DNA of 64,000 bases from Margaritispora aquatica. Lineage: Eukaryota > Ascomycota > Leotiomycetes > Helotiales > Discinellaceae. Of this stretch, positions 1 through 64,000 are shown piece after piece. A program made the translations under genes and the position numbers. The notes under the pieces are model-generated. The model saw nothing but the letters and a program-made list of their open reading frames with translations. It was not told the origin of the DNA and ran no database searches. Within the stretch, counting starts at the first letter, position 1, and every line of letters starts with the position of its first letter. The DNA lies in NCBI GenBank assembly GCA_007644065.1, contig VJWN01000022.1, forward strand, positions 1-64,000. Reading direction: 5' to 3'.

Positions 1-143
1 TATACCTCCGACTAGTGTCCAGTTACCCGCTTCTCGTATATAAATAAGAGTTAGGAGTAACTTAGTAAAAGTAAAAAGAAATTTTAATAAGATTGTAATT
101 CCTATAATACTAATTCTTACTATCTTACTAAGCGAACCTTATA
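1..143 (+). repeat. 5' LTR of outer element, 3' portion only
   Basis: This stretch aligns base for base with 19937-20080 near the 3' end of the right LTR, with many transition differences. The right copy ends TCACA where this one ends TTATA, a CpA to TpA change. The start of the LTR lies before the window. Confidence 0.88.
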
Positions 144-239
144 TTCTTCTCTCTTCTAATACTTAAAAACGAGAGGTAGTTTAATACGAATCGGTTAAGA
201 AACGTACTAGTTATAGAACTAGTTATATCTACTTAAAGA

Positions 240-1720
240 AAGTAGACTATACCTTTTACTTACTCGTAGACGTAGGGAAGGAACTAGTAAAGTAGGACTA
301 TATCGGAAGGAGCTAAAACGGGGCCTAGCTATATCTAAGAACTTATTATAGGGAATAAAGAAGACGAAGAAGATAAAGACGAAGGAGACGAAGACGAATT
401 AGTTAAAGATTAGGAGGACCCTTAATAACCTACTACTATAACGACTCTTATATCTAACTAGGAGTTAGCCTAAAAGTAAGAGAAAGTTAATCGGTTAAAA
501 CAACAAATTATAGCTATATAATAACGTCGTTATAACTAACAACGACAGAGCCGAAACGCCTCTAAAGTAGCTAGGTTAAGTAAAGAAGCCTAAGCCTTAC
601 GCGAAGAGCTCGTAAACTTATATAAGGAAGAAGAAGAGGAAGGAGATTATAATCTATTAAGAAGCTATAAACGTTAATATTAAAGATCCTAAACTAAGGA
701 AGCCGATTCTAAAGGTCCGCCTCGATACTAAAATTACTATAGTAAAGTACTAATTAGTTATATCCCTTAACTAAAGATTAAGTTACTCGAAATATTCTAC
801 AGGAAATTATTAAGTAAAATCTAAACTTTTATTAAGTAGGTAGAACGACGCTTTATATAAGATAATAAAAAGGACTATCTTATTAACTAAAGTAGAATTC
901 TATTTTATATAACCTCTTTTAATATAGTACCTAAACGGAAGTAAACCTCTTATAAAGAAAACTAAAAAGAGATTAAAAATATTAACTAAGATAATTTTAA
1001 GAGTTTCTTTAAAGATACTAATAACGACCTTACAAGTTTACTCTTATATATATCTAATAAGTATACGGAGGCTTAGTATTAAGAAGGTTAACTAATTAAG
1101 GATTTCGTAATTTATTTAAAATCCTTTAAATAATAATTAAAGTTTATAGATAATAAAAATAATAACTAGTAAAGATACTTAGTACTTTACTTTTAGTTAT
1201 ATCTAATATTAAAGTAAAACGTAAATATAAAAGATAAGGTTCCTATAGAATAAGAGAAGTTTATTAATCTTTATAAGTAATTATAAAAAAGAATAAAGAA
1301 TTAAGATAAGAATAAGGTTTTAACTAGTAGCTAAGACTATACTAATTAGAATCTTAGAAATAGATAAGAACCTTTATAGGACAAAGAAAAGAGTCTAGAA
1401 TATTTAAATTTAAGAGAAGGTTATACGAAGCCTAAATAGAACGATACGAATCGGACTTCTTTTAGACTTAAAACAAGGTTAACTAAGACTTATTATAAAT
1501 ATAATAAACTAGGATATATACTTTCTAGTTACTTATAAGTTAAGTGTTATAACTATAACGAAATAGGTTATATAGTACCTAATTACCTTAAGCCTAAGAG
1601 AGTATAAGGAAACTACTAGTCCTAGTAGTAATATTAATAATACTAACTATACTAAGTAATATTAAAGTACGTTAAAGGATTATAATTTTAATCTAAGTTA
1701 AAGGAGCTAAAAGGATATAG
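240..1720 (+). pseudogene. gag remnant of the outer element
   Basis: Stop-broken + strand sequence upstream of the protease remnant. A CCHC zinc-knuckle relic is visible at 1545-1586: the first Cys codon is kept, but later Cys and His codons now read as Tyr (TGT to TAT, CAT to TAT, TGC to TAC), all explained by CpA/TpG mutation. The N-terminal part is not recognisable by eye, and the limits are approximate. Confidence 0.55.
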
Positions 1721-1859
1721 AGGATAGAATAGGCCCTTATTAATAGTAAGGTAGAGTAGAGTTACGTATTACAAACTCTTACTATTAATTACAAATAGAC
1801 TCTAAAGAATAATTATATTAGCCTAGTTATAGTAAATAGAATAGAAATCTTAACTTATA

Positions 1860-4800
1860 AAATTTATAAGATTAACCTAAAGGCTATAGACTCTAAAGGT
1901 ATAACGAAGACCCTTTAATATAGCTTCGTGGCTTATAAGTTTACTAACCTTAACTTTTCTTTTATTCTAGGATTCCTTTAGTTAAAGGATATTAACTCTA
2001 TTATTAGATTTTATTTAAGGACCTAATAATACCTTTCGAAAAGTATTAGATTTACTTAGTAATAACGTTACGTTTTAAAAAAAAAGCTAAAGGATTATTT
2101 ATATATTATATAGTTATTAGAACTATTATTAAAGAAATAAAGAAGCTCTTATTAGAGCTCGAAGACTATAAGGTAGTTTTTAATAATACTAACATTAGTA
2201 TCTTACCTAAATACTATCTAATAAAATACTAAATCGACTTAGAGCTTAGTATAGAGGTACTATAAGGACTAGTTTACTCTTTATTAGAATAGGAGCTTTT
2301 AGTTCTTTAGGAATATCTTAATATTAGTAAAAAGAAAAGGTAGATCTATCGTTTAACTAGCCTTATAGAAGTACCTATCTTTTTTATACTTAAGAAAGAT
2401 AGAGGACTAAGGCTATATATTAACTACTACGGGTTAAATAAGGTAATAATTAAGAATCGTACTCTTTTACTACTAATTAATAAAATACTAGATCGACTAT
2501 AATATTCGTAAAGATTTATAAAGCTAGATCTAAAAGATATATATTATCGTCTTTAGATTAAAGAAAAAGATAAGTAGAAGATAGTCTTTTAGACTTATTA
2601 CGAATACTTCAAGTATTTAGTCTTACTATTTAGATTATCTAATACTCTTACTACTTTCTAAGCCTATATTAATTAAGCTCTTATTAGTCTCGTTAACGTT
2701 ACTTATATAGTTTATTTAAATAATATTTTAATCTTTTTAAAAGACTTTAGAAAGTATATAGAGACAGTATAAAAGGTTCTTATATAACTTAAATAATATA
2801 AGCTTTTCGTTAATCTTAAAAAATATATCTTTAATACTAATATAGTAGAATTCCTAGGTTTTATTATTAAACTATAAAGGGTTACTATAGATCCGTTAAG
2901 AGTTAGTATTATATTTAACTAACTTATACTTAAGTCTTTCTAAGATATTTAAGTATTTTTAGAATTTACTAACTTTTATAAAAGGTTTATCTAAGGATAT
3001 TTAAAAATCTCTTACTCTTTAACTAAGATACTAAAGAGAATAGAAAAAGAAAGGAAGATAAGGCTATATCGTCTCTCTCTTAAAGCCGAGTTAGCTTTTA
3101 GAGATCTTTATAAGAAATTTATTAAAGTACTGATTCTTTGTTATTTTAACCTTACTAAGAGAATTATAGTAGAAATAGATACTTTGTAGTTTACTATTAA
3201 AGGTATTTTATCTTAACTATTTAAAGAAAGAAAGGATATAAGATAGTACCTTATTGTTTTTTATTTAAAAAAGCTTTTTCTTATAAAAAGGAATTATAAA
3301 GTTTATAATACTAAGTTAATAACTATAGTTTTTACGTTTAAACAATAGGGACAATACTTCTATAAAGCCTCTAAAGTAATTATAGTTCGTACTAACTATA
3401 AGAACCTAAAATACTTTATAACTAAAAGAAAGGTTAACGGTAAATAAGCTTATTAGATAGAAAGTCTAGTTAAAATCGATTTTATAATTAAGTATAGACT
3501 TAGGAAAACTAACTTAGTAAATAGACCTTTATAGAGGCTAGACTATAAAGAAACAAAAGGAGATAATAATTCTTTACTTATACTATATAATAAGCTAAAA
3601 ATAACTATAGTAATATAAAAAGATATTAAACTACTCTATAAAAAAGTTAAGATTATCGTTATATTTATAGTAGCTTCTAAACCCTAGAAGGTAAGAGTAA
3701 AGATAAGGATTAGGTATTCCTAGAACAGAGATACTCTATAGCTTAGTTAAAGACCTTATATACGAGACGTATAGACTAAAGATAATTATAATATAGTAGA
3801 TAATATTAAGTTATTAAAGCTTGTTACTAGAGCTATTAGTTATAAATAATACGTTCTATAGTTACTAGTAGTTCTACTACTAGTAACTGAAATAGTAAAT
3901 AAACCTATATTAAAACCGTTTCGTAATATACTTCTTTAATTATAAGAGAATAACTCTTTTATAAAAGAAAAGTACTATAATATAAAGCTAGTATAGAGAT
4001 ATACTAGAAAAGATATATAAAGAGTAAACTTAAGTAGTTTATTAAGATATAAGAATATAATATATATTTTACTTAAAAGAGCTTTAAAATTAGAGGTAAT
4101 TTAGACTTACTACGATAATATAACGATAGGTTACTTTAAAATAACTAAAACCGTTAAGCTAATTAAAAGAAAATATTTTTAGATAAGTATAAAGAATAAT
4201 ATAAAAGAATACGTTACTAACTATATAGTATACTAAAGAAGTAAGGTAAGGAGATACTATCTCTATAGTAAGATAGCTCTATTTCTAGTCCTTTTCGTAC
4301 TATAAGAAGAGATAACTATAGACTTTATAATAGATCTTCTACCTTTAAAATAAAGAGTATAGATATATAACTTTATTCTAGTAATAGTTAATAGGTTTAT
4401 AAAGATAGCTTAGTATATACTATATTATAAAACTATCGATATAATAAAGTTTACTAATTTATTTATATATTATATATATAAGGATTTTAGTTATCTAAAA
4501 GGTATAACCTCTAATAAAGGTTTAGTATTTATAAGTAAGTTTTAGTCTATAGTAATATAGTACCTTTAGGTTCGCTATTGTCTTAATACCGCTTTTTATC
4601 TATAAATAAATAGTTAAATAAAGTATTAAAACTAGACTCTAGAGTTTTATCTTTAAGTATTTTATAATTATAAGTAATTAGATTAGATAAGTAAACTAGT
4701 ATTAGTTAAGTTTACTTATAATAACTCGGTTTATAATAGTACTAGTAAGATATTATTTTAGTTACTTTATAAATACTACCTTAAACTAGGTATAAACGTC

Positions 4801-5301
4801 AAGGATACTATCTTTATTAAAGAAGTACTTATTATTAAAAAAAGAATTAAAATACTTACTTAAGATCGAGAAGAGACTAAAGTAACTCTCTATAACGTAG
4901 TTAAATTGTATAAGAAGTTTTACGATAAAAAGTATAACTTAATAAGATTTAAGATTAAAGATAAGGTATTATTATTAACTAAAAACATTCGTTAATTACG
5001 TCCTAGTAAGAAACTCTTTAATAAATTCCTTAGACCTTTTAAAATTATAACGATTAAGGGTTAGTATAAATAAGCCTACTAACTAAAGCTTCTATAACAC
5101 TACTAAATATATAACGTTTTCTATATATTATTATTAGAACTATAAGAGAGCTATAAAGGAGTAGAAGTATCTATAGAAGAAGTGTAGATCTAGGACGAGC
5201 TAGAGTACAAAGTAAAGGCTATCTAAGCACACTATAAAAGTAATAACGGAAGGGAATACTTAGTAAGATAGAAGGGATATAGACTTAACAAAGATATATA
5301 G
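1860..5301 (+). pseudogene. pol remnant of the outer element (PR, RT, RNase H, IN, start of chromodomain)
   Basis: A protease relic lies near 1889-2010, with a D-S core and the downstream ILGFP..KDI block. RT covers about 2180-2900; its catalytic aspartate pair now reads L-N-N at 2713-2724, so it is dead. RNase H covers about 3100-3550. The integrase HHCC finger and DDE core lie at about 4080-4800. The chromodomain begins near 5190 and contains EYLVR.KGY. RT through chromodomain share one frame broken by TAG/TAA; the protease is in another frame, so a frameshift or indel lies between. The frame is cut at 5301 by the inner element and resumes at 18572. Confidence 0.88.
5298..5301. repeat. Target-site duplication ATAG, left copy
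   Basis: ATAG precedes the TG of the left LTR and recurs at 18568-18571 directly after the CA of the right LTR. Confidence 0.85.
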
Positions 5302-5544
5302 TGTAAAGGCTACAAAACTGCTGTGCTACAGGGGGAGTAGTGTGAGAGGATAGGGTAGCACTAGGTCTATAACGCTCTGGTCTAGCACGTCTAATACGTA
5401 GGAAAAAGGGCCCGTCACATTAGTTGGGAAAGAAGAAGATGATTTGCTATGTAATATCGAGAGCTCCCTATAAAAGACCCATCCCATATCACGTGCCCTG
5501 ATCAGCTAACAGATCAGGTGACCGGCCAGCCCTTAACCACTACA
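5302..5544 (-). repeat. 3' LTR of inner element
   Basis: Same length as the copy at 18325-18567 and different at two positions only: G5379 versus A18402, and T5534 versus C18557. Both are RIP-type transitions. It contains a perfect 7-base inverted repeat (CCTGATC 5498-5504, GATCAGG 5513-5519) and, on the + strand, TATAAAAG at 5470-5477. Confidence 0.97.
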
Positions 5545-5563
5545 TTCGTCCCCCCCTCCTTTA
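5545..5563 (-). other. Polypurine tract of inner element
   Basis: On the minus strand AAAGGAGGGGGGGACGAA abuts the 3' LTR, the expected plus-strand primer of an LTR element. Confidence 0.8.
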
Positions 5564-5717
5564 GTAGTCGACCCCGACTACTACCAGGCTAGGCACGCAA
5601 CCTCCTCCATAGGCGACAAAATAGTACACCCGGCGCATGAAATAACAAAGCACTTTCGTTCAAACAGCGCTACAGGCGAAAGAAGGGAGAAGAAAAAAAG
5701 AAAACAAGAAGACTAAT

Positions 5718-8330
5718 CTATATCATACTTCCAGCATCAGCGTCCATTTTCTCTACAAAATTGTCTCGTCCCCTTAGAGCGCTTTCTTCTTCATTAGTGT
5801 CAAAACCTTCGTCATCCTCTAGAGTAAGAAACGGAATACCGTCCGCTTCCAGCCTTCCTAGGTAAAAGAAGTACGATTTCTCACCGAAAGCGCGACGCTC
5901 TTCCTACTTGACCAGTTCGAAAGCTTCCTAAGCAACTGTCACAGCTCGTGCTCTCCAGTTCCGGATATACTCAGCGGCTGTTTCGTCAGACCCTATGAGT
6001 AGCAGGTCTCTGTCCTTCAAAACCAACGGAGAATCCCAGCGCCTTCTACACACGAGAGCGTCTAACAAAGCTCCTAGACCCGTCACCTCAACTACGGCTA
6101 GGAAACGGTATAGAATGGCACCGTATTTGTTAGCTAGACCGGATAGCGTGGCGGCAGGCGAAATCATATCTCTATGTACTACAGCAAGTATGTCCTATAA
6201 CCCTCCTTCCACGACCTCCAGATTCTTGAGATCTTCTTGAAGCCCTACTAGCCACGGAAGCATCAGGCGCCGCTCTTTCTTGGCTAGGCCGTCTGCACCG
6301 TGTGGGATTTAGGGAACGAAAATGCGGGCTTGCCCTCTCTTTCCGGGCTTAAAGGTCTAGTCTATACCTAGTAGTTTAAAGTCTTCCTTAGTAAATATCT
6401 TCTCGGTAACCTTATAGACGAGGCCATCCGATCCTTGTCCTCGATCTAAAACTCTCTTCTACCAGGCTCCAAGACACCTATACATCCCTGGGATCATAAC
6501 AGTATAATTTGTCTCATCTTCATTATTTATTGAGACGAATCCTTGGATCATACTAGTGCCTCGCTACTTTTCCACCATAAGTAGGACGTTTAAGTCTATA
6601 TATCGGAATTAGGTACTGTCTCCTTTCACATTGTATTTAGCATAGTACGGGTAGGACACGAGTCTCTATTGCTTGTCTGGACGGAGTACAGCATAGGCCG
6701 TGTAGTAAACAGGATCCTGGCGCATCAATTGTTGACTAATCGAGAAGAACATATTCCGTAGCCATCCGTAGTTCGCAATCCCATTGATTTGTCTCAGATA
6801 GTGTTTATACATGTCGAACTCCTGGTCCACGATCGCACCAATAGGCGTTTCCCACCACTATGTAAAGATGTTTAGTACAACGGTGCCTTCATCATCCTAG
6901 ACCTTCATGTCGATTTCATCGCAAATTCGTTTCTACACGAGACTCTAATCAAAGTCCTACTGTTTTATACCGTCGTTATAGTAGAACTTGTAGGGGCCTA
7001 GGTTGTCGGAAGGTCTTGTAGGCCGATTTCCTTTTCGGAACTATCGGTACGTTGTCTTGTCGGTTTTCATTTTTCCTAGATGTAGCTTGTTCTCGTGTAT
7101 AATTTTTAGTCTCTAGTTCATGACTTCTACATTAAGGGTTTTGACGCGTAGGCCTACGTGAGTAGCAACGCCTTTCGTGTGTACGAAACAGACTTTCCTA
7201 AAACCCATCATCCGGTCCAGTAGCTTCAGGTTTACGAACTCCTCGTAGGTAGCAGTTTTGAGTACTATCTGCTTATAGGAATCCGAGACCTCCTCCGAGC
7301 ACTCGTAGTTGCCTTTTCTCCGCTTCCTAGGCCGCTTATCGTCGTCCTCACTAGCTGATACGAAGACTAGGAGGCTCGCTTCTTCGACTTCTTTGGCCGC
7401 CTCCTTCAGGGCTGCTTCGTCGACTGTATATTGTACAGTTACAGCTTCCAGTTCCTTGTCTTGCAGGGCACTTTCGTCGATATACTTAGAGGCCGAAGTT
7501 TTACTCCGCGGTAAAGATTTAGTTTTCGAGGGGTCGCTACTTAGTTCGCGTATTTCACGCGCCGGGAGCGGGAAATCGGGGCTCGGTTCAGGTTCCGCGA
7601 TGTCCATGATCTCTTACTGTCCCTCCTCAATGAGGCCCCCGCGGCCGATTCTTATTCCGTGACTAGCCAGCTACGCGTTCGTAGGGTTTTCCGTGGCGCT
7701 TGACTTGCTTGCCTTGTCTAGGTCCGCCGTTTTAACCGTCTTTTTGCTTGAGATCCCTTTTCCGCGCTTATTTAGGCGATTGATGATTTCGTTGTTGATT
7801 CTAACTACGGCTAGTTCCCAGCTATATACGCTAGACAGTTTTCGGATCCCGGCCATAAACCTCTACGAGACCTTCTCAGAACTTGCTATCCTACGTTTAG
7901 TCAGGCACTCGATAATGTCCTTGTCCTAGTTACCGAGGGCAGCGCGCCTAGCTTCGTCGATCCTATCTCGTCGCTCCGTATTATTCTTGATCACAACGAC
8001 GGCTTTACTCTAGCGCGCCAGGAATTCTTCTTTAGAGATAGTCGCTCTAAAGGCCCTATCTTCCCGGATATACTTAAAGATCTCTTCGACCGTATCGCCC
8101 GAATTAGTATAGTATCTAAGTATCTGGTCCAATACCTCCGCTTGTACATCGCTTCTTTCGCGCTTATCTTCAATGCTCTACATAAAGCTTATAGCGTCCT
8201 TAGTCGTTTCGATCTGGATTGCTGTCCCTCTAACCGTGATCTACTGGTTGGGTTCGTCTATTGTTCTTCCGGCTGTCCTGTAGCGGGTACTCTCGATCTG
8301 GTTAGTACTCTCTAGTGCTAGTAATAACAC
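5718..8330 (-). pseudogene. Accessory reading frame A of the inner element (about 870 codons), possible 2OG-Fe(II) dioxygenase-like protein
   Basis: One minus-strand frame runs from about 8330 to TAG 5718-5720. Apart from roughly twenty TAG codons and two TAA codons, all where Gln or Trp is plausible, it has no other stop, so it was a long protein gene. It lies between integrase and the 3' LTR, in the same direction as gag-pol. The N-terminal third is charged (a DDDKRPRKRRK-type basic run near 7320). The C-terminal half has recognisable blocks: FRYID at 6594-6611, where TAT could derive from CAT and restore an H-x-D pair; IQGFVSINNEDE; IPHGADG near 6300; and RRLMLPWLVGLQED. The H-x-D plus a later P-H-G resembles the iron-binding layout of 2-oxoglutarate dioxygenases. 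That is inference only; the family is not established. Confidence 0.6.
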
Positions 8331-8437
8331 CCTTCTATTATCGAAATAGTTTGAAACTTTTTGGTAAAGTTTTTAGAATCAAATTCCCTTTTGAAGTCGC
8401 CGAAACTCTATTGTCAAGTTGCTATCAATTTAGCTTT

Positions 8438-8610
8438 TTGGCGTTAGGTCAGGTGACTTTTTCGCTTAATTTAGGACGAATTCAGCTTTTTAGCCTCTTC
8501 CCTTCTAGATTCCTAATTATTTATTCGCGATTTCACTACAAATTCCTCTAACTTTTTTCAAACAATTTCGATTATAGTTTTCGGTCTATACACCTTTCCC
8601 TTCCTTCCTC
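8438..8610 (+). repeat. Conserved upstream block of B1 (copy 1)
   Basis: It shares GTTAGGTCAGGTGACTT, a later AATTCCTC.AACTTTTTTCA block and TTCGGTCTA.A.AC with 10449-10610, in the same order and spacing, directly upstream of the related frames. The likely explanation is a duplicated promoter region. Confidence 0.75.
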
Positions 8611-8689
8611 TAACCCCCCTCCTTATACGGCAGTACTTATACCAACTCACAGCTTACAGCTCCGTTACCTTCCCCGCTTTAGTGTAACT

Positions 8690-10123
8690 ATGACTCCTCA
8701 ACCTAAAGCAGATGAACTAGCTACCCGTAGGGTTCTCAATCCCGCTAAAGGCACTATGCATATATGTGACCTTATTGATATAACTAAGGACGGTGTGTAC
8801 AACAAGGATATTCTGTCCTCGTACTTGGTCGGCCTCGTTACTCTTTCTGTTAAGTTAAGGATCATTTCGGTATGGGAGGGTTCTCTGTTCTAAATTCCGT
8901 TCGTTAAGGGTCCTAAGCTCTACGCTAATGCCATCATGATCGGCGATCCTTACATTAGTCCTAATAGCCTTGTATTGGCTATCGACGATGTCATCCTCCG
9001 CGGCGGCCTTGATTACTATAAGTAGCATACTAACCCTAGCATCTTACCGCTCAGTATTGAAGGTATCAAGACCTACGCCAACTTTGAAGCATAGAAGCGA
9101 GACTACTTTTTTGTTAGCGGCAACAAGGGCTCTAGTGTTTATGATCGCGTTGGTAGTCTCAACAGCCTAAAAACCATTGATACATACGTTAATGGTCGCA
9201 ATTACACTCCCGGTCCCAACACAGTACTCTAGAACACTCTCAAGCCTCGCAGTGGTTTACGCTCTTCTCGCGCCTCCGGCTCCGCTTCTCAGTCACGCTC
9301 TTAACCTCGTACTCCACAAGTCTAGACCGCTCCAGTTCAACCCGTCCCACCGTAGCCCGCTCGCAACTCCGGCGGCGAATCCAGTAGAGCTACTCCCGTC
9401 CCCTCAAATAACAAGAAACGTAAGCGCTCGTCCACTACGCCTAAGTCTTCTAAACGTATTACACCCGTAGACGACGAGGATTTTGCGAGCCCGACGCGTG
9501 AAATAAAGGCGGAGGGTTCCGGCAGAAAGAAATCTAGAACTAGAAGGCAAAAGAGTAAGTAGAAGGAGGACAGTCCCGCCGCTAATTCGGATAGTACCAC
9601 CGGTAGTATAACTAAGGCTAAATTTCTTCGGGATTATAATATTCGACTCTACGGCCGCTCCACTACTCCCGAGGCTGGAACCCTAACGCTCCCCTAACCT
9701 TACGACCCTGAACTGTAGGAGCTCGTTAATAGTGTAATGTTCGATTCTTTTCTACATAATAGCGATAATAGCGGGGAGAAGGATAACGAAGGTAAACAGG
9801 TCCCAGCTATTACGTCTTCCCCCGCTGTTCTTAGACGTCCGACTAGTTCGCTACTTTCCTTCCTCTCGTAAACTCCAGCTATCGATAGTAACGTAAGCGA
9901 TAATAATGATAGCGAGTCCGCCGGGGAGGGTGCTAAGCGTAGTGGACATGATTCTAATAGTGACTAGGATAGCTCGCCTTAACCACGTCGTAAGGGCAAG
10001 GGAAAGGCTAAGAAGACTCCTGTCAAGGCTACTTCCAAGTCAGTTAAGACTCCAACCGAGCGGGGTACCAAGCTCAAGCTTGTCGTGTCTCGTAAGGCGG
10101 GCAGTCGCGGTAGAGAGAACTAG
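8690..10123 (+). pseudogene. Accessory reading frame B1, antisense to gag-pol (about 478 codons)
   Basis: From ATG 8690 one + strand frame runs to TAG 10121-10123, broken only by TAG/TAA codons of RIP type (for example 8891, 9025, 9091). The N-terminal block contains RVLNPAKGTMH and DILSSYLVGL, also present in B2. The middle is Ser/Pro/Arg-rich, and the C-terminus is very basic (RRKGKGKAKK, KLKLVVSRK), suggesting a nuclear or nucleic-acid-binding protein. It is divergent from frame A across an approximately 360-base gap. No known family was recognised. Confidence 0.6.
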
Positions 10124-10448
10124 GTCTCAGTCGTTCCCCTTCTATTCTTTTGTTCTTCGTATAGGTTTTCTTTCTCGATAGGTCCTCTTGCCTAGTAATT
10201 TGATTAATACGTCCGGTACGTAGTTCGCGGGTAGCGCTTATGAAATACAATAGTTTTTACAAACAGAAAGATAAAATTTAAATATAATTTTAAAGTGTAA
10301 TATAGTAAGCGGCTAAATCCGTAAAATATAGTAATAAGGAGAGAAACAGAAAACAAAAATAGCGGGGATAAAGGAAACGTTCTTTGCTCGTCACAGTAGT
10401 TAGTTGTACGGGCTCTCCTCCTCTCATTCTTATGATATATTACTACAG

Positions 10449-10610
10449 CGTCGTTAGGTCAGGTGACTTCCTCGCTTAATTCAAGAATTCGACTTTTTTA
10501 CTCATTTTAGCTCGCTTTTTCAGCTATTTAGCTTTTATTTCGGTCACAATTCCTCCAACTTTTTTCAAGCAATTTTAAGTCTAGCCTTCGGTCTACATAC
10601 TCTTCTCTTC
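10449..10610 (+). repeat. Conserved upstream block of B2 (copy 2)
   Basis: Partner of 8438-8610, about 2.0 kb downstream. The two blocks plus the coding similarity show that promoter and gene were duplicated together. Confidence 0.75.
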
Positions 10611-10666
10611 TCGTCCGCTTATCGGCTAACGATCGCAGGTTACCTCCGGCCTATCTTCTCGCGACT

Positions 10667-11437
10667 ATAAGTACCCCTCTAGAACGTACTAGGGTCTTCA
10701 ATCCCCCAGCGGGCTCCATTCATGTCAGCGACCTGATCGCTATAGCTCGCGATAGCATTCACGCCAATAACTACTTGTCATCCTATTTGATAGGTACACT
10801 CCTGTTTGGCTACAAGCTCGGACTCGTCAACCCAGAGGACCTTTCACTTTTCAAGCTTTCTTTTCCTAAAGGTGCCCGTCTTCTTCCCAGCACGCTTTTG
10901 GTTAGTGACCCATGCCTTGGCCCGGATACTACACTTATAGAGTTTAACGACATCGTCCTCTATAGCTACCATTCCTACTACAAGGATAAGGACGATCCAG
11001 GTATTACTCCAAATTCTCTTAAGGAGCTTGCGGGTCATCCTCGTCTTGACGGGTAGGTTCGAACCAACCTTTACTACGGCGGTAGCGAGAACGATCGCAC
11101 CTACGTTCGAGCTCATAGTACAGAAGCGGGCAAGGTTGATCTTAGTCCAAACACAGTTCCTTTCGACGAGTCCGACTTTCGTGTCGTACGCAAGCTCCGT
11201 CCTTTCTCCCAGCTACGCCAGTACCGTTTTAGTCAGGCCAGAATCCGCTTTCCCGCTCCCAGCAAGCCCAAGAAGAAGCTTAATCCTTCCTTCGACTATA
11301 CCTACCGTCCTAACTTTAGTAAGACTAAGGAAGAGCAAGCTTGTATAGATTCCCTCGAACACCGAATTACGTATACAGAGAGGAACCGGTTCTTTTCGAG
11401 GGTATGTTTATATCTTCTAAGCAGCTTTCGATTATAA
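10667..11437 (+). pseudogene. Accessory reading frame B2, diverged duplicate of B1
   Basis: The frame starts at ATA 10667, aligned with the ATG of B1 and explained by TpG to TpA. It runs 257 codons to TAA 11435-11437 with a single internal TAG at 11057. The block RVFNPPAGSIHVSDLI and NYLSSYLIG matches B1. It lacks the long basic tail of B1 and ends with a lysine-rich segment (SKPKKKLNPS). It converges with the end of pol, leaving about 540 AT-rich bases between. Function unknown. Confidence 0.6.
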
Positions 11438-11974
11438 AAAAAAAATCTAATAGTTATTTCAGTATTAAGGGTTAGTTACGGTTTCTAATATAAGTCTGAA
11501 TCGCTCTTCAGGGTTAACGCTCGATATATTTTTCTCTTCGCTAAGTCTTTTACTTCGGCCTATTATAATACACTTTTGGTACGTCTTGCGAATTTCCTCT
11601 TAAGGAGCAAAAATAGAAGTCTTGCGTATAAAATAAAATCAAATCGAAACTTCGTAGCAGGGGAAGCAGAATTAAGCCTAAAATTTTATAACAAAAGAAA
11701 ATAAACAAAACGAGGGTAAACATAGCTTCCTTTTAAAGGGCGGGTACAAATAGAAACAAAGAAAGTTAAGAAAAATTTAGTACCAGCTAAAACTCCGGTC
11801 GCTTACTCCCTTCTCCCCCCTTTTTTTTTCATTTCACGCTCCCGGCGCGTAAAATAGTAATCTTTCTTACTTCTCTATTACCACCGTAAAGCGGCTTCCC
11901 CCTAGAATTGCCTTCCTACGTCGATCTTGGCTTTCCAGCTCTTACTGTCTACTCTCGGCCCCTCGCGTAGTTGC

Positions 11975-14900
11975 CTATACCCGCTCACCTTCTCTATTAG
12001 AATCTTCGGTATTACTTCCCGGCACGCTCGCGCCCTCCGATGCTTCCTCCTCGGTTCCACTCTCGGGCTCTACTAGCGTCCCGCCTCGGATCTCCGAATA
12101 GTTTTTAGGTACGAATCCTTTTAGCCTATTGCCAGAGTATGTCCCTTTTATTAGTGTTCCATCTAGCTCTTCAAGCGTGTAGGTTCCCTTCCGATTTGCG
12201 GATGTTACTCTAAACGGGCCCAACTATCTGTAGCCTAGTTTGGACCTAACGGACATGTCGATCTCTTGCACTACATCATGAAGTAGAACCAGTACGCCGA
12301 CCATTAATTCCTCTCTTCTCAGGCTCTACCATTCATCGAACGCTTCTTTTCCTTCCAACCTTTTCCTTCGTACCATTAACCGAGCCTCCTAGAGGTCCTC
12401 TTCTTTTCTTTTCAGCTGAATAGCTCTTTGCTACAGTAGACTCGCAGTATCCTTGACTTTACCCCAGTCCCTTAACCTCCATGTTAGCAGACTCATCTCA
12501 ATAGGGAGAATCGCTTCTCGACCGTATAATAGATAGAAGGGGGTTTGGTTAGTAGTTACCTTTGTCGTGCATCGATCAGTAAACAGAACAGCCGCAAGAT
12601 TTGTCACCCAGTCCCCCTCCCCTCCATCGGTCATTTTCGCAAGTGCATCGACAACAGCCCTATAACCCCTTTCAACCATTCCATTTGCTTTTGAGTTGTA
12701 TACCGATATCACTACTCTCTTGATACCATATCTTTTCATAAAGTACTCGACGTGCTTCTTGTTTTCAAGGCCTCCATCAACCACTAGCCTTCCAAAAACC
12801 CCATAGCGACATACAACCTCTTCCCATAGGAACTTGGCTACCGATTTGGAAGATACCACTCCTAAGGCTCTGGCCTCCACCCACCCGGAAAGATCCTCCC
12901 TAGCAGCTACCATATACTTCTTGCCTTACGCGTTCGGCATATAGACGATATCGAGCCCCACCTTCGACCATATACCGGGCGTCCAAGTCGCAAATAACTC
13001 CTCGGGTTTTTGATTACCCGTCCGTAATTAGCAGTTCTCGCAACTCCTTATATACTTAACGCAGTCCCCGTAGCATTCTTTCCAGTAGTAGCGGTCCGCA
13101 ATTCGCCTATAGGTCGCTTCCCTTCCCTTATGACCCATATCGTTATACATACTTTTCAGGATCTCATGTTTCTCTCCCACGGAATCCACTACTCTAGTTT
13201 GAGGGGTACTCTTTGTCGCTCGTCAGTATAGTGCGCCATTTTGGACCAGGTGTTTCAATGCCTCCGTCTTAAAACGTAAGTACTCTTTACGTTCTATCCT
13301 ATCAGGTCTTCGTAATATAGTCAACTAATTTACGATAGCCTTCGATTTTGTACTCCACGTATCCTCCTCCAGATTGTTCTACATCTCTTCTCGTTGTAGT
13401 ACGTCTGAACTATTTTCGCTAGCTAAAAGGGGGGCAATCCTAAGGTAGTTTAGCTCCGCTTCTACATAGTTATCTAGATCCGTATTTTCTTCCGTATCCG
13501 ATTCTACTTTTAGCCTTCGTGACAGACTATCCGCTACTATATACTTCTTCCCCGGCACGTGTCTAACTTCGAAGTCGAATAGCCGAATCTAGGCTAGCCA
13601 TCTTGTTACCAAAGCCCCCGGCAGATCAGCGGCGCCCCTATTCAGTTGAGCTACCAAGACATTCGCATCAGTTTCGAGGACAAATAGCACACCGTATAGC
13701 CACGCTTTGCACTTCTTTAAAGCTTTGAGTACCGCTCTACACTCGCGTTTTGTAGCGTCATACCGCGCTTCAGCTTCCGTCCAAATTCCGCTTTCGTAAC
13801 GACACAGGTAGCGAAGGCCTTCACTATCAACTTACATCAGCACTACTCCCCATCCAGTTAGACTTACATCGGTAGCGAGTATAATTTCTCCCGCCCCCTT
13901 ACCGTATTCCATCTTAACCAGAGCTAGCGCCGTCGTCAGTGCCTCCTTCAGCGTATTCATAGCTTTTATCTGTTCTTCCCCCCAAGCAAATAGGGTGCCT
14001 TTCTTGAATAGCTTATAGATTAGCTTTGTGATCTCTCCAAACTTCGGTATCCAAATTCTATAGTAAACGCATACCCCGACGAATACTCGAGCCTCTCCAA
14101 TATCTTTACAGTTACTCCACCGAAGGATCTTGACTACCTTAGAGCTACTAGGGCGTCTCCCGTCTTCATTACACACGAACCCCACAGCATTAATACCATT
14201 AACGCAGAATTAGGACTTAGGACCAATCGTACAGCCAGCTCTTTCGATATCAGCCAGCACCTTGCTTAGGTTTTACAGGTGGAGGAGAACAAATTTCCGT
14301 ATCCCGGGTACCACCTCCTCATCATTGAACCTAGAGTAAGGGCCTTTTACCCCGACATCGTCCACGAAAAGGAAGCATATGTTTAGGATATGTTTACAGA
14401 GAATCGTAGTTACGATTCTACAGAACTAGGCTACCGAGTTTGTCGCTCCTTAAGGCAATGTCGTCTAGCGTAATAACCCTAAAGGCGTCATAATAGCTAT
14501 AAGATCTCTGCTTGTTTTAGCCAAGTCTATCTAGTCGTATCCTAAGAAGAAGTCGATAAGGGAAGCAACAGCGTACCCTACAAATTCTTCCGAAAACTCG
14601 TCGACAGAAGGTAGCAGATTCGCATCCCTAATAGTAACACTGTTCATTTTCATCGCTACGTTAATAAGCCTGTATTTATTTTCCTTCTTTTTGACCAAAA
14701 ACCAGGGATTCCTATAAGGCCCATAGCTATGCTCCAGAACACCTCTGTCCAGTCTGTCCTACACCATCTCTATAACGATGTCTCTCAAGGATTTAGGTAC
14801 AGGGAATCCAGGTTCTTGCCATACTTCATACTCGACAGTTCGAATCTCCTATAGAGGCGCCACTTCAGGTTTGACTTTCCCACATTCCGAGAAATCGAAG

Positions 14901-15415
14901 GCAATAGCTACTTCCCGATAGTAAAGCATCTCCTCTAGCAACTCTCTCTCCTCCTTCGTTAGTTCTTCTCCCACCACTAAGGTATTTAGCCACTCCCGCG
15001 TTAGTCGTTGTCCTTTCTTTAGTGTCGAAAATTTTGGTTCAAACCAATGATCATACTTTCCAATCTACTCCGTCCCTTTTACGCCTTAAATAGCTTTCGC
15101 CCTCCATCCAATTTCTCCTCCCGGGTTAGTCCCGTCCGACGTCCCCAGGTTTACGGGTATAACTTTTACAGCTTTTCTTTTATATACTACAAACACTTTC
15201 CCCTTTTTAGTAAATCTAGCAATCAACTTTTAGGCTACCCAGGTATATCTTGTCGTCCAATAGTAGCGCCCAGGTCCCCGTTTAGATTCGTTCTTACCCG
15301 CACCTCGCTTACTTAGCTCATTTCTTACGCCCGGCTTAAGAAATATCGAACTACGTAGACTTCTAATTCTACCTTCTCGTATCCCAGATTCCCCAATAAA
15401 CTCCAGGCTTCCCAT
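11975..15415 (-). pseudogene. Pol of the inner element: RT, RNase H, integrase, GPY/F tail
   Basis: RT is recognised by FVDDVGVKGP, whose FVDD is encoded at 14357-14368; the catalytic pair is intact. RNase H follows at 14185-13832 with the catalytic TDVS block. The integrase has Cys residues of the HHCC finger near 13030-13080 and DDE residues in GLDIVYM, VVDGGLEN and NGMVERGY (about 12980-12640). After it, 12223-11975 has MGPFRV plus a short GNRLKGF segment, the GPY/F module. No chromodomain is seen. The blocks share one frame interrupted by TAG codons, so the gene is not translatable as read. Confidence 0.9.
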
Positions 15416-15484
15416 AACAAATGAAACCTTCTTACCTACCTTTTTCTTTTCCAGGGTTCGCTCTCTGCCGGCCCTCTCCCCGCT

Positions 15485-15900
15485 CAGGACGGCTAATCTT
15501 CCCCCGATTCCCTGCTCCGCTCTCCCGGAAGCTATACGACTCTCACTCTTACTTCGTTACCGCCTTTTAGGTCCTGCATCACGGCGTATTGCCCATCCTT
15601 CCTATATTCGTATAAAAGCCACACAGCAAAGCTAAAAGGTTAACCGAGCAAAAGAGCGTGGTCTCCTTCCTTTACAACATAGAGGTATTGTAGGACTCGA
15701 ATCCCTCCGATCTCAAGCTCGACGTTTTCACATATACCATCAAAGTAGGATACCTCCCCGCCATACGGAATCATCATCATACTATCATTCCGTCTAATTA
15801 CTAGTCCAACGGATGTTGCCAGCTCTCTAGTTATAACATTCATTTCCGTACCGGTATCTAGCAACGAGAAGGTCAGGTAGCCGCCGTTCACTAACACTCT
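15485..15900 (-). pseudogene. Protease domain of the inner element
   Basis: The frame from 15897 encodes a retroviral-type aspartic protease with the active-site motif LLDTGTEMN and a closing ALLLG block. A TAA at 15640 stands where Gln is expected. The frame then runs on, with TAG codons, to a TGA near 15487. Protease shares the gag frame; the RT frame is offset by one base in the -1 direction and is already open in this stretch. Confidence 0.83.
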
Positions 15901-16499
15901 AGCTTTCGGGCTGTCCGCAAGAAGGAATAGCTTACCTTTTAGGACATTTATATAACTTACTCTCTTTCCCGTTAAAGTGTCGTCGATGACTTCTGATCGT
16001 TTAAACAGTAACTCCCTAATCTCACTGGAAAGACCGATAAGCTCCTCTATAGAGATTTGTAACTCCCCACCCAGGACTCTGTTCAGTATCTCTTACAGGT
16101 CCGAGCGAGCTTTAAGGCGGTCCTCCAGAGTTTCTCTTTTCTTTCGTATTCTAGTAGTTTCTTCAACAACTTCCTTCTTTTGTTCACTAGTAGCTCGTAC
16201 ACACAGAGCCTTAGGCTTAGTGTCCATCATCTCAATATCCTCTTCTTCTAAATCGGCATCACTTCCAACCTAGCTTCCTTTTAGCACTTTAGGTAATATA
16301 TACTTCTTTTCTTCATTTCTCCGTTTCTTCATCACCTTTTTTACATTCGTCCACTTGTCGTCCTTTGGATCCTTTTTCTCACTTCGGACAGCTCTTACCC
16401 CAGCGCCCTTAAGCCCCTCTAAGTCGGAGTCTTCTTTAGAACTTAACTCAGAGTCGACTTCATTAGATACCTGATACGCTCTTAGTACGTTATTATTAG

Positions 16500-17790
16500 A
16501 CGGTTTCTACATCACAGTCACTAGCTTCGGCGGCTCCTCTTCCTCCACGCGACTTAACTACTGTTGTGACTACTACTACATCCCCCCCATCCCTTCATAC
16601 TGCTGTCTGTTAATAGGCTACTAAGGCGAGGGGCCCTGCCCTCTACTTCCCATCCGAAGGTTGTTTTGTTACATAACTTGTTCTCTCTCGGTCGCACCTC
16701 TATACTTGAACATTACTCTTGCTCCCGGTGTGTACGGTCCGACTACAATCTTATTCATATCATTTATATAGCAGTACCCCGCCTAGATGTCCTAGTGCAG
16801 CATTTCGTATTCCCTCTTAAAATATCCTCGCCCTCCGTAGTAGTAGTATCTACTCGATCCCTGACCATTCCTGCTCATCATTGCGTTGAGATTAGATACT
16901 AGGGTTTCCCAAGTTCGAGCGTCTTACTAGCCATAAGGCTGCGGACCGCGGTACTACCCTTAGGGGTAACCTTGATTTGCTACGCTAGGTGCGGGAAATC
17001 CAAGTGTCTGCTACTTTGGCATACCTTACAACACAGCAAGTAAGAGTTTCTACATTCCTTAGACAATGTCCGATAGCTAAGCTTCCACCCCGCGATCCAC
17101 TTGTGCAGGCTAAGGCACAACTAACGGGGCTAACTTGAGGTCCAGAGCGACCGCCTCCCTTTTCTTTTAAGTTTGTTCAACGAGCTTCTACATGTCCTTA
17201 TCTACTACTCTTGTTCCTACAAAGTCTCGAACAGTTTCATTCGCTGTGTCAATATCGATGATAGTTTTAGCTATCTTATCGAACTTAACCGTACTTGGCT
17301 ACTTAGTTTTGACTTTATGCTTCCGAATAACTTTGTCTCGAATACGCGTCGGGAGTCCGTTCAAAAACCACATTCCCCGCGTATATTCATCTAGGATTTG
17401 CTTCTCAGTGAGGTGTTTAGAGATAGCTGTGAACTGTCTTACATACTGTCTCAAATCATCCGTGTCTTTACACGGGGTACTTATAAATGTTTCAAGGAAG
17501 CGTCTTGAGAACATCTACTAAAATACGTCCTGATCTTTATATTCAGAGAGTAGGACACTCTTGAAACTGAGCCAGTCCTTCAACCCATACTCAGACATAT
17601 TCTTAATGAATTGTCCGACAGTAGTTTCGCAGTATCGCGGCAGCCTCTTCGTCATCTCATCATCCCTAACTCTATGGTCTGTACACAGCTCTTCAAATCT
17701 GTCCAAAAACTCTGTCACATTCGCTCCATCGAAGTAGGGTGCTCCAGGAGCTCCCGCCAGCGGCATAGGTACGCGGAAGGTCACCATTCT
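16500..17790 (-). pseudogene. gag of the inner element
   Basis: The frame starting at 17787 reads a retrotransposon gag: a central FDGANVTEFLDRFEE block, then after two adjacent TAG codons the same frame continues with FSRRFLETF and LPTRIRDKVIRKH. The two TAGs and later ones sit where Gln or Trp codons are expected, consistent with CpA to TpA mutation. Downstream to about 16500 the frame is more broken, and no intact CCHC knuckle was identified by eye. It supplies the capsid protein and lies upstream of protease in the same frame (codon starts at coordinates divisible by 3). Confidence 0.8.
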
Positions 17791-18307
17791 ACTCTGATCT
17801 CCTATAATTAACGTGTTCCTCAGCGCTTCCTTAGGCTCTTAACTTAGTTCTACTGATAATTCCTCGGTCCGATCGATCTCTCCTACTGGTATTTCTTCGA
17901 ATAAGATATAACTCATCAACAAGTCGACTACCTTCTGTACCGTTTTTACTATCAATGCCCATGCACACAGCGTTGTCCACACCGTCTCTATTAGTACCGT
18001 CTCTCCTAAGAGTAGGAGTTCTTCTCCCCTCTTCTTTTCTTCCTTCTCTTTTTCGTTCCTTTCCCTATTCTTTTCCTAAGTAAAGTATATATACTCCTTA
18101 TCTTTCCCTACCTTCGATTTATTTTGTCCTAGCCTTCGTATTTTCCTACCTACATTCGCGATTCTAAGTAAGACATTAATCTCCGCTCTCTCCCGTCCTC
18201 CCCACCTATCGTTTTCTATATACTCTTTCATCGCCTCCTATTCGTTTTCAACCACAAAAAACCGTAACTAGACTAGTGTGTATATAGATCCTTCCTATAA
18301 ACAAAGC

Positions 18308-18324
18308 CTCTCGTCGGGCGCCAA
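18308..18324 (-). other. Primer-binding site of inner element
   Basis: On the minus strand the bases next to the 5' LTR read TTGGCGCCCGACGAG, a typical TGG-start tRNA-complementary primer site. It fixes the element's orientation. Which tRNA is used was not determined. Confidence 0.8.
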
Positions 18325-18567
18325 TGTAAAGGCTACAAAACTGCTGTGCTACAGGGGGAGTAGTGTGAGAGGATAGGGTAGCACTAGGTCTATAACGCTC
18401 TAGTCTAGCACGTCTAATACGTAGGAAAAAGGGCCCGTCACATTAGTTGGGAAAGAAGAAGATGATTTGCTATGTAATATCGAGAGCTCCCTATAAAAGA
18501 CCCATCCCATATCACGTGCCCTGATCAGCTAACAGATCAGGTGACCGGCCAGCCCTCAACCACTACA
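18325..18567 (-). repeat. 5' LTR of inner element
   Basis: Near-identical partner of 5302-5544. In the minus-strand direction it is followed directly by the primer-binding site, which makes it the 5' LTR. Confidence 0.97.
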
Positions 18568-18571
18568 ATAG
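18568..18571. repeat. Target-site duplication ATAG, right copy
   Basis: Partner of 5298-5301. Removing one copy restores the outer pol reading frame, which supports the assignment. Confidence 0.85.
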
Positions 18572-18613
18572 GAACTACTAGAACACTTAAGAAATATAAA
18601 GGAAAAGCTTTAA
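18572..18613 (+). pseudogene. C-terminal end of the outer pol chromodomain, separated by the inner insertion
   Basis: If the inner element and one copy of the ATAG duplication are ignored, codons at 5293-5301 (D, I, TAG in place of W) run in frame into codons at 18572 onward (ELLEHLRN), which is the helix that closes a chromodomain. The frame ends at a TAA at 18611-18613. This fixes the insertion point inside the chromodomain coding sequence. Confidence 0.85.
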
Positions 18614-18939
18614 AAGTACCTTTAAAACACTACTATTAATAAGCCTATTCCTATACGTACTAGGACAAAACGGAAGCCACGACGTCGTAAATAGAAGGTA
18701 TAATAATAAGTAGGATTTTTCGAAAATTTCGAAAATTTTATATTTTAAATATATACGTATAGTAGAGTTTAAAAAAGAGAAAAGAGTTAGGATTTAAATT
18801 ATAAAGATTATATTACGATTTATAAAAGATTATATAACTATCTAAATCAAATTCCCTCGAAAACTACTTACTTCTCTTTAGAATTAATCTCTTTATAATT
18901 ATTTTCCTTAATCTTCTCCTTAGTATCCTTATTATTATC

Positions 18940-19340
18940 TTAGAGACTAGCCTATCGGGGTTAGAATAGAGAAAGGATAAAGAATACTCGGAAGGTACTT
19001 ATAGTAGTAACGGTAAATTTAACTAATTACTCGAAGAGAGTATTAGTTTTCTTTTACTCTATAAAGAAAGCTTAGATTAACTTTTCGATATTCTTAAAAG
19101 GAGTATTTTAACGATTAAATATCTCTATACGAATCTTAATATCTTCGAAGGTATAGAAGATAATAGAAAGGAAGGTTTACGTATATATATTAAAGATATT
19201 ATTAACTTAGAAAAGTCGTTAAAAGTAATTTAGCTTTTTTATACGAACCTAGAGAAAGCGAGGAAGCTATTAGAGTTAGAACGGAGGGTAGACGGAAGAG
19301 GTTTAGAAAGTAATTACCTAGTTATAGTTAGACTTTTATA
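18940..19340 (+). pseudogene. Reading frame after pol in the outer element
   Basis: Downstream of the chromodomain stop, a + strand frame from about 18960 to 19330 is interrupted only by TAG/TAA codons and reads as Leu/Glu/Lys-rich, helix-like sequence (LLLYKESLD, LEKARKLLELERR). It continues toward a TAG/AGT trinucleotide run at 19473-19530. It may be an additional outer-element protein or the end of an extended pol; no family was recognised. Confidence 0.4.
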
Positions 19341-19472
19341 TATAATAATAAAAGTACTTAATCAAAGTTCTCTTATTAAACTTATAAATATAATATATAT
19401 TAGTAGAAGCTAGCTTCGTATAGCGGGTATAGGGAGAACGGAGGCGTAACGGATAGGTAGCGGAGGAGCTTA

Positions 19473-19530
19473 TAGTAGTAGTAGTAGAGTTGTAGTAATA
19501 GTAGTAGTAGTAGTAGTAGTAGAATTAGTA
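19473..19530 (+). repeat. Interrupted TAG/AGT trinucleotide repeat
   Basis: Runs of GTAGTAG occur inside the outer element. They could be a RIPped CAG repeat or serine AGT repeats, depending on frame. Confidence 0.6.
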
Positions 19531-19816
19531 GTCGATATAATAGAAGATTAGGTTAATTTAGGCGTAAGAAATTGTTTATATATTACTTTAGCTAACCTAC
19601 TATTGTAATAACTTCAATATAAAGCTTATAATAATAAGCTATTCGAGCTATAAAAGAGAGTTTATATACTATTATAGTGGTTTCGCTTAAGGGACCTATA
19701 ATAGTAAGGAGCTAGTATTATACCTAAGATATTATTTATATACGAAAAAGAATAAAGAAGGATGGTTAACGTTACTATTATAGTATTACTATTAATAGGA
19801 ATGTTACTATTGTCGA

Positions 19817-19832
19817 CTCGTGAAGGCACGAG
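19817..19832 (+). other. Hairpin before the outer polypurine tract
   Basis: CTCGTG, loop AAGG, then CACGAG form a perfect 6-base stem directly upstream of the polypurine tract of the outer element. Confidence 0.6.
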
Positions 19833-19835
19833 CCT

Positions 19836-19848
19836 AGAGGGGGGATAA
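19836..19848 (+). other. Polypurine tract of outer element
   Basis: AGAGGGGGGATAA abuts the TG of the 3' LTR at 19849. Confidence 0.8.
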
Positions 19849-20080
19849 TGTTAGGAATAGTATATAAGTAGTATAGGTCACGTGGTATAGGCGTGATAGA
19901 GGCGTTAAGTAATAAGAGAGTTACGGACCTATCGGCTATACCTCTAACTAGTGTCCGGTTACCCTACTTCTTATATATAAATAGGAGTTAAGAGTAACTT
20001 AGTAAAAGTAGAGAGAAGTTTTAATAAGATTGTGATTCCTATAACACTGATTCTTACTACCCTACCAAGCGAACCTCACA
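19849..20080 (+). repeat. 3' LTR of outer element
   Basis: It begins TGTTAGGAATAG after the polypurine tract and ends TCACA. Its last part aligns with 1-143, with multiple transitions between the copies, so this pair is older or more RIPped than the inner LTR pair. Confidence 0.88.
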
Positions 20081-21066
20081 CTATCCTCCGATTATATTGG
20101 CCTAGTCTCGTAATAGAATCTCTTCCCTATGGCTTCTCTATACAGCCTTAGACTGCCGAGCCTCAGGGCCATAGGTCAGGTGATTCGTAACAGGTAGGTC
20201 CTCCTTTCCGGTCGTAGTAGTATGGAGTATGCTCTAAAAATAGTTGTTTCTCAAATTACTAGTGATATTGGTATCCTTAGTTCAATCATATTGCTCCTTT
20301 GCCTAAGTAACCAGTAATCTATATACAACTTTCGTACCCTGCAATCTAAAAATACCTCTACAACTACTAGTATTCTTGGACTATTTCCCCAAACACTCAG
20401 TACTGGGCAGATATAGCTCGGTTACATAAGAGAAAACTTCTAAAACGTATACCTTATTTCCTTTAAGTCTATAATGGCAAGAGGAATACAATTAGTTGCC
20501 ATCGTGACTACTCTTCCTAACTACTTGACATCAGAGAACAACAGTTTAGGAGATAATTTGTATCTATTCACAGCTTGACAATTCGTAACCGCATTGGCCT
20601 GGTCGATATAGTTGGTGGACAAAATTTCCTTGAAGGACGCCAAGAGATTATATATTAACTACCCTATATTCTGCCGGCACTTCCATTTTCCATATTAATC
20701 AACCAACTCCCATGACTGGTATCGTTGGTGGAGTAAATAACACGATGCTGCCTACATCACAGCTTCGTAAGTTGGTGTGTATTTGCTTGCCATGAATGCC
20801 ATTTCCTTATTTGTGGATAAAGCCTCACGGATATTGTTGGTGGAGAAATTGAAATTGAAAATACAGAAACGACCACAAGCCTGGAATTCCTGCGGTTTAC
20901 TGTCAATCTCATGGGATTGACGGCTATTTGTCTGTCACTGAAATTGTGCCAAATAAAACAAATAAACCATGCTTTGGACTTCACTTGAGGTTGACAGCTT
21001 GAGTATTCCGCTCAAACATTCTCATCTCTTCGTTACATCCCATTGTGGAGATTAAAATCATCCAAC
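20081..21066. other. Transition from transposon island to gene space, no gene seen
   Basis: Composition returns to normal with CA and TG present. Three imperfect copies of GTTGGTGGA with similar flanks lie at 20605, 20719 and 20829, about 110 bases apart. TAGGTCAGGTGATT at 20173-20186 resembles the block upstream of B1/B2. The promoter of the LPMO-like gene must lie in the right part. Confidence 0.5.
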
Positions 21067-22031
21067 ATGAAGTTGCAATCACTTAGCATCCTGTTAGTCA
21101 CTGCTGCCATCGGCGTATGGAGTCATGCTGTAGTTATAACTCCAGTTCCTCGCAAGGTAAACTATTGTCGGTCATGGCCAACAAGGCGGAAACATACAGG
21201 GCTAACAAGTTTACAGACAGGAACATATCAGGTTTCACGTTGTGGCGCGAATGTGACAAAAGCGCTCGAGAAAGGTTTGACTCCGCGAAATACCCTCTCT
21301 TCTGCCATCTAATCACCTCTATCTAGACAAATACGCTCCCATCAAGTATGTTCATCCCCTAGCAGCTGATATAATGCCCCTGAGGATTACAACGCATCAG
21401 AGACTTCACGATGACAACGACTATAACTCCGAGGGCTACCCGAAAGATCCAAAGCTCGCCGTGCTTGTATATGATAATTGCTAACATTTTAAAGTGTTGG
21501 TGTCGAGAAGATTGACTCCACCTACAAGTGCAACATCTACCTGTGCAGAGGGTACCAATACGAGGACAATGTTAGCGCTCTGAAGTCATACGTCGCTGGC
21601 CAGACAGTTACCTTCCATATTGATCTCGCAGCGGCGCACAAGCCAGGATGGGCCAATGTCAGTCTTCAATCACTACTAGTTCGGCACTTGACCAATCTCA
21701 TATGGGCATGCAAATTCCGTAAAGCGAGACGCTGACTTTGCATAGGTTTCGGTGGTTGATCTCGCCACAAACAAGGTTATTGGCACACCAGTGAAGTCAT
21801 GGAGTGTGTGGCCAGATGCCGTCTCTGGTGGTGGAGATGATGGTGCGTTCTATCCATGATGTGTATCGGCACGAACCGAGATTCTAATGTTCTCAAGTTG
21901 ATTTTAACGTCACCATCCCAACCACACTTGGCACAAAATGCAGTACTGGTGGAAAGTGCGCACTTCAGTGGTACTGGTGGTCGAACAGCAACTCGCAGAC
22001 TTACGAGAGCTGCGTTGACTTCACAGCTTGA
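21067..22031 (+). CDS. Secreted LPMO-like protein of the chitin-binding-4 family (PF03067 type), 186 aa
   Basis: Six exons: 21067-21156, 21217-21274, 21327-21345, 21495-21657, 21746-21842, 21898-22031; phases agree at every junction and the sum is 561 bases. A signal peptide of 19 residues is followed by His20, which would be the first mature residue as in copper-dependent lytic polysaccharide monooxygenases; His104 (AAAHKPG) is the candidate second copper ligand. Six cysteines and the C-terminal block CALQWYWW..NSQTYESCVDF are typical of this fungal branch. It is predicted to act on chitin or other polysaccharides outside the cell; substrate and activity are inferred from family. Exon 3 is only 19 bases. 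Intron 3 (149 bases) ends in AAAG after a GCTAAC branch site. The gene lies 1 kb from the RIPped island yet has no premature stop. Confidence 0.8.
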
Positions 22032-23318
22032 GTGGTATACTACATCGGATTTCGACACACAGACACACCAAGAGGAATAGTAGCCGCAGCAAGGGTGGGA
22101 GTGGCTCTATGAAAACAAGATACTCAGAGGGGTGTTATGTTGAAGTTTCTCTTCTTTGTTTCTTGGAGACCAATGTCGAGGTGCAGAGAATTTGGTACTG
22201 GAAATGTTATGCACACAGAATGATAAACAACGTTGATCAGCCTGCTCTTCCCGCCTCCCAAGTGATGGAGCTCACCCAAAATTAGCGATATTGACAAGCA
22301 TACACCTTAAGCTAGATTTGAATGCCCATGCCATTCGTAGCTATATCAAGGGAATGAGGGAAGAAGGGTTAACAGATATAAGTTAGATATGCAAGGTTGA
22401 CTGCAGAGGCTGTGGGACTTCGACAAGCCCTGCAAATCAAGAAATGGGGAATAAGTGAGCCATGAGAAAATCGTATTTTTTATGACTAGTCGAAGTCCCC
22501 TTCATTCAAATCGTGGGACTTTCTTGCGGGCAACTCCCCTGGGTGCCTTATCGTGCGTTCAACGACTGGCGTGAAGTTCAAATGCATTTCGACAACTACT
22601 TAGTACCTTAATCCTCAAACCCATCTCACGGAGTATTATTCTTGCACAGAGGAGAGAGGCACCACAAAAGAGAGAATAAACGCCGCATGATAGGCATGGC
22701 TGCCAAAAACAAAGCTAAAGGATGACAATTTGTACTCTTACATGGATTAGACGCGAAGCACCTAAACGTCAACAACATGTGACCGAGAATGTAGCATAGA
22801 ACTATGTTCGTAACTTCAAACCCTTTGTAAATATCTCTTTGATGATTTGCGGTTTTTGGATGTGAGACTCTGGTGGATGCCAAACGGAAGTTCGGACTCA
22901 TCATTTTGCTAAATGTTGTTTGCTCTATCGTGATGCTAGGTGGCCTTTCTTCGCAGTATATTAATCTAACTCATCTCTTATATACTCTCTTTAGCTCTGG
23001 TGATGTCTGGATTTTCATTGCATTCCTTTCAAAGCACTATGGTATATGTTCAACCAACAAGCTAGCTCAGCGTTATCTTAGTAATATTTGAGGTTTCTGC
23101 AATTTACCCTAATTGTTCAGAGCATCGTACAGACCATCTTTCCCATACATGCTCCTGAAAATCACTTGAGCTGAGAACATGTGAGAACAATGGCCATTGT
23201 CATTTTCGACATGCCAAAGTACCGATATTTTGACGAGAAAGCTAGTGCGTGTAAAGGGTGACAGTTTGCGCTTAATGTGTAAGGACCAGCCCCACGCGAT
23301 AGAGCTGGAAGAGAAGAA

Positions 23319-23323
<5 letters not shown>

Positions 23324-23391
<68 letters not shown>
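23324..23391 (+). repeat. (AG)34 microsatellite
   Basis: Sixty-eight bases of uninterrupted AG. Open frames across it (poly Arg-Glu and poly Ser-Leu) are artefacts of the repeat. Confidence 0.97.
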
Positions 23392-23393
<2 letters not shown>

Positions 23394-25053
23394 GAAGTTG
23401 CTCCTGGATAATCTTCAGTGGTATTAATATTGAATCTGCATCACAAACATGTCGTATATCTACCTGGAGTGTATGAGGGAAACCTCCATGTGAACAACAA
23501 TTTTCAACTAATAGACATAAGGACACCTGGCAAGCTGGCCAGGCCTAAAACATTGAGTGTGTGTGATGAAAGTACTAACACCTAGTATATTCAAGTACAG
23601 GCTCTTATACCGCCGTAAAGAATGGCGACGAGAAGGAATGGAGGAACATTAGATTGACAGGTTTACTTCCATACGTGATATGGAAAAGGAGAAGTTGGTT
23701 GGTATTTAGGTTTAACAGCGAAACTGTCATGAGCTAGATTTGTAGGGTAGCTGCTAAATCAAGTCCGATTACAGCCAAATGACAGATAACGCAGTGAAAG
23801 GCATACACAGATTACATAGATCACGTGCTTCAATCATACAAACAGAGAAAGAGTCATAGCTGAGATACCAATAATCAGCTTGTCATTGAATATCAAAAGC
23901 CGAAAAGATTGTACTCAAGACTTGCATAGATATTGAGCAAGCTGTTGGTTTCATAGTGAAGGATGCTTCATTTTAGCCCCAGAAATGGCCTGGTAGCCCA
24001 GAAGACATGGATACAAGTTTGCAAGAACACAAAAACACAGGGCCAACATAGAAAAGCGACAAGTAGCAGCACAGGAAAGGCATGAGGTTGGCTCGCGAGT
24101 AATTTTGTATGATTCATTGTAGGTAGCCAAGATACCACGTGTATATATGCAGAGAACAGGACCTGAAATAAAGAATTGTTGAAGCAGCCCGGGTATTAAA
24201 ATGCCCACCGACTGTTTAATCAGCGTAAACGGATTTGTCTTTCGACTGGTGGGGTAAAATGATGTAAGCTCTGATTGGATACAAGTCAGCACAAGTAACG
24301 ACAAATGTGAAGCGTACTGTCAATATGAATCGAAGGAGCTTGTGGTCAGACATCCAAGGAAGATATAACCCTCATCTGTCTCGAAAAAGGTTCTAGTTGA
24401 GACTCGAGTGAAAACTGCGAATGTGGTATGTTTTTCATCATAAAAGCTGTGGGAAAAGACAGAAATAACAAACTAACCTTCAATAGCCCTCTAGCTAAAT
24501 TTGTCGAGACATAGCCCTAGGTTAGTTGAAAACAGATATGGGTAGCAATTTCGATCGTGTTTGGTGTGCGACTGTGGCATAATTGGGTGGAAATCTGTAA
24601 AGCTTTGCAAATTAGCAATAGTCGAGGAGGTTTCGAACATAGAAAGTAGATGGGTAGAAATTCTCAGACAAGGTGTACTGGCAAGTAACAAGCCTCCCAC
24701 GTATGGAAAGCCCGAGCAGCATAGACTTCAGCATTGGCGAATAAGTTGGGAAAAGAAGGTATATTGTGATATTGTCATCATAGTAGTTGTGGACCATAGA
24801 TCGCAGGATGTGAAGAAAGCATACATACCATTAATTGTCTTTGAAGCCGAGCACGGCACGTTCGAGAATGCAAGAGCAAGTGCATGCCATGATATAGTCG
24901 CTCGAGAGTGGTTTGTCTAGAATGCTGAAGTTGAAATGAAGATGGAATGAGGTTGAAGATGCAGAAGAACTTGCGGCGAAAAAAAGTTCAAGTACAAAAT
25001 AAAAATTGGGGCATCGTAAGCTAGGTCTTTTAGGGACTAGTGCTATGTGACGG

Positions 25054-25076
25054 GTCACATGACTGTGTCACATGAC
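25054..25076 (+). promoter_or_regulatory. Tandem GTCACATGAC sites upstream of the ptaB leader
   Basis: GTCACATGAC occurs at 25054-25063 and again at 25067-25076, 13 bases apart, with a related half-site GTGACGGGTCAC just before. These are E-box-like (CACATG) candidate sites for a bHLH factor; binding is not shown. Confidence 0.35.
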
Positions 25077-26369
25077 CATAGTCCAAGGTTTCTTCCTTCC
25101 ATTCCCGCCCATTCCAATTCCAGTGAGCGGACACAGATCCGCTGATTCAGATGCCCCGTTCCATTTCAACTTTCATTTGGGAAATCTCTACGAATTACAG
25201 AACAAGCATAAGCATCTTGTCAAGACGAGTTTGGAGCGAGAACAGAAGTCGACAGCCAGCACAACTTGATGCTTTCTTGGACTACTTTTATACTTTAGCT
25301 TCAGATTTTCAGATTCTCCTTCACTTCATCCTCCCCATACCCATACCCATAGGAGTGCTTTAATTACGAGTTGCTTCGCCTGGACAGCTTCCAGTTCCTG
25401 TCCACATCCGCATCCAATCCACATCAACTTCCGCCTCCACCACGGCCGCCGAAGATCCACGATCCGCCGTCAACTTCGATCACTACCACCACAAACAACC
25501 ACCAGCATAACCACGACCACAAACACAACGCATGTTTGTTGGTACCACCTCTACTTTGACAACGAAGGACCCCCGATACCCTACCACGCATCGGTCTGCC
25601 GAGTAATATTTCTCCGACTCTATGTACTGATCCAATTCAACCCCCGAGCTTCGTTTGTGCTTTTCCAAAGCCGGTGCATTGGTCGTGTCCGATTTCGAGT
25701 GCGCCATACCTCCGTACTGCGACGTTCATACACAACCGTGAACAGTATTCCAAATCTGCATCACAGCAACTCTGCGCTTCCTGTCCATTGCTGTATAGCC
25801 CTCTTCTCTGCTTCTCTTTGGTCTGGCTCGGTATCCATTAGATTTCTCCTTCATCGCCGCGAGTGCATCCGAGACAACATTCGCAACAGCATCGACGGAC
25901 AAGTTGATTGCAATAAAAGGCCGACCTCCTCAATATCAGCCAACGCGCTGCGACGCATAACCTGCCATTGGCTAGTGGTTAGGATCTCCTTCATTTCTCT
26001 TTCAGCGCGATAGCTGCGGAACTGGAGCTCAGCACACGGCTTTCTTATTACACCTCATTCGCGGTAGCTCCTTCACAACGTCGACAAAATCACGAAATTT
26101 TCCGTGCAAGTCTCTTCTACCAAGTCGAGCTTGACGTCGTATTTTGTTACTGCCTGTAAGGAATCGGCGCGTCTTATACAGACACTTCCAACTCTTTCTC
26201 GCGCCTCACCGGGTAAAACAACAGAACGCTGGTATCCTTGTCTCGTGAACGAGAACGTTGGAGTTGGATCGAAACTATAACCCTCTAGGTTTACGAGGAG
26301 CTAGAACTTGCTATCTGCGGCGCATTAGAGGGACAAAACACCACTGATTGGTTTGCAGTTGGTGGATAC

Positions 26370-29228
26370 ATGAACTCCAACAATATGATGGCGAGTTTGA
26401 ACCAAAACTACCCCCCGCACCCTGCAGGAATGCAACAGCACCCAGGTATGCAGGGACATCCGATGGGTGTTCCTCACAACCCAGGCCAGCCAGGTCAACC
26501 AGGTCCAGGAATGCCTCAGCAAATGCACATGGGAGTCTCTGGTCCTGGTCCCCAAGTGTCCCAAGGCGGTGCTATGATGGGTGGTATGCCACCAGGAGCT
26601 GCAGGTCCAAGGTGCGTTGTAATATTCTGTGATGAAGTATATCGAATTAACTCTTTCTGTTAGTGCCCACGCGCTTCAACATCTTAATCCTCGTAGGTAT
26701 TCACTTCTCTGGCTGTTCGTTTACTGAACTACCAGACTGTTTGACGTGCCATGTCAATGTCTTCGACTTTGGTTGCGTAGTTTAGATGATATTTAGCAAA
26801 AATGGTATAAACAAGTCGTAGAATAATTGCTAATTATTGTGGTAGAGCAACAACAACTATTTCAGCAACAGCAGCAGCAGCAACAACAAATGTGTAGGTT
26901 ATGCTAGTCTGTACAAGTACACAGAGCTGACATATGTAGTTGCCAATAACCCTCAGCTCCAGCAGCAAATGGCGCAACAACAGCAAATGATTCAGCATCA
27001 GAGGCATCAGCAAGCCCAACAGCAAGCTGCAGCACGACAGGCTATGTTAGCACAGCAGTACAGTGGAGTTCCGATGGGAATGCAGAATGGTATGAATCAA
27101 ATGACCCAGGCTCAGTTCAATGCGATGCGTGGAGGTCCTATGGCACGACCTGTGAACCTGCCACAGCATTTACAGGCGCAGGTGAGTAATGCAATATTAT
27201 TCTATTATTTCAAACCGATTTGGATATCCGAGGAATAGGGCTCTCAGGTTGTTATACGGGACTTGTCTGAGGGTTTCTTTCGTCTGCACCAGCCAGATAT
27301 CAACTCGGCTAGAGCTATACTGACATTTACCCAGCAAGAGCAAGCTCAACATACCTTAGCTCAACAGCAGCAAGCTCAAGCTCAGCAAGTAAGTAATCTC
27401 ACTCGCAAGTTCCAAAATGTATGTAGCTAATAAGCTAGCACCATAATCAAATTCTTATAGCTCAGCAGCAAATGGCCATGCAAGTAGGTAGCGCGATTTT
27501 CGTATGATTGAGACTATAATCGTGCAACTTTTCAAGTACACAATTGAAATTTGCCCAGGCTTACAATGGACGACTGTATTTAAATACCCATGCTGACTTA
27601 ATTCTAGCAAGCAGCGCAACAGCAAGCCCAGCAAAACAACCCCAACCCCAATCAAATGACCCAGCAACAAGCGCAGAATATACAGGCGCAAGCTCAGGCG
27701 CAGGCACAAGCGCAGGCACAAGCGCAACAAGCGCATCAACAGGCACAGGCGCAAGCCCAGGCACAATCCCAAGCTCAGACTGTGCCACAGCCTACGACAC
27801 AACAGACACAGCCAAATATTCAAGCCCAAGTTCAGCAGGTCCAACAAATACCGCCGTCAGCACAAGGTATTCCCCCGCAACAAGTTGCTCAAATGATGCA
27901 GCAGCAGCGACAAAACGATACCTTGAGAAAAGGGCAGTGCCTTTTGAAATTGGTGCAATTTGGAGACTATCTGAGCAATTTTGGAACAATTTCAAAACCT
28001 CTGTCATCCTACATAGCCAGTGGTATCCCACGGTCAGCTGCACAAGGAGCCAAGCAAAAGGAAGATCTTGGATACTGGCTCAGTTTTGTGGATAAGTTCT
28101 TTTCCCCAAAAGGTGTGTTGAGGCATTCGGTATTTGTTACCGATGAAAACAGCAACAAACAGTATGAAATCACGTTCCCGGCCCTGTCAAGGTATTTTCA
28201 TACTCATTTTGAGAGTGGCATAAAAAACATGCAGATGATAATGGACAAGGGGACTGAGAGAGAATTGCCGAATAATGGTCATTACATTGAGAGCCAAAAG
28301 TCGAGCTTCGTATACTGGTTTGAAAATGGTTGTCAAGTAAGAGCTGTCGTATCCTATGTTGACATTATTTGCTAACGTATCCAGTTGGTTGCCAGTGGCT
28401 CACTTAAAGCTCATTTTGATGCAGATCAGAAAATCGAGCTGCTCGAATTTGTGACGAATACTCACGACGAATACATTCCCCGGAACCAGGTGATAAATGC
28501 AGCAAGACCTTGGCATGAGTGGCATAAGGAGTGGTCAACTCTGAACTCGCCCCCAGATGGGAAGCAATCCCCTGAAATGAATAAAAAGAAGGCCAAGACA
28601 ATGAAATCGCCAAACCACCCTCCACCTGAAATAGATCTTCCAGAAACTAAGGTGAAAACAAACATGGGAATAACTTCCTCAGTATTTCAGTTCTTGGAGG
28701 TAAGAACCAAATTTCAAACGTGGAACTCAAACACAATCACGCATCTAACTTGCTATATTATAGTTTGCAGAGGTTATTGTACAAATGAACCCTCTTTTTG
28801 GGTACTCGCACCAACATCCATCGCTCACGCCATATGCTGCACTCAACGAATATGTTGCTGCGGTGACTGCAGGTGGCGCAACTGGCCAAGGTTCTCAACA
28901 GCAAAATCCTGCAGGACCTCGAACCCCTGGAGTGGGAAACTTTCCAATAGGAACATCGCCGGCGCAAGCCCATCTCAATCTTCCTGGTGGGTCAAATTCA
29001 CCACACATGGGCAGCCCCGCCCAAGGCACAGGCATGCAACACCAGCAAAGCCAGCATGGGACAAGCTCAAGTGGACCAAGTGCCAATACGAGTCCTAATG
29101 CAAGCAATAAACGTAGGAGGCCAAGTGGAGTGAAAGAGGAAGATACCCAGATTAATGGTGCTCAGAAGACAGCCGTTAAGCCAAGCCCGAGAATCGGGGG
29201 TAAACGACAGAAGCCAAATCAACCGTGA
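26370..29228 (+). CDS. ptaB: PtaB-type LIM-domain-binding transcriptional co-regulator, 713 aa
   Basis: Nine exons: 26370-26611, 26664-26692, 26846-26893, 26940-27181, 27335-27388, 27466-27483, 27608-28336, 28385-28699, 28764-29228; the sum is 2142 bases and all phases agree. The N-terminus is Met/Pro/Gly/Gln-rich, with SAHALQHLNP encoded by the 29-base exon 2, then long Gln and Gln-Ala runs. The LIM-binding/SEUSS-like domain starts near LRKGQCLLKLVQFGDYLS in exon 7 and runs through HFDADQKIELLEF and PRNQV in exon 8. The C-terminus is Ser/Gly-rich with a basic KRRRPSG signal. Such proteins partner with LisH factors (Flo8/SomA type) to control adhesion, development and biofilm; that role is from family knowledge. 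Splicing in the Gln-rich centre is least certain: 27249-27334 is also open in frame and could be exonic. Confidence 0.88.
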
Positions 29229-30682
29229 TCATTCCCGACGATACGACAGCTTCAAGTCGAAGCGAAAACCGAACACCATTACCGCATAGTTTTAAAGTAA
29301 ATTCGAGGTGTATTATCTTCACAAATTCAATGCACTGTCATCGACGAAGCTTTTAGCTATATGGGGTGCCGAGTTTGACTCTATCCGTAGCTTGATGCTC
29401 TACTGTATCTTGCTACTCTATCGCATAAGAGTTTTTTTTGTCTGCATAATCGTTGGAAGCATAGGATCATCAACTGGGCTGGGGGAGTATTTGACAGAAA
29501 AACGGGGATTAATCTTGTATATCATAGTTTCATGGTCATACCGCTGGAGTGTTAAGGTCGTGATCTCACTGCTCGGCGCTGTGGGATGGGATTCCTGTGG
29601 ACTTTCGGGGCGTATAGTGCATTATTGTGGTTGCTGCGATGTTAGAGAGTGATTATACCCGTACATGAAGCAGTAGTGGGCATGTTGGAGGTTGGAAACA
29701 GACCGTGAGTGTGGGGGAACGGCGATCAGTGGTTCAAAATAAAGTAAGGTTAACATAGCTCAAATGGAATCCGCTTGAGCAGCTCGAAGAGATGGAGAAG
29801 AGACACTGGTCGGTATGTACCAAACAAATAAAAGTTATGGACCAAGATTCCGTTGATCGGTTGGATGGAGTCGTGATGCCTGTCACAGCTATTGATCTCA
29901 TATTCGGAAGTATTACACACCTGATGAACCAAGCTATGTTTTTGTGTGACTTGGAGAACGAAAAAGGGACTACCACTGTCAAGAGCCTTTCGGGCGAATA
30001 ACTTCACAGCCCCCAAGCCATTGGAAAGCAGTAAATCACAGTCATTGTCGCGAAGTGTTTCCATTTCGTCCAATATAATTCGCAATTGTGATGTTGCATG
30101 AAGTTCTATTTCTCGGGGAAATTAGACAGACAGAAATTCATAGCAACGACTGCACTTTCGCTTTTGACAGAGTGTTGCAAACGGCGTTGAGAAATTCTAT
30201 ATAGAAACAGATTGGTATTCTAAGGTCATTGAAAAGGGGACCTTTTCAGAAAGTCAAACAAGGTCCGTAGAGTGAGTACCAGTATTTGCCTGAGTGAAGC
30301 CTCCTTTAGTCCCCTTTACCATGCTAAGCTCATAATTAGTTTCCAGAATGTTTTCTTTCGCCAGTAACTAATGTCCACGCCGAGGGTGCATTGAGGCTTG
30401 TGAACACTGTGAGTGAAGATATCAAGACAAAGCCCTGAATGCTGCATTTATTTTTCTTTGCTAGCAGTCACTGTAGTGGTTGAAGCTAAATCCATGGTGC
30501 AACCATATAATACATCCTACCATAGCCTGTTTTTATGACGCCAGTTCTGCCTTGAGGCATGCTCCTGAGAATGAACGCCACCCAGCTATCTATTTGTACA
30601 CGAATTATACATACGCCTTTCGTTGATATTCATGGTCATGTTTCAAATCATCAAAACGCCAGCCATTTTGCCAAATTGACAA
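29229..30682. other. Intergenic between ptaB and hbrB (convergent), no supported gene
   Basis: It contains the 3' ends of both transcripts. A 111-codon minus-strand frame (29750-30085) is open, but no family or exon context was recognised. No repeat was seen. Confidence 0.5.
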
Positions 30683-33369
30683 TCACAGCATACTCGCCTC
30701 AGACCTTGGATTAGCACCAAGCCCAGGCACCCTAGCACCGACCAGACCCCTCCGATCCCGTCCCATTCTCCCTCTGCCCAACCAGTTTAGTTTCAAACCT
30801 CTGGTCAACTCCTCCATCTTCTTCTGACTGCTCTCGTCGCCTCCGCCGCCAACACCCACACTGGTCAGGACGCTCATACACTGCAGCATCCTACCCACAG
30901 TCTCAGTAAGTTGCTTACCGCTGTCTTCCACTGTCTTTTCTCTTTGGCCTCTGTTGAGAGGATGCAGGGGATGCGTAGAGGATGGGGTGAAAGGGCGTTG
31001 AGGTGGAGGAGGAAGCCCAGCAATACCGAGACCTGAGGTCGAAGATGGTTCAGAGCCGTAAGAAACATTGCTTATTGCCCTGCTTCTGTTGCCACTACCA
31101 TCTCCATTGGAACCTACACCGCCAAGGAGGGTAGTAGTTTGTGAGCCATAAGATGCATGTGAGGGTTCTAAAGATATAGCTGTAGAAGGACGGCCGCCTG
31201 AGAAAGAGTCTGGAGAAGTGGACAGAACATCTGTCCCAGGAATAGAAAGTGATATTGAATCCAGTGATAGCCTGGAGAATATTGTTTTGAGAGTGTCATA
31301 ACGAGGCAAGATGACAGTGTCTCGATACGCCGTTAATACTATGCGACGAACTTCAAGTGCGTTCGATGCAGGGATATTACCGTCCGGATCCTTAGATGAA
31401 GATGGCAGGGCACCCCAAAAGTCTCGCGCTTGAATTGAGGACATGAGAGGCCCTTGCCCAGCAAACTCCAGATCCAAAGGTAGGAAAACGGCTTGCATAT
31501 AAGGTAGAATAGATGTAAAAGTGAACAGCCACATCTCCACGAGATGAGGAATAAGCCGATCGTCGGGTGTACGTCGAAGCGTCTGATCTAAAGAGCTAAA
31601 ACCTGTGCCGAGCAGTTCCCGTAGATCTTCGATAATTAGATTTGGAGCTCGTCTTTGGATACATCGTTGTAGATGTATTCTAAACAATATTAGCAAGCAA
31701 TGAAAGCACAGCACTAAGCGACATACGTTACAAGTTTGTTGAAATCTTCCACTGGTAGCCTCAAATCCTCTCCCTCAAATATGATCAGCAATTTTGCTTT
31801 TAGAAAAGGCCAAGCATCATCCGCATTCATATTGTTCAAACCATACTTCCCCAAATCGTGTACCTCAGAACCATAAATGCTCGACGAATATCCGAAACTT
31901 CCAACTGCCGAACCTAAATATGATGCACCTCCTGCTGAGCCCAAACTAGATGGTCCTGGCCAGTCATTGCTGTTTTGATAGGAAAGCTCATTTTCTCGCA
32001 AAGCATCAGACTTCTCTTTTTCCTTCTTCTCTCGCAATGCCCTACCACCATGCCTCAAATCCAATCCACTCATGCTTTTCGCGAAGCTCGTTGTACTTGG
32101 CCCAGGGCTCGGAGGAAGGTTGAAATTGTAGAGACTATTTGGCGCACTTGGATCCACAGGTTTGGAATTGCTTGCTGCCGATGATAATGGTAGGTGATGC
32201 TCATCTTTATTGCTTAACTTGTGCTTTTGTCTCGAGAGGAAATGGTGTTTCTTGTCCGCCTTTTCGGGCTGTGGGGTGTCGATTGCTCGAATGGTCGCGG
32301 AGGAGGAGTTTGCCATGCTGTACATGCTTGCTGCGCTCGACATGCTATCTGCCAAACTGTTGGTACTGAAATTGTTCCGCTGCAAAGAGCTCAGAGTGTA
32401 AGAGGCCATCTTACTTGGGCTGGGGAGGGCTCCGGATTTGGCATCCTTGTCTTTACTTATACCAATCTTTCCAGGCCTGGAAAAAAGCTTTACCTTGGAC
32501 TTCTCCGTCTTGATCGGTTTGTCTGGTTGTAGTCGAGGTAACTCGTGGTCGCTAGACAACCTAGGTGACGTCTGAGGAGACTTTGGGAAGACAACATTCG
32601 CAGCTGTCTGCGCAGCACTTCCATGTGAACCACCGAGTAATCCATTCTGATATATTTGTCCACCAAAACTATTCTCTCTTGGTCCTGAAGCCTCTGTCAG
32701 GCTTAGCAAGGGAGGACTTGTCGGACCTCGCGAGGGTCTACGACTCCCCATATTATTCATTCCAGTATCGAGTTGTGGAGTGGGGACTGTCTGCGATCGT
32801 TGTCGCATGTGTGTTTGATGCATAGCTGCTTGAGCCGCGATCTGGCTCGCACTCAAACCCGTACTTGGATTCGCCATACTTCCTAGTTTCGATGACGCAG
32901 CGGTAGGGAGATATGGTTCGAAAGAGCCTTGTGTTTGTGAATGCTTTCTGCCGTGTCCTCGCTGGAACTCAATGCTTGCAGATCTCGGTGTCGCAGGAGA
33001 CACATTCCTCAGAGGCAGTTCTGAACGAGAGTTGGTGGTTAAAGTAGGACGTGAGAAGTTCTGCAGACTGTTTGTGCTCGAGTTGGCTTGAGATGAGGCA
33101 TACAATGGACGTGGTGGTGCCGGAATGGGAGCATGCTGCACCGTCTGCAAAGGTGTCAAGGCGGGCGGCTTTCGAGCTTTGTGAATGGTGAGAGGAGCTG
33201 TATCTTCGGACGAAGAGGACTCAACGCGCCGCAGACCTGGGCGCGACGAGGATGCTGACGCAGTTGTGACAGGTGAGAAGCTCCCTGGAGCTCTAGAGGG
33301 GGGAGTGGAGGTCGACGTCGATGTTGTTTTCGGTGTTGACGAGTTTCCTAAAAGATGCGACGTCGACAT
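30683..33369 (-). CDS. hbrB: HbrB/Bit61-like TORC2 subunit, 879 aa
   Basis: Two exons, 33369-31727 and 31679-30683, with a 47-base intron (GTATGT start, GCTAAT branch, TTTAG end) joined in phase. The start is the ATG giving MSTSHLLGNSS; the frame is open upstream, but that stretch is Cys-rich and unlike the protein. Residues 1 to about 510 are Ser/Thr/Pro-rich and disordered. The HbrB-like domain follows, spanning the intron: DDAWPFLKAKLL, RLPVEDFNKLV, RRAPNLIIEDL, WLFTFTSILPYMQAVFLPLD. The C-terminal tail is Gly/Ser-rich. The family (fungal HbrB, yeast Bit61, human PRR5) binds TOR complex 2, which controls polarity and membrane stress responses. The gene is divergent from gon7 across about 0.7 kb. 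Confidence 0.88.
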
Positions 33370-34070
33370 GGTGGTTGAGCACTGGGCATGTGCAACACAG
33401 CAGTTGCAGTTGCAGGGCTGGGGACTGCTCCAAACTGGCTGCTGTAACACTATACAATAAGGTAGATACCTCCGTACTGCTCTAACAGTTCGTAGACTAG
33501 CAGGGCAGGTTATTGATGTATTACATAACTTGCACACCGAGGTGCTTGCACATTCATAGAGGCTGGCACACAATATAGGAGCGGTTATAAGGTACCTTTA
33601 GGGATGTACCCAGATTGTTTGGAAGGCGGGGTGACTTAAATGATGAAGGAGTCCAGTCGAAAGATTTTGAAAGTATAACGTATGAGGTAAATTAAATACC
33701 AATAGTTCTAGGATAGATGCTTCGAGCTTAAAGATCCAACTCTTAGTCAATGCAACCTTCGAGATTCAGGTAATGTAAACATGTAATAATAAGCACCAAA
33801 AGTCAAGCCATGTCTAGAAATACTCCTGTACCTTAAGTAGACTTACTAGTCCCTACCTTAGCTTATAATCTACTCCGCCTACTAAAGGCACCGAATTGAC
33901 CTACCAGCCGGTACTTTAGCCTCAACATGAAGCTTTTTGAAATCTCGGTCCCACATCATCTCTTGGTACTAGCTCAACTTCATGCAAACACTTCACAACC
34001 TCAGATATCTTGCACATCTACCACCTATTCACAAACGAGCATATCATACTACGACCATTAGAAATTCGCC
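33370..34070. promoter_or_regulatory. Divergent promoter region of hbrB and gon7
   Basis: About 700 bases lie between two start codons facing away from each other. No specific element was identified. Confidence 0.45.
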
Positions 34071-34391
34071 ATGGCACTCGAAAGCGACTCAAACCCCTCT
34101 AGTCCCAAGTTCCAAGTCTTCTCAGCAACGTACAACTCCCCCACCAACGAGCCATTCACGCACACATACAAAATTCCTACCCCGCCAACCTCCAAGACAA
34201 CAGACCGAACAAGCTATCTCGCTGATCTCCGCGCTGCTACGGCAGAAATCCAAGCAGTGATAAACTCTGAGCTCACTGCGCGCATGGAAGAAGACAAGGC
34301 GCGTGAGGTTTCTGCTGTTGGCGGAAAAAAGGTGGTGGACGATGCGAATGAGGCAGACAATTATGGAGAAGAGGTTGTGGAAGAAGAGTGA
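34071..34391 (+). CDS. gon7: GON7, small subunit of the KEOPS/EKC complex, 106 aa
   Basis: A single exon from ATG 34071 to TGA 34389-34391. The pattern matches fungal Gon7: an F.V.ATYNSPTNEPF start, KTTDRTSYLADLR, then INSELTARMEEDK and an acidic tail (GEEVVEEE). The small acidic protein is known to bind Kae1/Pcc1 in the complex that makes t6A on ANN-decoding tRNAs and supports telomere maintenance. Length is as expected. It converges with vps39, leaving 161 bases between stop codons. Confidence 0.85.
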   Translation: MALESDSNPSSPKFQVFSATYNSPTNEPFTHTYKIPTPPTSKTTDRTSYLADLRAATAEIQAVINSELTARMEEDKAREVSAVGGKKVVDDANEADNYGEEVVEEE

Positions 34392-34552
34392 GGATGGGAA
34401 CAGTTATGCGGATTACGCTTCGCGCGTTATGCATGGATATACAACTTTAATGACAACCTCAAGAACTCCGCGCTATGTCTGAAGAAGAAGAATCTACTAC
34501 ACTTGCCGCTCCAATACCTATACCAGCCGCTGAACTTCCTCATGATATATCA

Positions 34553-37500
34553 TCACATCTTCCGACTCCACGACCCAGCTCTCAGTCCTTCACCTGGAGT
34601 ACCCCCCTTCGACTTATTCAAACATCCATAATGCACAACCTCATTATCTGGCAAGACAGCAATGACGCTGCCTCCCAATCGCTTGTGGCAGACTCCACAC
34701 ACCCTTTCGTCCGAGACAACCACTCTTCTATTTCGACCGCCTTTGGCGGTTGGAGTGCCATCTCCAAGGAGAAGTGCCGCTTGTGCTGCAACAACCTCGC
34801 TCTTTCTTAGTCCTGCCACAACACGTGCTTCATTGACTATCGAGTTTGCCGCCCGTATACGGCCTCTGAAATATGACTCGAGCTCTGCAACTGGTAGTGT
34901 CGTTGGAATAAGGTTGAGGGTTGATGATGCAGGTAGACGCGATCCATGTTTTGAGAGAAGATCCAGAGCCGGAGGCCAATTTGGATTATGCGGTGGCGGA
35001 GGAGTCAGGTAAAGCGATAGCAGTGTGTGGTATATGGAAGGTGCGGCGTCTTCCGCGTCCGAAGCATGGGTAGAATGTCTTCTAGACTGCACAGGTGACG
35101 AGACAGCAGAGTCTTGAGTGAGATGGATGCGATTGCAATACCTATGCCTTATTAGATGAGTCAAATATTAAGAATTCAAGATGGTACCTACTCTTCAGCT
35201 TTCTTGAAGTCCATTATTTTGAATACATATATCTCTAAAGCTTGCTTGTGTTGTCCCATATTGCTTAGGACAACGGCCTGGGCCTCGTAAAAGTATGCAT
35301 CTAGCACAACATTAGCACAGTAATCTTCACGGACCTGAATTTCCTACCATCTCTGGGAATTAACCCAAAAGCTTTCCCAAGAGAATACTGCTTGCTCGAG
35401 GTAAGAAAGGCGAGAAAGCGGTCCATCAATCCTATCCAGCTTTCCGTATCTCGCTCCTGCGTGCCTTTCAACTGCTGCACGTATGCTTCTACTAATCGAT
35501 TATGGAACTCTGGTGTCAAGTCATCCAATTCGTGAATGATGTGCTCGAGATACTTGACCATCAAACCTAGGTCAATCTTTTGCAAGAAATTCACAACTTT
35601 GTCTCTGGGCAGTGTCTCTGCGTTCTCAGTATCTGCCAAGAATATCTCCATAGCCAGCGCAGGATCTCGTCGTATAGGCCATTCGGCAAACTCCAATATA
35701 AGGTCGATCATCTCTGGTGGTAGATTTTGGAGGTATCCAACTGTCCTCTGAGGTCCATGAAGTGGTGCTGGACCCTCTCTCTCATCCCCTTCGGGCACAC
35801 CGAATCTCTTGAGTAACTCCAGCGCTGGGCGATGTAGCTTCTTGCCATGGAAGAAGTCCACCAGATCATTATATCTTCCACTCTCCAACAATTTCTCATT
35901 GACCACATCAGGATCACAGAAATTGGGTATTCGAAAGAGCGAGACTGCCAATGAAGGTCGAGCGAGCATATAAGATCGAAACAGGGTAGTATCGATTAGC
36001 TTAGCTGTATCACGTAGCTTCTGCTCTCGATCCTTCTCAGCTTCAGAAGCAGGAGCTGTGAGAAGAGACTCAAAGGCTTGTTGAGAATTGCCATTCTCTC
36101 CATTCTCTTCAAGAGGCTTCACCTTACCAGTTTCTGCATCTATGAATGCCTTCATCCTATTCCGTGCTTGAACTAGGAATGAACTTAGCGCAAGAGTGGC
36201 TGTAATGAGATCTTTGCCCTCCAGAGCAACATCTTCTACAGCTTGTACCTTTGTGCTTGCAGCATCGCTGGAATCTCCACCGTCTAATCTCATGAATGAT
36301 CGTATAGATGATGTGTCAGAATTCGTCTTTTGATGAGTAGTGAGTAGCCTGGTGATCGCAGCTCCTTTTGGTGCTTCCTTACCATCACTATCGCCAGCAC
36401 TGTCGCCATTGGATGTGTTGCCAGGATCATCATTTTCAGCATTGTGCTTGTCTTCCTCTCTCAGGGTTGTCAAATCCCCTGCAATTATCCGTGGGAAGAG
36501 CTTAATAACACGTTCAGGCGGAGCCTGAACATCTCTATCCATGAAGATATCCACGGCATCCTGGTATTTTCTCTGATCGAATAGTGCTTGTGCCTTCAAA
36601 ATTTTGACCTCGCGTAATCGGCCTTCCTTATTCCTTATCAATGCATCTTCTAGCATATTTAGCACGCTTATTGCCTCGTCGTGCAGTCCTTTATTAACAA
36701 GCTCATCAATCTGAGTATCGTAATCCTCAGCACCCATGCGCCAAATACAGCGTTCGCTAGCAACATGAAAGCCTTTTCCAGCATGTGCTAGACTAACAGT
36801 TGGAGGGGGAAATAGAAGTTGCTTAGCATTAGGCAACGCAATGGACTGAAGCAAAGAAAGCGTTTCTGGATTCCGTATCTCGAGTGTACCCTGAGATGGA
36901 GATTGCAAAGCCAGGATATAGGGATACGAGTAACCTACAGCATCTGGTGCCTGCTGCCACGGTATTTGGCGTTTCTCCAATGGCTTGCCTTCCGAGCTAA
37001 TGAATAGGGAATTAATATCCTTGGCGAGCAACATTTCCCCTTCAGCAAGCTTTGTAGCAAGCGGTTTCGGTATATATCCTCCAAGACCCATATATCCCAT
37101 ACTCGCAGAGCCTACACCTCCAAATCGCCCTCCCTGCGCGCCAGAAGCGCCTCCAATGGCACCTGGTCCAACAATTTCTTGTATTTCCTGGCTTAGCACA
37201 TCCACAATCACGTAACCTGAATTCATTCCACATATTATCTTTGTAGCAGATGCCCAGGTTAAAGTTTTGATAGCATCCGAGAGTGCAATTTCGGTTGAGT
37301 CTAGTTCTAGCTCGGACTCGTGCCACGACCATAGTAATAATCTCCTCTTCACGGCAACAGCCAGTCTAGATATGATTTCCGGAATTCCTGTGGCAGAATC
37401 CTTGACGATGTTCGATGTAGTGGCGAAAGTTGTCGCATTTTTGGTCTTAACAAGCTGCTCTTGTACCGTGTACGACTGAAGGTCATATATCGAGACATAG

Positions 37501-37875
37501 TAATTCGAAAGAGAAATCAAGACATTAGCTTCCTTGATGATTGCGAGTTGCTCGACAGCGCGGGTAGAGAATTTGTCAACCTCTCGCAGCAGATCAACTG
37601 GTTTTACACCACTCGACGATCCTGGCCGCGATGGTGGTTTGTCTTCTGGTTTGGCAGCTCCATTTTGTTTGCCCTTGTCCTCTTGTACTTCGTTGACCCG
37701 GTATACTCGCAAACTACCAGTGCTCAATCCCACGAGAAGTCGGTCGCCTACTTAGCTTAGCTATAGTGAAATGCAGGTAGAGACTCTTCTTACCATATGC
37801 CAGGATAGATTCAATCTTGAACTTGTCCCGCTGCCTGAGCTCAACAATAGGTCGAGCTGTGAAGGCGGACAGCAT
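34553..37875 (-). CDS. vps39: Vps39/Vam6, HOPS tethering complex subunit, 1059 aa
   Basis: Four exons: 37875-37794, 37747-35348, 35300-35192, 35141-34553; introns are 46, 47 and 50 bases; the sum is 3180 bases. It starts MLSAFTARPIVELRQRDKFKIES, so the first exon supplies the N-terminus of the CNH/beta-propeller domain (continuing STGSLRVYRV). Alpha-helical clathrin-like repeats fill the middle and C-terminal half (FDQRKYQDAVDIFM, YFYEAQAVVLSNMGQHK, YCNRIHL across exons). The C-terminus carries the Vps39 zinc-binding motif CGVCHKRL..HYGCL. HOPS tethers late endosomes to vacuoles and acts with Ypt7. A Ser-rich insertion around residues 450-500 (HKTNSDTSS type) looks disordered. Confidence 0.93.
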
Positions 37876-40295
37876 GGCTACCGTGTGCCAGCTTGGTGGA
37901 ACTGCACACCAGAGCTAAAGCGAGATCTCATTGAATTCCTGGGGTGAACGACAAGAGCCTCAATCGTGTGGAGAGCTTTGCATGGTCATCGGCGCATTGA
38001 GCTATTGTTGAGGTTGTCTGGAGCTCTTAGCTTTCCGAAATGACGGTGCCCGCGCTAGTGACCGGGGTTCGTCGTCGAAGCTCACGAAACTTGATCCTGC
38101 ATCACAACCACTAACTCGAAACTTACTAAATTGTCCATAAATCGTTGCAGTTCCTCCTTTACAGTATCTATACATCTACTCACCGTGGAGTATCCCTTGT
38201 TACCCTGGACCGATTTCATATCGATTATGGCGACACACTCGATGTTTTCAAGGATGACCAAGCACATCCATACGAATCTTCATCGAGGCCAAAACCAAGC
38301 CCTAGCATAGCGTGGTGTTGCTCGAAGCTACCTAAGTACTTTTACCATGGTATTTGCCATATGGACTGGTTGTATGCCGACATCTGGGATATTTGGACAA
38401 TCTTATACTCCAATACCTGTTCATACCTAGCCAAGCAGCCCAGCAAGTGGCAAGTGTCTTCAAGCACGCAAGCAATTCCCTAAAAATACTTCTATTTGGA
38501 GGGTAAGGATAATCGTTTGTTCGAAGAAGAAAAAATCGCTTTACTCAGTTGCAGCTAAAGTGCCATGCCAACAAGATGGGCAAGAATCACGTATATCTTG
38601 TTCAAGCTCAACAGGCATACTGGGGTCAACCTAACTGCCTACTTGGAACTCAAATCAAATGAACGATCAGTGTATGTGTCCTACTGAGGCGGAAGGGATA
38701 CTACTCCAAACATACTAGAACATCGAAGGTGCTCAAGCGAGGCGGTCTGATCGACTTTGTTTGAATTGATACGCAATCCAATAGAGAGACCACTCTTTGG
38801 GATATGCCAAATCATGCGACGCATTGAAGAATTGAAGAATTGTACAGATAAGTATAGACAGCCTAAGGTATACCAATAGAGTCGGTAAGGAGGGGAGTGA
38901 ATAATTTACTATAGTAGTAAGTGTGCTCTCCAAAACAACCTGTGATCAAGAAGAATGTGGCAGCATCGAATATCATCATACCTACCACGATCCCCTGCTA
39001 TTGGTTGCTGGTGCTAACAGTGTCTATTGTTTCTAAAAAGTATAAGTAGTATGTTTTATGATCATTAGCTTCTCATGTATACGAAGAGCATGTAGGTAGG
39101 TATGTATACAGCTTAACCGATGTTGACGCGCAGCACGCAGCGAGTGGGCATAAGTGACATTAGATAGGTAGCTACTAGAGCATCATTTCATATTTCATAT
39201 TTCATATTTCATGGGCAGAGATAAAGCAGGTGCAACCAATTATGGAAATATATGTGGAGGATTGGAAGAAGCTTGGAGCTTGGCTTTATGATCTTGTGAT
39301 TCTTCCGTACACCGCACTCCGCACTCTTGGTGCATATCCCGTGCATGAGCTTGATGTTTATGAAGACAAACAAGATAAAGGGCGAGCATATATGATTGGC
39401 CTTGTTCTAGAAATGGTTATAATTAGTCAATCAAAGGAAGGGATGAGATAGATCGAGCATTGCCAACATATTAGTGTACCTTACAGGCTTCCTCTCTTCA
39501 AAACCTACTGATTAAAGCTGTCATAAAGCAAGCAGAAAGAAGAGCATGAGATACAGAAATTCCTTGGTAGCTAGTACGATTTATCGTTAATAGCTTACCT
39601 TCTCTACCACCCACTGAGATACTTGATGGCTCTGCTTATTATTTATTCTTGTTCCTTACATAAGGTATATATTACTTACATATTACTGACAAGTATTGAT
39701 TGACCTGACTCCACATTTCCCCACATCGGCAAGAGGCGAGAAACGAACCTCGAATCTTGGTGTGCAAGGTTTTGCTGTGGCTCGTGTGGCCTGTCCGAGC
39801 CTGTGTGAGTGGACTGTAAAGACTGGGTGGTGGTGCGAGGGACGAGAGAGTGGTGCGTGCAGTGCATCAAAGAACTGCATCAACAGGGCATCTCCGAACT
39901 ATCCTTGCTCTTGCCCGTGACTGACCTTACTTTGCGTTCTACTCTACCTACCGAGCTATCTGCCCTCTTTTCACGATCCAGTTTCCAGTACCTTACTTTG
40001 TACTCTCTATAGCTGCTCCCTCTTTTCTCTGCCAATACCTACCTAAGGAACCTGTGTCCAAGGTACTTACTTGGTTAACACCAAGGACGAGATTACAATA
40101 GGACTTTGCCTTATTTTAAAGTTTCTCGTACCTGCAAAGCCGCTACAACCCACCGTACCACACACAAGATCTTTCTCCACACAATCACACAACCACATAC
40201 CCTACTTTACCACAACCACAAACACACACAATACAGTGTGCTTTCGAGTCCGGTCGATCTTCTACAAGCACAAGTGCTCTGCAATATCATGCGAG
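37876..40295. other. Intergenic 2.4 kb between divergent vps39 and the DUF4050 gene, no supported gene
   Basis: Contains both promoters. A 69-codon frame (ATG 39242 to 39451) looks protein-like but has no partner exons or known domain. Four tandem copies of a TTTCATA unit lie at 39186-39213. The stretch 40100-40290 is rich in CACACAC-type leader sequence. Confidence 0.5.
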
Positions 40296-42045
40296 ATGCC
40301 ACCAGGTGAGGACGTCCAACCGGGCTATACCGATCACCAACCACCAAATGAACTGGCACACGACCTAAACGATCTAGCCCTGGAAGCTAGAGAGCGAGAT
40401 ATGTCTCTGTCTAAGACTATCCCGGCACAAGTGCAAGTGCATCCTACCATCCCCAATCCGTCGTCGTCCTCAAATCCGCTGGACTCCTCCAATGTCTCTC
40501 CTTATCCTCTCCAAAGCAAAATTGGAGATGTTGGCAATGCGACTGTCTTCGAATCTCCTGTCGATGTAGAAGTCTCAACACCTGACCCCTCCCAAATCCC
40601 CGCAGACGCCTCCAAGGAGGGGAAGAAGCATTCTCAAGGTAAGAATACCCAATCATATCGCCGGAATGTGGACATTGGTGGCTTCACTCTGGTCATGATC
40701 TCAAGACTAATCGATGTTTTCCATAGTCACACCACAGTCTTCAACCATACTACCTAATCAGCTTGAGCCAAGCAATCTACAAACTGCGACGACTACACCT
40801 GATAGTGAAGCTCAATCTGCATTAGAAGATCAACCACCTCAATCGCCCAGCCCATTGCCAGAACTCGACAGCACATTAGACAGACCTGCGCACGTAGCTG
40901 GCTCTGGAACTGGGGATAATATGTTTTTTGGTCAAAGTACTGCGCAAGCTGCACAACGTCGGCGTAATATGGCGAATACCAATGCATTGACCGACTACGA
41001 AGCTGATATGACGAGCAAAGATCGCGCAAAGCAGAAAGAGGCGGTGAAGAGATACTTGACTGAGAGGGTGAAGCAAGACTGGACTTGGGAATGGCCTCGA
41101 CCTGACCCTGCGACTTCGCCAGAGGCTTCACCTGAGACGTCTCCCACGTTCGATGATCGAGTCTATACAGGTGAAGAGCAGTGGAAAGAACGAGATGAGT
41201 GGATCAGTAATGCTAGCGAAGGTGAGGATTCTGTAGGCATGCCGACATATGTTTCGAGTCCAGACACCCCCTCAACACGGAATAGTCCTTTTCGATTTGA
41301 AAGTCCAGATGGGGTTGGAGACACACTGAAGAGGACACAATGGCAGCGGAAACAACGCCGCAAGAAGCGTTTAGGAGAGGAGATGGCTTGGAATGTTGGC
41401 TTGCAATGCTTTGTGGCCAGGAGGGATGCTTGGACTGGTGCACGCAAAGTCACTAGATCTTCGTTAGGCATGGTTCCTCTCACAAAGGCTCAGCGTTCTT
41501 CTGTGTCCAGTGGAGATGGGAGCAGCTCGACAGCCATAGAAAAAGAAGATGAAGATGAGTGGGAGGACGACATTGAGATTCCCATCGCGCCCCCAATACT
41601 TCCTCCAGACAATCAGATGAGAGCTTCGATCTTACCAGGCGCATATAATACCATCTACGATAAAGTTGTTGTGCAGTCATTGCAACCGAGCTGTCCAATG
41701 AATCTTAAGGACGTTACCCGTAGTTGCGTACAGGGCTGGAAGCGAGATGGGGAATGGCCACCAAAACCAACCCTTCCCGAGCCAAAGAGGAGAAGTAGGA
41801 AGATGAGCGTGGCAAGCTTGTTTGGTTTGAATAGTCATGAAAAGGGCGAGCAACTGAAACAGGCTGAAAATGAGAAAGTACCAACAGTCGAGAAGAAACC
41901 TTCGACAGGCAGTGGTATTCGCAAGAGTATTCAAAAGATTTTGAATCTTGGTCATCACGCCCACAAGGATAAAGATTCCAACCCAGCGAATGGCAGTAGG
42001 AAGATGTCGAAGGCAAGTGCGGATTCTCCAGTTGCTGGTGCATGA
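40296..42045 (+). CDS. DUF4050 / Gag1-like clamp domain protein (PF13259 type), 553 aa
   Basis: Two exons, 40296-40638 and 40727-42045, split by an 88-base intron (GTAAGA to CATAG) in phase. The start is MPPGEDVQPG. The first 200 residues are polar and Ser/Pro-rich. The conserved part begins near NMFFGQSTAQAAQRRR, then DRAKQKEAVKRYL, LKRTQWQRKQRRKKRLGEE, and the C-terminal clamp-domain core IYDKVVVQSLQPSCPMNL, GWKRDGEWPP. The tail is basic. This family is widespread in fungi and poorly characterised, so no specific function is claimed. The name Gag1 here has nothing to do with retroviral gag. Confidence 0.85.
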
Positions 42046-42730
42046 GCATTAATGATGGGCGATGACATGAATCCATGATATTGATGCATACATTGGTCGG
42101 CGCTTGGTTATGTTTTGGATTGGAAGCGGTGGTGTTGAGTACGCTCATCATCAATAGGTGGCGTTTGTCGAATAGTTGCCTAATATTCCTAATAAAGCTA
42201 TCCCTGTCTGCGCTGAACAATATTTTGCCGTAAGATTTATACTATTCTGGAAAGTATTTAACTTTGAGTTTCTTTATGTTTTGACGATGGCCTTCATTGC
42301 TTAACGGAAGTGACATATTGAAATTTCGCTATTACAAGGCTTGATTGGCCTTAGTCAAATGGGTTTCATTCGAGGCTGAATATCTCCTCAGTCTGAATTC
42401 TGCGGTAATGTACTTCCGAATCTGATTCTCAAGAACTTTCTGTAGCAAAGTCATACTTCAATCTACTTGGCATTATATCCTATCTTCATGTCCTCTGAGT
42501 ATGGGATTCGGAAAAGACACACAACATTGTTGAGGTAAGTTTTCGATTACCCACTTTCTTGCCACTAAGCTAAGCCAAGAGACTTTGGTCTCTTGCCAAT
42601 CAACTAAAACCATGTGGGGGTCTCTCTAATTGTAGTCTTACTTGTCAAGTACATCTGCAACCGCTGTTATCATCTAATATCTATTTCACATCTATCCATA
42701 GCCAAAGAGTAAAGCTGAAATACTCAAAGC
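42046..42730. other. Convergent intergenic spacer, nothing recognised
   Basis: About 685 bases between the DUF4050 stop and the SET gene stop. It is expected to hold both 3' UTRs and polyadenylation sites. Confidence 0.5.
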
Positions 42731-44482
42731 TCAAGCTGACAAATCTACACTTGCGGTACTTTGGGACAGTGCTTCCTCTGTGCACCTCCCACACTGACAA
42801 GCCATACCAAACCATCCCATCAACTTTTTCCTTCTTTGAACAACACTCAAGGCATTCCCAACAGGGCCGATGTAACTGATACAAAGCTCTTCTCCTTTCT
42901 TGCAATCTCTTGTTGCAAACATGGTGACATCACTACTGCCAGTGTCGTGCCTCCAATCGACATTCGGCCCACAGCTATGATTCAGCATACTATAAAGACC
43001 ACTGATACTCGTCCCAGGCCAGTTCTCCAAGGTTTGACCATGCTTATTGTTCTGCAACGGACATTTCATGGTATGCAAAACCCACGTGTCGTATAGCGCA
43101 TTGGTGAATACGTTGACATTAAGTGTCTGCAAGATTTCGATTGGTTTCTGGATATGGTCCTCGAAGTTGAAAATGATGAGCTTGGGTTCTTTGAATCCAT
43201 ATGCGGGTGTCAGTCGGACTAAGAGTTTGCTTTTCAGAGGATGCTCAGCTTTCTCCTCGAGACTCATCGCTAAAACTTTTAATAAGAGCAAAGCATCGAG
43301 CGAGAAGTCCGTGGTGGTGGTAGCTTCTTTCGCAAGTGTGTAGAGATATTCGAAATCTTTGCCACAGATAGGAGCATGAAATGTTTTGGCTGCTGTGTCG
43401 GCGCATGTTTGCGAGCAGTAAAGCACAGAACAACAGGTATTCCAGAAGTTCTTGATAGGAGCTGCACAGCATGTCGGGCATCCACTCGGATCGGCATCTA
43501 CAGCCACGGAGCCTGCCGACATATTGTCAATCAACACTATTTCTCCTGAAACGATGTCTCTCGTTGCGATTACACCGATACAATCGTCTTCAGTTCTGGC
43601 CTCCTCTTCACCATCTGCTGCGATATTGCGGATGGTACTCCGCACTACCATGCAATTCGTCGATACTCTCCGGAAATCCTCCTCGATGCCCGCAAAGACC
43701 AACTCATCCCTGACCAAGTAATCTTCTGTCATGAAGGGATACGGCGTGGGATAAACGCCTCCATTCGTCAAGGTGTTCATCATTTGAGCTTCGGTCATCT
43801 CTCCACTCTCTAGCTTCACCTTCAAGATTGTTTCCCTCTGGGCATACCATGCATCAGCATTTGAAGCCTCACTTGGGAAGAACTCATCATCAGGAAACTT
43901 TTTTACGGCCTCCTTGCTCATGCGCACATAATCGCCACAGCAATTCGCAGCCATGAGTCCTTCCATCAGCTCTGTCCAGATTTGTAGTTCCAGTCTCTTC
44001 AGCATCTCCTCAACCTTCGTAACAAGCAGTTCAGGTGTCGACACCGTATCCGCCCATCGCATCCATGCCGGATCAGTCGTATGCAGCACATAAGTCTTCA
44101 ATCTGAAAGCCTTTCTGACTTCATTACCCAGGTCTGAGTTCGGCTCATTCAACCCAGCCTCGACCAGGAGACGCGCTTTATACACATCCCCCAGGGCAAG
44201 CTCAGGGTAGCCAAGCAGACGGAGACAATTCCCACGATTGAGCCAGATTTCTGGATCATACGGAAATGACTCCAGGGCCTTCGTAAAACTCACAACCTCC
44301 GCGCTCTCACTAGCAAATCGCTAGAGGAAATTAGCGAGGGTGAATAGGGGAGTGTGTTGTGAGATGCCCGATGTGGGGGTTTTAAACACAGAGCTACAAA
44401 CTTCAGGGTCCAGGCTCTCAAAGGGTGCTACTTCACATGCTGAAGAGGGCGAGTACTGTGCGAAGTTCCATGGGGGATCCAT
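42731..44482 (-). CDS. TPR-SET domain protein with MYND-like zinc motif (SMYD-type lysine methyltransferase), 556 aa
   Basis: Exons 44482-44402 and 44320-42731. The proposed 81-base intron removes an in-frame TAG and has a GCTAAT branch site and CTCTAG acceptor; the donor GTTTGT was chosen because it keeps phase 0 and is the less certain end. The protein starts MDPPWNFAQY, then a TPR-like pair (ALESFPYDPEIWLNRGNCL). A Cys-rich MYND-like cluster lies near residues 307-354 (CPTCC, CSVLYCSQTC, FHAPIC). SET signatures are MLNHSCGPN near 474 and GEELCISYI near 503, followed by a post-SET CQCGRC. SMYD-type enzymes methylate lysines using SAM; the target here is unknown. Confidence 0.82.
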
Positions 44483-46241
44483 TTCGAGGTACTGGTTGAT
44501 TTGCTTATTTGCTTTTGGTGCATATATTCCTGTTTTGGTAACTGTGGCGGGGTTTTCGTACAACTCGAAAATTTCGAGGTGGGATGTTTAAGTGGTTCTG
44601 ATTCTGAATGCCATAATTTTAAGCATTTGGCTGTGGCAACAACAACCTACTTCATTTTTATGGGAGGGGCAATATAAATAAGTGGATACAATAGCTTCTG
44701 CCGAAACTGGCCCGGATGCATCGAGTTGCGTCTCCCGTCTCCTCAAGCTTTGGAAAGAACTTTGATGTATTGGAATTCACAACAAACGCTTTCATCGGTC
44801 GATCGGAACATCAACCGGCTCAAAAGAGTGCTAGTTTGCTATGGCGATTCTGTTGTGAATTGTATCATTTCACTCACTCCTACTGCAAGTTTAGCTTACC
44901 CCAAATCAGGAAAGTCAAGGGAGGACTTCCAAAGATTTGCTGTTGCTTGTACCGTATGTTTGCAAACGTTACATCTATAACCTTGGTTGAAGAAGTTCCT
45001 CGAGAGGCGAAGGAGTGGGTTTGAGTTTGTAAGGAACTGTCAAATAAAGATGACACTTTGAACGCATCAGCACTCACTTCTCGGTTATGGAGATATAGAA
45101 TCATTCAGTTTGTCAGCTGAGGGCTTCAGCATTTATTCAGACCCTGCTTTCCTACTGCCAGTGCATATACGCTCAAGTGTATCGTCATCAAGTTGAGGAG
45201 GCGATACTGAATTCAGAAGTCTAGCTACTTCAACTGTGTCTCCTAAGAACGCTATGCCAGAGCATCACGGCTGTGAGATTTCGGCAATGAAAGCATCAGC
45301 TTTGCTGATAAATTCTCCAGAGCTCGAGTATGTTGATACTACAGACAAAAACAGACTGCGGTATAGGTAATCACATTGGGAGTGCACTGTGGGGGAAAGA
45401 AAAATGAATCTACCCGAATGCATGGTGTGCCAGATATGAATCACTCTGACGCTATCGAAATCTCCGTTACATCATGCACCGAAAGTACACACTGAGTCAA
45501 CTCTAGATCAACAACCAGGTTATTACCTTGCCTCTTTTGTCCCGGCGACTTCCAGAAGCAATCGTCTCTACCATCGCCAAGCAAGTCCGCGTCCAGAGCC
45601 GCGACATCACACAGCACACGAATTGTCTGCCTTAAAAAGACGCAGGCATTTCCAGCCCTACGCCCAGCAATGAATCATGTCTCCATGACGAAATCCCACC
45701 AGAGCGTCGTGTGCAAAATTCTGCACTGGCTGAGTAATAACCTTAGATCGTAGACTCATACCGGCCCAGCCAATCACATCATTCCATGCCCCGCAAAACC
45801 TCGCCAGGCAGCATCGAATCGCACTTCTCCCCCTATTGGAAGCGAGATGTGCTCTTAGTGTGCTGAGTGGGACCGATTTTATCCTAGTGGAAGAATGTAA
45901 GAGCGGGATAATATTCTGACGGTTTGTTGTTCAGGCAGCGATATTTTGTGGCTTTGACTTGCGGTGTTGCGGTGTTGGTGTTGGAAAATTTTGGACAGTC
46001 AGTTGATGTGAGCATGGCTAAATACGTCTTGCTTTTCCTTGTGATAGGGAAACTCAATTGATCCTTTTCATAGACTACTTTAAGCTTCTCTGAACCCCAT
46101 TGAATCAACTCATCCTTTTGATTAAAAATCTATAAAATCCGAATTGTTCACAGCAAGCGAGTCCCAACTCTACACTAGGCTTCACTACAATTGCCTCTAA
46201 ATTTCAAACATTCCAACACAACACAAGATACAAGGTCAACA
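44483..46241. other. Divergent intergenic 1.8 kb, no supported gene
   Basis: Promoters of the SET gene and the WW gene. Open frames at 44716-45024 and 45884-46108 have no recognisable protein features. Confidence 0.5.
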
Positions 46242-46788
46242 ATGAATACCTCACTCCAATCACACTCGGGTCTGCACACCGACACAGCAGGAAGGCAATT
46301 ACCAATGGGATGGGAGCGACATGAGACAATCTACGGCGTGGCTTACTACATTGACCAATTCACGGAAACCACCACTTGGGAGAGTCCTGTACAGGTTAGT
46401 TAGTCTTTGCTCACCCATATCGCATCACATCCAATTTCTGTTTTCACAACACATGAACAGCTCCTGACAATTATAGACGACGTCACAGAAGCAAAGCGTA
46501 GCAACCAACGCCAACGGTGACCAGGAAGACCTCATGCCACTTCTGGGTAGCAAGCAGCGTGCGTCGGCGGAGAAGTTCCACAGCGAGAAGGACACAGAGG
46601 TGATGAGGAGCAGTGAGCGTGTGGCGAGCGAGAAAGAGTCTCGCTCATTCATGGGGAAATCTAAGAGAGCGAGTGAGAAGGGGGAGGAGAAGAAGAGGAG
46701 GGCAACGAAGAAGGATGAGATGGTTTATGTGGAGAATTTGGGGTGGTTGCCGAAGGGGAAGATGAATTACTTGGTTAATCATATGTGA
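46242..46788 (+). CDS. WW-domain protein, 154 aa
   Basis: Exons 46242-46394 and 46477-46788 with an 82-base intron (GTTAGT donor, CTCCTGAC branch, TTATAG acceptor), phase 0. A WW domain covers residues about 20-50: LPMGWERHETIYGVAYY and TETTTWESP supply the two tryptophans, the aromatic pair and the terminal proline. The rest is charged and helix-like (KRASEKGEEKKRRATKK), with a final Trp-containing segment (VENLGWLPKGKMNYL). WW domains bind proline-rich partners; which ones is unknown. It converges with the polygalacturonase gene. Confidence 0.78.
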
Positions 46789-47313
46789 GAAGGGAAGGGA
46801 CAAATGAGGTAGTGGTGTGAAGAGTACACTTGTTGGCGATGGCACACTCACTGAGCTTGTGAAGGTGTAGGGAGAGGGAGCAGGAAGCCAAGTGATGATG
46901 AAAAGCGGCGATGAGTTGAAAGAGAAGCGAACGGCTCATTTGGATTTGATACCTTAGGAAGGGAGTTGAGGTTTGTTCCTGCTTTGGGATATGTCGAGCA
47001 AGCTGTAACGATGAGATATGAATGAAAAATACTTTAATAATGCTTTGGGCATTTTTCGTACCGAGTGTACTGCTATCTGTGACAAGCTAAATTAATCGTC
47101 AATGAGACTGATTCCCATGCTGGCTTTATGGTCAGGAAGCATTATTTGTTTGCCAAGCATTCTTTCACAAACACTCGATTTGTTACTTTCTTGAAATGAG
47201 AGAACGCGTGGCACATTTTACGACTTTTCACTGCTGATTTTTTGCTAGTGTTCCGCGGGATTTACAGCCACAACACATCATCCACTGATCTCACCTCACC
47301 AACCGAGTCTCGT
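46789..47313. other. Convergent intergenic spacer, nothing recognised
   Basis: About 525 bases between two stop codons; expected 3' UTRs only. Confidence 0.5.
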
Positions 47314-49048
47314 TCAGCTGGGACATCCACTCGCAGGATAATTGCAGTTACTCGTCTTGTTACCCCCCGTAATCCTCACGTTCTTATACGTGAAATCAGA
47401 ACAACTCCCATCGCCACACAGGACATAGTAATTGGCAGCTTTGGCGACAGCCCAACCACAGATATTCTTGAATGTCACGCCTGCGACCCGAACGCCGTTT
47501 GAGGGGATTCCGGCTGAGCCTGAGTTACCGTACTGGATTGTTGTTGTTAGTTTCATGTTTATGGGTGGACGGTGGGAATGGAAATCGGCCTATAAAGGAA
47601 TGGGAATTAGGGAGACTTACGTCTTGCTGGATGTCGATTCCGTAGTTCTTGATGTTCGAAAGAGCAATGTTCGACCACGTTACGTTCACCACGCTACCCG
47701 TAGCATTAAAATCCGTCTTAATCCTCAATCCAATCGTCGAGTTTGTCACAACCGAGTCCTTAAACCTACGCACCCCAAATTAGCACTACAACACTACTTC
47801 TCTACTCCCTGACTATCTCAAAAACTTACAAAATATTGCTAATATTATGACCCGGTCCCGTTCCACCACCCGCGATACTCAGCCCGTGACTACCACTGCA
47901 GTACATATTGTACACAGTGACATTGCTTGAGTCACTCACGACAACGCAGTCGTCTTGGTTCCAGACCTTGCAGTCGTGGATCGAGAGATTGATGCTGTTG
48001 CCAACGTTGAAGCCGTCACTGTTGTGAGCTGCTGAGAGGCCTTTGGAGATGTTGTTGGGGGCGTCGCCGAGGCTGTTGTTGAGTACTACGTGGTGGATTG
48101 TCGAGTTGATCACACCCTGAATTTTGATTTTAGCGAGGTTTGGAGATGTTGCACACTTTTCTGCAAAGTGCGACTTTTATCTAACGCACAAGGGGAAACG
48201 AGGGTAGAAAAACTCACTGCAACATTGATTCCATGTGAGGGGTAATTTTGGATGTAAAGATCGCGCATCGTGGAGTGATTCGTGATCTGGACTTTCATGA
48301 ATTGTCCTGGCCTAAACGCATAAAGTCAGCGAAATCTTCTTCAAATCTCATCTCTTCATCAACTACCTTCTTCCTTCCCATAATTTCGCAATACACCACA
48401 TCTAATCCAACAACTACTATCTCTCCAATGAAAAAAAAAAACTCACTTAGGCAAACCGCCATTGCTCCCCAACCCATCCCAATACCTCTCGCCACCACCA
48501 TCAATAACACTGCCCTTCGTGCCCATAATCGTGACATTGTTCCCTGCAATCTGAATCGGTTTGAACTGCGAGCTATTGGTGAAGGCGAACGTCGTGGTCC
48601 CGTCAAAGATGAGCGTTGCGCCCATTTTGAGCTTTGTGAGGACTAGAGCTGAAGAGACCGGTGCGTGGATGTTTTGGAGAGTGACAGTCATGCATGCCGA
48701 CACGGCGGGCGAGATCTGTGAGTAGGCCGTGCAGAGACATGGCGTTCCTGTTGTCGAGATGGTGCTTGCGATGACAGGCGTGCTGCTGCTGCTGGCTGGA
48801 ATTAAGGTGGGTGGCGCGAGGGCGGAGGTTGAAGATGATGTTGCTATCGAGCGTGTGAGATGAAAACCTTCAGCTATTGTTCTGGGAGTCTTACATGTCT
48901 CAACAACAATAGCACTCTCACTAGTAGTGCTCAAACTCAAACTAAGTGTTGAACTTGCCTCCAAGACCGAGCTCTCCGTATAAAAAGTTTCCCCCTTCAC
49001 TACCTGCAGACCCAACAGAGCAAACGGCAAGAACGTCTTAGCAAACAT
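47314..49048 (-). CDS. Secreted GH28 endopolygalacturonase, 448 aa
   Basis: Five exons: 49048-48447, 48311-48218, 48116-47830, 47765-47621, 47532-47314; the sum is 1347 bases and phases agree. The N-terminal signal peptide (MFAKTFLPFALLGLQVVKG) is followed by an unusual Ser/Thr-rich stretch of about 80 residues before the parallel beta-helix. Catalytic and binding residues all match the GH28 layout: Asp266 (NSDGF), Asp287-Asp288 (QDDC), His309 (GSHG), Arg342-Lys344 (RIK). Their spacings of 21, 21 and 33 equal those of well-studied fungal endopolygalacturonases. It hydrolyses de-esterified pectin. The residue after DGF is Asn where Asp is more usual. The third intron is followed by the RIK exon. 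Confidence 0.92.
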
Positions 49049-49789
49049 CTTATAAATTTATCACAAGAATGTGTTGCAAAACATCAATGAGGTAAGAGGG
49101 CAAGAAACAAAAGAGGAGAAAAGAGAAATCTCGAATAATTCGAAGGAAATCCAGTCCAGTCTGCTGACTTCAGGCTAAGAGGTGATCTACACAAGACAAG
49201 CATCATAACCAGGTACCGTATAGTGAATGTGGAGACCCCACTATGTTTGCATTTTTCCCATCTGAAGTCTTGGAGGGGAGAGGGTGGTAAGCGGGACAAT
49301 GTGTTCCTGCAGATCCGGGTACGGCTTGAATTTCTCCGCCACTGACTGATCTAGAGTTGCTGAAAAATATCTAGTGATGTAAAGTACGAATGAAACTTAC
49401 CATATATCGATGATTGACCTCTGCATTTCAAACCTTGCAGTTCAAAGTTATCGTAGGATGTGATTTCTGTCTTTTCCATTGTGTAAAGTGACGTCGGTTA
49501 CATATTGATGAATCTTCGTTGTGACTTAATTCAGGGGATTGCTTGGCACAATTAACAATCCTTGAAAGGCCTCGAAACTTCAGATGAACGGTCAAACTTA
49601 AAACTCCAAGATATCTGCCACTTGGCAAGGCCTCAGACTTCGAATGACGAAATAGAAGCTCTATTATTTCTGAGGAGTACTGTTACAGTATTAACATATC
49701 TAAAGGGTATCGCTTATCCTATATATGCAAACATCACACAGTCATAAATCATTACCATCTTTCCATCCATCCGTGTTTATACATCAAAT
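49049..49789. promoter_or_regulatory. Promoter region of the polygalacturonase gene, downstream of the aspartic protease gene
   Basis: About 740 bases between two genes in the same direction. No defined element was recognised. Confidence 0.4.
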
Positions 49790-51279
49790 CTAAGCAAGCA
49801 AAAGGAATGCAGCTCCAAAAATCGAAAGTGCAAAGCCCACATTCTTGCTCAACATCGAAGCTCGACTCTTAATAACTGTTGTCGAGACAGCCACACCACT
49901 CACAGTGGGCAATCCAGTGGCTGAAGCGTCAAACTCCATGATGGTCGTCTTGCTAGAATTGAAATTCGTCTGCGCGAGTCCGATGACGTTGTTCTTTAAA
50001 TCATACACCACATATGCCGACCTCAGGAATGTGTCGCCAAGTAGGAAAGGTCCGTTTGCTCCACCTGGCTGCAAGCCTAGAGCACAAACGTTGGAGAATC
50101 CAAGAGTCTTGCTAGAGGGAACGTAACTTGGAGGCGTATAGAAGAGACCAGTGAGAGGGAAGACCATCTCTGTCATATCAACCTTGATCACGGCACCATT
50201 CTGGAAGCCGAAGTTGAAGGTTTGTCCAGGCGTTTTCTTAAGCACGTTACAGTCTACGTAGACTTGAGCAGTATTTGCGGAGTCATCGTATGCACCGAGC
50301 ATGGTGAAGATACGGGCAGCTAGAGCATCAGGGATGTAGGTGAGAGAGGTTCCAGAATCAAGAATGATAGGGAATTGGGTGAAGGCTGCAGTGTTCGTGG
50401 TGGTTCCTGTTTGAGATGTGATGCCGAAGGATGTCATGTTTACTTTCAACTCAGCATAGAGTGCGGTTCCGTTCCTGAAATGATCGGGTACCACTGGGAC
50501 TTGAATGAGATTTCCTTCAAATTTGTCCGAGTCAAGACCTCCGAAAATGATGCTACCTGTGGATGAATCTAGATCGTCCAAGTATAGACTATATGCCTTT
50601 GTTGAGATCAGATTCTGAGCTACCATAGTATCTATGATGCTCGGATATACGAAGTTCCCTGTAGTGAGCGAGTTGGAAGCCTCGTTGACATCGTAGCCGA
50701 TGCCTAATAAGCCGGTTGTCAGGGTAGCTTTGTGTGCAATTCCCATCTCAAGTGCTGTCATCGTTGCGCCTCCTATAGACAGAGTATCCGTCATATAATC
50801 ACCTGTCGCTCCACTACTATCTGCGTATGAGATATCGAATTTGCCCTTAGCTACAACCTTGAATGTGGAAGACTTTGTTTGGTCAACTATTAAGAAACAT
50901 ATTAGTATATGCTCATCCTCAATCTCGAGAATTGACACAGTAACTTACATGTAGATTCACAACCACCCTTCCCAACCGTCGCCTGTACTGTCGCGGAAAT
51001 GCACAAGTCTGCATCTGCAGACATCATCCATGTATCTGAGCTTCCAGTATCAATGGCCAATGTGATCTGCTGAGCAGGCGTCCCAACACTAACTTCCGCG
51101 ATATAATCTCCTCCTGTCGCATTGTTCACCAGCGACTCGGTCACTGTTGATCGCAGTTCCAAGCCTCGTTTCTTAAGAGAATTCGTTTCCAAATTTCGCT
51201 GTATATTCATGGTAAAGACTGCATTTGTACAGGAAGAGAGTGCCGCGATGGCAAGAGCAGTAGCGAGTATGGTCCTCAT
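49790..51279 (-). CDS. Secreted or GPI-anchored pepsin-like aspartic protease, 475 aa
   Basis: Exons 51279-50949 and 50886-49790 with a 62-base intron (GTAAGT, TACTAAT branch, TTAATAG); the junction codon is Phe, giving CESTFDQTKSSTF, a typical peptidase A1 segment. The start MRTILATALAIAALSSCTNA is a signal peptide. First active site DTGSSDTW (Asp77); second LDSGTS near residue 287. The C-terminus has a hydrophobic tail (NVGFALSIFGAAFLLLA) preceded by Ser-rich sequence, consistent with GPI attachment as in yapsin/OPSB-like enzymes. The role in extracellular protein degradation or cell-wall processing is inferred from family. Confidence 0.92.
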
Positions 51280-52874
51280 ATTGTCAACAGCACTCGATAT
51301 GATCTGGTGATAGAACCCTCTGTATCTCGATTTCGTACTTGCAATGAATGACAAAAGACTCTATGGGACTAGATGTTCCTAGAAGAAAAACGGCGCGTCC
51401 AGAGACATCCTCAATGGACGCAACTCTCTTTATCTAATGTCGTGGTCTGCCTAGGATTGCTACCGATCTAGTTGGTCTAGAGCGGCGACTGCAGACTGGG
51501 GGCTTTTGAGACTCCACTTGGATGCTTCTGAGAAATCGATAGGACTGGTGGAACGAACGCCCGGAAAGAACAAACATAGTGCTAGTAGGCCACTTGCACA
51601 AAGAAAAGAATCTTTCAAAACTTGAGGCTGAGTCTCCCGGAGGTGCAAGAAGATGAAGCTGCAAAGGTGTGGGATGGCTGCGCCTCTTGTGTTCAGGGCA
51701 GAAACAGCCACAAAATAAGTGCTGTGTGAAATGTGGAGCAAGATCCTCAAACTCCCTTCATCCCCGGCCAGACAAGCATCACCAAGCAACACCAAGCTTT
51801 GTGGCGGGGAGATCAAGCTATCAAACACTTGATGTGCCAAGATCAAGTAGCTGTCCAAGAGAAAGTCTACAAGGCGCTTCGGTATATCAGTGTGCCATTC
51901 ATGGGGAATGCGCCTCTTGTGGGCGAGACGCGTGTGCTTGGCGGTGTTTGTTTCACCATCTGCAGAAGTCTCGGATTTTCTTTCGAGTATGTTCTTCCTG
52001 TGGTTCGGATTGGCTCTCTTTCTGTCTTGCAACCGATGTCACTAATGCCACCTGCTGTTGGTATTTGCTGTTCTCACAGTAGCTATAAACCATCCTCAAA
52101 ACTTGTACGCCGGTACCGTATTTAGTTGTAGTCGAAGGCTAGATATATCAAGCAATAGCCTTCCATTTAAGCAATCTATACAAAGTAAATTTCATTTGTT
52201 TGGGTGGGAAGTTCTAAGATAAGGATGATTTTCTATTGTCTTTAAGGCTGCTATTTTGGTTGGTATAATAAATCTATCTTTTAAATATGGAGAGGAAGAG
52301 GATTTGTATTTGCTTAAGCATGCTGTTTGGAAATCTCATTCGGTCTATTACATCCTCCCCTCTTAGAATGCTATCATAATTAGTACAAGTTGAAATTGCT
52401 GTGGATCGGATGTCAGCTTTTATTTCAAGGATTTGCAACAGCTGGGACCAAATATAGAACAAATGGAAACCTGTTGCATTGGACGTCGTGCCTAGCAAGT
52501 ATTCCAAACATATCCTCAATCATAATGCTTCCCTTGCGATTCCTCGACGTTGGCCTTTTGACTATAATTGGTGATAAGTCAAGCTGTGCACTGTCTTGCC
52601 CTTGATATAGTTAAGTGAGGGTGTTAGCAAGAAGTCATATGCGTTCTAGCAACAGCGAGAACCCCGGTCCTTTGATATACTTGCGTTTTAATTTGGCTAA
52701 TCTTCCAGTGAAACCAAGTACACATCATTTAATTCATTACATTTCCTAATCAAGTCAGTAAACATCAAATCATGACTTAGCAAATTCCTTTTCATTGTCA
52801 TTATCTTAACTTCTGAGGCAAACTTACCACTTTGCTCTCACAGCAGCAAATACTTACCTCGTCTTACCTATCTT
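51280..52874. other. Intergenic 1.6 kb with overlapping open frames, no supported gene
   Basis: Between 51460 and 52130 three long frames overlap (minus 51460-52032, plus 51669-52082, plus 51733-52125). None has a recognisable domain and they cannot all be real. The sequence to the right becomes AT-rich. The protease promoter must lie at the left end. Confidence 0.45.
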
Positions 52875-53534
52875 CTAAACCCACTCCGCAAAACTCACTC
52901 CTCTCTCCCCCTCTCCTCTCCTGGGACTCACATTCAAACTCACCTCCTCAAACTCAAACTCAAATTCCGAAGGATCACGCATCCTCGACAGAGGAGATAC
53001 AGATCTGCTATCCATGCCCTCTATCGTTGAGACATTAGAATCCTCGGATACACGAGAAGCAGAAACTCCAGAGTCTTCGGATCCCCCAGATACATCAGAG
53101 GCCTCATTCACTTCACTCACTGTCGAAGCCACCGACTCTGCTCTCTCCCTCTTCTTGTGATCCTTTGCTCTTTCTCTGTGCTCTCTCGGCATCGGCATTG
53201 ACATCGGCATGGGTTTCAGCTCTCTGATTTTCTTCCCCGTATTCCTTCCAACCGCTGACCGACCACCTCGTACAGCAGCGAGCTCAAAATTGTCCGGATG
53301 CGGAAACACCTGATGATTTGAGCGTGAATTTGAACGCGTGGGACGCGGATCTCGACTTGCGGGCCATTGTGGGAGCTCGGAGGCTGGCTCGCGGTCCGAG
53401 GAGCGATGGCGACGGTTGTGGTGACGTGAACGGCGGTGCCACCCTTTCCATGGTTGCTCGCAGGCATATTCGATAGCAAAGACGAGGATGACTGGGATTA
53501 CGACCAGCAAGATGATGACGCCTGTTTGTAGCAT
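52875..53534 (-). CDS. Single-span membrane protein with disordered basic/Ser-rich tail, 219 aa, function unknown
   Basis: A single exon from ATG 53534 to TAG 52875-52877. Residues 1-23 form a hydrophobic membrane segment (MLQTGVIILLVVIPVILVFA). A strongly basic stretch follows (HRRSRHHNRRHRSS), then Arg/Pro-rich, repeated Met-Pro, Ser/Glu-rich acidic (SGGSEDSGVS) and a final FEFEFEEV segment. The layout suggests a small organelle- or plasma-membrane protein with a cytosolic disordered tail. No domain was recognised. No intron signals are needed. Confidence 0.62.
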   Translation of the reverse strand: MLQTGVIILLVVIPVILVFAIEYACEQPWKGWHRRSRHHNRRHRSSDREPASELPQWPASRDPRPTRSNSRSNHQVFPHPDNFELAAVRGGRSAVGRNTGKKIRELKPMPMSMPMPREHRERAKDHKKRERAESVASTVSEVNEASDVSGGSEDSGVSASRVSEDSNVSTIEGMDSRSVSPLSRMRDPSEFEFEFEEVSLNVSPRRGEGERGVSFAEWV

Positions 53535-54511
53535 TTTTGATCCGGTGGTTGGATCGGCTTTGGGTTGGCTTGGTATGGACTGTGGATGATGGATTGTCTA
53601 CCTAGATAATTAGATTAGTAGATAGTCTGTTTGGTATTGATTGGGTTGCTGATGGGATCTTGGGAAGCTAGGTTCGATTTTGGGGCTTTTTTGGTGGTTT
53701 GGTGATTTGCTATTGTGAAGTGGTGAGATTCACTGGCTTGAAGAGTGTAGGTAGGGTGTGGAAGCTCTGGTTTTATGTTCGACATAATACCATTGTTTTT
53801 TGTCTTTGTTCATCGAGAACCAAATAGTGACAATACTTAGAGATAGTCCGAAAGGGTTGATAATCATATTGTCTGAGATTTTCCTTGAACAAAGGGACTG
53901 ATTTCCTTCGATGCTCCACTCTAGGACTGAGTCTTCCAAAAACAAAAGGACATAAAAATGGAACAACCCTCGAGGGGCCAAACAAAGGAATCAAGAGACA
54001 AGAACCAAGCCAAGAACACGCGCGCTTACACCAAAATCATGACCATGATGAAAGATATTTCAGAGAAGGTCCTATTGTCATATACACAAAATAGAAACGA
54101 CCCCGCCAAGAGCGTCGCTTAAAACTCAAAATTGTATTTCTTCTAGGTGTCACTTGATACCTAGCACATAAAGAACATCATATCAATCATATTGTTTAAT
54201 AGTAAGTGAAAACTCCGATTCTATCATTTTGTGCTTGATCTCCCCTACTTTAATTGACTTGGTATAATATGCATGAAATGTAACTTCAAGCCACGACAGT
54301 GGAGACTATGATGCGGTACACAAATATGTATTTGGAAATGAAACTAGGCTCCCCCTCATTCATTTCGTTAACGGGTAGCGTCACTTGCCACCTATTGTCG
54401 TTATAATTGTTGTTAACGTGTTATTTTCTCTCCACCTCTCTCATTCAACAGCTTTTTCCCACCCCTTGTCGTCATCGTAACCATCGCAGTTCTCGTCCTC
54501 GTACCCCTTTC
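53535..54511. other. Intergenic about 1 kb, no supported gene
   Basis: Promoter of the membrane-protein gene on the left and the 3' side of the Cys-rich gene on the right. Short frames only. Confidence 0.5.
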
Positions 54512-55492
54512 CTAACTCCCACTTCCACTACACGTCTCTGTTGCCCTCTTCACCATCTGCCCGCTATACCGCGAACTCCTACCAGCTGTTATAAACTGCA
54601 CTTGGTCCCTCGTCGTAGTCACCTCATCACCAATATCCGACTCCGTCACCGTCCCCGTCGTAGTCATTCTCAAAGTTTCCCACCACGCTGGCACACCCGA
54701 ACATCCTTGTGGTAGACTCCAGCACGTATTGATCGGTATGAATGGCCAGCCTGCACCGGGTGTGAAATCACATGTTGAGGGTCCGCCCTGTTAAGGGAGG
54801 GGTTGTTCAACGGGTTTCTCTGTGTTGAGTGTGGAGAGGGGCAGGGGGAAAGGGAGGGTTTGAAAAGAAGCGAGACGTACCCGACAGCAATCATGCGCGA
54901 ACTGATCAAGACACATATCAACATATGTATAATTATCCGGACCTTCAAATGGATCACTGTTTCTACCTGTATTTACACTCGTGAGTTAGATTGCGTAGAG
55001 GAACGCGCTTATTCATCAAGCTGGCCTAGTGGGAAGAAGCAGGCACCCACAAACTTCGTAAAAAGCATAATGCCACTCATCACTCGACGTATCGAGCGGG
55101 ACATCTGGACAGCATTTCTGCGCGTACTCCTGCTTGCAGCCTGTTGTTTGTATCCAAGGTATCTCAATTGATGGTGGTGTCAGTGTGGGAGCCGTGGTTG
55201 GTATCAGTGTTGGAGCTGGTGTTGGGATATGAGTGATCGCTTGCTTGGATTTATGGCCTTTCCGAGATTCCGGTGTGGTGGTGGCTTTTGACGGCGAAGT
55301 GATAGGACGGTAAGAGGGAGGAGCAAGTGGGGGTTTATACGATGGAGCTGTTGGCATTGATCTTGCAGCTCGTATGGATGGAGTGGGGTTTGTGAGCATG
55401 GCGATTTGGAGGGTTAGTATCGTGAGTGTGAAAAAGACCAGGAGGAAGAAAATCAATCTGGTGCGACTGGTCAGGCGTGTTGGTAAAGGCAT
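54512..55492 (-). CDS. Membrane-anchored Cys-rich protein, 267 aa, function unknown
   Basis: Three exons: 55492-55051, 54966-54881, 54787-54512; introns of 84 and 93 bases; the sum is 804 bases and phases agree. Residues about 13-33 (LIFFLLVFFTLTILTLQIAML) form a signal anchor, so the rest is probably lumenal or extracellular. A Pro/Thr-rich stalk to about residue 110 follows. The Cys-rich domain then reads C-x7-CC-x19-C-x17-C-x7-CC-x6-C, followed by three further cysteines in a Trp-rich segment and one near the C-terminus. One Cys codon is created across the first splice junction, which supports the model. No family was recognised. Confidence 0.72.
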
Positions 55493-56182
55493 GATGATGG
55501 TTCGATTACGATGAAGCGAGAGGAGTGTAGATATTTTGCCGTATGGATGTGCAGAGATACAGAGGTATGAACATGTAAGTTTTAAGAGAGACCTCAACTG
55601 AAAATCTGAGAGCTGGGTAGTCGTCAAGACAAAACTCGGTAATGAATTTTTCACAGAGGTAGGAACACATTTTGTTGCGCTTCAAGATCAGTGGAGTAGG
55701 CATGGTGTTGACAAGCTAGGCAAGATAGCAAACATTACCACCATCACCAGAACAGAGTGGGGGCAGTTAAATAGAGGAAAGTGAAAATAGGCCAAAGACT
55801 GATGATGGGTGATGGATGTTTGAGTGACACAGCAAGGAGAAGGCGACATGGTAACAATGACAGCGCATAAACAGCAAACAGCAAACGATCGGTGATCAGA
55901 TACTTATAGCATGCGCAAGCATTGAACTAAACACTGAGGAGAGAACGTGCTAAAGGAAAACATCATCTTCTGATATAAACATTTGAGATCTTGAGTCTTC
56001 GGCAAGCAGAGACTGGATTTTCAATACATTGCTTTCTCGTTTCGTCCATAAGCCAGCTATAACGCCGAATCCTCTCCTTGGTCTTTGTGCCTTCGACAAT
56101 AAACAAATCTAGTTGACTGACTGGACATGTTTTATATGGCGAGATCTTCCTCTAATGGTGCGAGGGACATCCCATCTATCAC
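55493..56182. other. Intergenic between the two Cys-rich genes
   Basis: About 690 bases holding the promoter of the upstream-facing 54512-55492 gene and the end of the small secreted-protein gene. Nothing else was recognised. Confidence 0.45.
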
Positions 56183-56789
56183 TTATGGAGAAACTCCCGG
56201 AAGCACAGTGACGCATTTATACTCCTCCTTCTTAATCTACGTAGCAAACCACACGAGTTAGCACATCCAATACAGAAGTAAAAAAGCAGGTAGGTCGAGA
56301 ACTCACAAAAGAGCAACACCCCTCCCCACTAGTCTTCCCCTCAACAATCGAGAACCCCTCAATCTCACACGTATAATTCTGCTTGGCGTGTTTATTGACC
56401 TTTATTCCGTATCCTACTTGTTGTGGATTCGAGGGCACTGCACCGAAGCCTAGTGTCTATGTCAGTCTCTTACACACTCTTTCCCTCTATCTCACTTCAC
56501 CTTCACGCCAAAAACCAATAGGCACGCTCAAAATGGAGGGCAGGTGAAATATGCGATTCAAGGAATGCAACGCATGATATGATGTAGAAAGAAGAGTGAT
56601 GGTGAGAGTGGCAGTGAAAAGACAAGGGAAGAATATACAATCACTAGCATTAAACTTTCCCTTAACAACCACGCCCCTCTCATCACAGCACGCAGGCGTG
56701 TAAACCAGCGTGCCATTGAAATGCGGATGCGAGGGACAATGCCACGCCGTCACTACTGCAGCTGCGAGGACGAGGGACAAGAGTTGCAT
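56183..56789 (-). CDS. Small secreted eight-cysteine protein, 115 aa
   Basis: Three exons: 56789-56639, 56449-56307, 56236-56183; introns of 189 and 70 bases; the sum is 348 bases and phases agree. A signal peptide of about 15 residues (MQLLSLVLAAAVVTA) is followed by a mature protein with eight cysteines at 18, 34, 35, 51, 78, 95, 96 and 106. The order C-CC-C-C-CC-C is that of hydrophobins, but the loops (15, 15, 26, 16, 9) are longer and more polar than usual. Cys51 is formed across the first junction when the GTATAT donor and the second of two close acceptors are used, which favours this model. It may be an effector-like or surface protein. Function unknown. Confidence 0.72.
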
Positions 56790-57607
56790 GTCTGTTCAGT
56801 CGAGCTCGGTGTGGATTAGATTGGATTGGATATGGCTAGGCGAAAATTGATCCACTGCGATGTCTCGACAGGCGAGCTTGGTTGATGATGCGGTGCTGTG
56901 CTTTACTGTGGGTAGTTGCAAGGTAGATGGAGGGAGCAAACAATCACAATCGTGAAAGCGAATGGATGCGCGGGAAACTAACAATAACAACGAGAAGCTG
57001 CGTATTAAATGGATACGTCAAGGGCTTACTTAAGGTATGTTTAGCTTGATGGATGATAGCAAGAAATAAGCGGAGAGTAAATAGTCATGCTTCTCCTGAA
57101 TTGAGGTAATCTAGCACCGAGAGACTAAGGCACTCCAGAACACTTCTCAGAGCTGAGACAAGAGCACCAGGTACGACGTTGCGCTACCTCACCTCACCTT
57201 GCTAATTTCTTCTTGCCTAGTTTAAGGTATAACCAGTGTAATTGGGAAGAACGAGACATGAAGTGAAGAGGCACGAGAGAATTTCAACAGGCTGGCGCAA
57301 GAGATCGGTCGTCTTGTAGAGATAGATAGCTTGGTAGCATTTCAATCTACCATGGCTAATCATGACTGAAAAGATAGTACATGAGTTGCACTTGCAATTT
57401 CATTTACTTCTACCTGACACCAGCATGAAGCAGATCCTGTTCTCTACGGACGCACAACACAACACAGCCTATGTGCTACCATCAACCTAACTCGTCACAC
57501 CTCAAGACATGCAAGAAGCCTCCCGCAATGAATGAAAATGCCCAACGCTCGTATTCAAATGCTACCTCCTTGTGTATGTAAGCAACAATTCTCACTCAAT
57601 CGTCCAA
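56790..57607. other. Intergenic about 0.8 kb, no supported gene
   Basis: Promoter of the small secreted-protein gene and the 3' region of the lipase-like gene. No element was recognised. Confidence 0.45.
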
Positions 57608-59818
57608 TCAATCATCCGTCTGCTCGCCCATCCCCGTTAACGGCCCCGCAAGACCTAGCATCCTTCTCCCCAGCAAATCATCCTCACTCGCCAAACTAAC
57701 CATACTCTTCGTCCTGTTCAACCCCCTCCCTCTGCCTTTCCTCTTCTCACCGTGTTCCCTCAATTGATCTTTGAGTAACTTCTCCTTCTCCTTCCTCTCC
57801 TCCTTCATCTTCGTCTTGGAAGTCATACTCATTTCCAGCCCCATGTCTTCATCTCCGGAACTCTCGCCTGTCTTCCGGCGATGGTGGTACATGCTTCCCC
57901 GTCTGCTATGACCACCGTGTAACTCGCGCTCTTCGGCTGCTGCAAAGATATGTTCCATCCAGCGTGAGCAGCGGAAGATGTATTTCCATGCCTCGGGGAA
58001 GACACCTGCAAATTGCAAGAAACCGTGAGAGATTCCAGGAATGAGGGCCACTTCAACAACATCTCGGTCGTCAAATTCCTTGTACATCCTCGAGCTACTC
58101 GCATGCTCCTGAGCGTGCTTTGCAGCTTTTGCTCTTCGGAGTCTGCCTGCAAAGATAACCGTGTCATCAACGAGAGGATCCCTTTCTCCAGTGAGGAAGT
58201 AAGTTTTAGGAAATTGAGCTAGTAGGCCATCAGGTGCTAGGATTGGTGATAAGAGATACTCAGTGGAGAAGTCTGGTCGGTTATGAGGACCAATGTACAG
58301 AATAATCATAGCTCTCATCATTTCTGGTGAGAGAATACGATCATTAAAGTATGATATCATACTAGACATTGCTAATCTTGTCTTGAGAGGTTCTGGATGG
58401 AAAGAATTTGTGCCACCAGGCGTTCTTGGAGCCATCGGTGTAACTGTGGGTGCTGCCGTGGAGAATTGTGGCGAAGGTAGACTGATTGAGGTAGGTGGAA
58501 TCACATCGGGAGTCTCGACTACGGGAGGAGAAGCAATTTTAGGAGGAGAATAGTCCTCATCGTCCGAATGATGTGGCGTACCAGCGGCAAGTGTGTATTG
58601 TTGACTCTTCCGACTGATAATCGCACGATTTGTTTTCCTCATTCGCTTGTCCTTGATGAGTGACATTTGCTCATCAGACATCCAATTTCCGATGTTCATG
58701 TCCAGTCCAGGATAAATCAAGATAAGTCCATCCGGGATTGGAAGAGAACTCTGCCCATGATACTGTCGTGTCTCTGTGGAACCAGATTCGATGATCATAA
58801 GGGTGAGTCCAGTGGCCAAATTTCCACCAGCACTGTCCCCTGTAACAATAATCTTTGGAACGACTTCGCCAGACAGACCAATACAACGTCCCCGACTTGC
58901 CATAATAGTGCTGTAGACGTCAAAACACTCATTCAGAGCATATGGATATGGGAACTCGGGTGCCTTCTTGTAATCTAAACTCAGGACTGGCAATCCTGTC
59001 TTTCCAGCCCATGCAAACAATTTATCATCATTTGTTCGTGGATCCATTGCAACAAAACCACCGCCAGGTATATCCAATACCAGCTTAGTATGGTTCTTAA
59101 GGGCAGATAGAGGCCCATCGAAATAGAGCCATCCTTTTACTGGCTCTTTATAATCACTATTCGCCGGCCGCGGTATCCGGATCGCTCGTGGAGGGTATTT
59201 CATCAATCTTGGTCGCATCAGATCCGTCAAAAACTTCAGATATGGAGTGGTTCCCTTGTTCCAACTGACCCGCAGATGGTCCACAGTCAACATTCCCCGT
59301 ACCTTTCTAACCTTCTCATCGGCCTGCTCGGCTGCGATGAGGTAGTATACAGTAAACACAATACTGGCGAGATCTCTTGCCCACTTCCTACGTATACGCA
59401 TTGCGGTCCAAAACCCCGCATCCAAAGCTGTAGTAACCCATGTTGCTCGAAAGTATGATCTTGTGTAAAGATTTGCAAGTGGTTCGGGGCATTCGAGTCC
59501 GAACAATTTCCCCACGTTTCGCGCAATGTAAAAGTACAACAAGGTTATGACGAGTGTCTGCCACGGTGTAAGGACGGAGGAGAGTCGCCTTGAGATCCTT
59601 CGCAGAGTCGGAGGGCCATGTTTGTGTCCTCTATTACATGTTAGAAGTGCTACGGCTGACAACCGAGAACATACCTGAAGAGGTAGAAAGACCAGAATGA
59701 CACGACAGCGAGGACTTGAATCTTACGAAACTGCACCGAAGGTCGACCAAGAACATGATCTACTTGTTGATTAGCACTGATTGACTACCTAGCTTTGATC
59801 AGAGTAGATACCTATCAT
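57608..59818 (-). CDS. Hormone-sensitive-lipase-type alpha/beta hydrolase with N-terminal membrane segments, 705 aa
   Basis: Exons 59818-59812, 59762-59675 and 59630-57608; introns of 49 and 44 bases; the sum is 2118 bases. The first coding exon is only seven bases (ATG ATA G), chosen because it links in phase through a GCTAATC branch and AAG acceptor to an open exon. Two hydrophobic segments (VLAVVSFWSFYLF near residue 25, LVITLLYFYIA near 60) suggest ER or lipid-droplet membrane association. The HSL-type core has the oxyanion motif GGGF near 221, nucleophile Ser in GDSAGGN near 298, Asp in GERDPLVDD near 516 and His in PGISHGF near 567. A polar insert of about 80 residues lies between nucleophile and acid; the tail is Lys/Arg/Glu-rich. 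Predicted to hydrolyse acylglycerols or esters. Confidence 0.87.
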
Positions 59819-62146
59819 CTTCACACTTGTACACTATGCCAGGACCAAAGAAAGACGAGAACTCGAGGGACAATGTACTGTATGAATCTGGCACTGGATT
59901 GACATGTGCAACAAAGGAATTGGGTGATCATGCCACCATCTTTCTATCAATCTAGAAGGTAGAACACTGGCAACGCTGACTTTCATATGAAAACACGTCA
60001 CACAACGCCAAAGGATGGATGAAAATAATAGCTGAAGTTTTTGTATGGTACTTGGTACTTTAGGACATGATTCTGCTTGTACTCATTGATCTGTCAGATT
60101 TGGCGGTGCATATGACCATGCAAAATACAGCATCAAGAGACTAGATGAGCCTCGGTGTTTGTTCCTGACACGACAGAGAGGATTCCATCGAATAAGAAGG
60201 GATGGAGGAAAGGGCTGACAGTGTAATCATGGGGTGTGGTGGGGAAGATGGAGGAGACAATTGGGCTTTGAAGGTGAGAGGCAAGGCTGGATGGGAGCTG
60301 AATGCATTGCTTGCATTTGGCATGTGAATGGAAGACTCCCTTCACCTAGGTAGTGAGTGACCTCAGTGACCTTGCCTACCTAAAGGTAGTGACTTAAGGT
60401 ACCTGATCACGAGCACTCGGGCTAGATAGGATGACTAATCTACTCATGTGATCATGGCAAGGTGATCGTCTGAGTCAGGACTGAGTAAGCGGTTAAGGTA
60501 AGTGAAGTGGATGGATGAGTGGACGAGCCTTTCAACCTGCAAGAATGATGCCAGCTCCATGAGTTCAGAGCAAGAACAGAGTTTGAGTTCATCCTGACTT
60601 TTATCAAGAATTTCATCTACGGAGAGGTAAAGAAAAATGATACTTGGCATTACCTAAGCGTCTACGAATCTCTTTGCCGTCCATACTTTCTTTGACTTTT
60701 GCGAGACATACTCGAGTAAGGAAGATTCGTCGTCCTCGTATTCAATCCTTGTTTTTGTCTAGGAAATGAGGCTATTCGTAGGTGCGGAGACTGAGTACTC
60801 GTAGCACAGCATACGAAGTACGGAACTTCTTCGATTGATCTTCAGTCTCAATCATGATGGTGATCCTCTCCCAATTCAAGGCCTGATGCATATGAATCTA
60901 GATGTTCTTTCTTTTCCAAGCCTCAAACACCACCCATTCATTCGTCTGTTGTTTCTCCTACCTGATTTGGCGCCTCGCATCTGGTTGAAACGTCCACATC
61001 TGTGACTTTTCAAGTCACTTCCTGGGATGATATGCGGTTGAGAGCACTTTGAAACATGGCCGAGACTTATTGTGACAGTGCAAAATTGACCTGTGAGCCG
61101 GGATTGGCACAAGAAAAGCCGGAGAAAGCCCCCCTCCTTTCTTTCCCTCGCCTTTCTCTCCCCTGAGACCTGAGATTGTGATGTGAATGTGGTTGAACCG
61201 TTTTGCGCCTCCCGTTCTGCCGTTGTGGCGTCACGGATTGAGGCGTCAAAAACTTAAGGGCAGGTCAGGTACTGACTTCCGAATCGGTAAGGTCTCACAT
61301 TCTTCCCGCTGGCGGCCGCACATTCAAGACTTTTCATCTCAACATCACCTCATGTGAACAACAACAACAACAAATCAACGTAATAACATCAAACCCTTCT
61401 CAAAAATGTCTATTATTCTTCCTTATCCTTTGCATGCAATATTTCAGCCTTAGCAAAATGATGCATCCTTCAATTGGATCTCACTGCAGCTCAAATTTAA
61501 CGTGGACCTCTCCCACAGGTTGATTTTCATCAATTTCGACCCCAACTCGTCCCGTTCAATCAACCGCGCCTCGATCGACCCTCTTCCCATGTTATTTTTG
61601 GTTTGATATATCCGCTCTGAAAATCTGAATACGGGGTAACCTATTACAGCTTGGCTATCGTTCTTTTGCTGTTCTCTTTTCACCTCTTGTCGTAGCCCCC
61701 AAATCCATGTTGGGAAGATATTAATCCTGATCCCTCAAAATCTCCAGATACCCCTGGAGGGTGTCTCTCCTTCGTCTCCTCTTTCAAACGTCTTGGCTCC
61801 GGCATCATCCAATATCAATGGCTTGCTGACGGTTCCACCCCTGGAAATAGGGCTCGGCATACCAGGGGGTTACTCGACGCAGCCACGAAACATTGGACGC
61901 TCAGGGCAACTGGGCAAGCTTCCCTTCAACGGGGGGATGTTCTTTCGTTCTTTCAAGTTCAAGTTTTCTGACAGGCCCTTTTCTCTTTTCTCTTTCTTTA
62001 TTTATTCTGCCATCCCCCTCACTCATTCACTTGTTGTCTTCGCATATTTCGTTCCTTCCCTGACAGTTATTCCCGGTCTTTCACTTTTGTTCTACTAATC
62101 AAATTTTCTCTGCTTCTACTTCTGCCATACTGACACAACCTTCATC
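59819..62146. promoter_or_regulatory. Divergent 2.3 kb intergenic region of the lipase-like and bestrophin-like genes
   Basis: No supported gene. Contains an AAC trinucleotide run near 61355-61375 and C/T-rich sequence from about 61700 to 62140, typical of a fungal core promoter or 5' leader ahead of the bestrophin-like start. Confidence 0.45.
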
Positions 62147-63841
62147 ATGGGTGACGAAGGACCAACTGGACACTCTGGTGGTGCTCCAACAGGTGCAGCA
62201 GAGGGAGAACTTGCGGCACATCACATCGAGCCCAATGTTGTGCGATCTCGCAAGTCGACATGGAACAAAGATATGGCAGATGTGATGGTCAGCGGCACAC
62301 AGACTCCTATGAGTGTAAATAGGTTGAGTCGGCTTGAGCCAGGATTGGAGGATTACTTTGTATGTCATCTACGCGTCATATCGAGCGGCTTTGCTAATTG
62401 TCAATTAGGTTGGACCACGAGATCTGGATGCTCATTCCAAGCTTCCATACTTCATGCGTATGCATGGTAGTGTGCTCCCTCGAATGATTTTGCCATTGAC
62501 CATGGTTGGTGGATGGGCAACACTCATTACCTGCATTTCTACATTCGTGAAAGATTGTATGTATTGGCCATCCTAATATCAAGCACAGCCTTGCTAACAA
62601 TTCAGTGACCGTCAGCAGTGTTCTCCTGACAGTTCTGGGTTTCGTCGTCGGTTTGGCCCTTTCTTTCCGAAGCACAACTGCATACGAACGTTATTCCGAA
62701 GGTCGCAAGGCTTGGGCTACTTTATCTGTGCAATCTCGCAATTTAGCACGATGCATCTGGGTTCACTGTGGTGAACGGCCAGAGCACGCGAAGGATGATC
62801 TTCTTGCCAAGATTACTGCAATCAACATGATTCTCGCTTTCAGCGTATCCCTCAAGCACAAACTCCGCTTTGAGCCATACGCCCATTACCCCGATATTGC
62901 CTCGTTGGTCGGCCATCTAGACACCTTCGCGAAGAGTGCACACAAGGAAGAACACTTGGCTGAGAAGAAGAGGACGCCATGGAAGGCTGTCGGCGAATAC
63001 CTTGGTCTATCGTGGGCTGCAAGCAACCCTCGCAAGGCAATTAAGAGAGCTGATGCGCCACTTGGAAACATGCCTTTGGAGATCTTGACATACCTCAGCT
63101 CTTTCGCCGAAGAGACCTCTAACAACCTGACCCTCAAATCGCCAATTGTTTATGGTCAAATATGTAAGCTTAGCCCAAAATCCCTTCTGCCCTTTACATG
63201 ATGAGCGAAATTGGTCCGTGTTACTGAGCGATTAAGACCCGTGTCATGGCGACTACCAAAGCATTTATGCCTTCTGATATATTCATCTCATTCTATTACT
63301 ACATTATTTGACTTGAATGGAAGCTAACTGAATAGTGACTGCTCTTGCTACCCTCACCGACACTCAGGCCGCTGCTGAAAGAGTCCTTACCACACCCCTT
63401 CCTGTCGGATACAATATCTTAATTTCTCAAATCGTCCTTCTTTACGTATATCTTCTCCCATTCCAGTTGTTCGGCACTCTCAAATGGATCACCATTCCCG
63501 GAACCATTGCCGCAGCATACATCATTCTTGGACTTGCAGCCATCGGAAACGAGCTCGAGAATCCTTTCGGAAACGATGTCAACGATTTACCACTTGATCA
63601 ATACTGTGCTGAGCTTTCCCGAGAGTTGGACACTTTGACTTCCGTCCCAGCACCAAAATTCGGCGATGTCTTCAGATCCAGCGGCGAGCGAGGTACCAAC
63701 AAACTCTTCTGGCCTTTGTCAGAGGGAGGATATGAGCAATGGTCCGAGAGATCTGAGAAGGACATTCGCAGTGCATTGATGGCTAAGGTCATTGTTGGCA
63801 AGGGCATCAGTGGACCTAGTTCCATCGCTGGCGAGCCTTAG
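62147..63841 (+). CDS. Bestrophin-like (UPF0187/PF01062) membrane channel, 474 aa
   Basis: Four exons: 62147-62359, 62409-62556, 62606-63163, 63336-63841; introns of 49, 49 and 172 bases; the sum is 1425 bases. The start MGDEGPTGHSG opens a polar N-terminus of about 75 residues. Membrane segments include PLTMVGGWATLITCIS, VLLTVLGFVVGLAL, NILISQIVLLYVYLLPFQLF and TIAAAYIILGLAAIG. The family signature FRSTTAYERYSEGRKAW follows the second segment, and ELENPFGNDVNDLPLD is the conserved post-membrane block. Bestrophins are anion channels; the fungal members are thought to act at the plasma or organelle membrane. Clean splice signals (GCTAATTG, GCTAACAA, GCTAACTG branch sites). Confidence 0.92.
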
Positions 63842-64000
63842 GTGATTGATTTTGTGAATTTGAATACTGGCGTATATCCCAGCGAGCGAGCGTGATTTTT
63901 TTTTTAACGGCCACACTAGGGAAATTGCCAGGAAGGAATTTGGACTGCATCATTGGTGGCGTTATATGACATTGTAATTCCTCCGGGACTGGCTGCGGAT
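63842..64000. other. Downstream of the bestrophin-like gene
   Basis: Probable 3' UTR with a T run at 63896-63905. No gene was seen before the window ends. Confidence 0.5.

Follow-up and report, generated by a model that had tools for sequence, protein, structure and literature searches.

A Ty3/gypsy retrotransposon of Margaritispora aquatica that carries a dioxygenase-like gene and two related antisense genes within its mobile unit

The window analysed here, the first 64 kb (64,000 nucleotides) of contig C15 in a 42.4-Mb, 49-contig genome of Margaritispora aquatica, contains an LTR retrotransposon with three genes beyond its integrase, and the question that it raises is whether these genes belong to the mobile unit and, if so, what they might do for it. 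An earlier note on this DNA had described a giant element with 6.4 kb of non-gag/pol coding sequence between integrase and 3' LTR, consisting of one sense and two antisense frames. This arrangement was borne out, as gag-pol and cargo gene A lie on the minus strand and cargo genes B1 and B2 on the plus strand (Table 1), and all three are RIP-damaged. The whole element spans 13,266 bp (window 5302-18567, minus strand), which is large yet not extreme going by the available excerpt of PMC6431247, so that 'giant' overstated its size. Its LTRs start with TG and end with CA (TGTAG...TTTACA), differ from each other at 2 of 243 bases and are bordered by 4-bp target duplications. In the sense of the element, the order is 5' LTR, primer site, gag, pol, B2 and B1 in antisense, A in sense, polypurine tract and 3' LTR. 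For pol, RT_RNaseH_2 (4.3e-19) and Integrase_H2C2 (2.6e-13) scored above the Pfam cut-off, whilst RVT_1 (4e-6) and rve (5.5e-4) fell below it in this RIP-damaged copy; the best solved relative was Ty3 Gag-Pol (3.1e-39). The succession of gag, protease, RT, RNase H and integrase is Ty3-like and places the element in Ty3/gypsy; a Pfam search of the RIP-damaged pol of the window copy gave no chromodomain match after the integrase. The 15-base core of the putative primer site is the same in four element copies (C5, C15, C36 and C42); no tRNA matching it was identified, and none was present in the six non-element loci scanned. The element sits nested inside an older, AT-rich outer element (window 1 to ~20,077; GC 0.25 across 1-5301), whose LTR-like ends (1-139 and 19,937-20,076) match at 87 %.

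Table 1. Features of the gypsy element in the window (position 1 is the first base of the window)
Feature	Position	Strand	Basis or remark
3' LTR, 243 bp	5302..5544	-	direct repeat
5' LTR, 243 bp	18325..18567	-	direct repeat
Target-site duplication ATAG, left	5298..5301	.	read both sides of element
Target-site duplication ATAG, right	18568..18571	.	read both sides of element
Putative primer binding site, TGG start, 1 base inside 5' LTR	18306..18323	-	position and sequence
gag with C-terminal aspartic protease	15541..17826	-	Asp_protease_2 2.1e-5, residues 654-731
pol (RT, RNase H, integrase)	11966..15541	-	Pfam profiles
Polypurine tract adjoining 3' LTR	5545..5562	-	read from sequence
Cargo gene A, 2-oxoglutarate/Fe(II) dioxygenase-like, 871 codons	5718..8330	- (sense)	relatives, motif, predicted fold of a relative
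Cargo gene B1	8690..10123	+ (antisense to gag-pol)	recurs in C36, C43; intact relative on C9
Cargo gene B2	10667..11437	+ (antisense to gag-pol)	paralogue of B1; also present in C36, C43 and, after heavy RIP, C22
B1 leader, within A/B1 intergenic region	8442..8603	+	similar to B2 leader
B2 leader	10452..10610	+	similar to B1 leader

A search of the genome with the LTR gave 19 matches, and we found gag-pol DNA at six places (C15, C36, C43, C42, C22 and C5) and cargo DNA at four of them. The cargo is complete in C15, C36 and C43 and partial in C22, where it covers query positions 6-1668 of 6,421 and reaches the contig start. C42 runs out at its contig end and C5 stops no more than 152 bases short of one, in either case ahead of where the cargo would start; these two are therefore uninformative in this respect, and every copy that is readable past pol (4/4) contains cargo. 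The copy on C36 is a second full insertion of 13,267 bp with the gene order of the window copy, LTRs that differ at 6 of 243 bases and a target duplication of its own, ATAT/ATAT as against ATAG in the window; blastn of the C36 or C42 flanks against the window flanks revealed no similarity (1.8 and 2.4 kb compared on C36). C43, by contrast, terminates in 27 outer-element bases that also border the window copy. For this reason we rejected the idea that C15 and C43 had inserted independently, regard them as probably one nested locus duplicated, or a shared target, and did not count C43 as a separate insertion; C42 and C43 are different copies, since their overlap is only 95 % identical over 1,044 columns. 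The cargo thus travels with the element, the whole 13.3-kb unit being present at two sites with unlike flanks and unlike target duplications. This is the recurrence that the earlier note had proposed looking for, with the cargo again bounded by this integrase and these LTRs. The opposite outcome, a one-off nested capture with terminal repeats of its own, was not seen and is rejected: a search of 5545-12400 for repeats, inverted or long direct, showed none that frames the cargo, and no copy readable past pol is free of it. Moreover, the cargo precedes the polypurine tract and should for that reason belong to the RNA that is reverse-transcribed.

The copies differ from one another almost exclusively by transitions. 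Over 13,266 bases, C36 departs from C15 by 727 transitions and 1 transversion, and the corresponding figures are 555 and 10 for C43 (11,551 bases) and 2,125 and 25 for C22 (8,229 bases); a CA context, the signature of RIP, was found for 578 of the 727 C/T-type differences between C15 and C36. As nearly all differences are RIP-type transitions, the copies were near-identical at insertion and mutated by RIP afterwards. On the same grounds C22, with its 27 % divergence, was taken as a heavily RIPed member of this family, and its reading as an old family of its own was rejected. With almost no transversions among them, the cargo copies differed too little before RIP to give a selection test any power. 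At least four RT relatives outside the element family were among the matches listed for this genome, all at 23-26 % identity, so that no close, cargo-free sister element was among them; it is possible that the element represents an undescribed lineage.

The cargo frames had been described as one-frame stretches, real proteins before RIP, that are broken almost only by TAG and TAA. The kind of stop was as claimed, with 23 internal stops in A (20 TAG, 3 TAA, 0 TGA), 13 in B1 (8 TAG, 5 TAA) and a single TAG in B2. Counting the terminal stop, the frame of A contains 24 stops, where the remaining five have 31-68, and that of B2 two, where the others have 7-21, so the description holds for these; the frame of B1 is not singled out in this way, for two alternative frames have fewer stops (11 and 12) than its 14. 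That the genes were real follows for A from its 44 relatives (29-55 % identity; the best, 55 % over 97 % of the query) and for B1 from its paralogy to B2 and an intact relative elsewhere in the genome.

The relatives of A are long proteins (771-981 aa in 39 of 44) in which ~440 residues precede the enzyme domain. An HxD...H...R motif, the iron triad plus the 2-oxoglutarate-binding arginine, is found in 42 of the 44, the exceptions being P0046, without the motif region, and P0047, which has QDYR; a CxC...CxxH set is retained in 43-44. Amongst the copies of A itself, C36 and C43 retain all four motif positions, whilst the window copy is without the conserved first iron ligand. The predicted model of one relative (P0005) adopts the double-stranded beta-helix fold of 2-oxoglutarate/Fe(II) dioxygenases and is nearest to DUF1479/PhyH enzymes; the rows of the fold search are largely small-molecule enzymes. 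The PhyH Pfam match is weak, occurring in 12 of 44 relatives with a best value of 2.6e-4 and 21.8 bits, below the cut-off of 22. DUF1479 is absent from the Pfam matches listed for the relatives, and an NCBIfam scan of them gave nothing convincing (best E 0.029). TET/JBP was found neither among those Pfam matches nor in the best 50 rows of each fold search, and viral and prokaryote contigs yielded no relative of A. Motif and predicted fold together support placing A in a 2-oxoglutarate/Fe(II) dioxygenase-like family of PhyH/DUF1479 type, with a predicted activity. From known DUF1479 enzymes (Candida albicans GIG2, bacterial YbiU and kin) it is set apart by an identity of 13-14 % over the aligned part and by length, with chains of 395-451 residues for these enzymes and ~850 for the A family. 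We know of no DUF1479 enzyme that acts on nucleic acids.

B1 and B2 are paralogues with 30-32 % identity, so that the three-gene cargo of the earlier note, whilst correct in number, is made up of one dioxygenase-like gene and two copies of one antisense family. The N-terminal ~180 residues of B1 are conserved and the C-terminal half is basic and of low complexity. The leaders of B1 and B2 contain a 35-nt stretch of 89 % identity and a 74-nt stretch of 76 %, which, together with the paralogy, points to a common origin; one gene was probably derived from the other with its upstream region included. Beyond the element itself, the genome search turned up only one B relative, an intact frame of 200 codons (C9:236517-237119; 34 % identity to B1), and neither A search of the genome listed a match on C9. 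No relative was retrieved from the protein database with the whole of B2 (367 candidates) or with a B-family alignment (seven rows, first 290 residues of B1; 8,000 candidates), in searches that rely on shared 5-residue words and that distant relatives can escape; in viral contigs none was found. The predicted structure of the B family was uninformative (mean pLDDT 33.4), and a second exon of B2 was unsupported after inspection of three copies. Both LTRs contain the 9-mer TCAGGTGAC, as do the two B leaders, giving four matches in the window, a number reached in 0 of 100 shuffles. We rejected it as evidence, as it was chosen post hoc, the LTRs are copies of each other and so are the leaders, and about 0.6 shared 9-mers are expected by chance for one LTR and one leader.

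What might such a cargo do for its carrier? The reading that we favour, with a probability of about 0.5, is that the transposing unit contains three accessory genes, of which A would be an anti-silencing oxidiser of nucleic acid or chromatin and B1 and B2 nuclear accessory proteins. The 359 bp that separate A from B1 would hold a divergent promoter used by both genes, and a duplicate of it, in the form of a copied B1 leader, would drive B2. The least certain steps, proposed by analogy with other mobile elements, are that A may oxidise a nucleic-acid or chromatin mark, that this may help the element to evade silencing by its host, be it through DNA methylation/RIP or through RNA marks, and that B1 and B2, going also by their composition, may act on transcription of the element, a role put forward for antisense genes of other retrotransposons. 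Against A as a silencing antagonist speak the small-molecule enzymes in the fold rows, the missing ligand in the window copy and the RIP stops present in all three copies of A (C15, C36 and C43), which imply that A failed to protect these copies in the end. Whether we have before us a fungal LTR lineage that pairs its own dioxygenase (2-oxoglutarate/Fe(II) type, acting on chromatin or nucleic acid, outside TET/JBP and AlkB) with a duplicated orphan protein in antisense as an anti-silencing kit against methylation or RIP is a still more doubtful proposition, which we put forward tentatively.

The main rival, which we consider possible if rather unlikely, is that host genes were transduced once and then amplified passively with the element, A being a metabolic enzyme for a small molecule and, like B, useless to its carrier. 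The near-identity of the copies before RIP, pointing to recent amplification, would agree with this, as would the intact B1-like gene on C9 and the many small-molecule enzymes amongst the folds nearest A. However, the A family, with its long N-terminal part and CxC...CxxH set, is unlike compact metabolic enzymes, both B genes have retained their duplicated leaders, and the presence of two kinds of gene in two orientations would suggest more than one capture. It is less probable still that A, B1 and B2 entered as a DNA-type mobile element that inserted once into the gypsy element, the composite then being copied. 2-oxoglutarate dioxygenases are indeed known in fungal DNA transposons (PMC12730594, available excerpt), and an 18-bp motif lies in the same orientation near both ends of the cargo (5627-5644 and 11839-11856); yet this motif is found twice more, within A and B1, no inverted repeats bound the cargo block, the Pfam matches of A, B1 and B2 include no transposase family, and we saw no A+B1+B2 block apart from gag-pol in this genome. 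Finally, repetition of the LTR-to-LTR interval purely by segmental duplication of one nested locus, without independent transposition, would suit the 27 bases shared by C43 and the window copy, but is highly improbable given the separate target duplication of C36 and the dissimilar flanks of C36 and C42.

Parts of this arrangement have precedents, the accounts of which we draw from excerpts of the cited papers. Boty-like gypsy elements of Botrytis cinerea contain an antisense gene, brtn (Zhao et al. 2011, cited in PMC7264820 and PMC8365987), so an additional antisense gene in a fungal gypsy element is already known and the cargo is in this respect less unusual than first claimed. Boty has one such gene and, in those excerpts, no mention of a dioxygenase, whereas our element has two plus A; brtn and B1/B2 are likened here by the description of brtn. 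The plant Retand elements share a long region between pol and 3' LTR and antisense ORFs, most of which belong to the TRP28 family, but frequently contain tandem repeats, of which we found none in our element, and the excerpt mentions no 2-oxoglutarate dioxygenase (PMC11963269). Gypsy_Pa_2799 of the orchid Phalaenopsis is likewise a Ty3/gypsy element with a separate 2-oxoglutarate/Fe(II) dioxygenase ORF; this ORF2, one of two in total, is AlkB-type, in a 25-kb plant element with 6.4-kb LTRs (PMC9289625), whereas A is PhyH/DUF1479-like. Antisense gene and dioxygenase ORF have thus each been published; in titles and abstract openings of the open-licence literature we found no description of their combination in a fungus, nor of any 2-oxoglutarate dioxygenase in a fungal LTR retrotransposon. 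The element offers a clear fungal example of an accessory block of three genes in two orientations that is mobile with an LTR element, and the carriage of A, whose function is predicted, by a retrotransposon opens the question of its substrate to testing. Capture of 2-oxoglutarate dioxygenases by mobile elements is regarded as a counter-measure to epigenetic silencing, and escape from silencing has been proposed both for the AlkB-type gene of orchid Gypsy elements (PMC9289625) and for the TET/JBP genes of fungal mobile elements (PMC12730594). The latter also have a 2-oxoglutarate/Fe(II) dioxygenase as cargo, but their carriers are DNA transposons and Helitrons, and a 2025 survey of this cargo, as excerpted, reported none in retrotransposons (PMC12730594). 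If the anti-silencing kit proposed above were real, it would fill this published gap, and a different 2-oxoglutarate dioxygenase in a fungal LTR retrotransposon would suggest that retroelements share the strategy of DNA transposons by way of another enzyme family.

Four occurrences of a GC-rich motif, CTCCCGGCGCGTGAAATA, were found within the cargo in the window, the two outer ones lying close to the cargo ends (see table). When the genome was searched for this motif, all eight matches with two or fewer mismatches fell inside copies of the element, as did 2 of the 15 matches with three mismatches; the reversed pattern, which served as the control, gave 3 matches in total. In A and B1 the motif encodes the peptide FxxPxREI, and a peptide resembling it is present in the linker region of 15 of the 44 relatives of A.

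Positions of the cargo motif and of the surrounding outer element
Feature	Window position	Strand	Remark
Motif CTCCCGGCGCGTGAAATA	5627-5644	+	outer occurrence
Motif CTCCCGGCGCGTGAAATA	7551-7568	-	
Motif CTCCCGGCGCGTGAAATA	9488-9505	+	
Motif CTCCCGGCGCGTGAAATA	11839-11856	+	outer occurrence
Outer LTR-bounded element	1-5301 and 18568-20076		strongly RIPed

The outer element (TA/AT 1.79; GC 0.25 in window 1-5301) had 18 genome matches to a 2.3-kb piece of its sequence. As to the gag-pol copies, five of the six (contigs C42, C43, C5, C22 and C15, the last being that of the window) are located on small contigs or close to contig ends, with the copy on C36 as the exception; this placement may reflect either breaks in the assembly or a position in subtelomeric DNA.

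Relatives of the cargo genes were also identified elsewhere in the genome. An intact B1 relative of 200 codons is located at C9:236517-237119 (L033:8518-9120), a contig for which no A match appeared among the matches listed; it may be either a source in the host or a copy that has been domesticated. B2 has a splice-donor-like GTATGT close to its end (window 11402-11409), and candidate donors and acceptors were listed; in a retroelement, genes in antisense orientation could retain an intron, whereas sense genes could not. For A, a weak relative without internal stops was detected at C12:1995420-1995743 (locus L040; 29 % over 108 aa, E-value 1.5e-9); it may be a host gene that has decayed or that contains introns.
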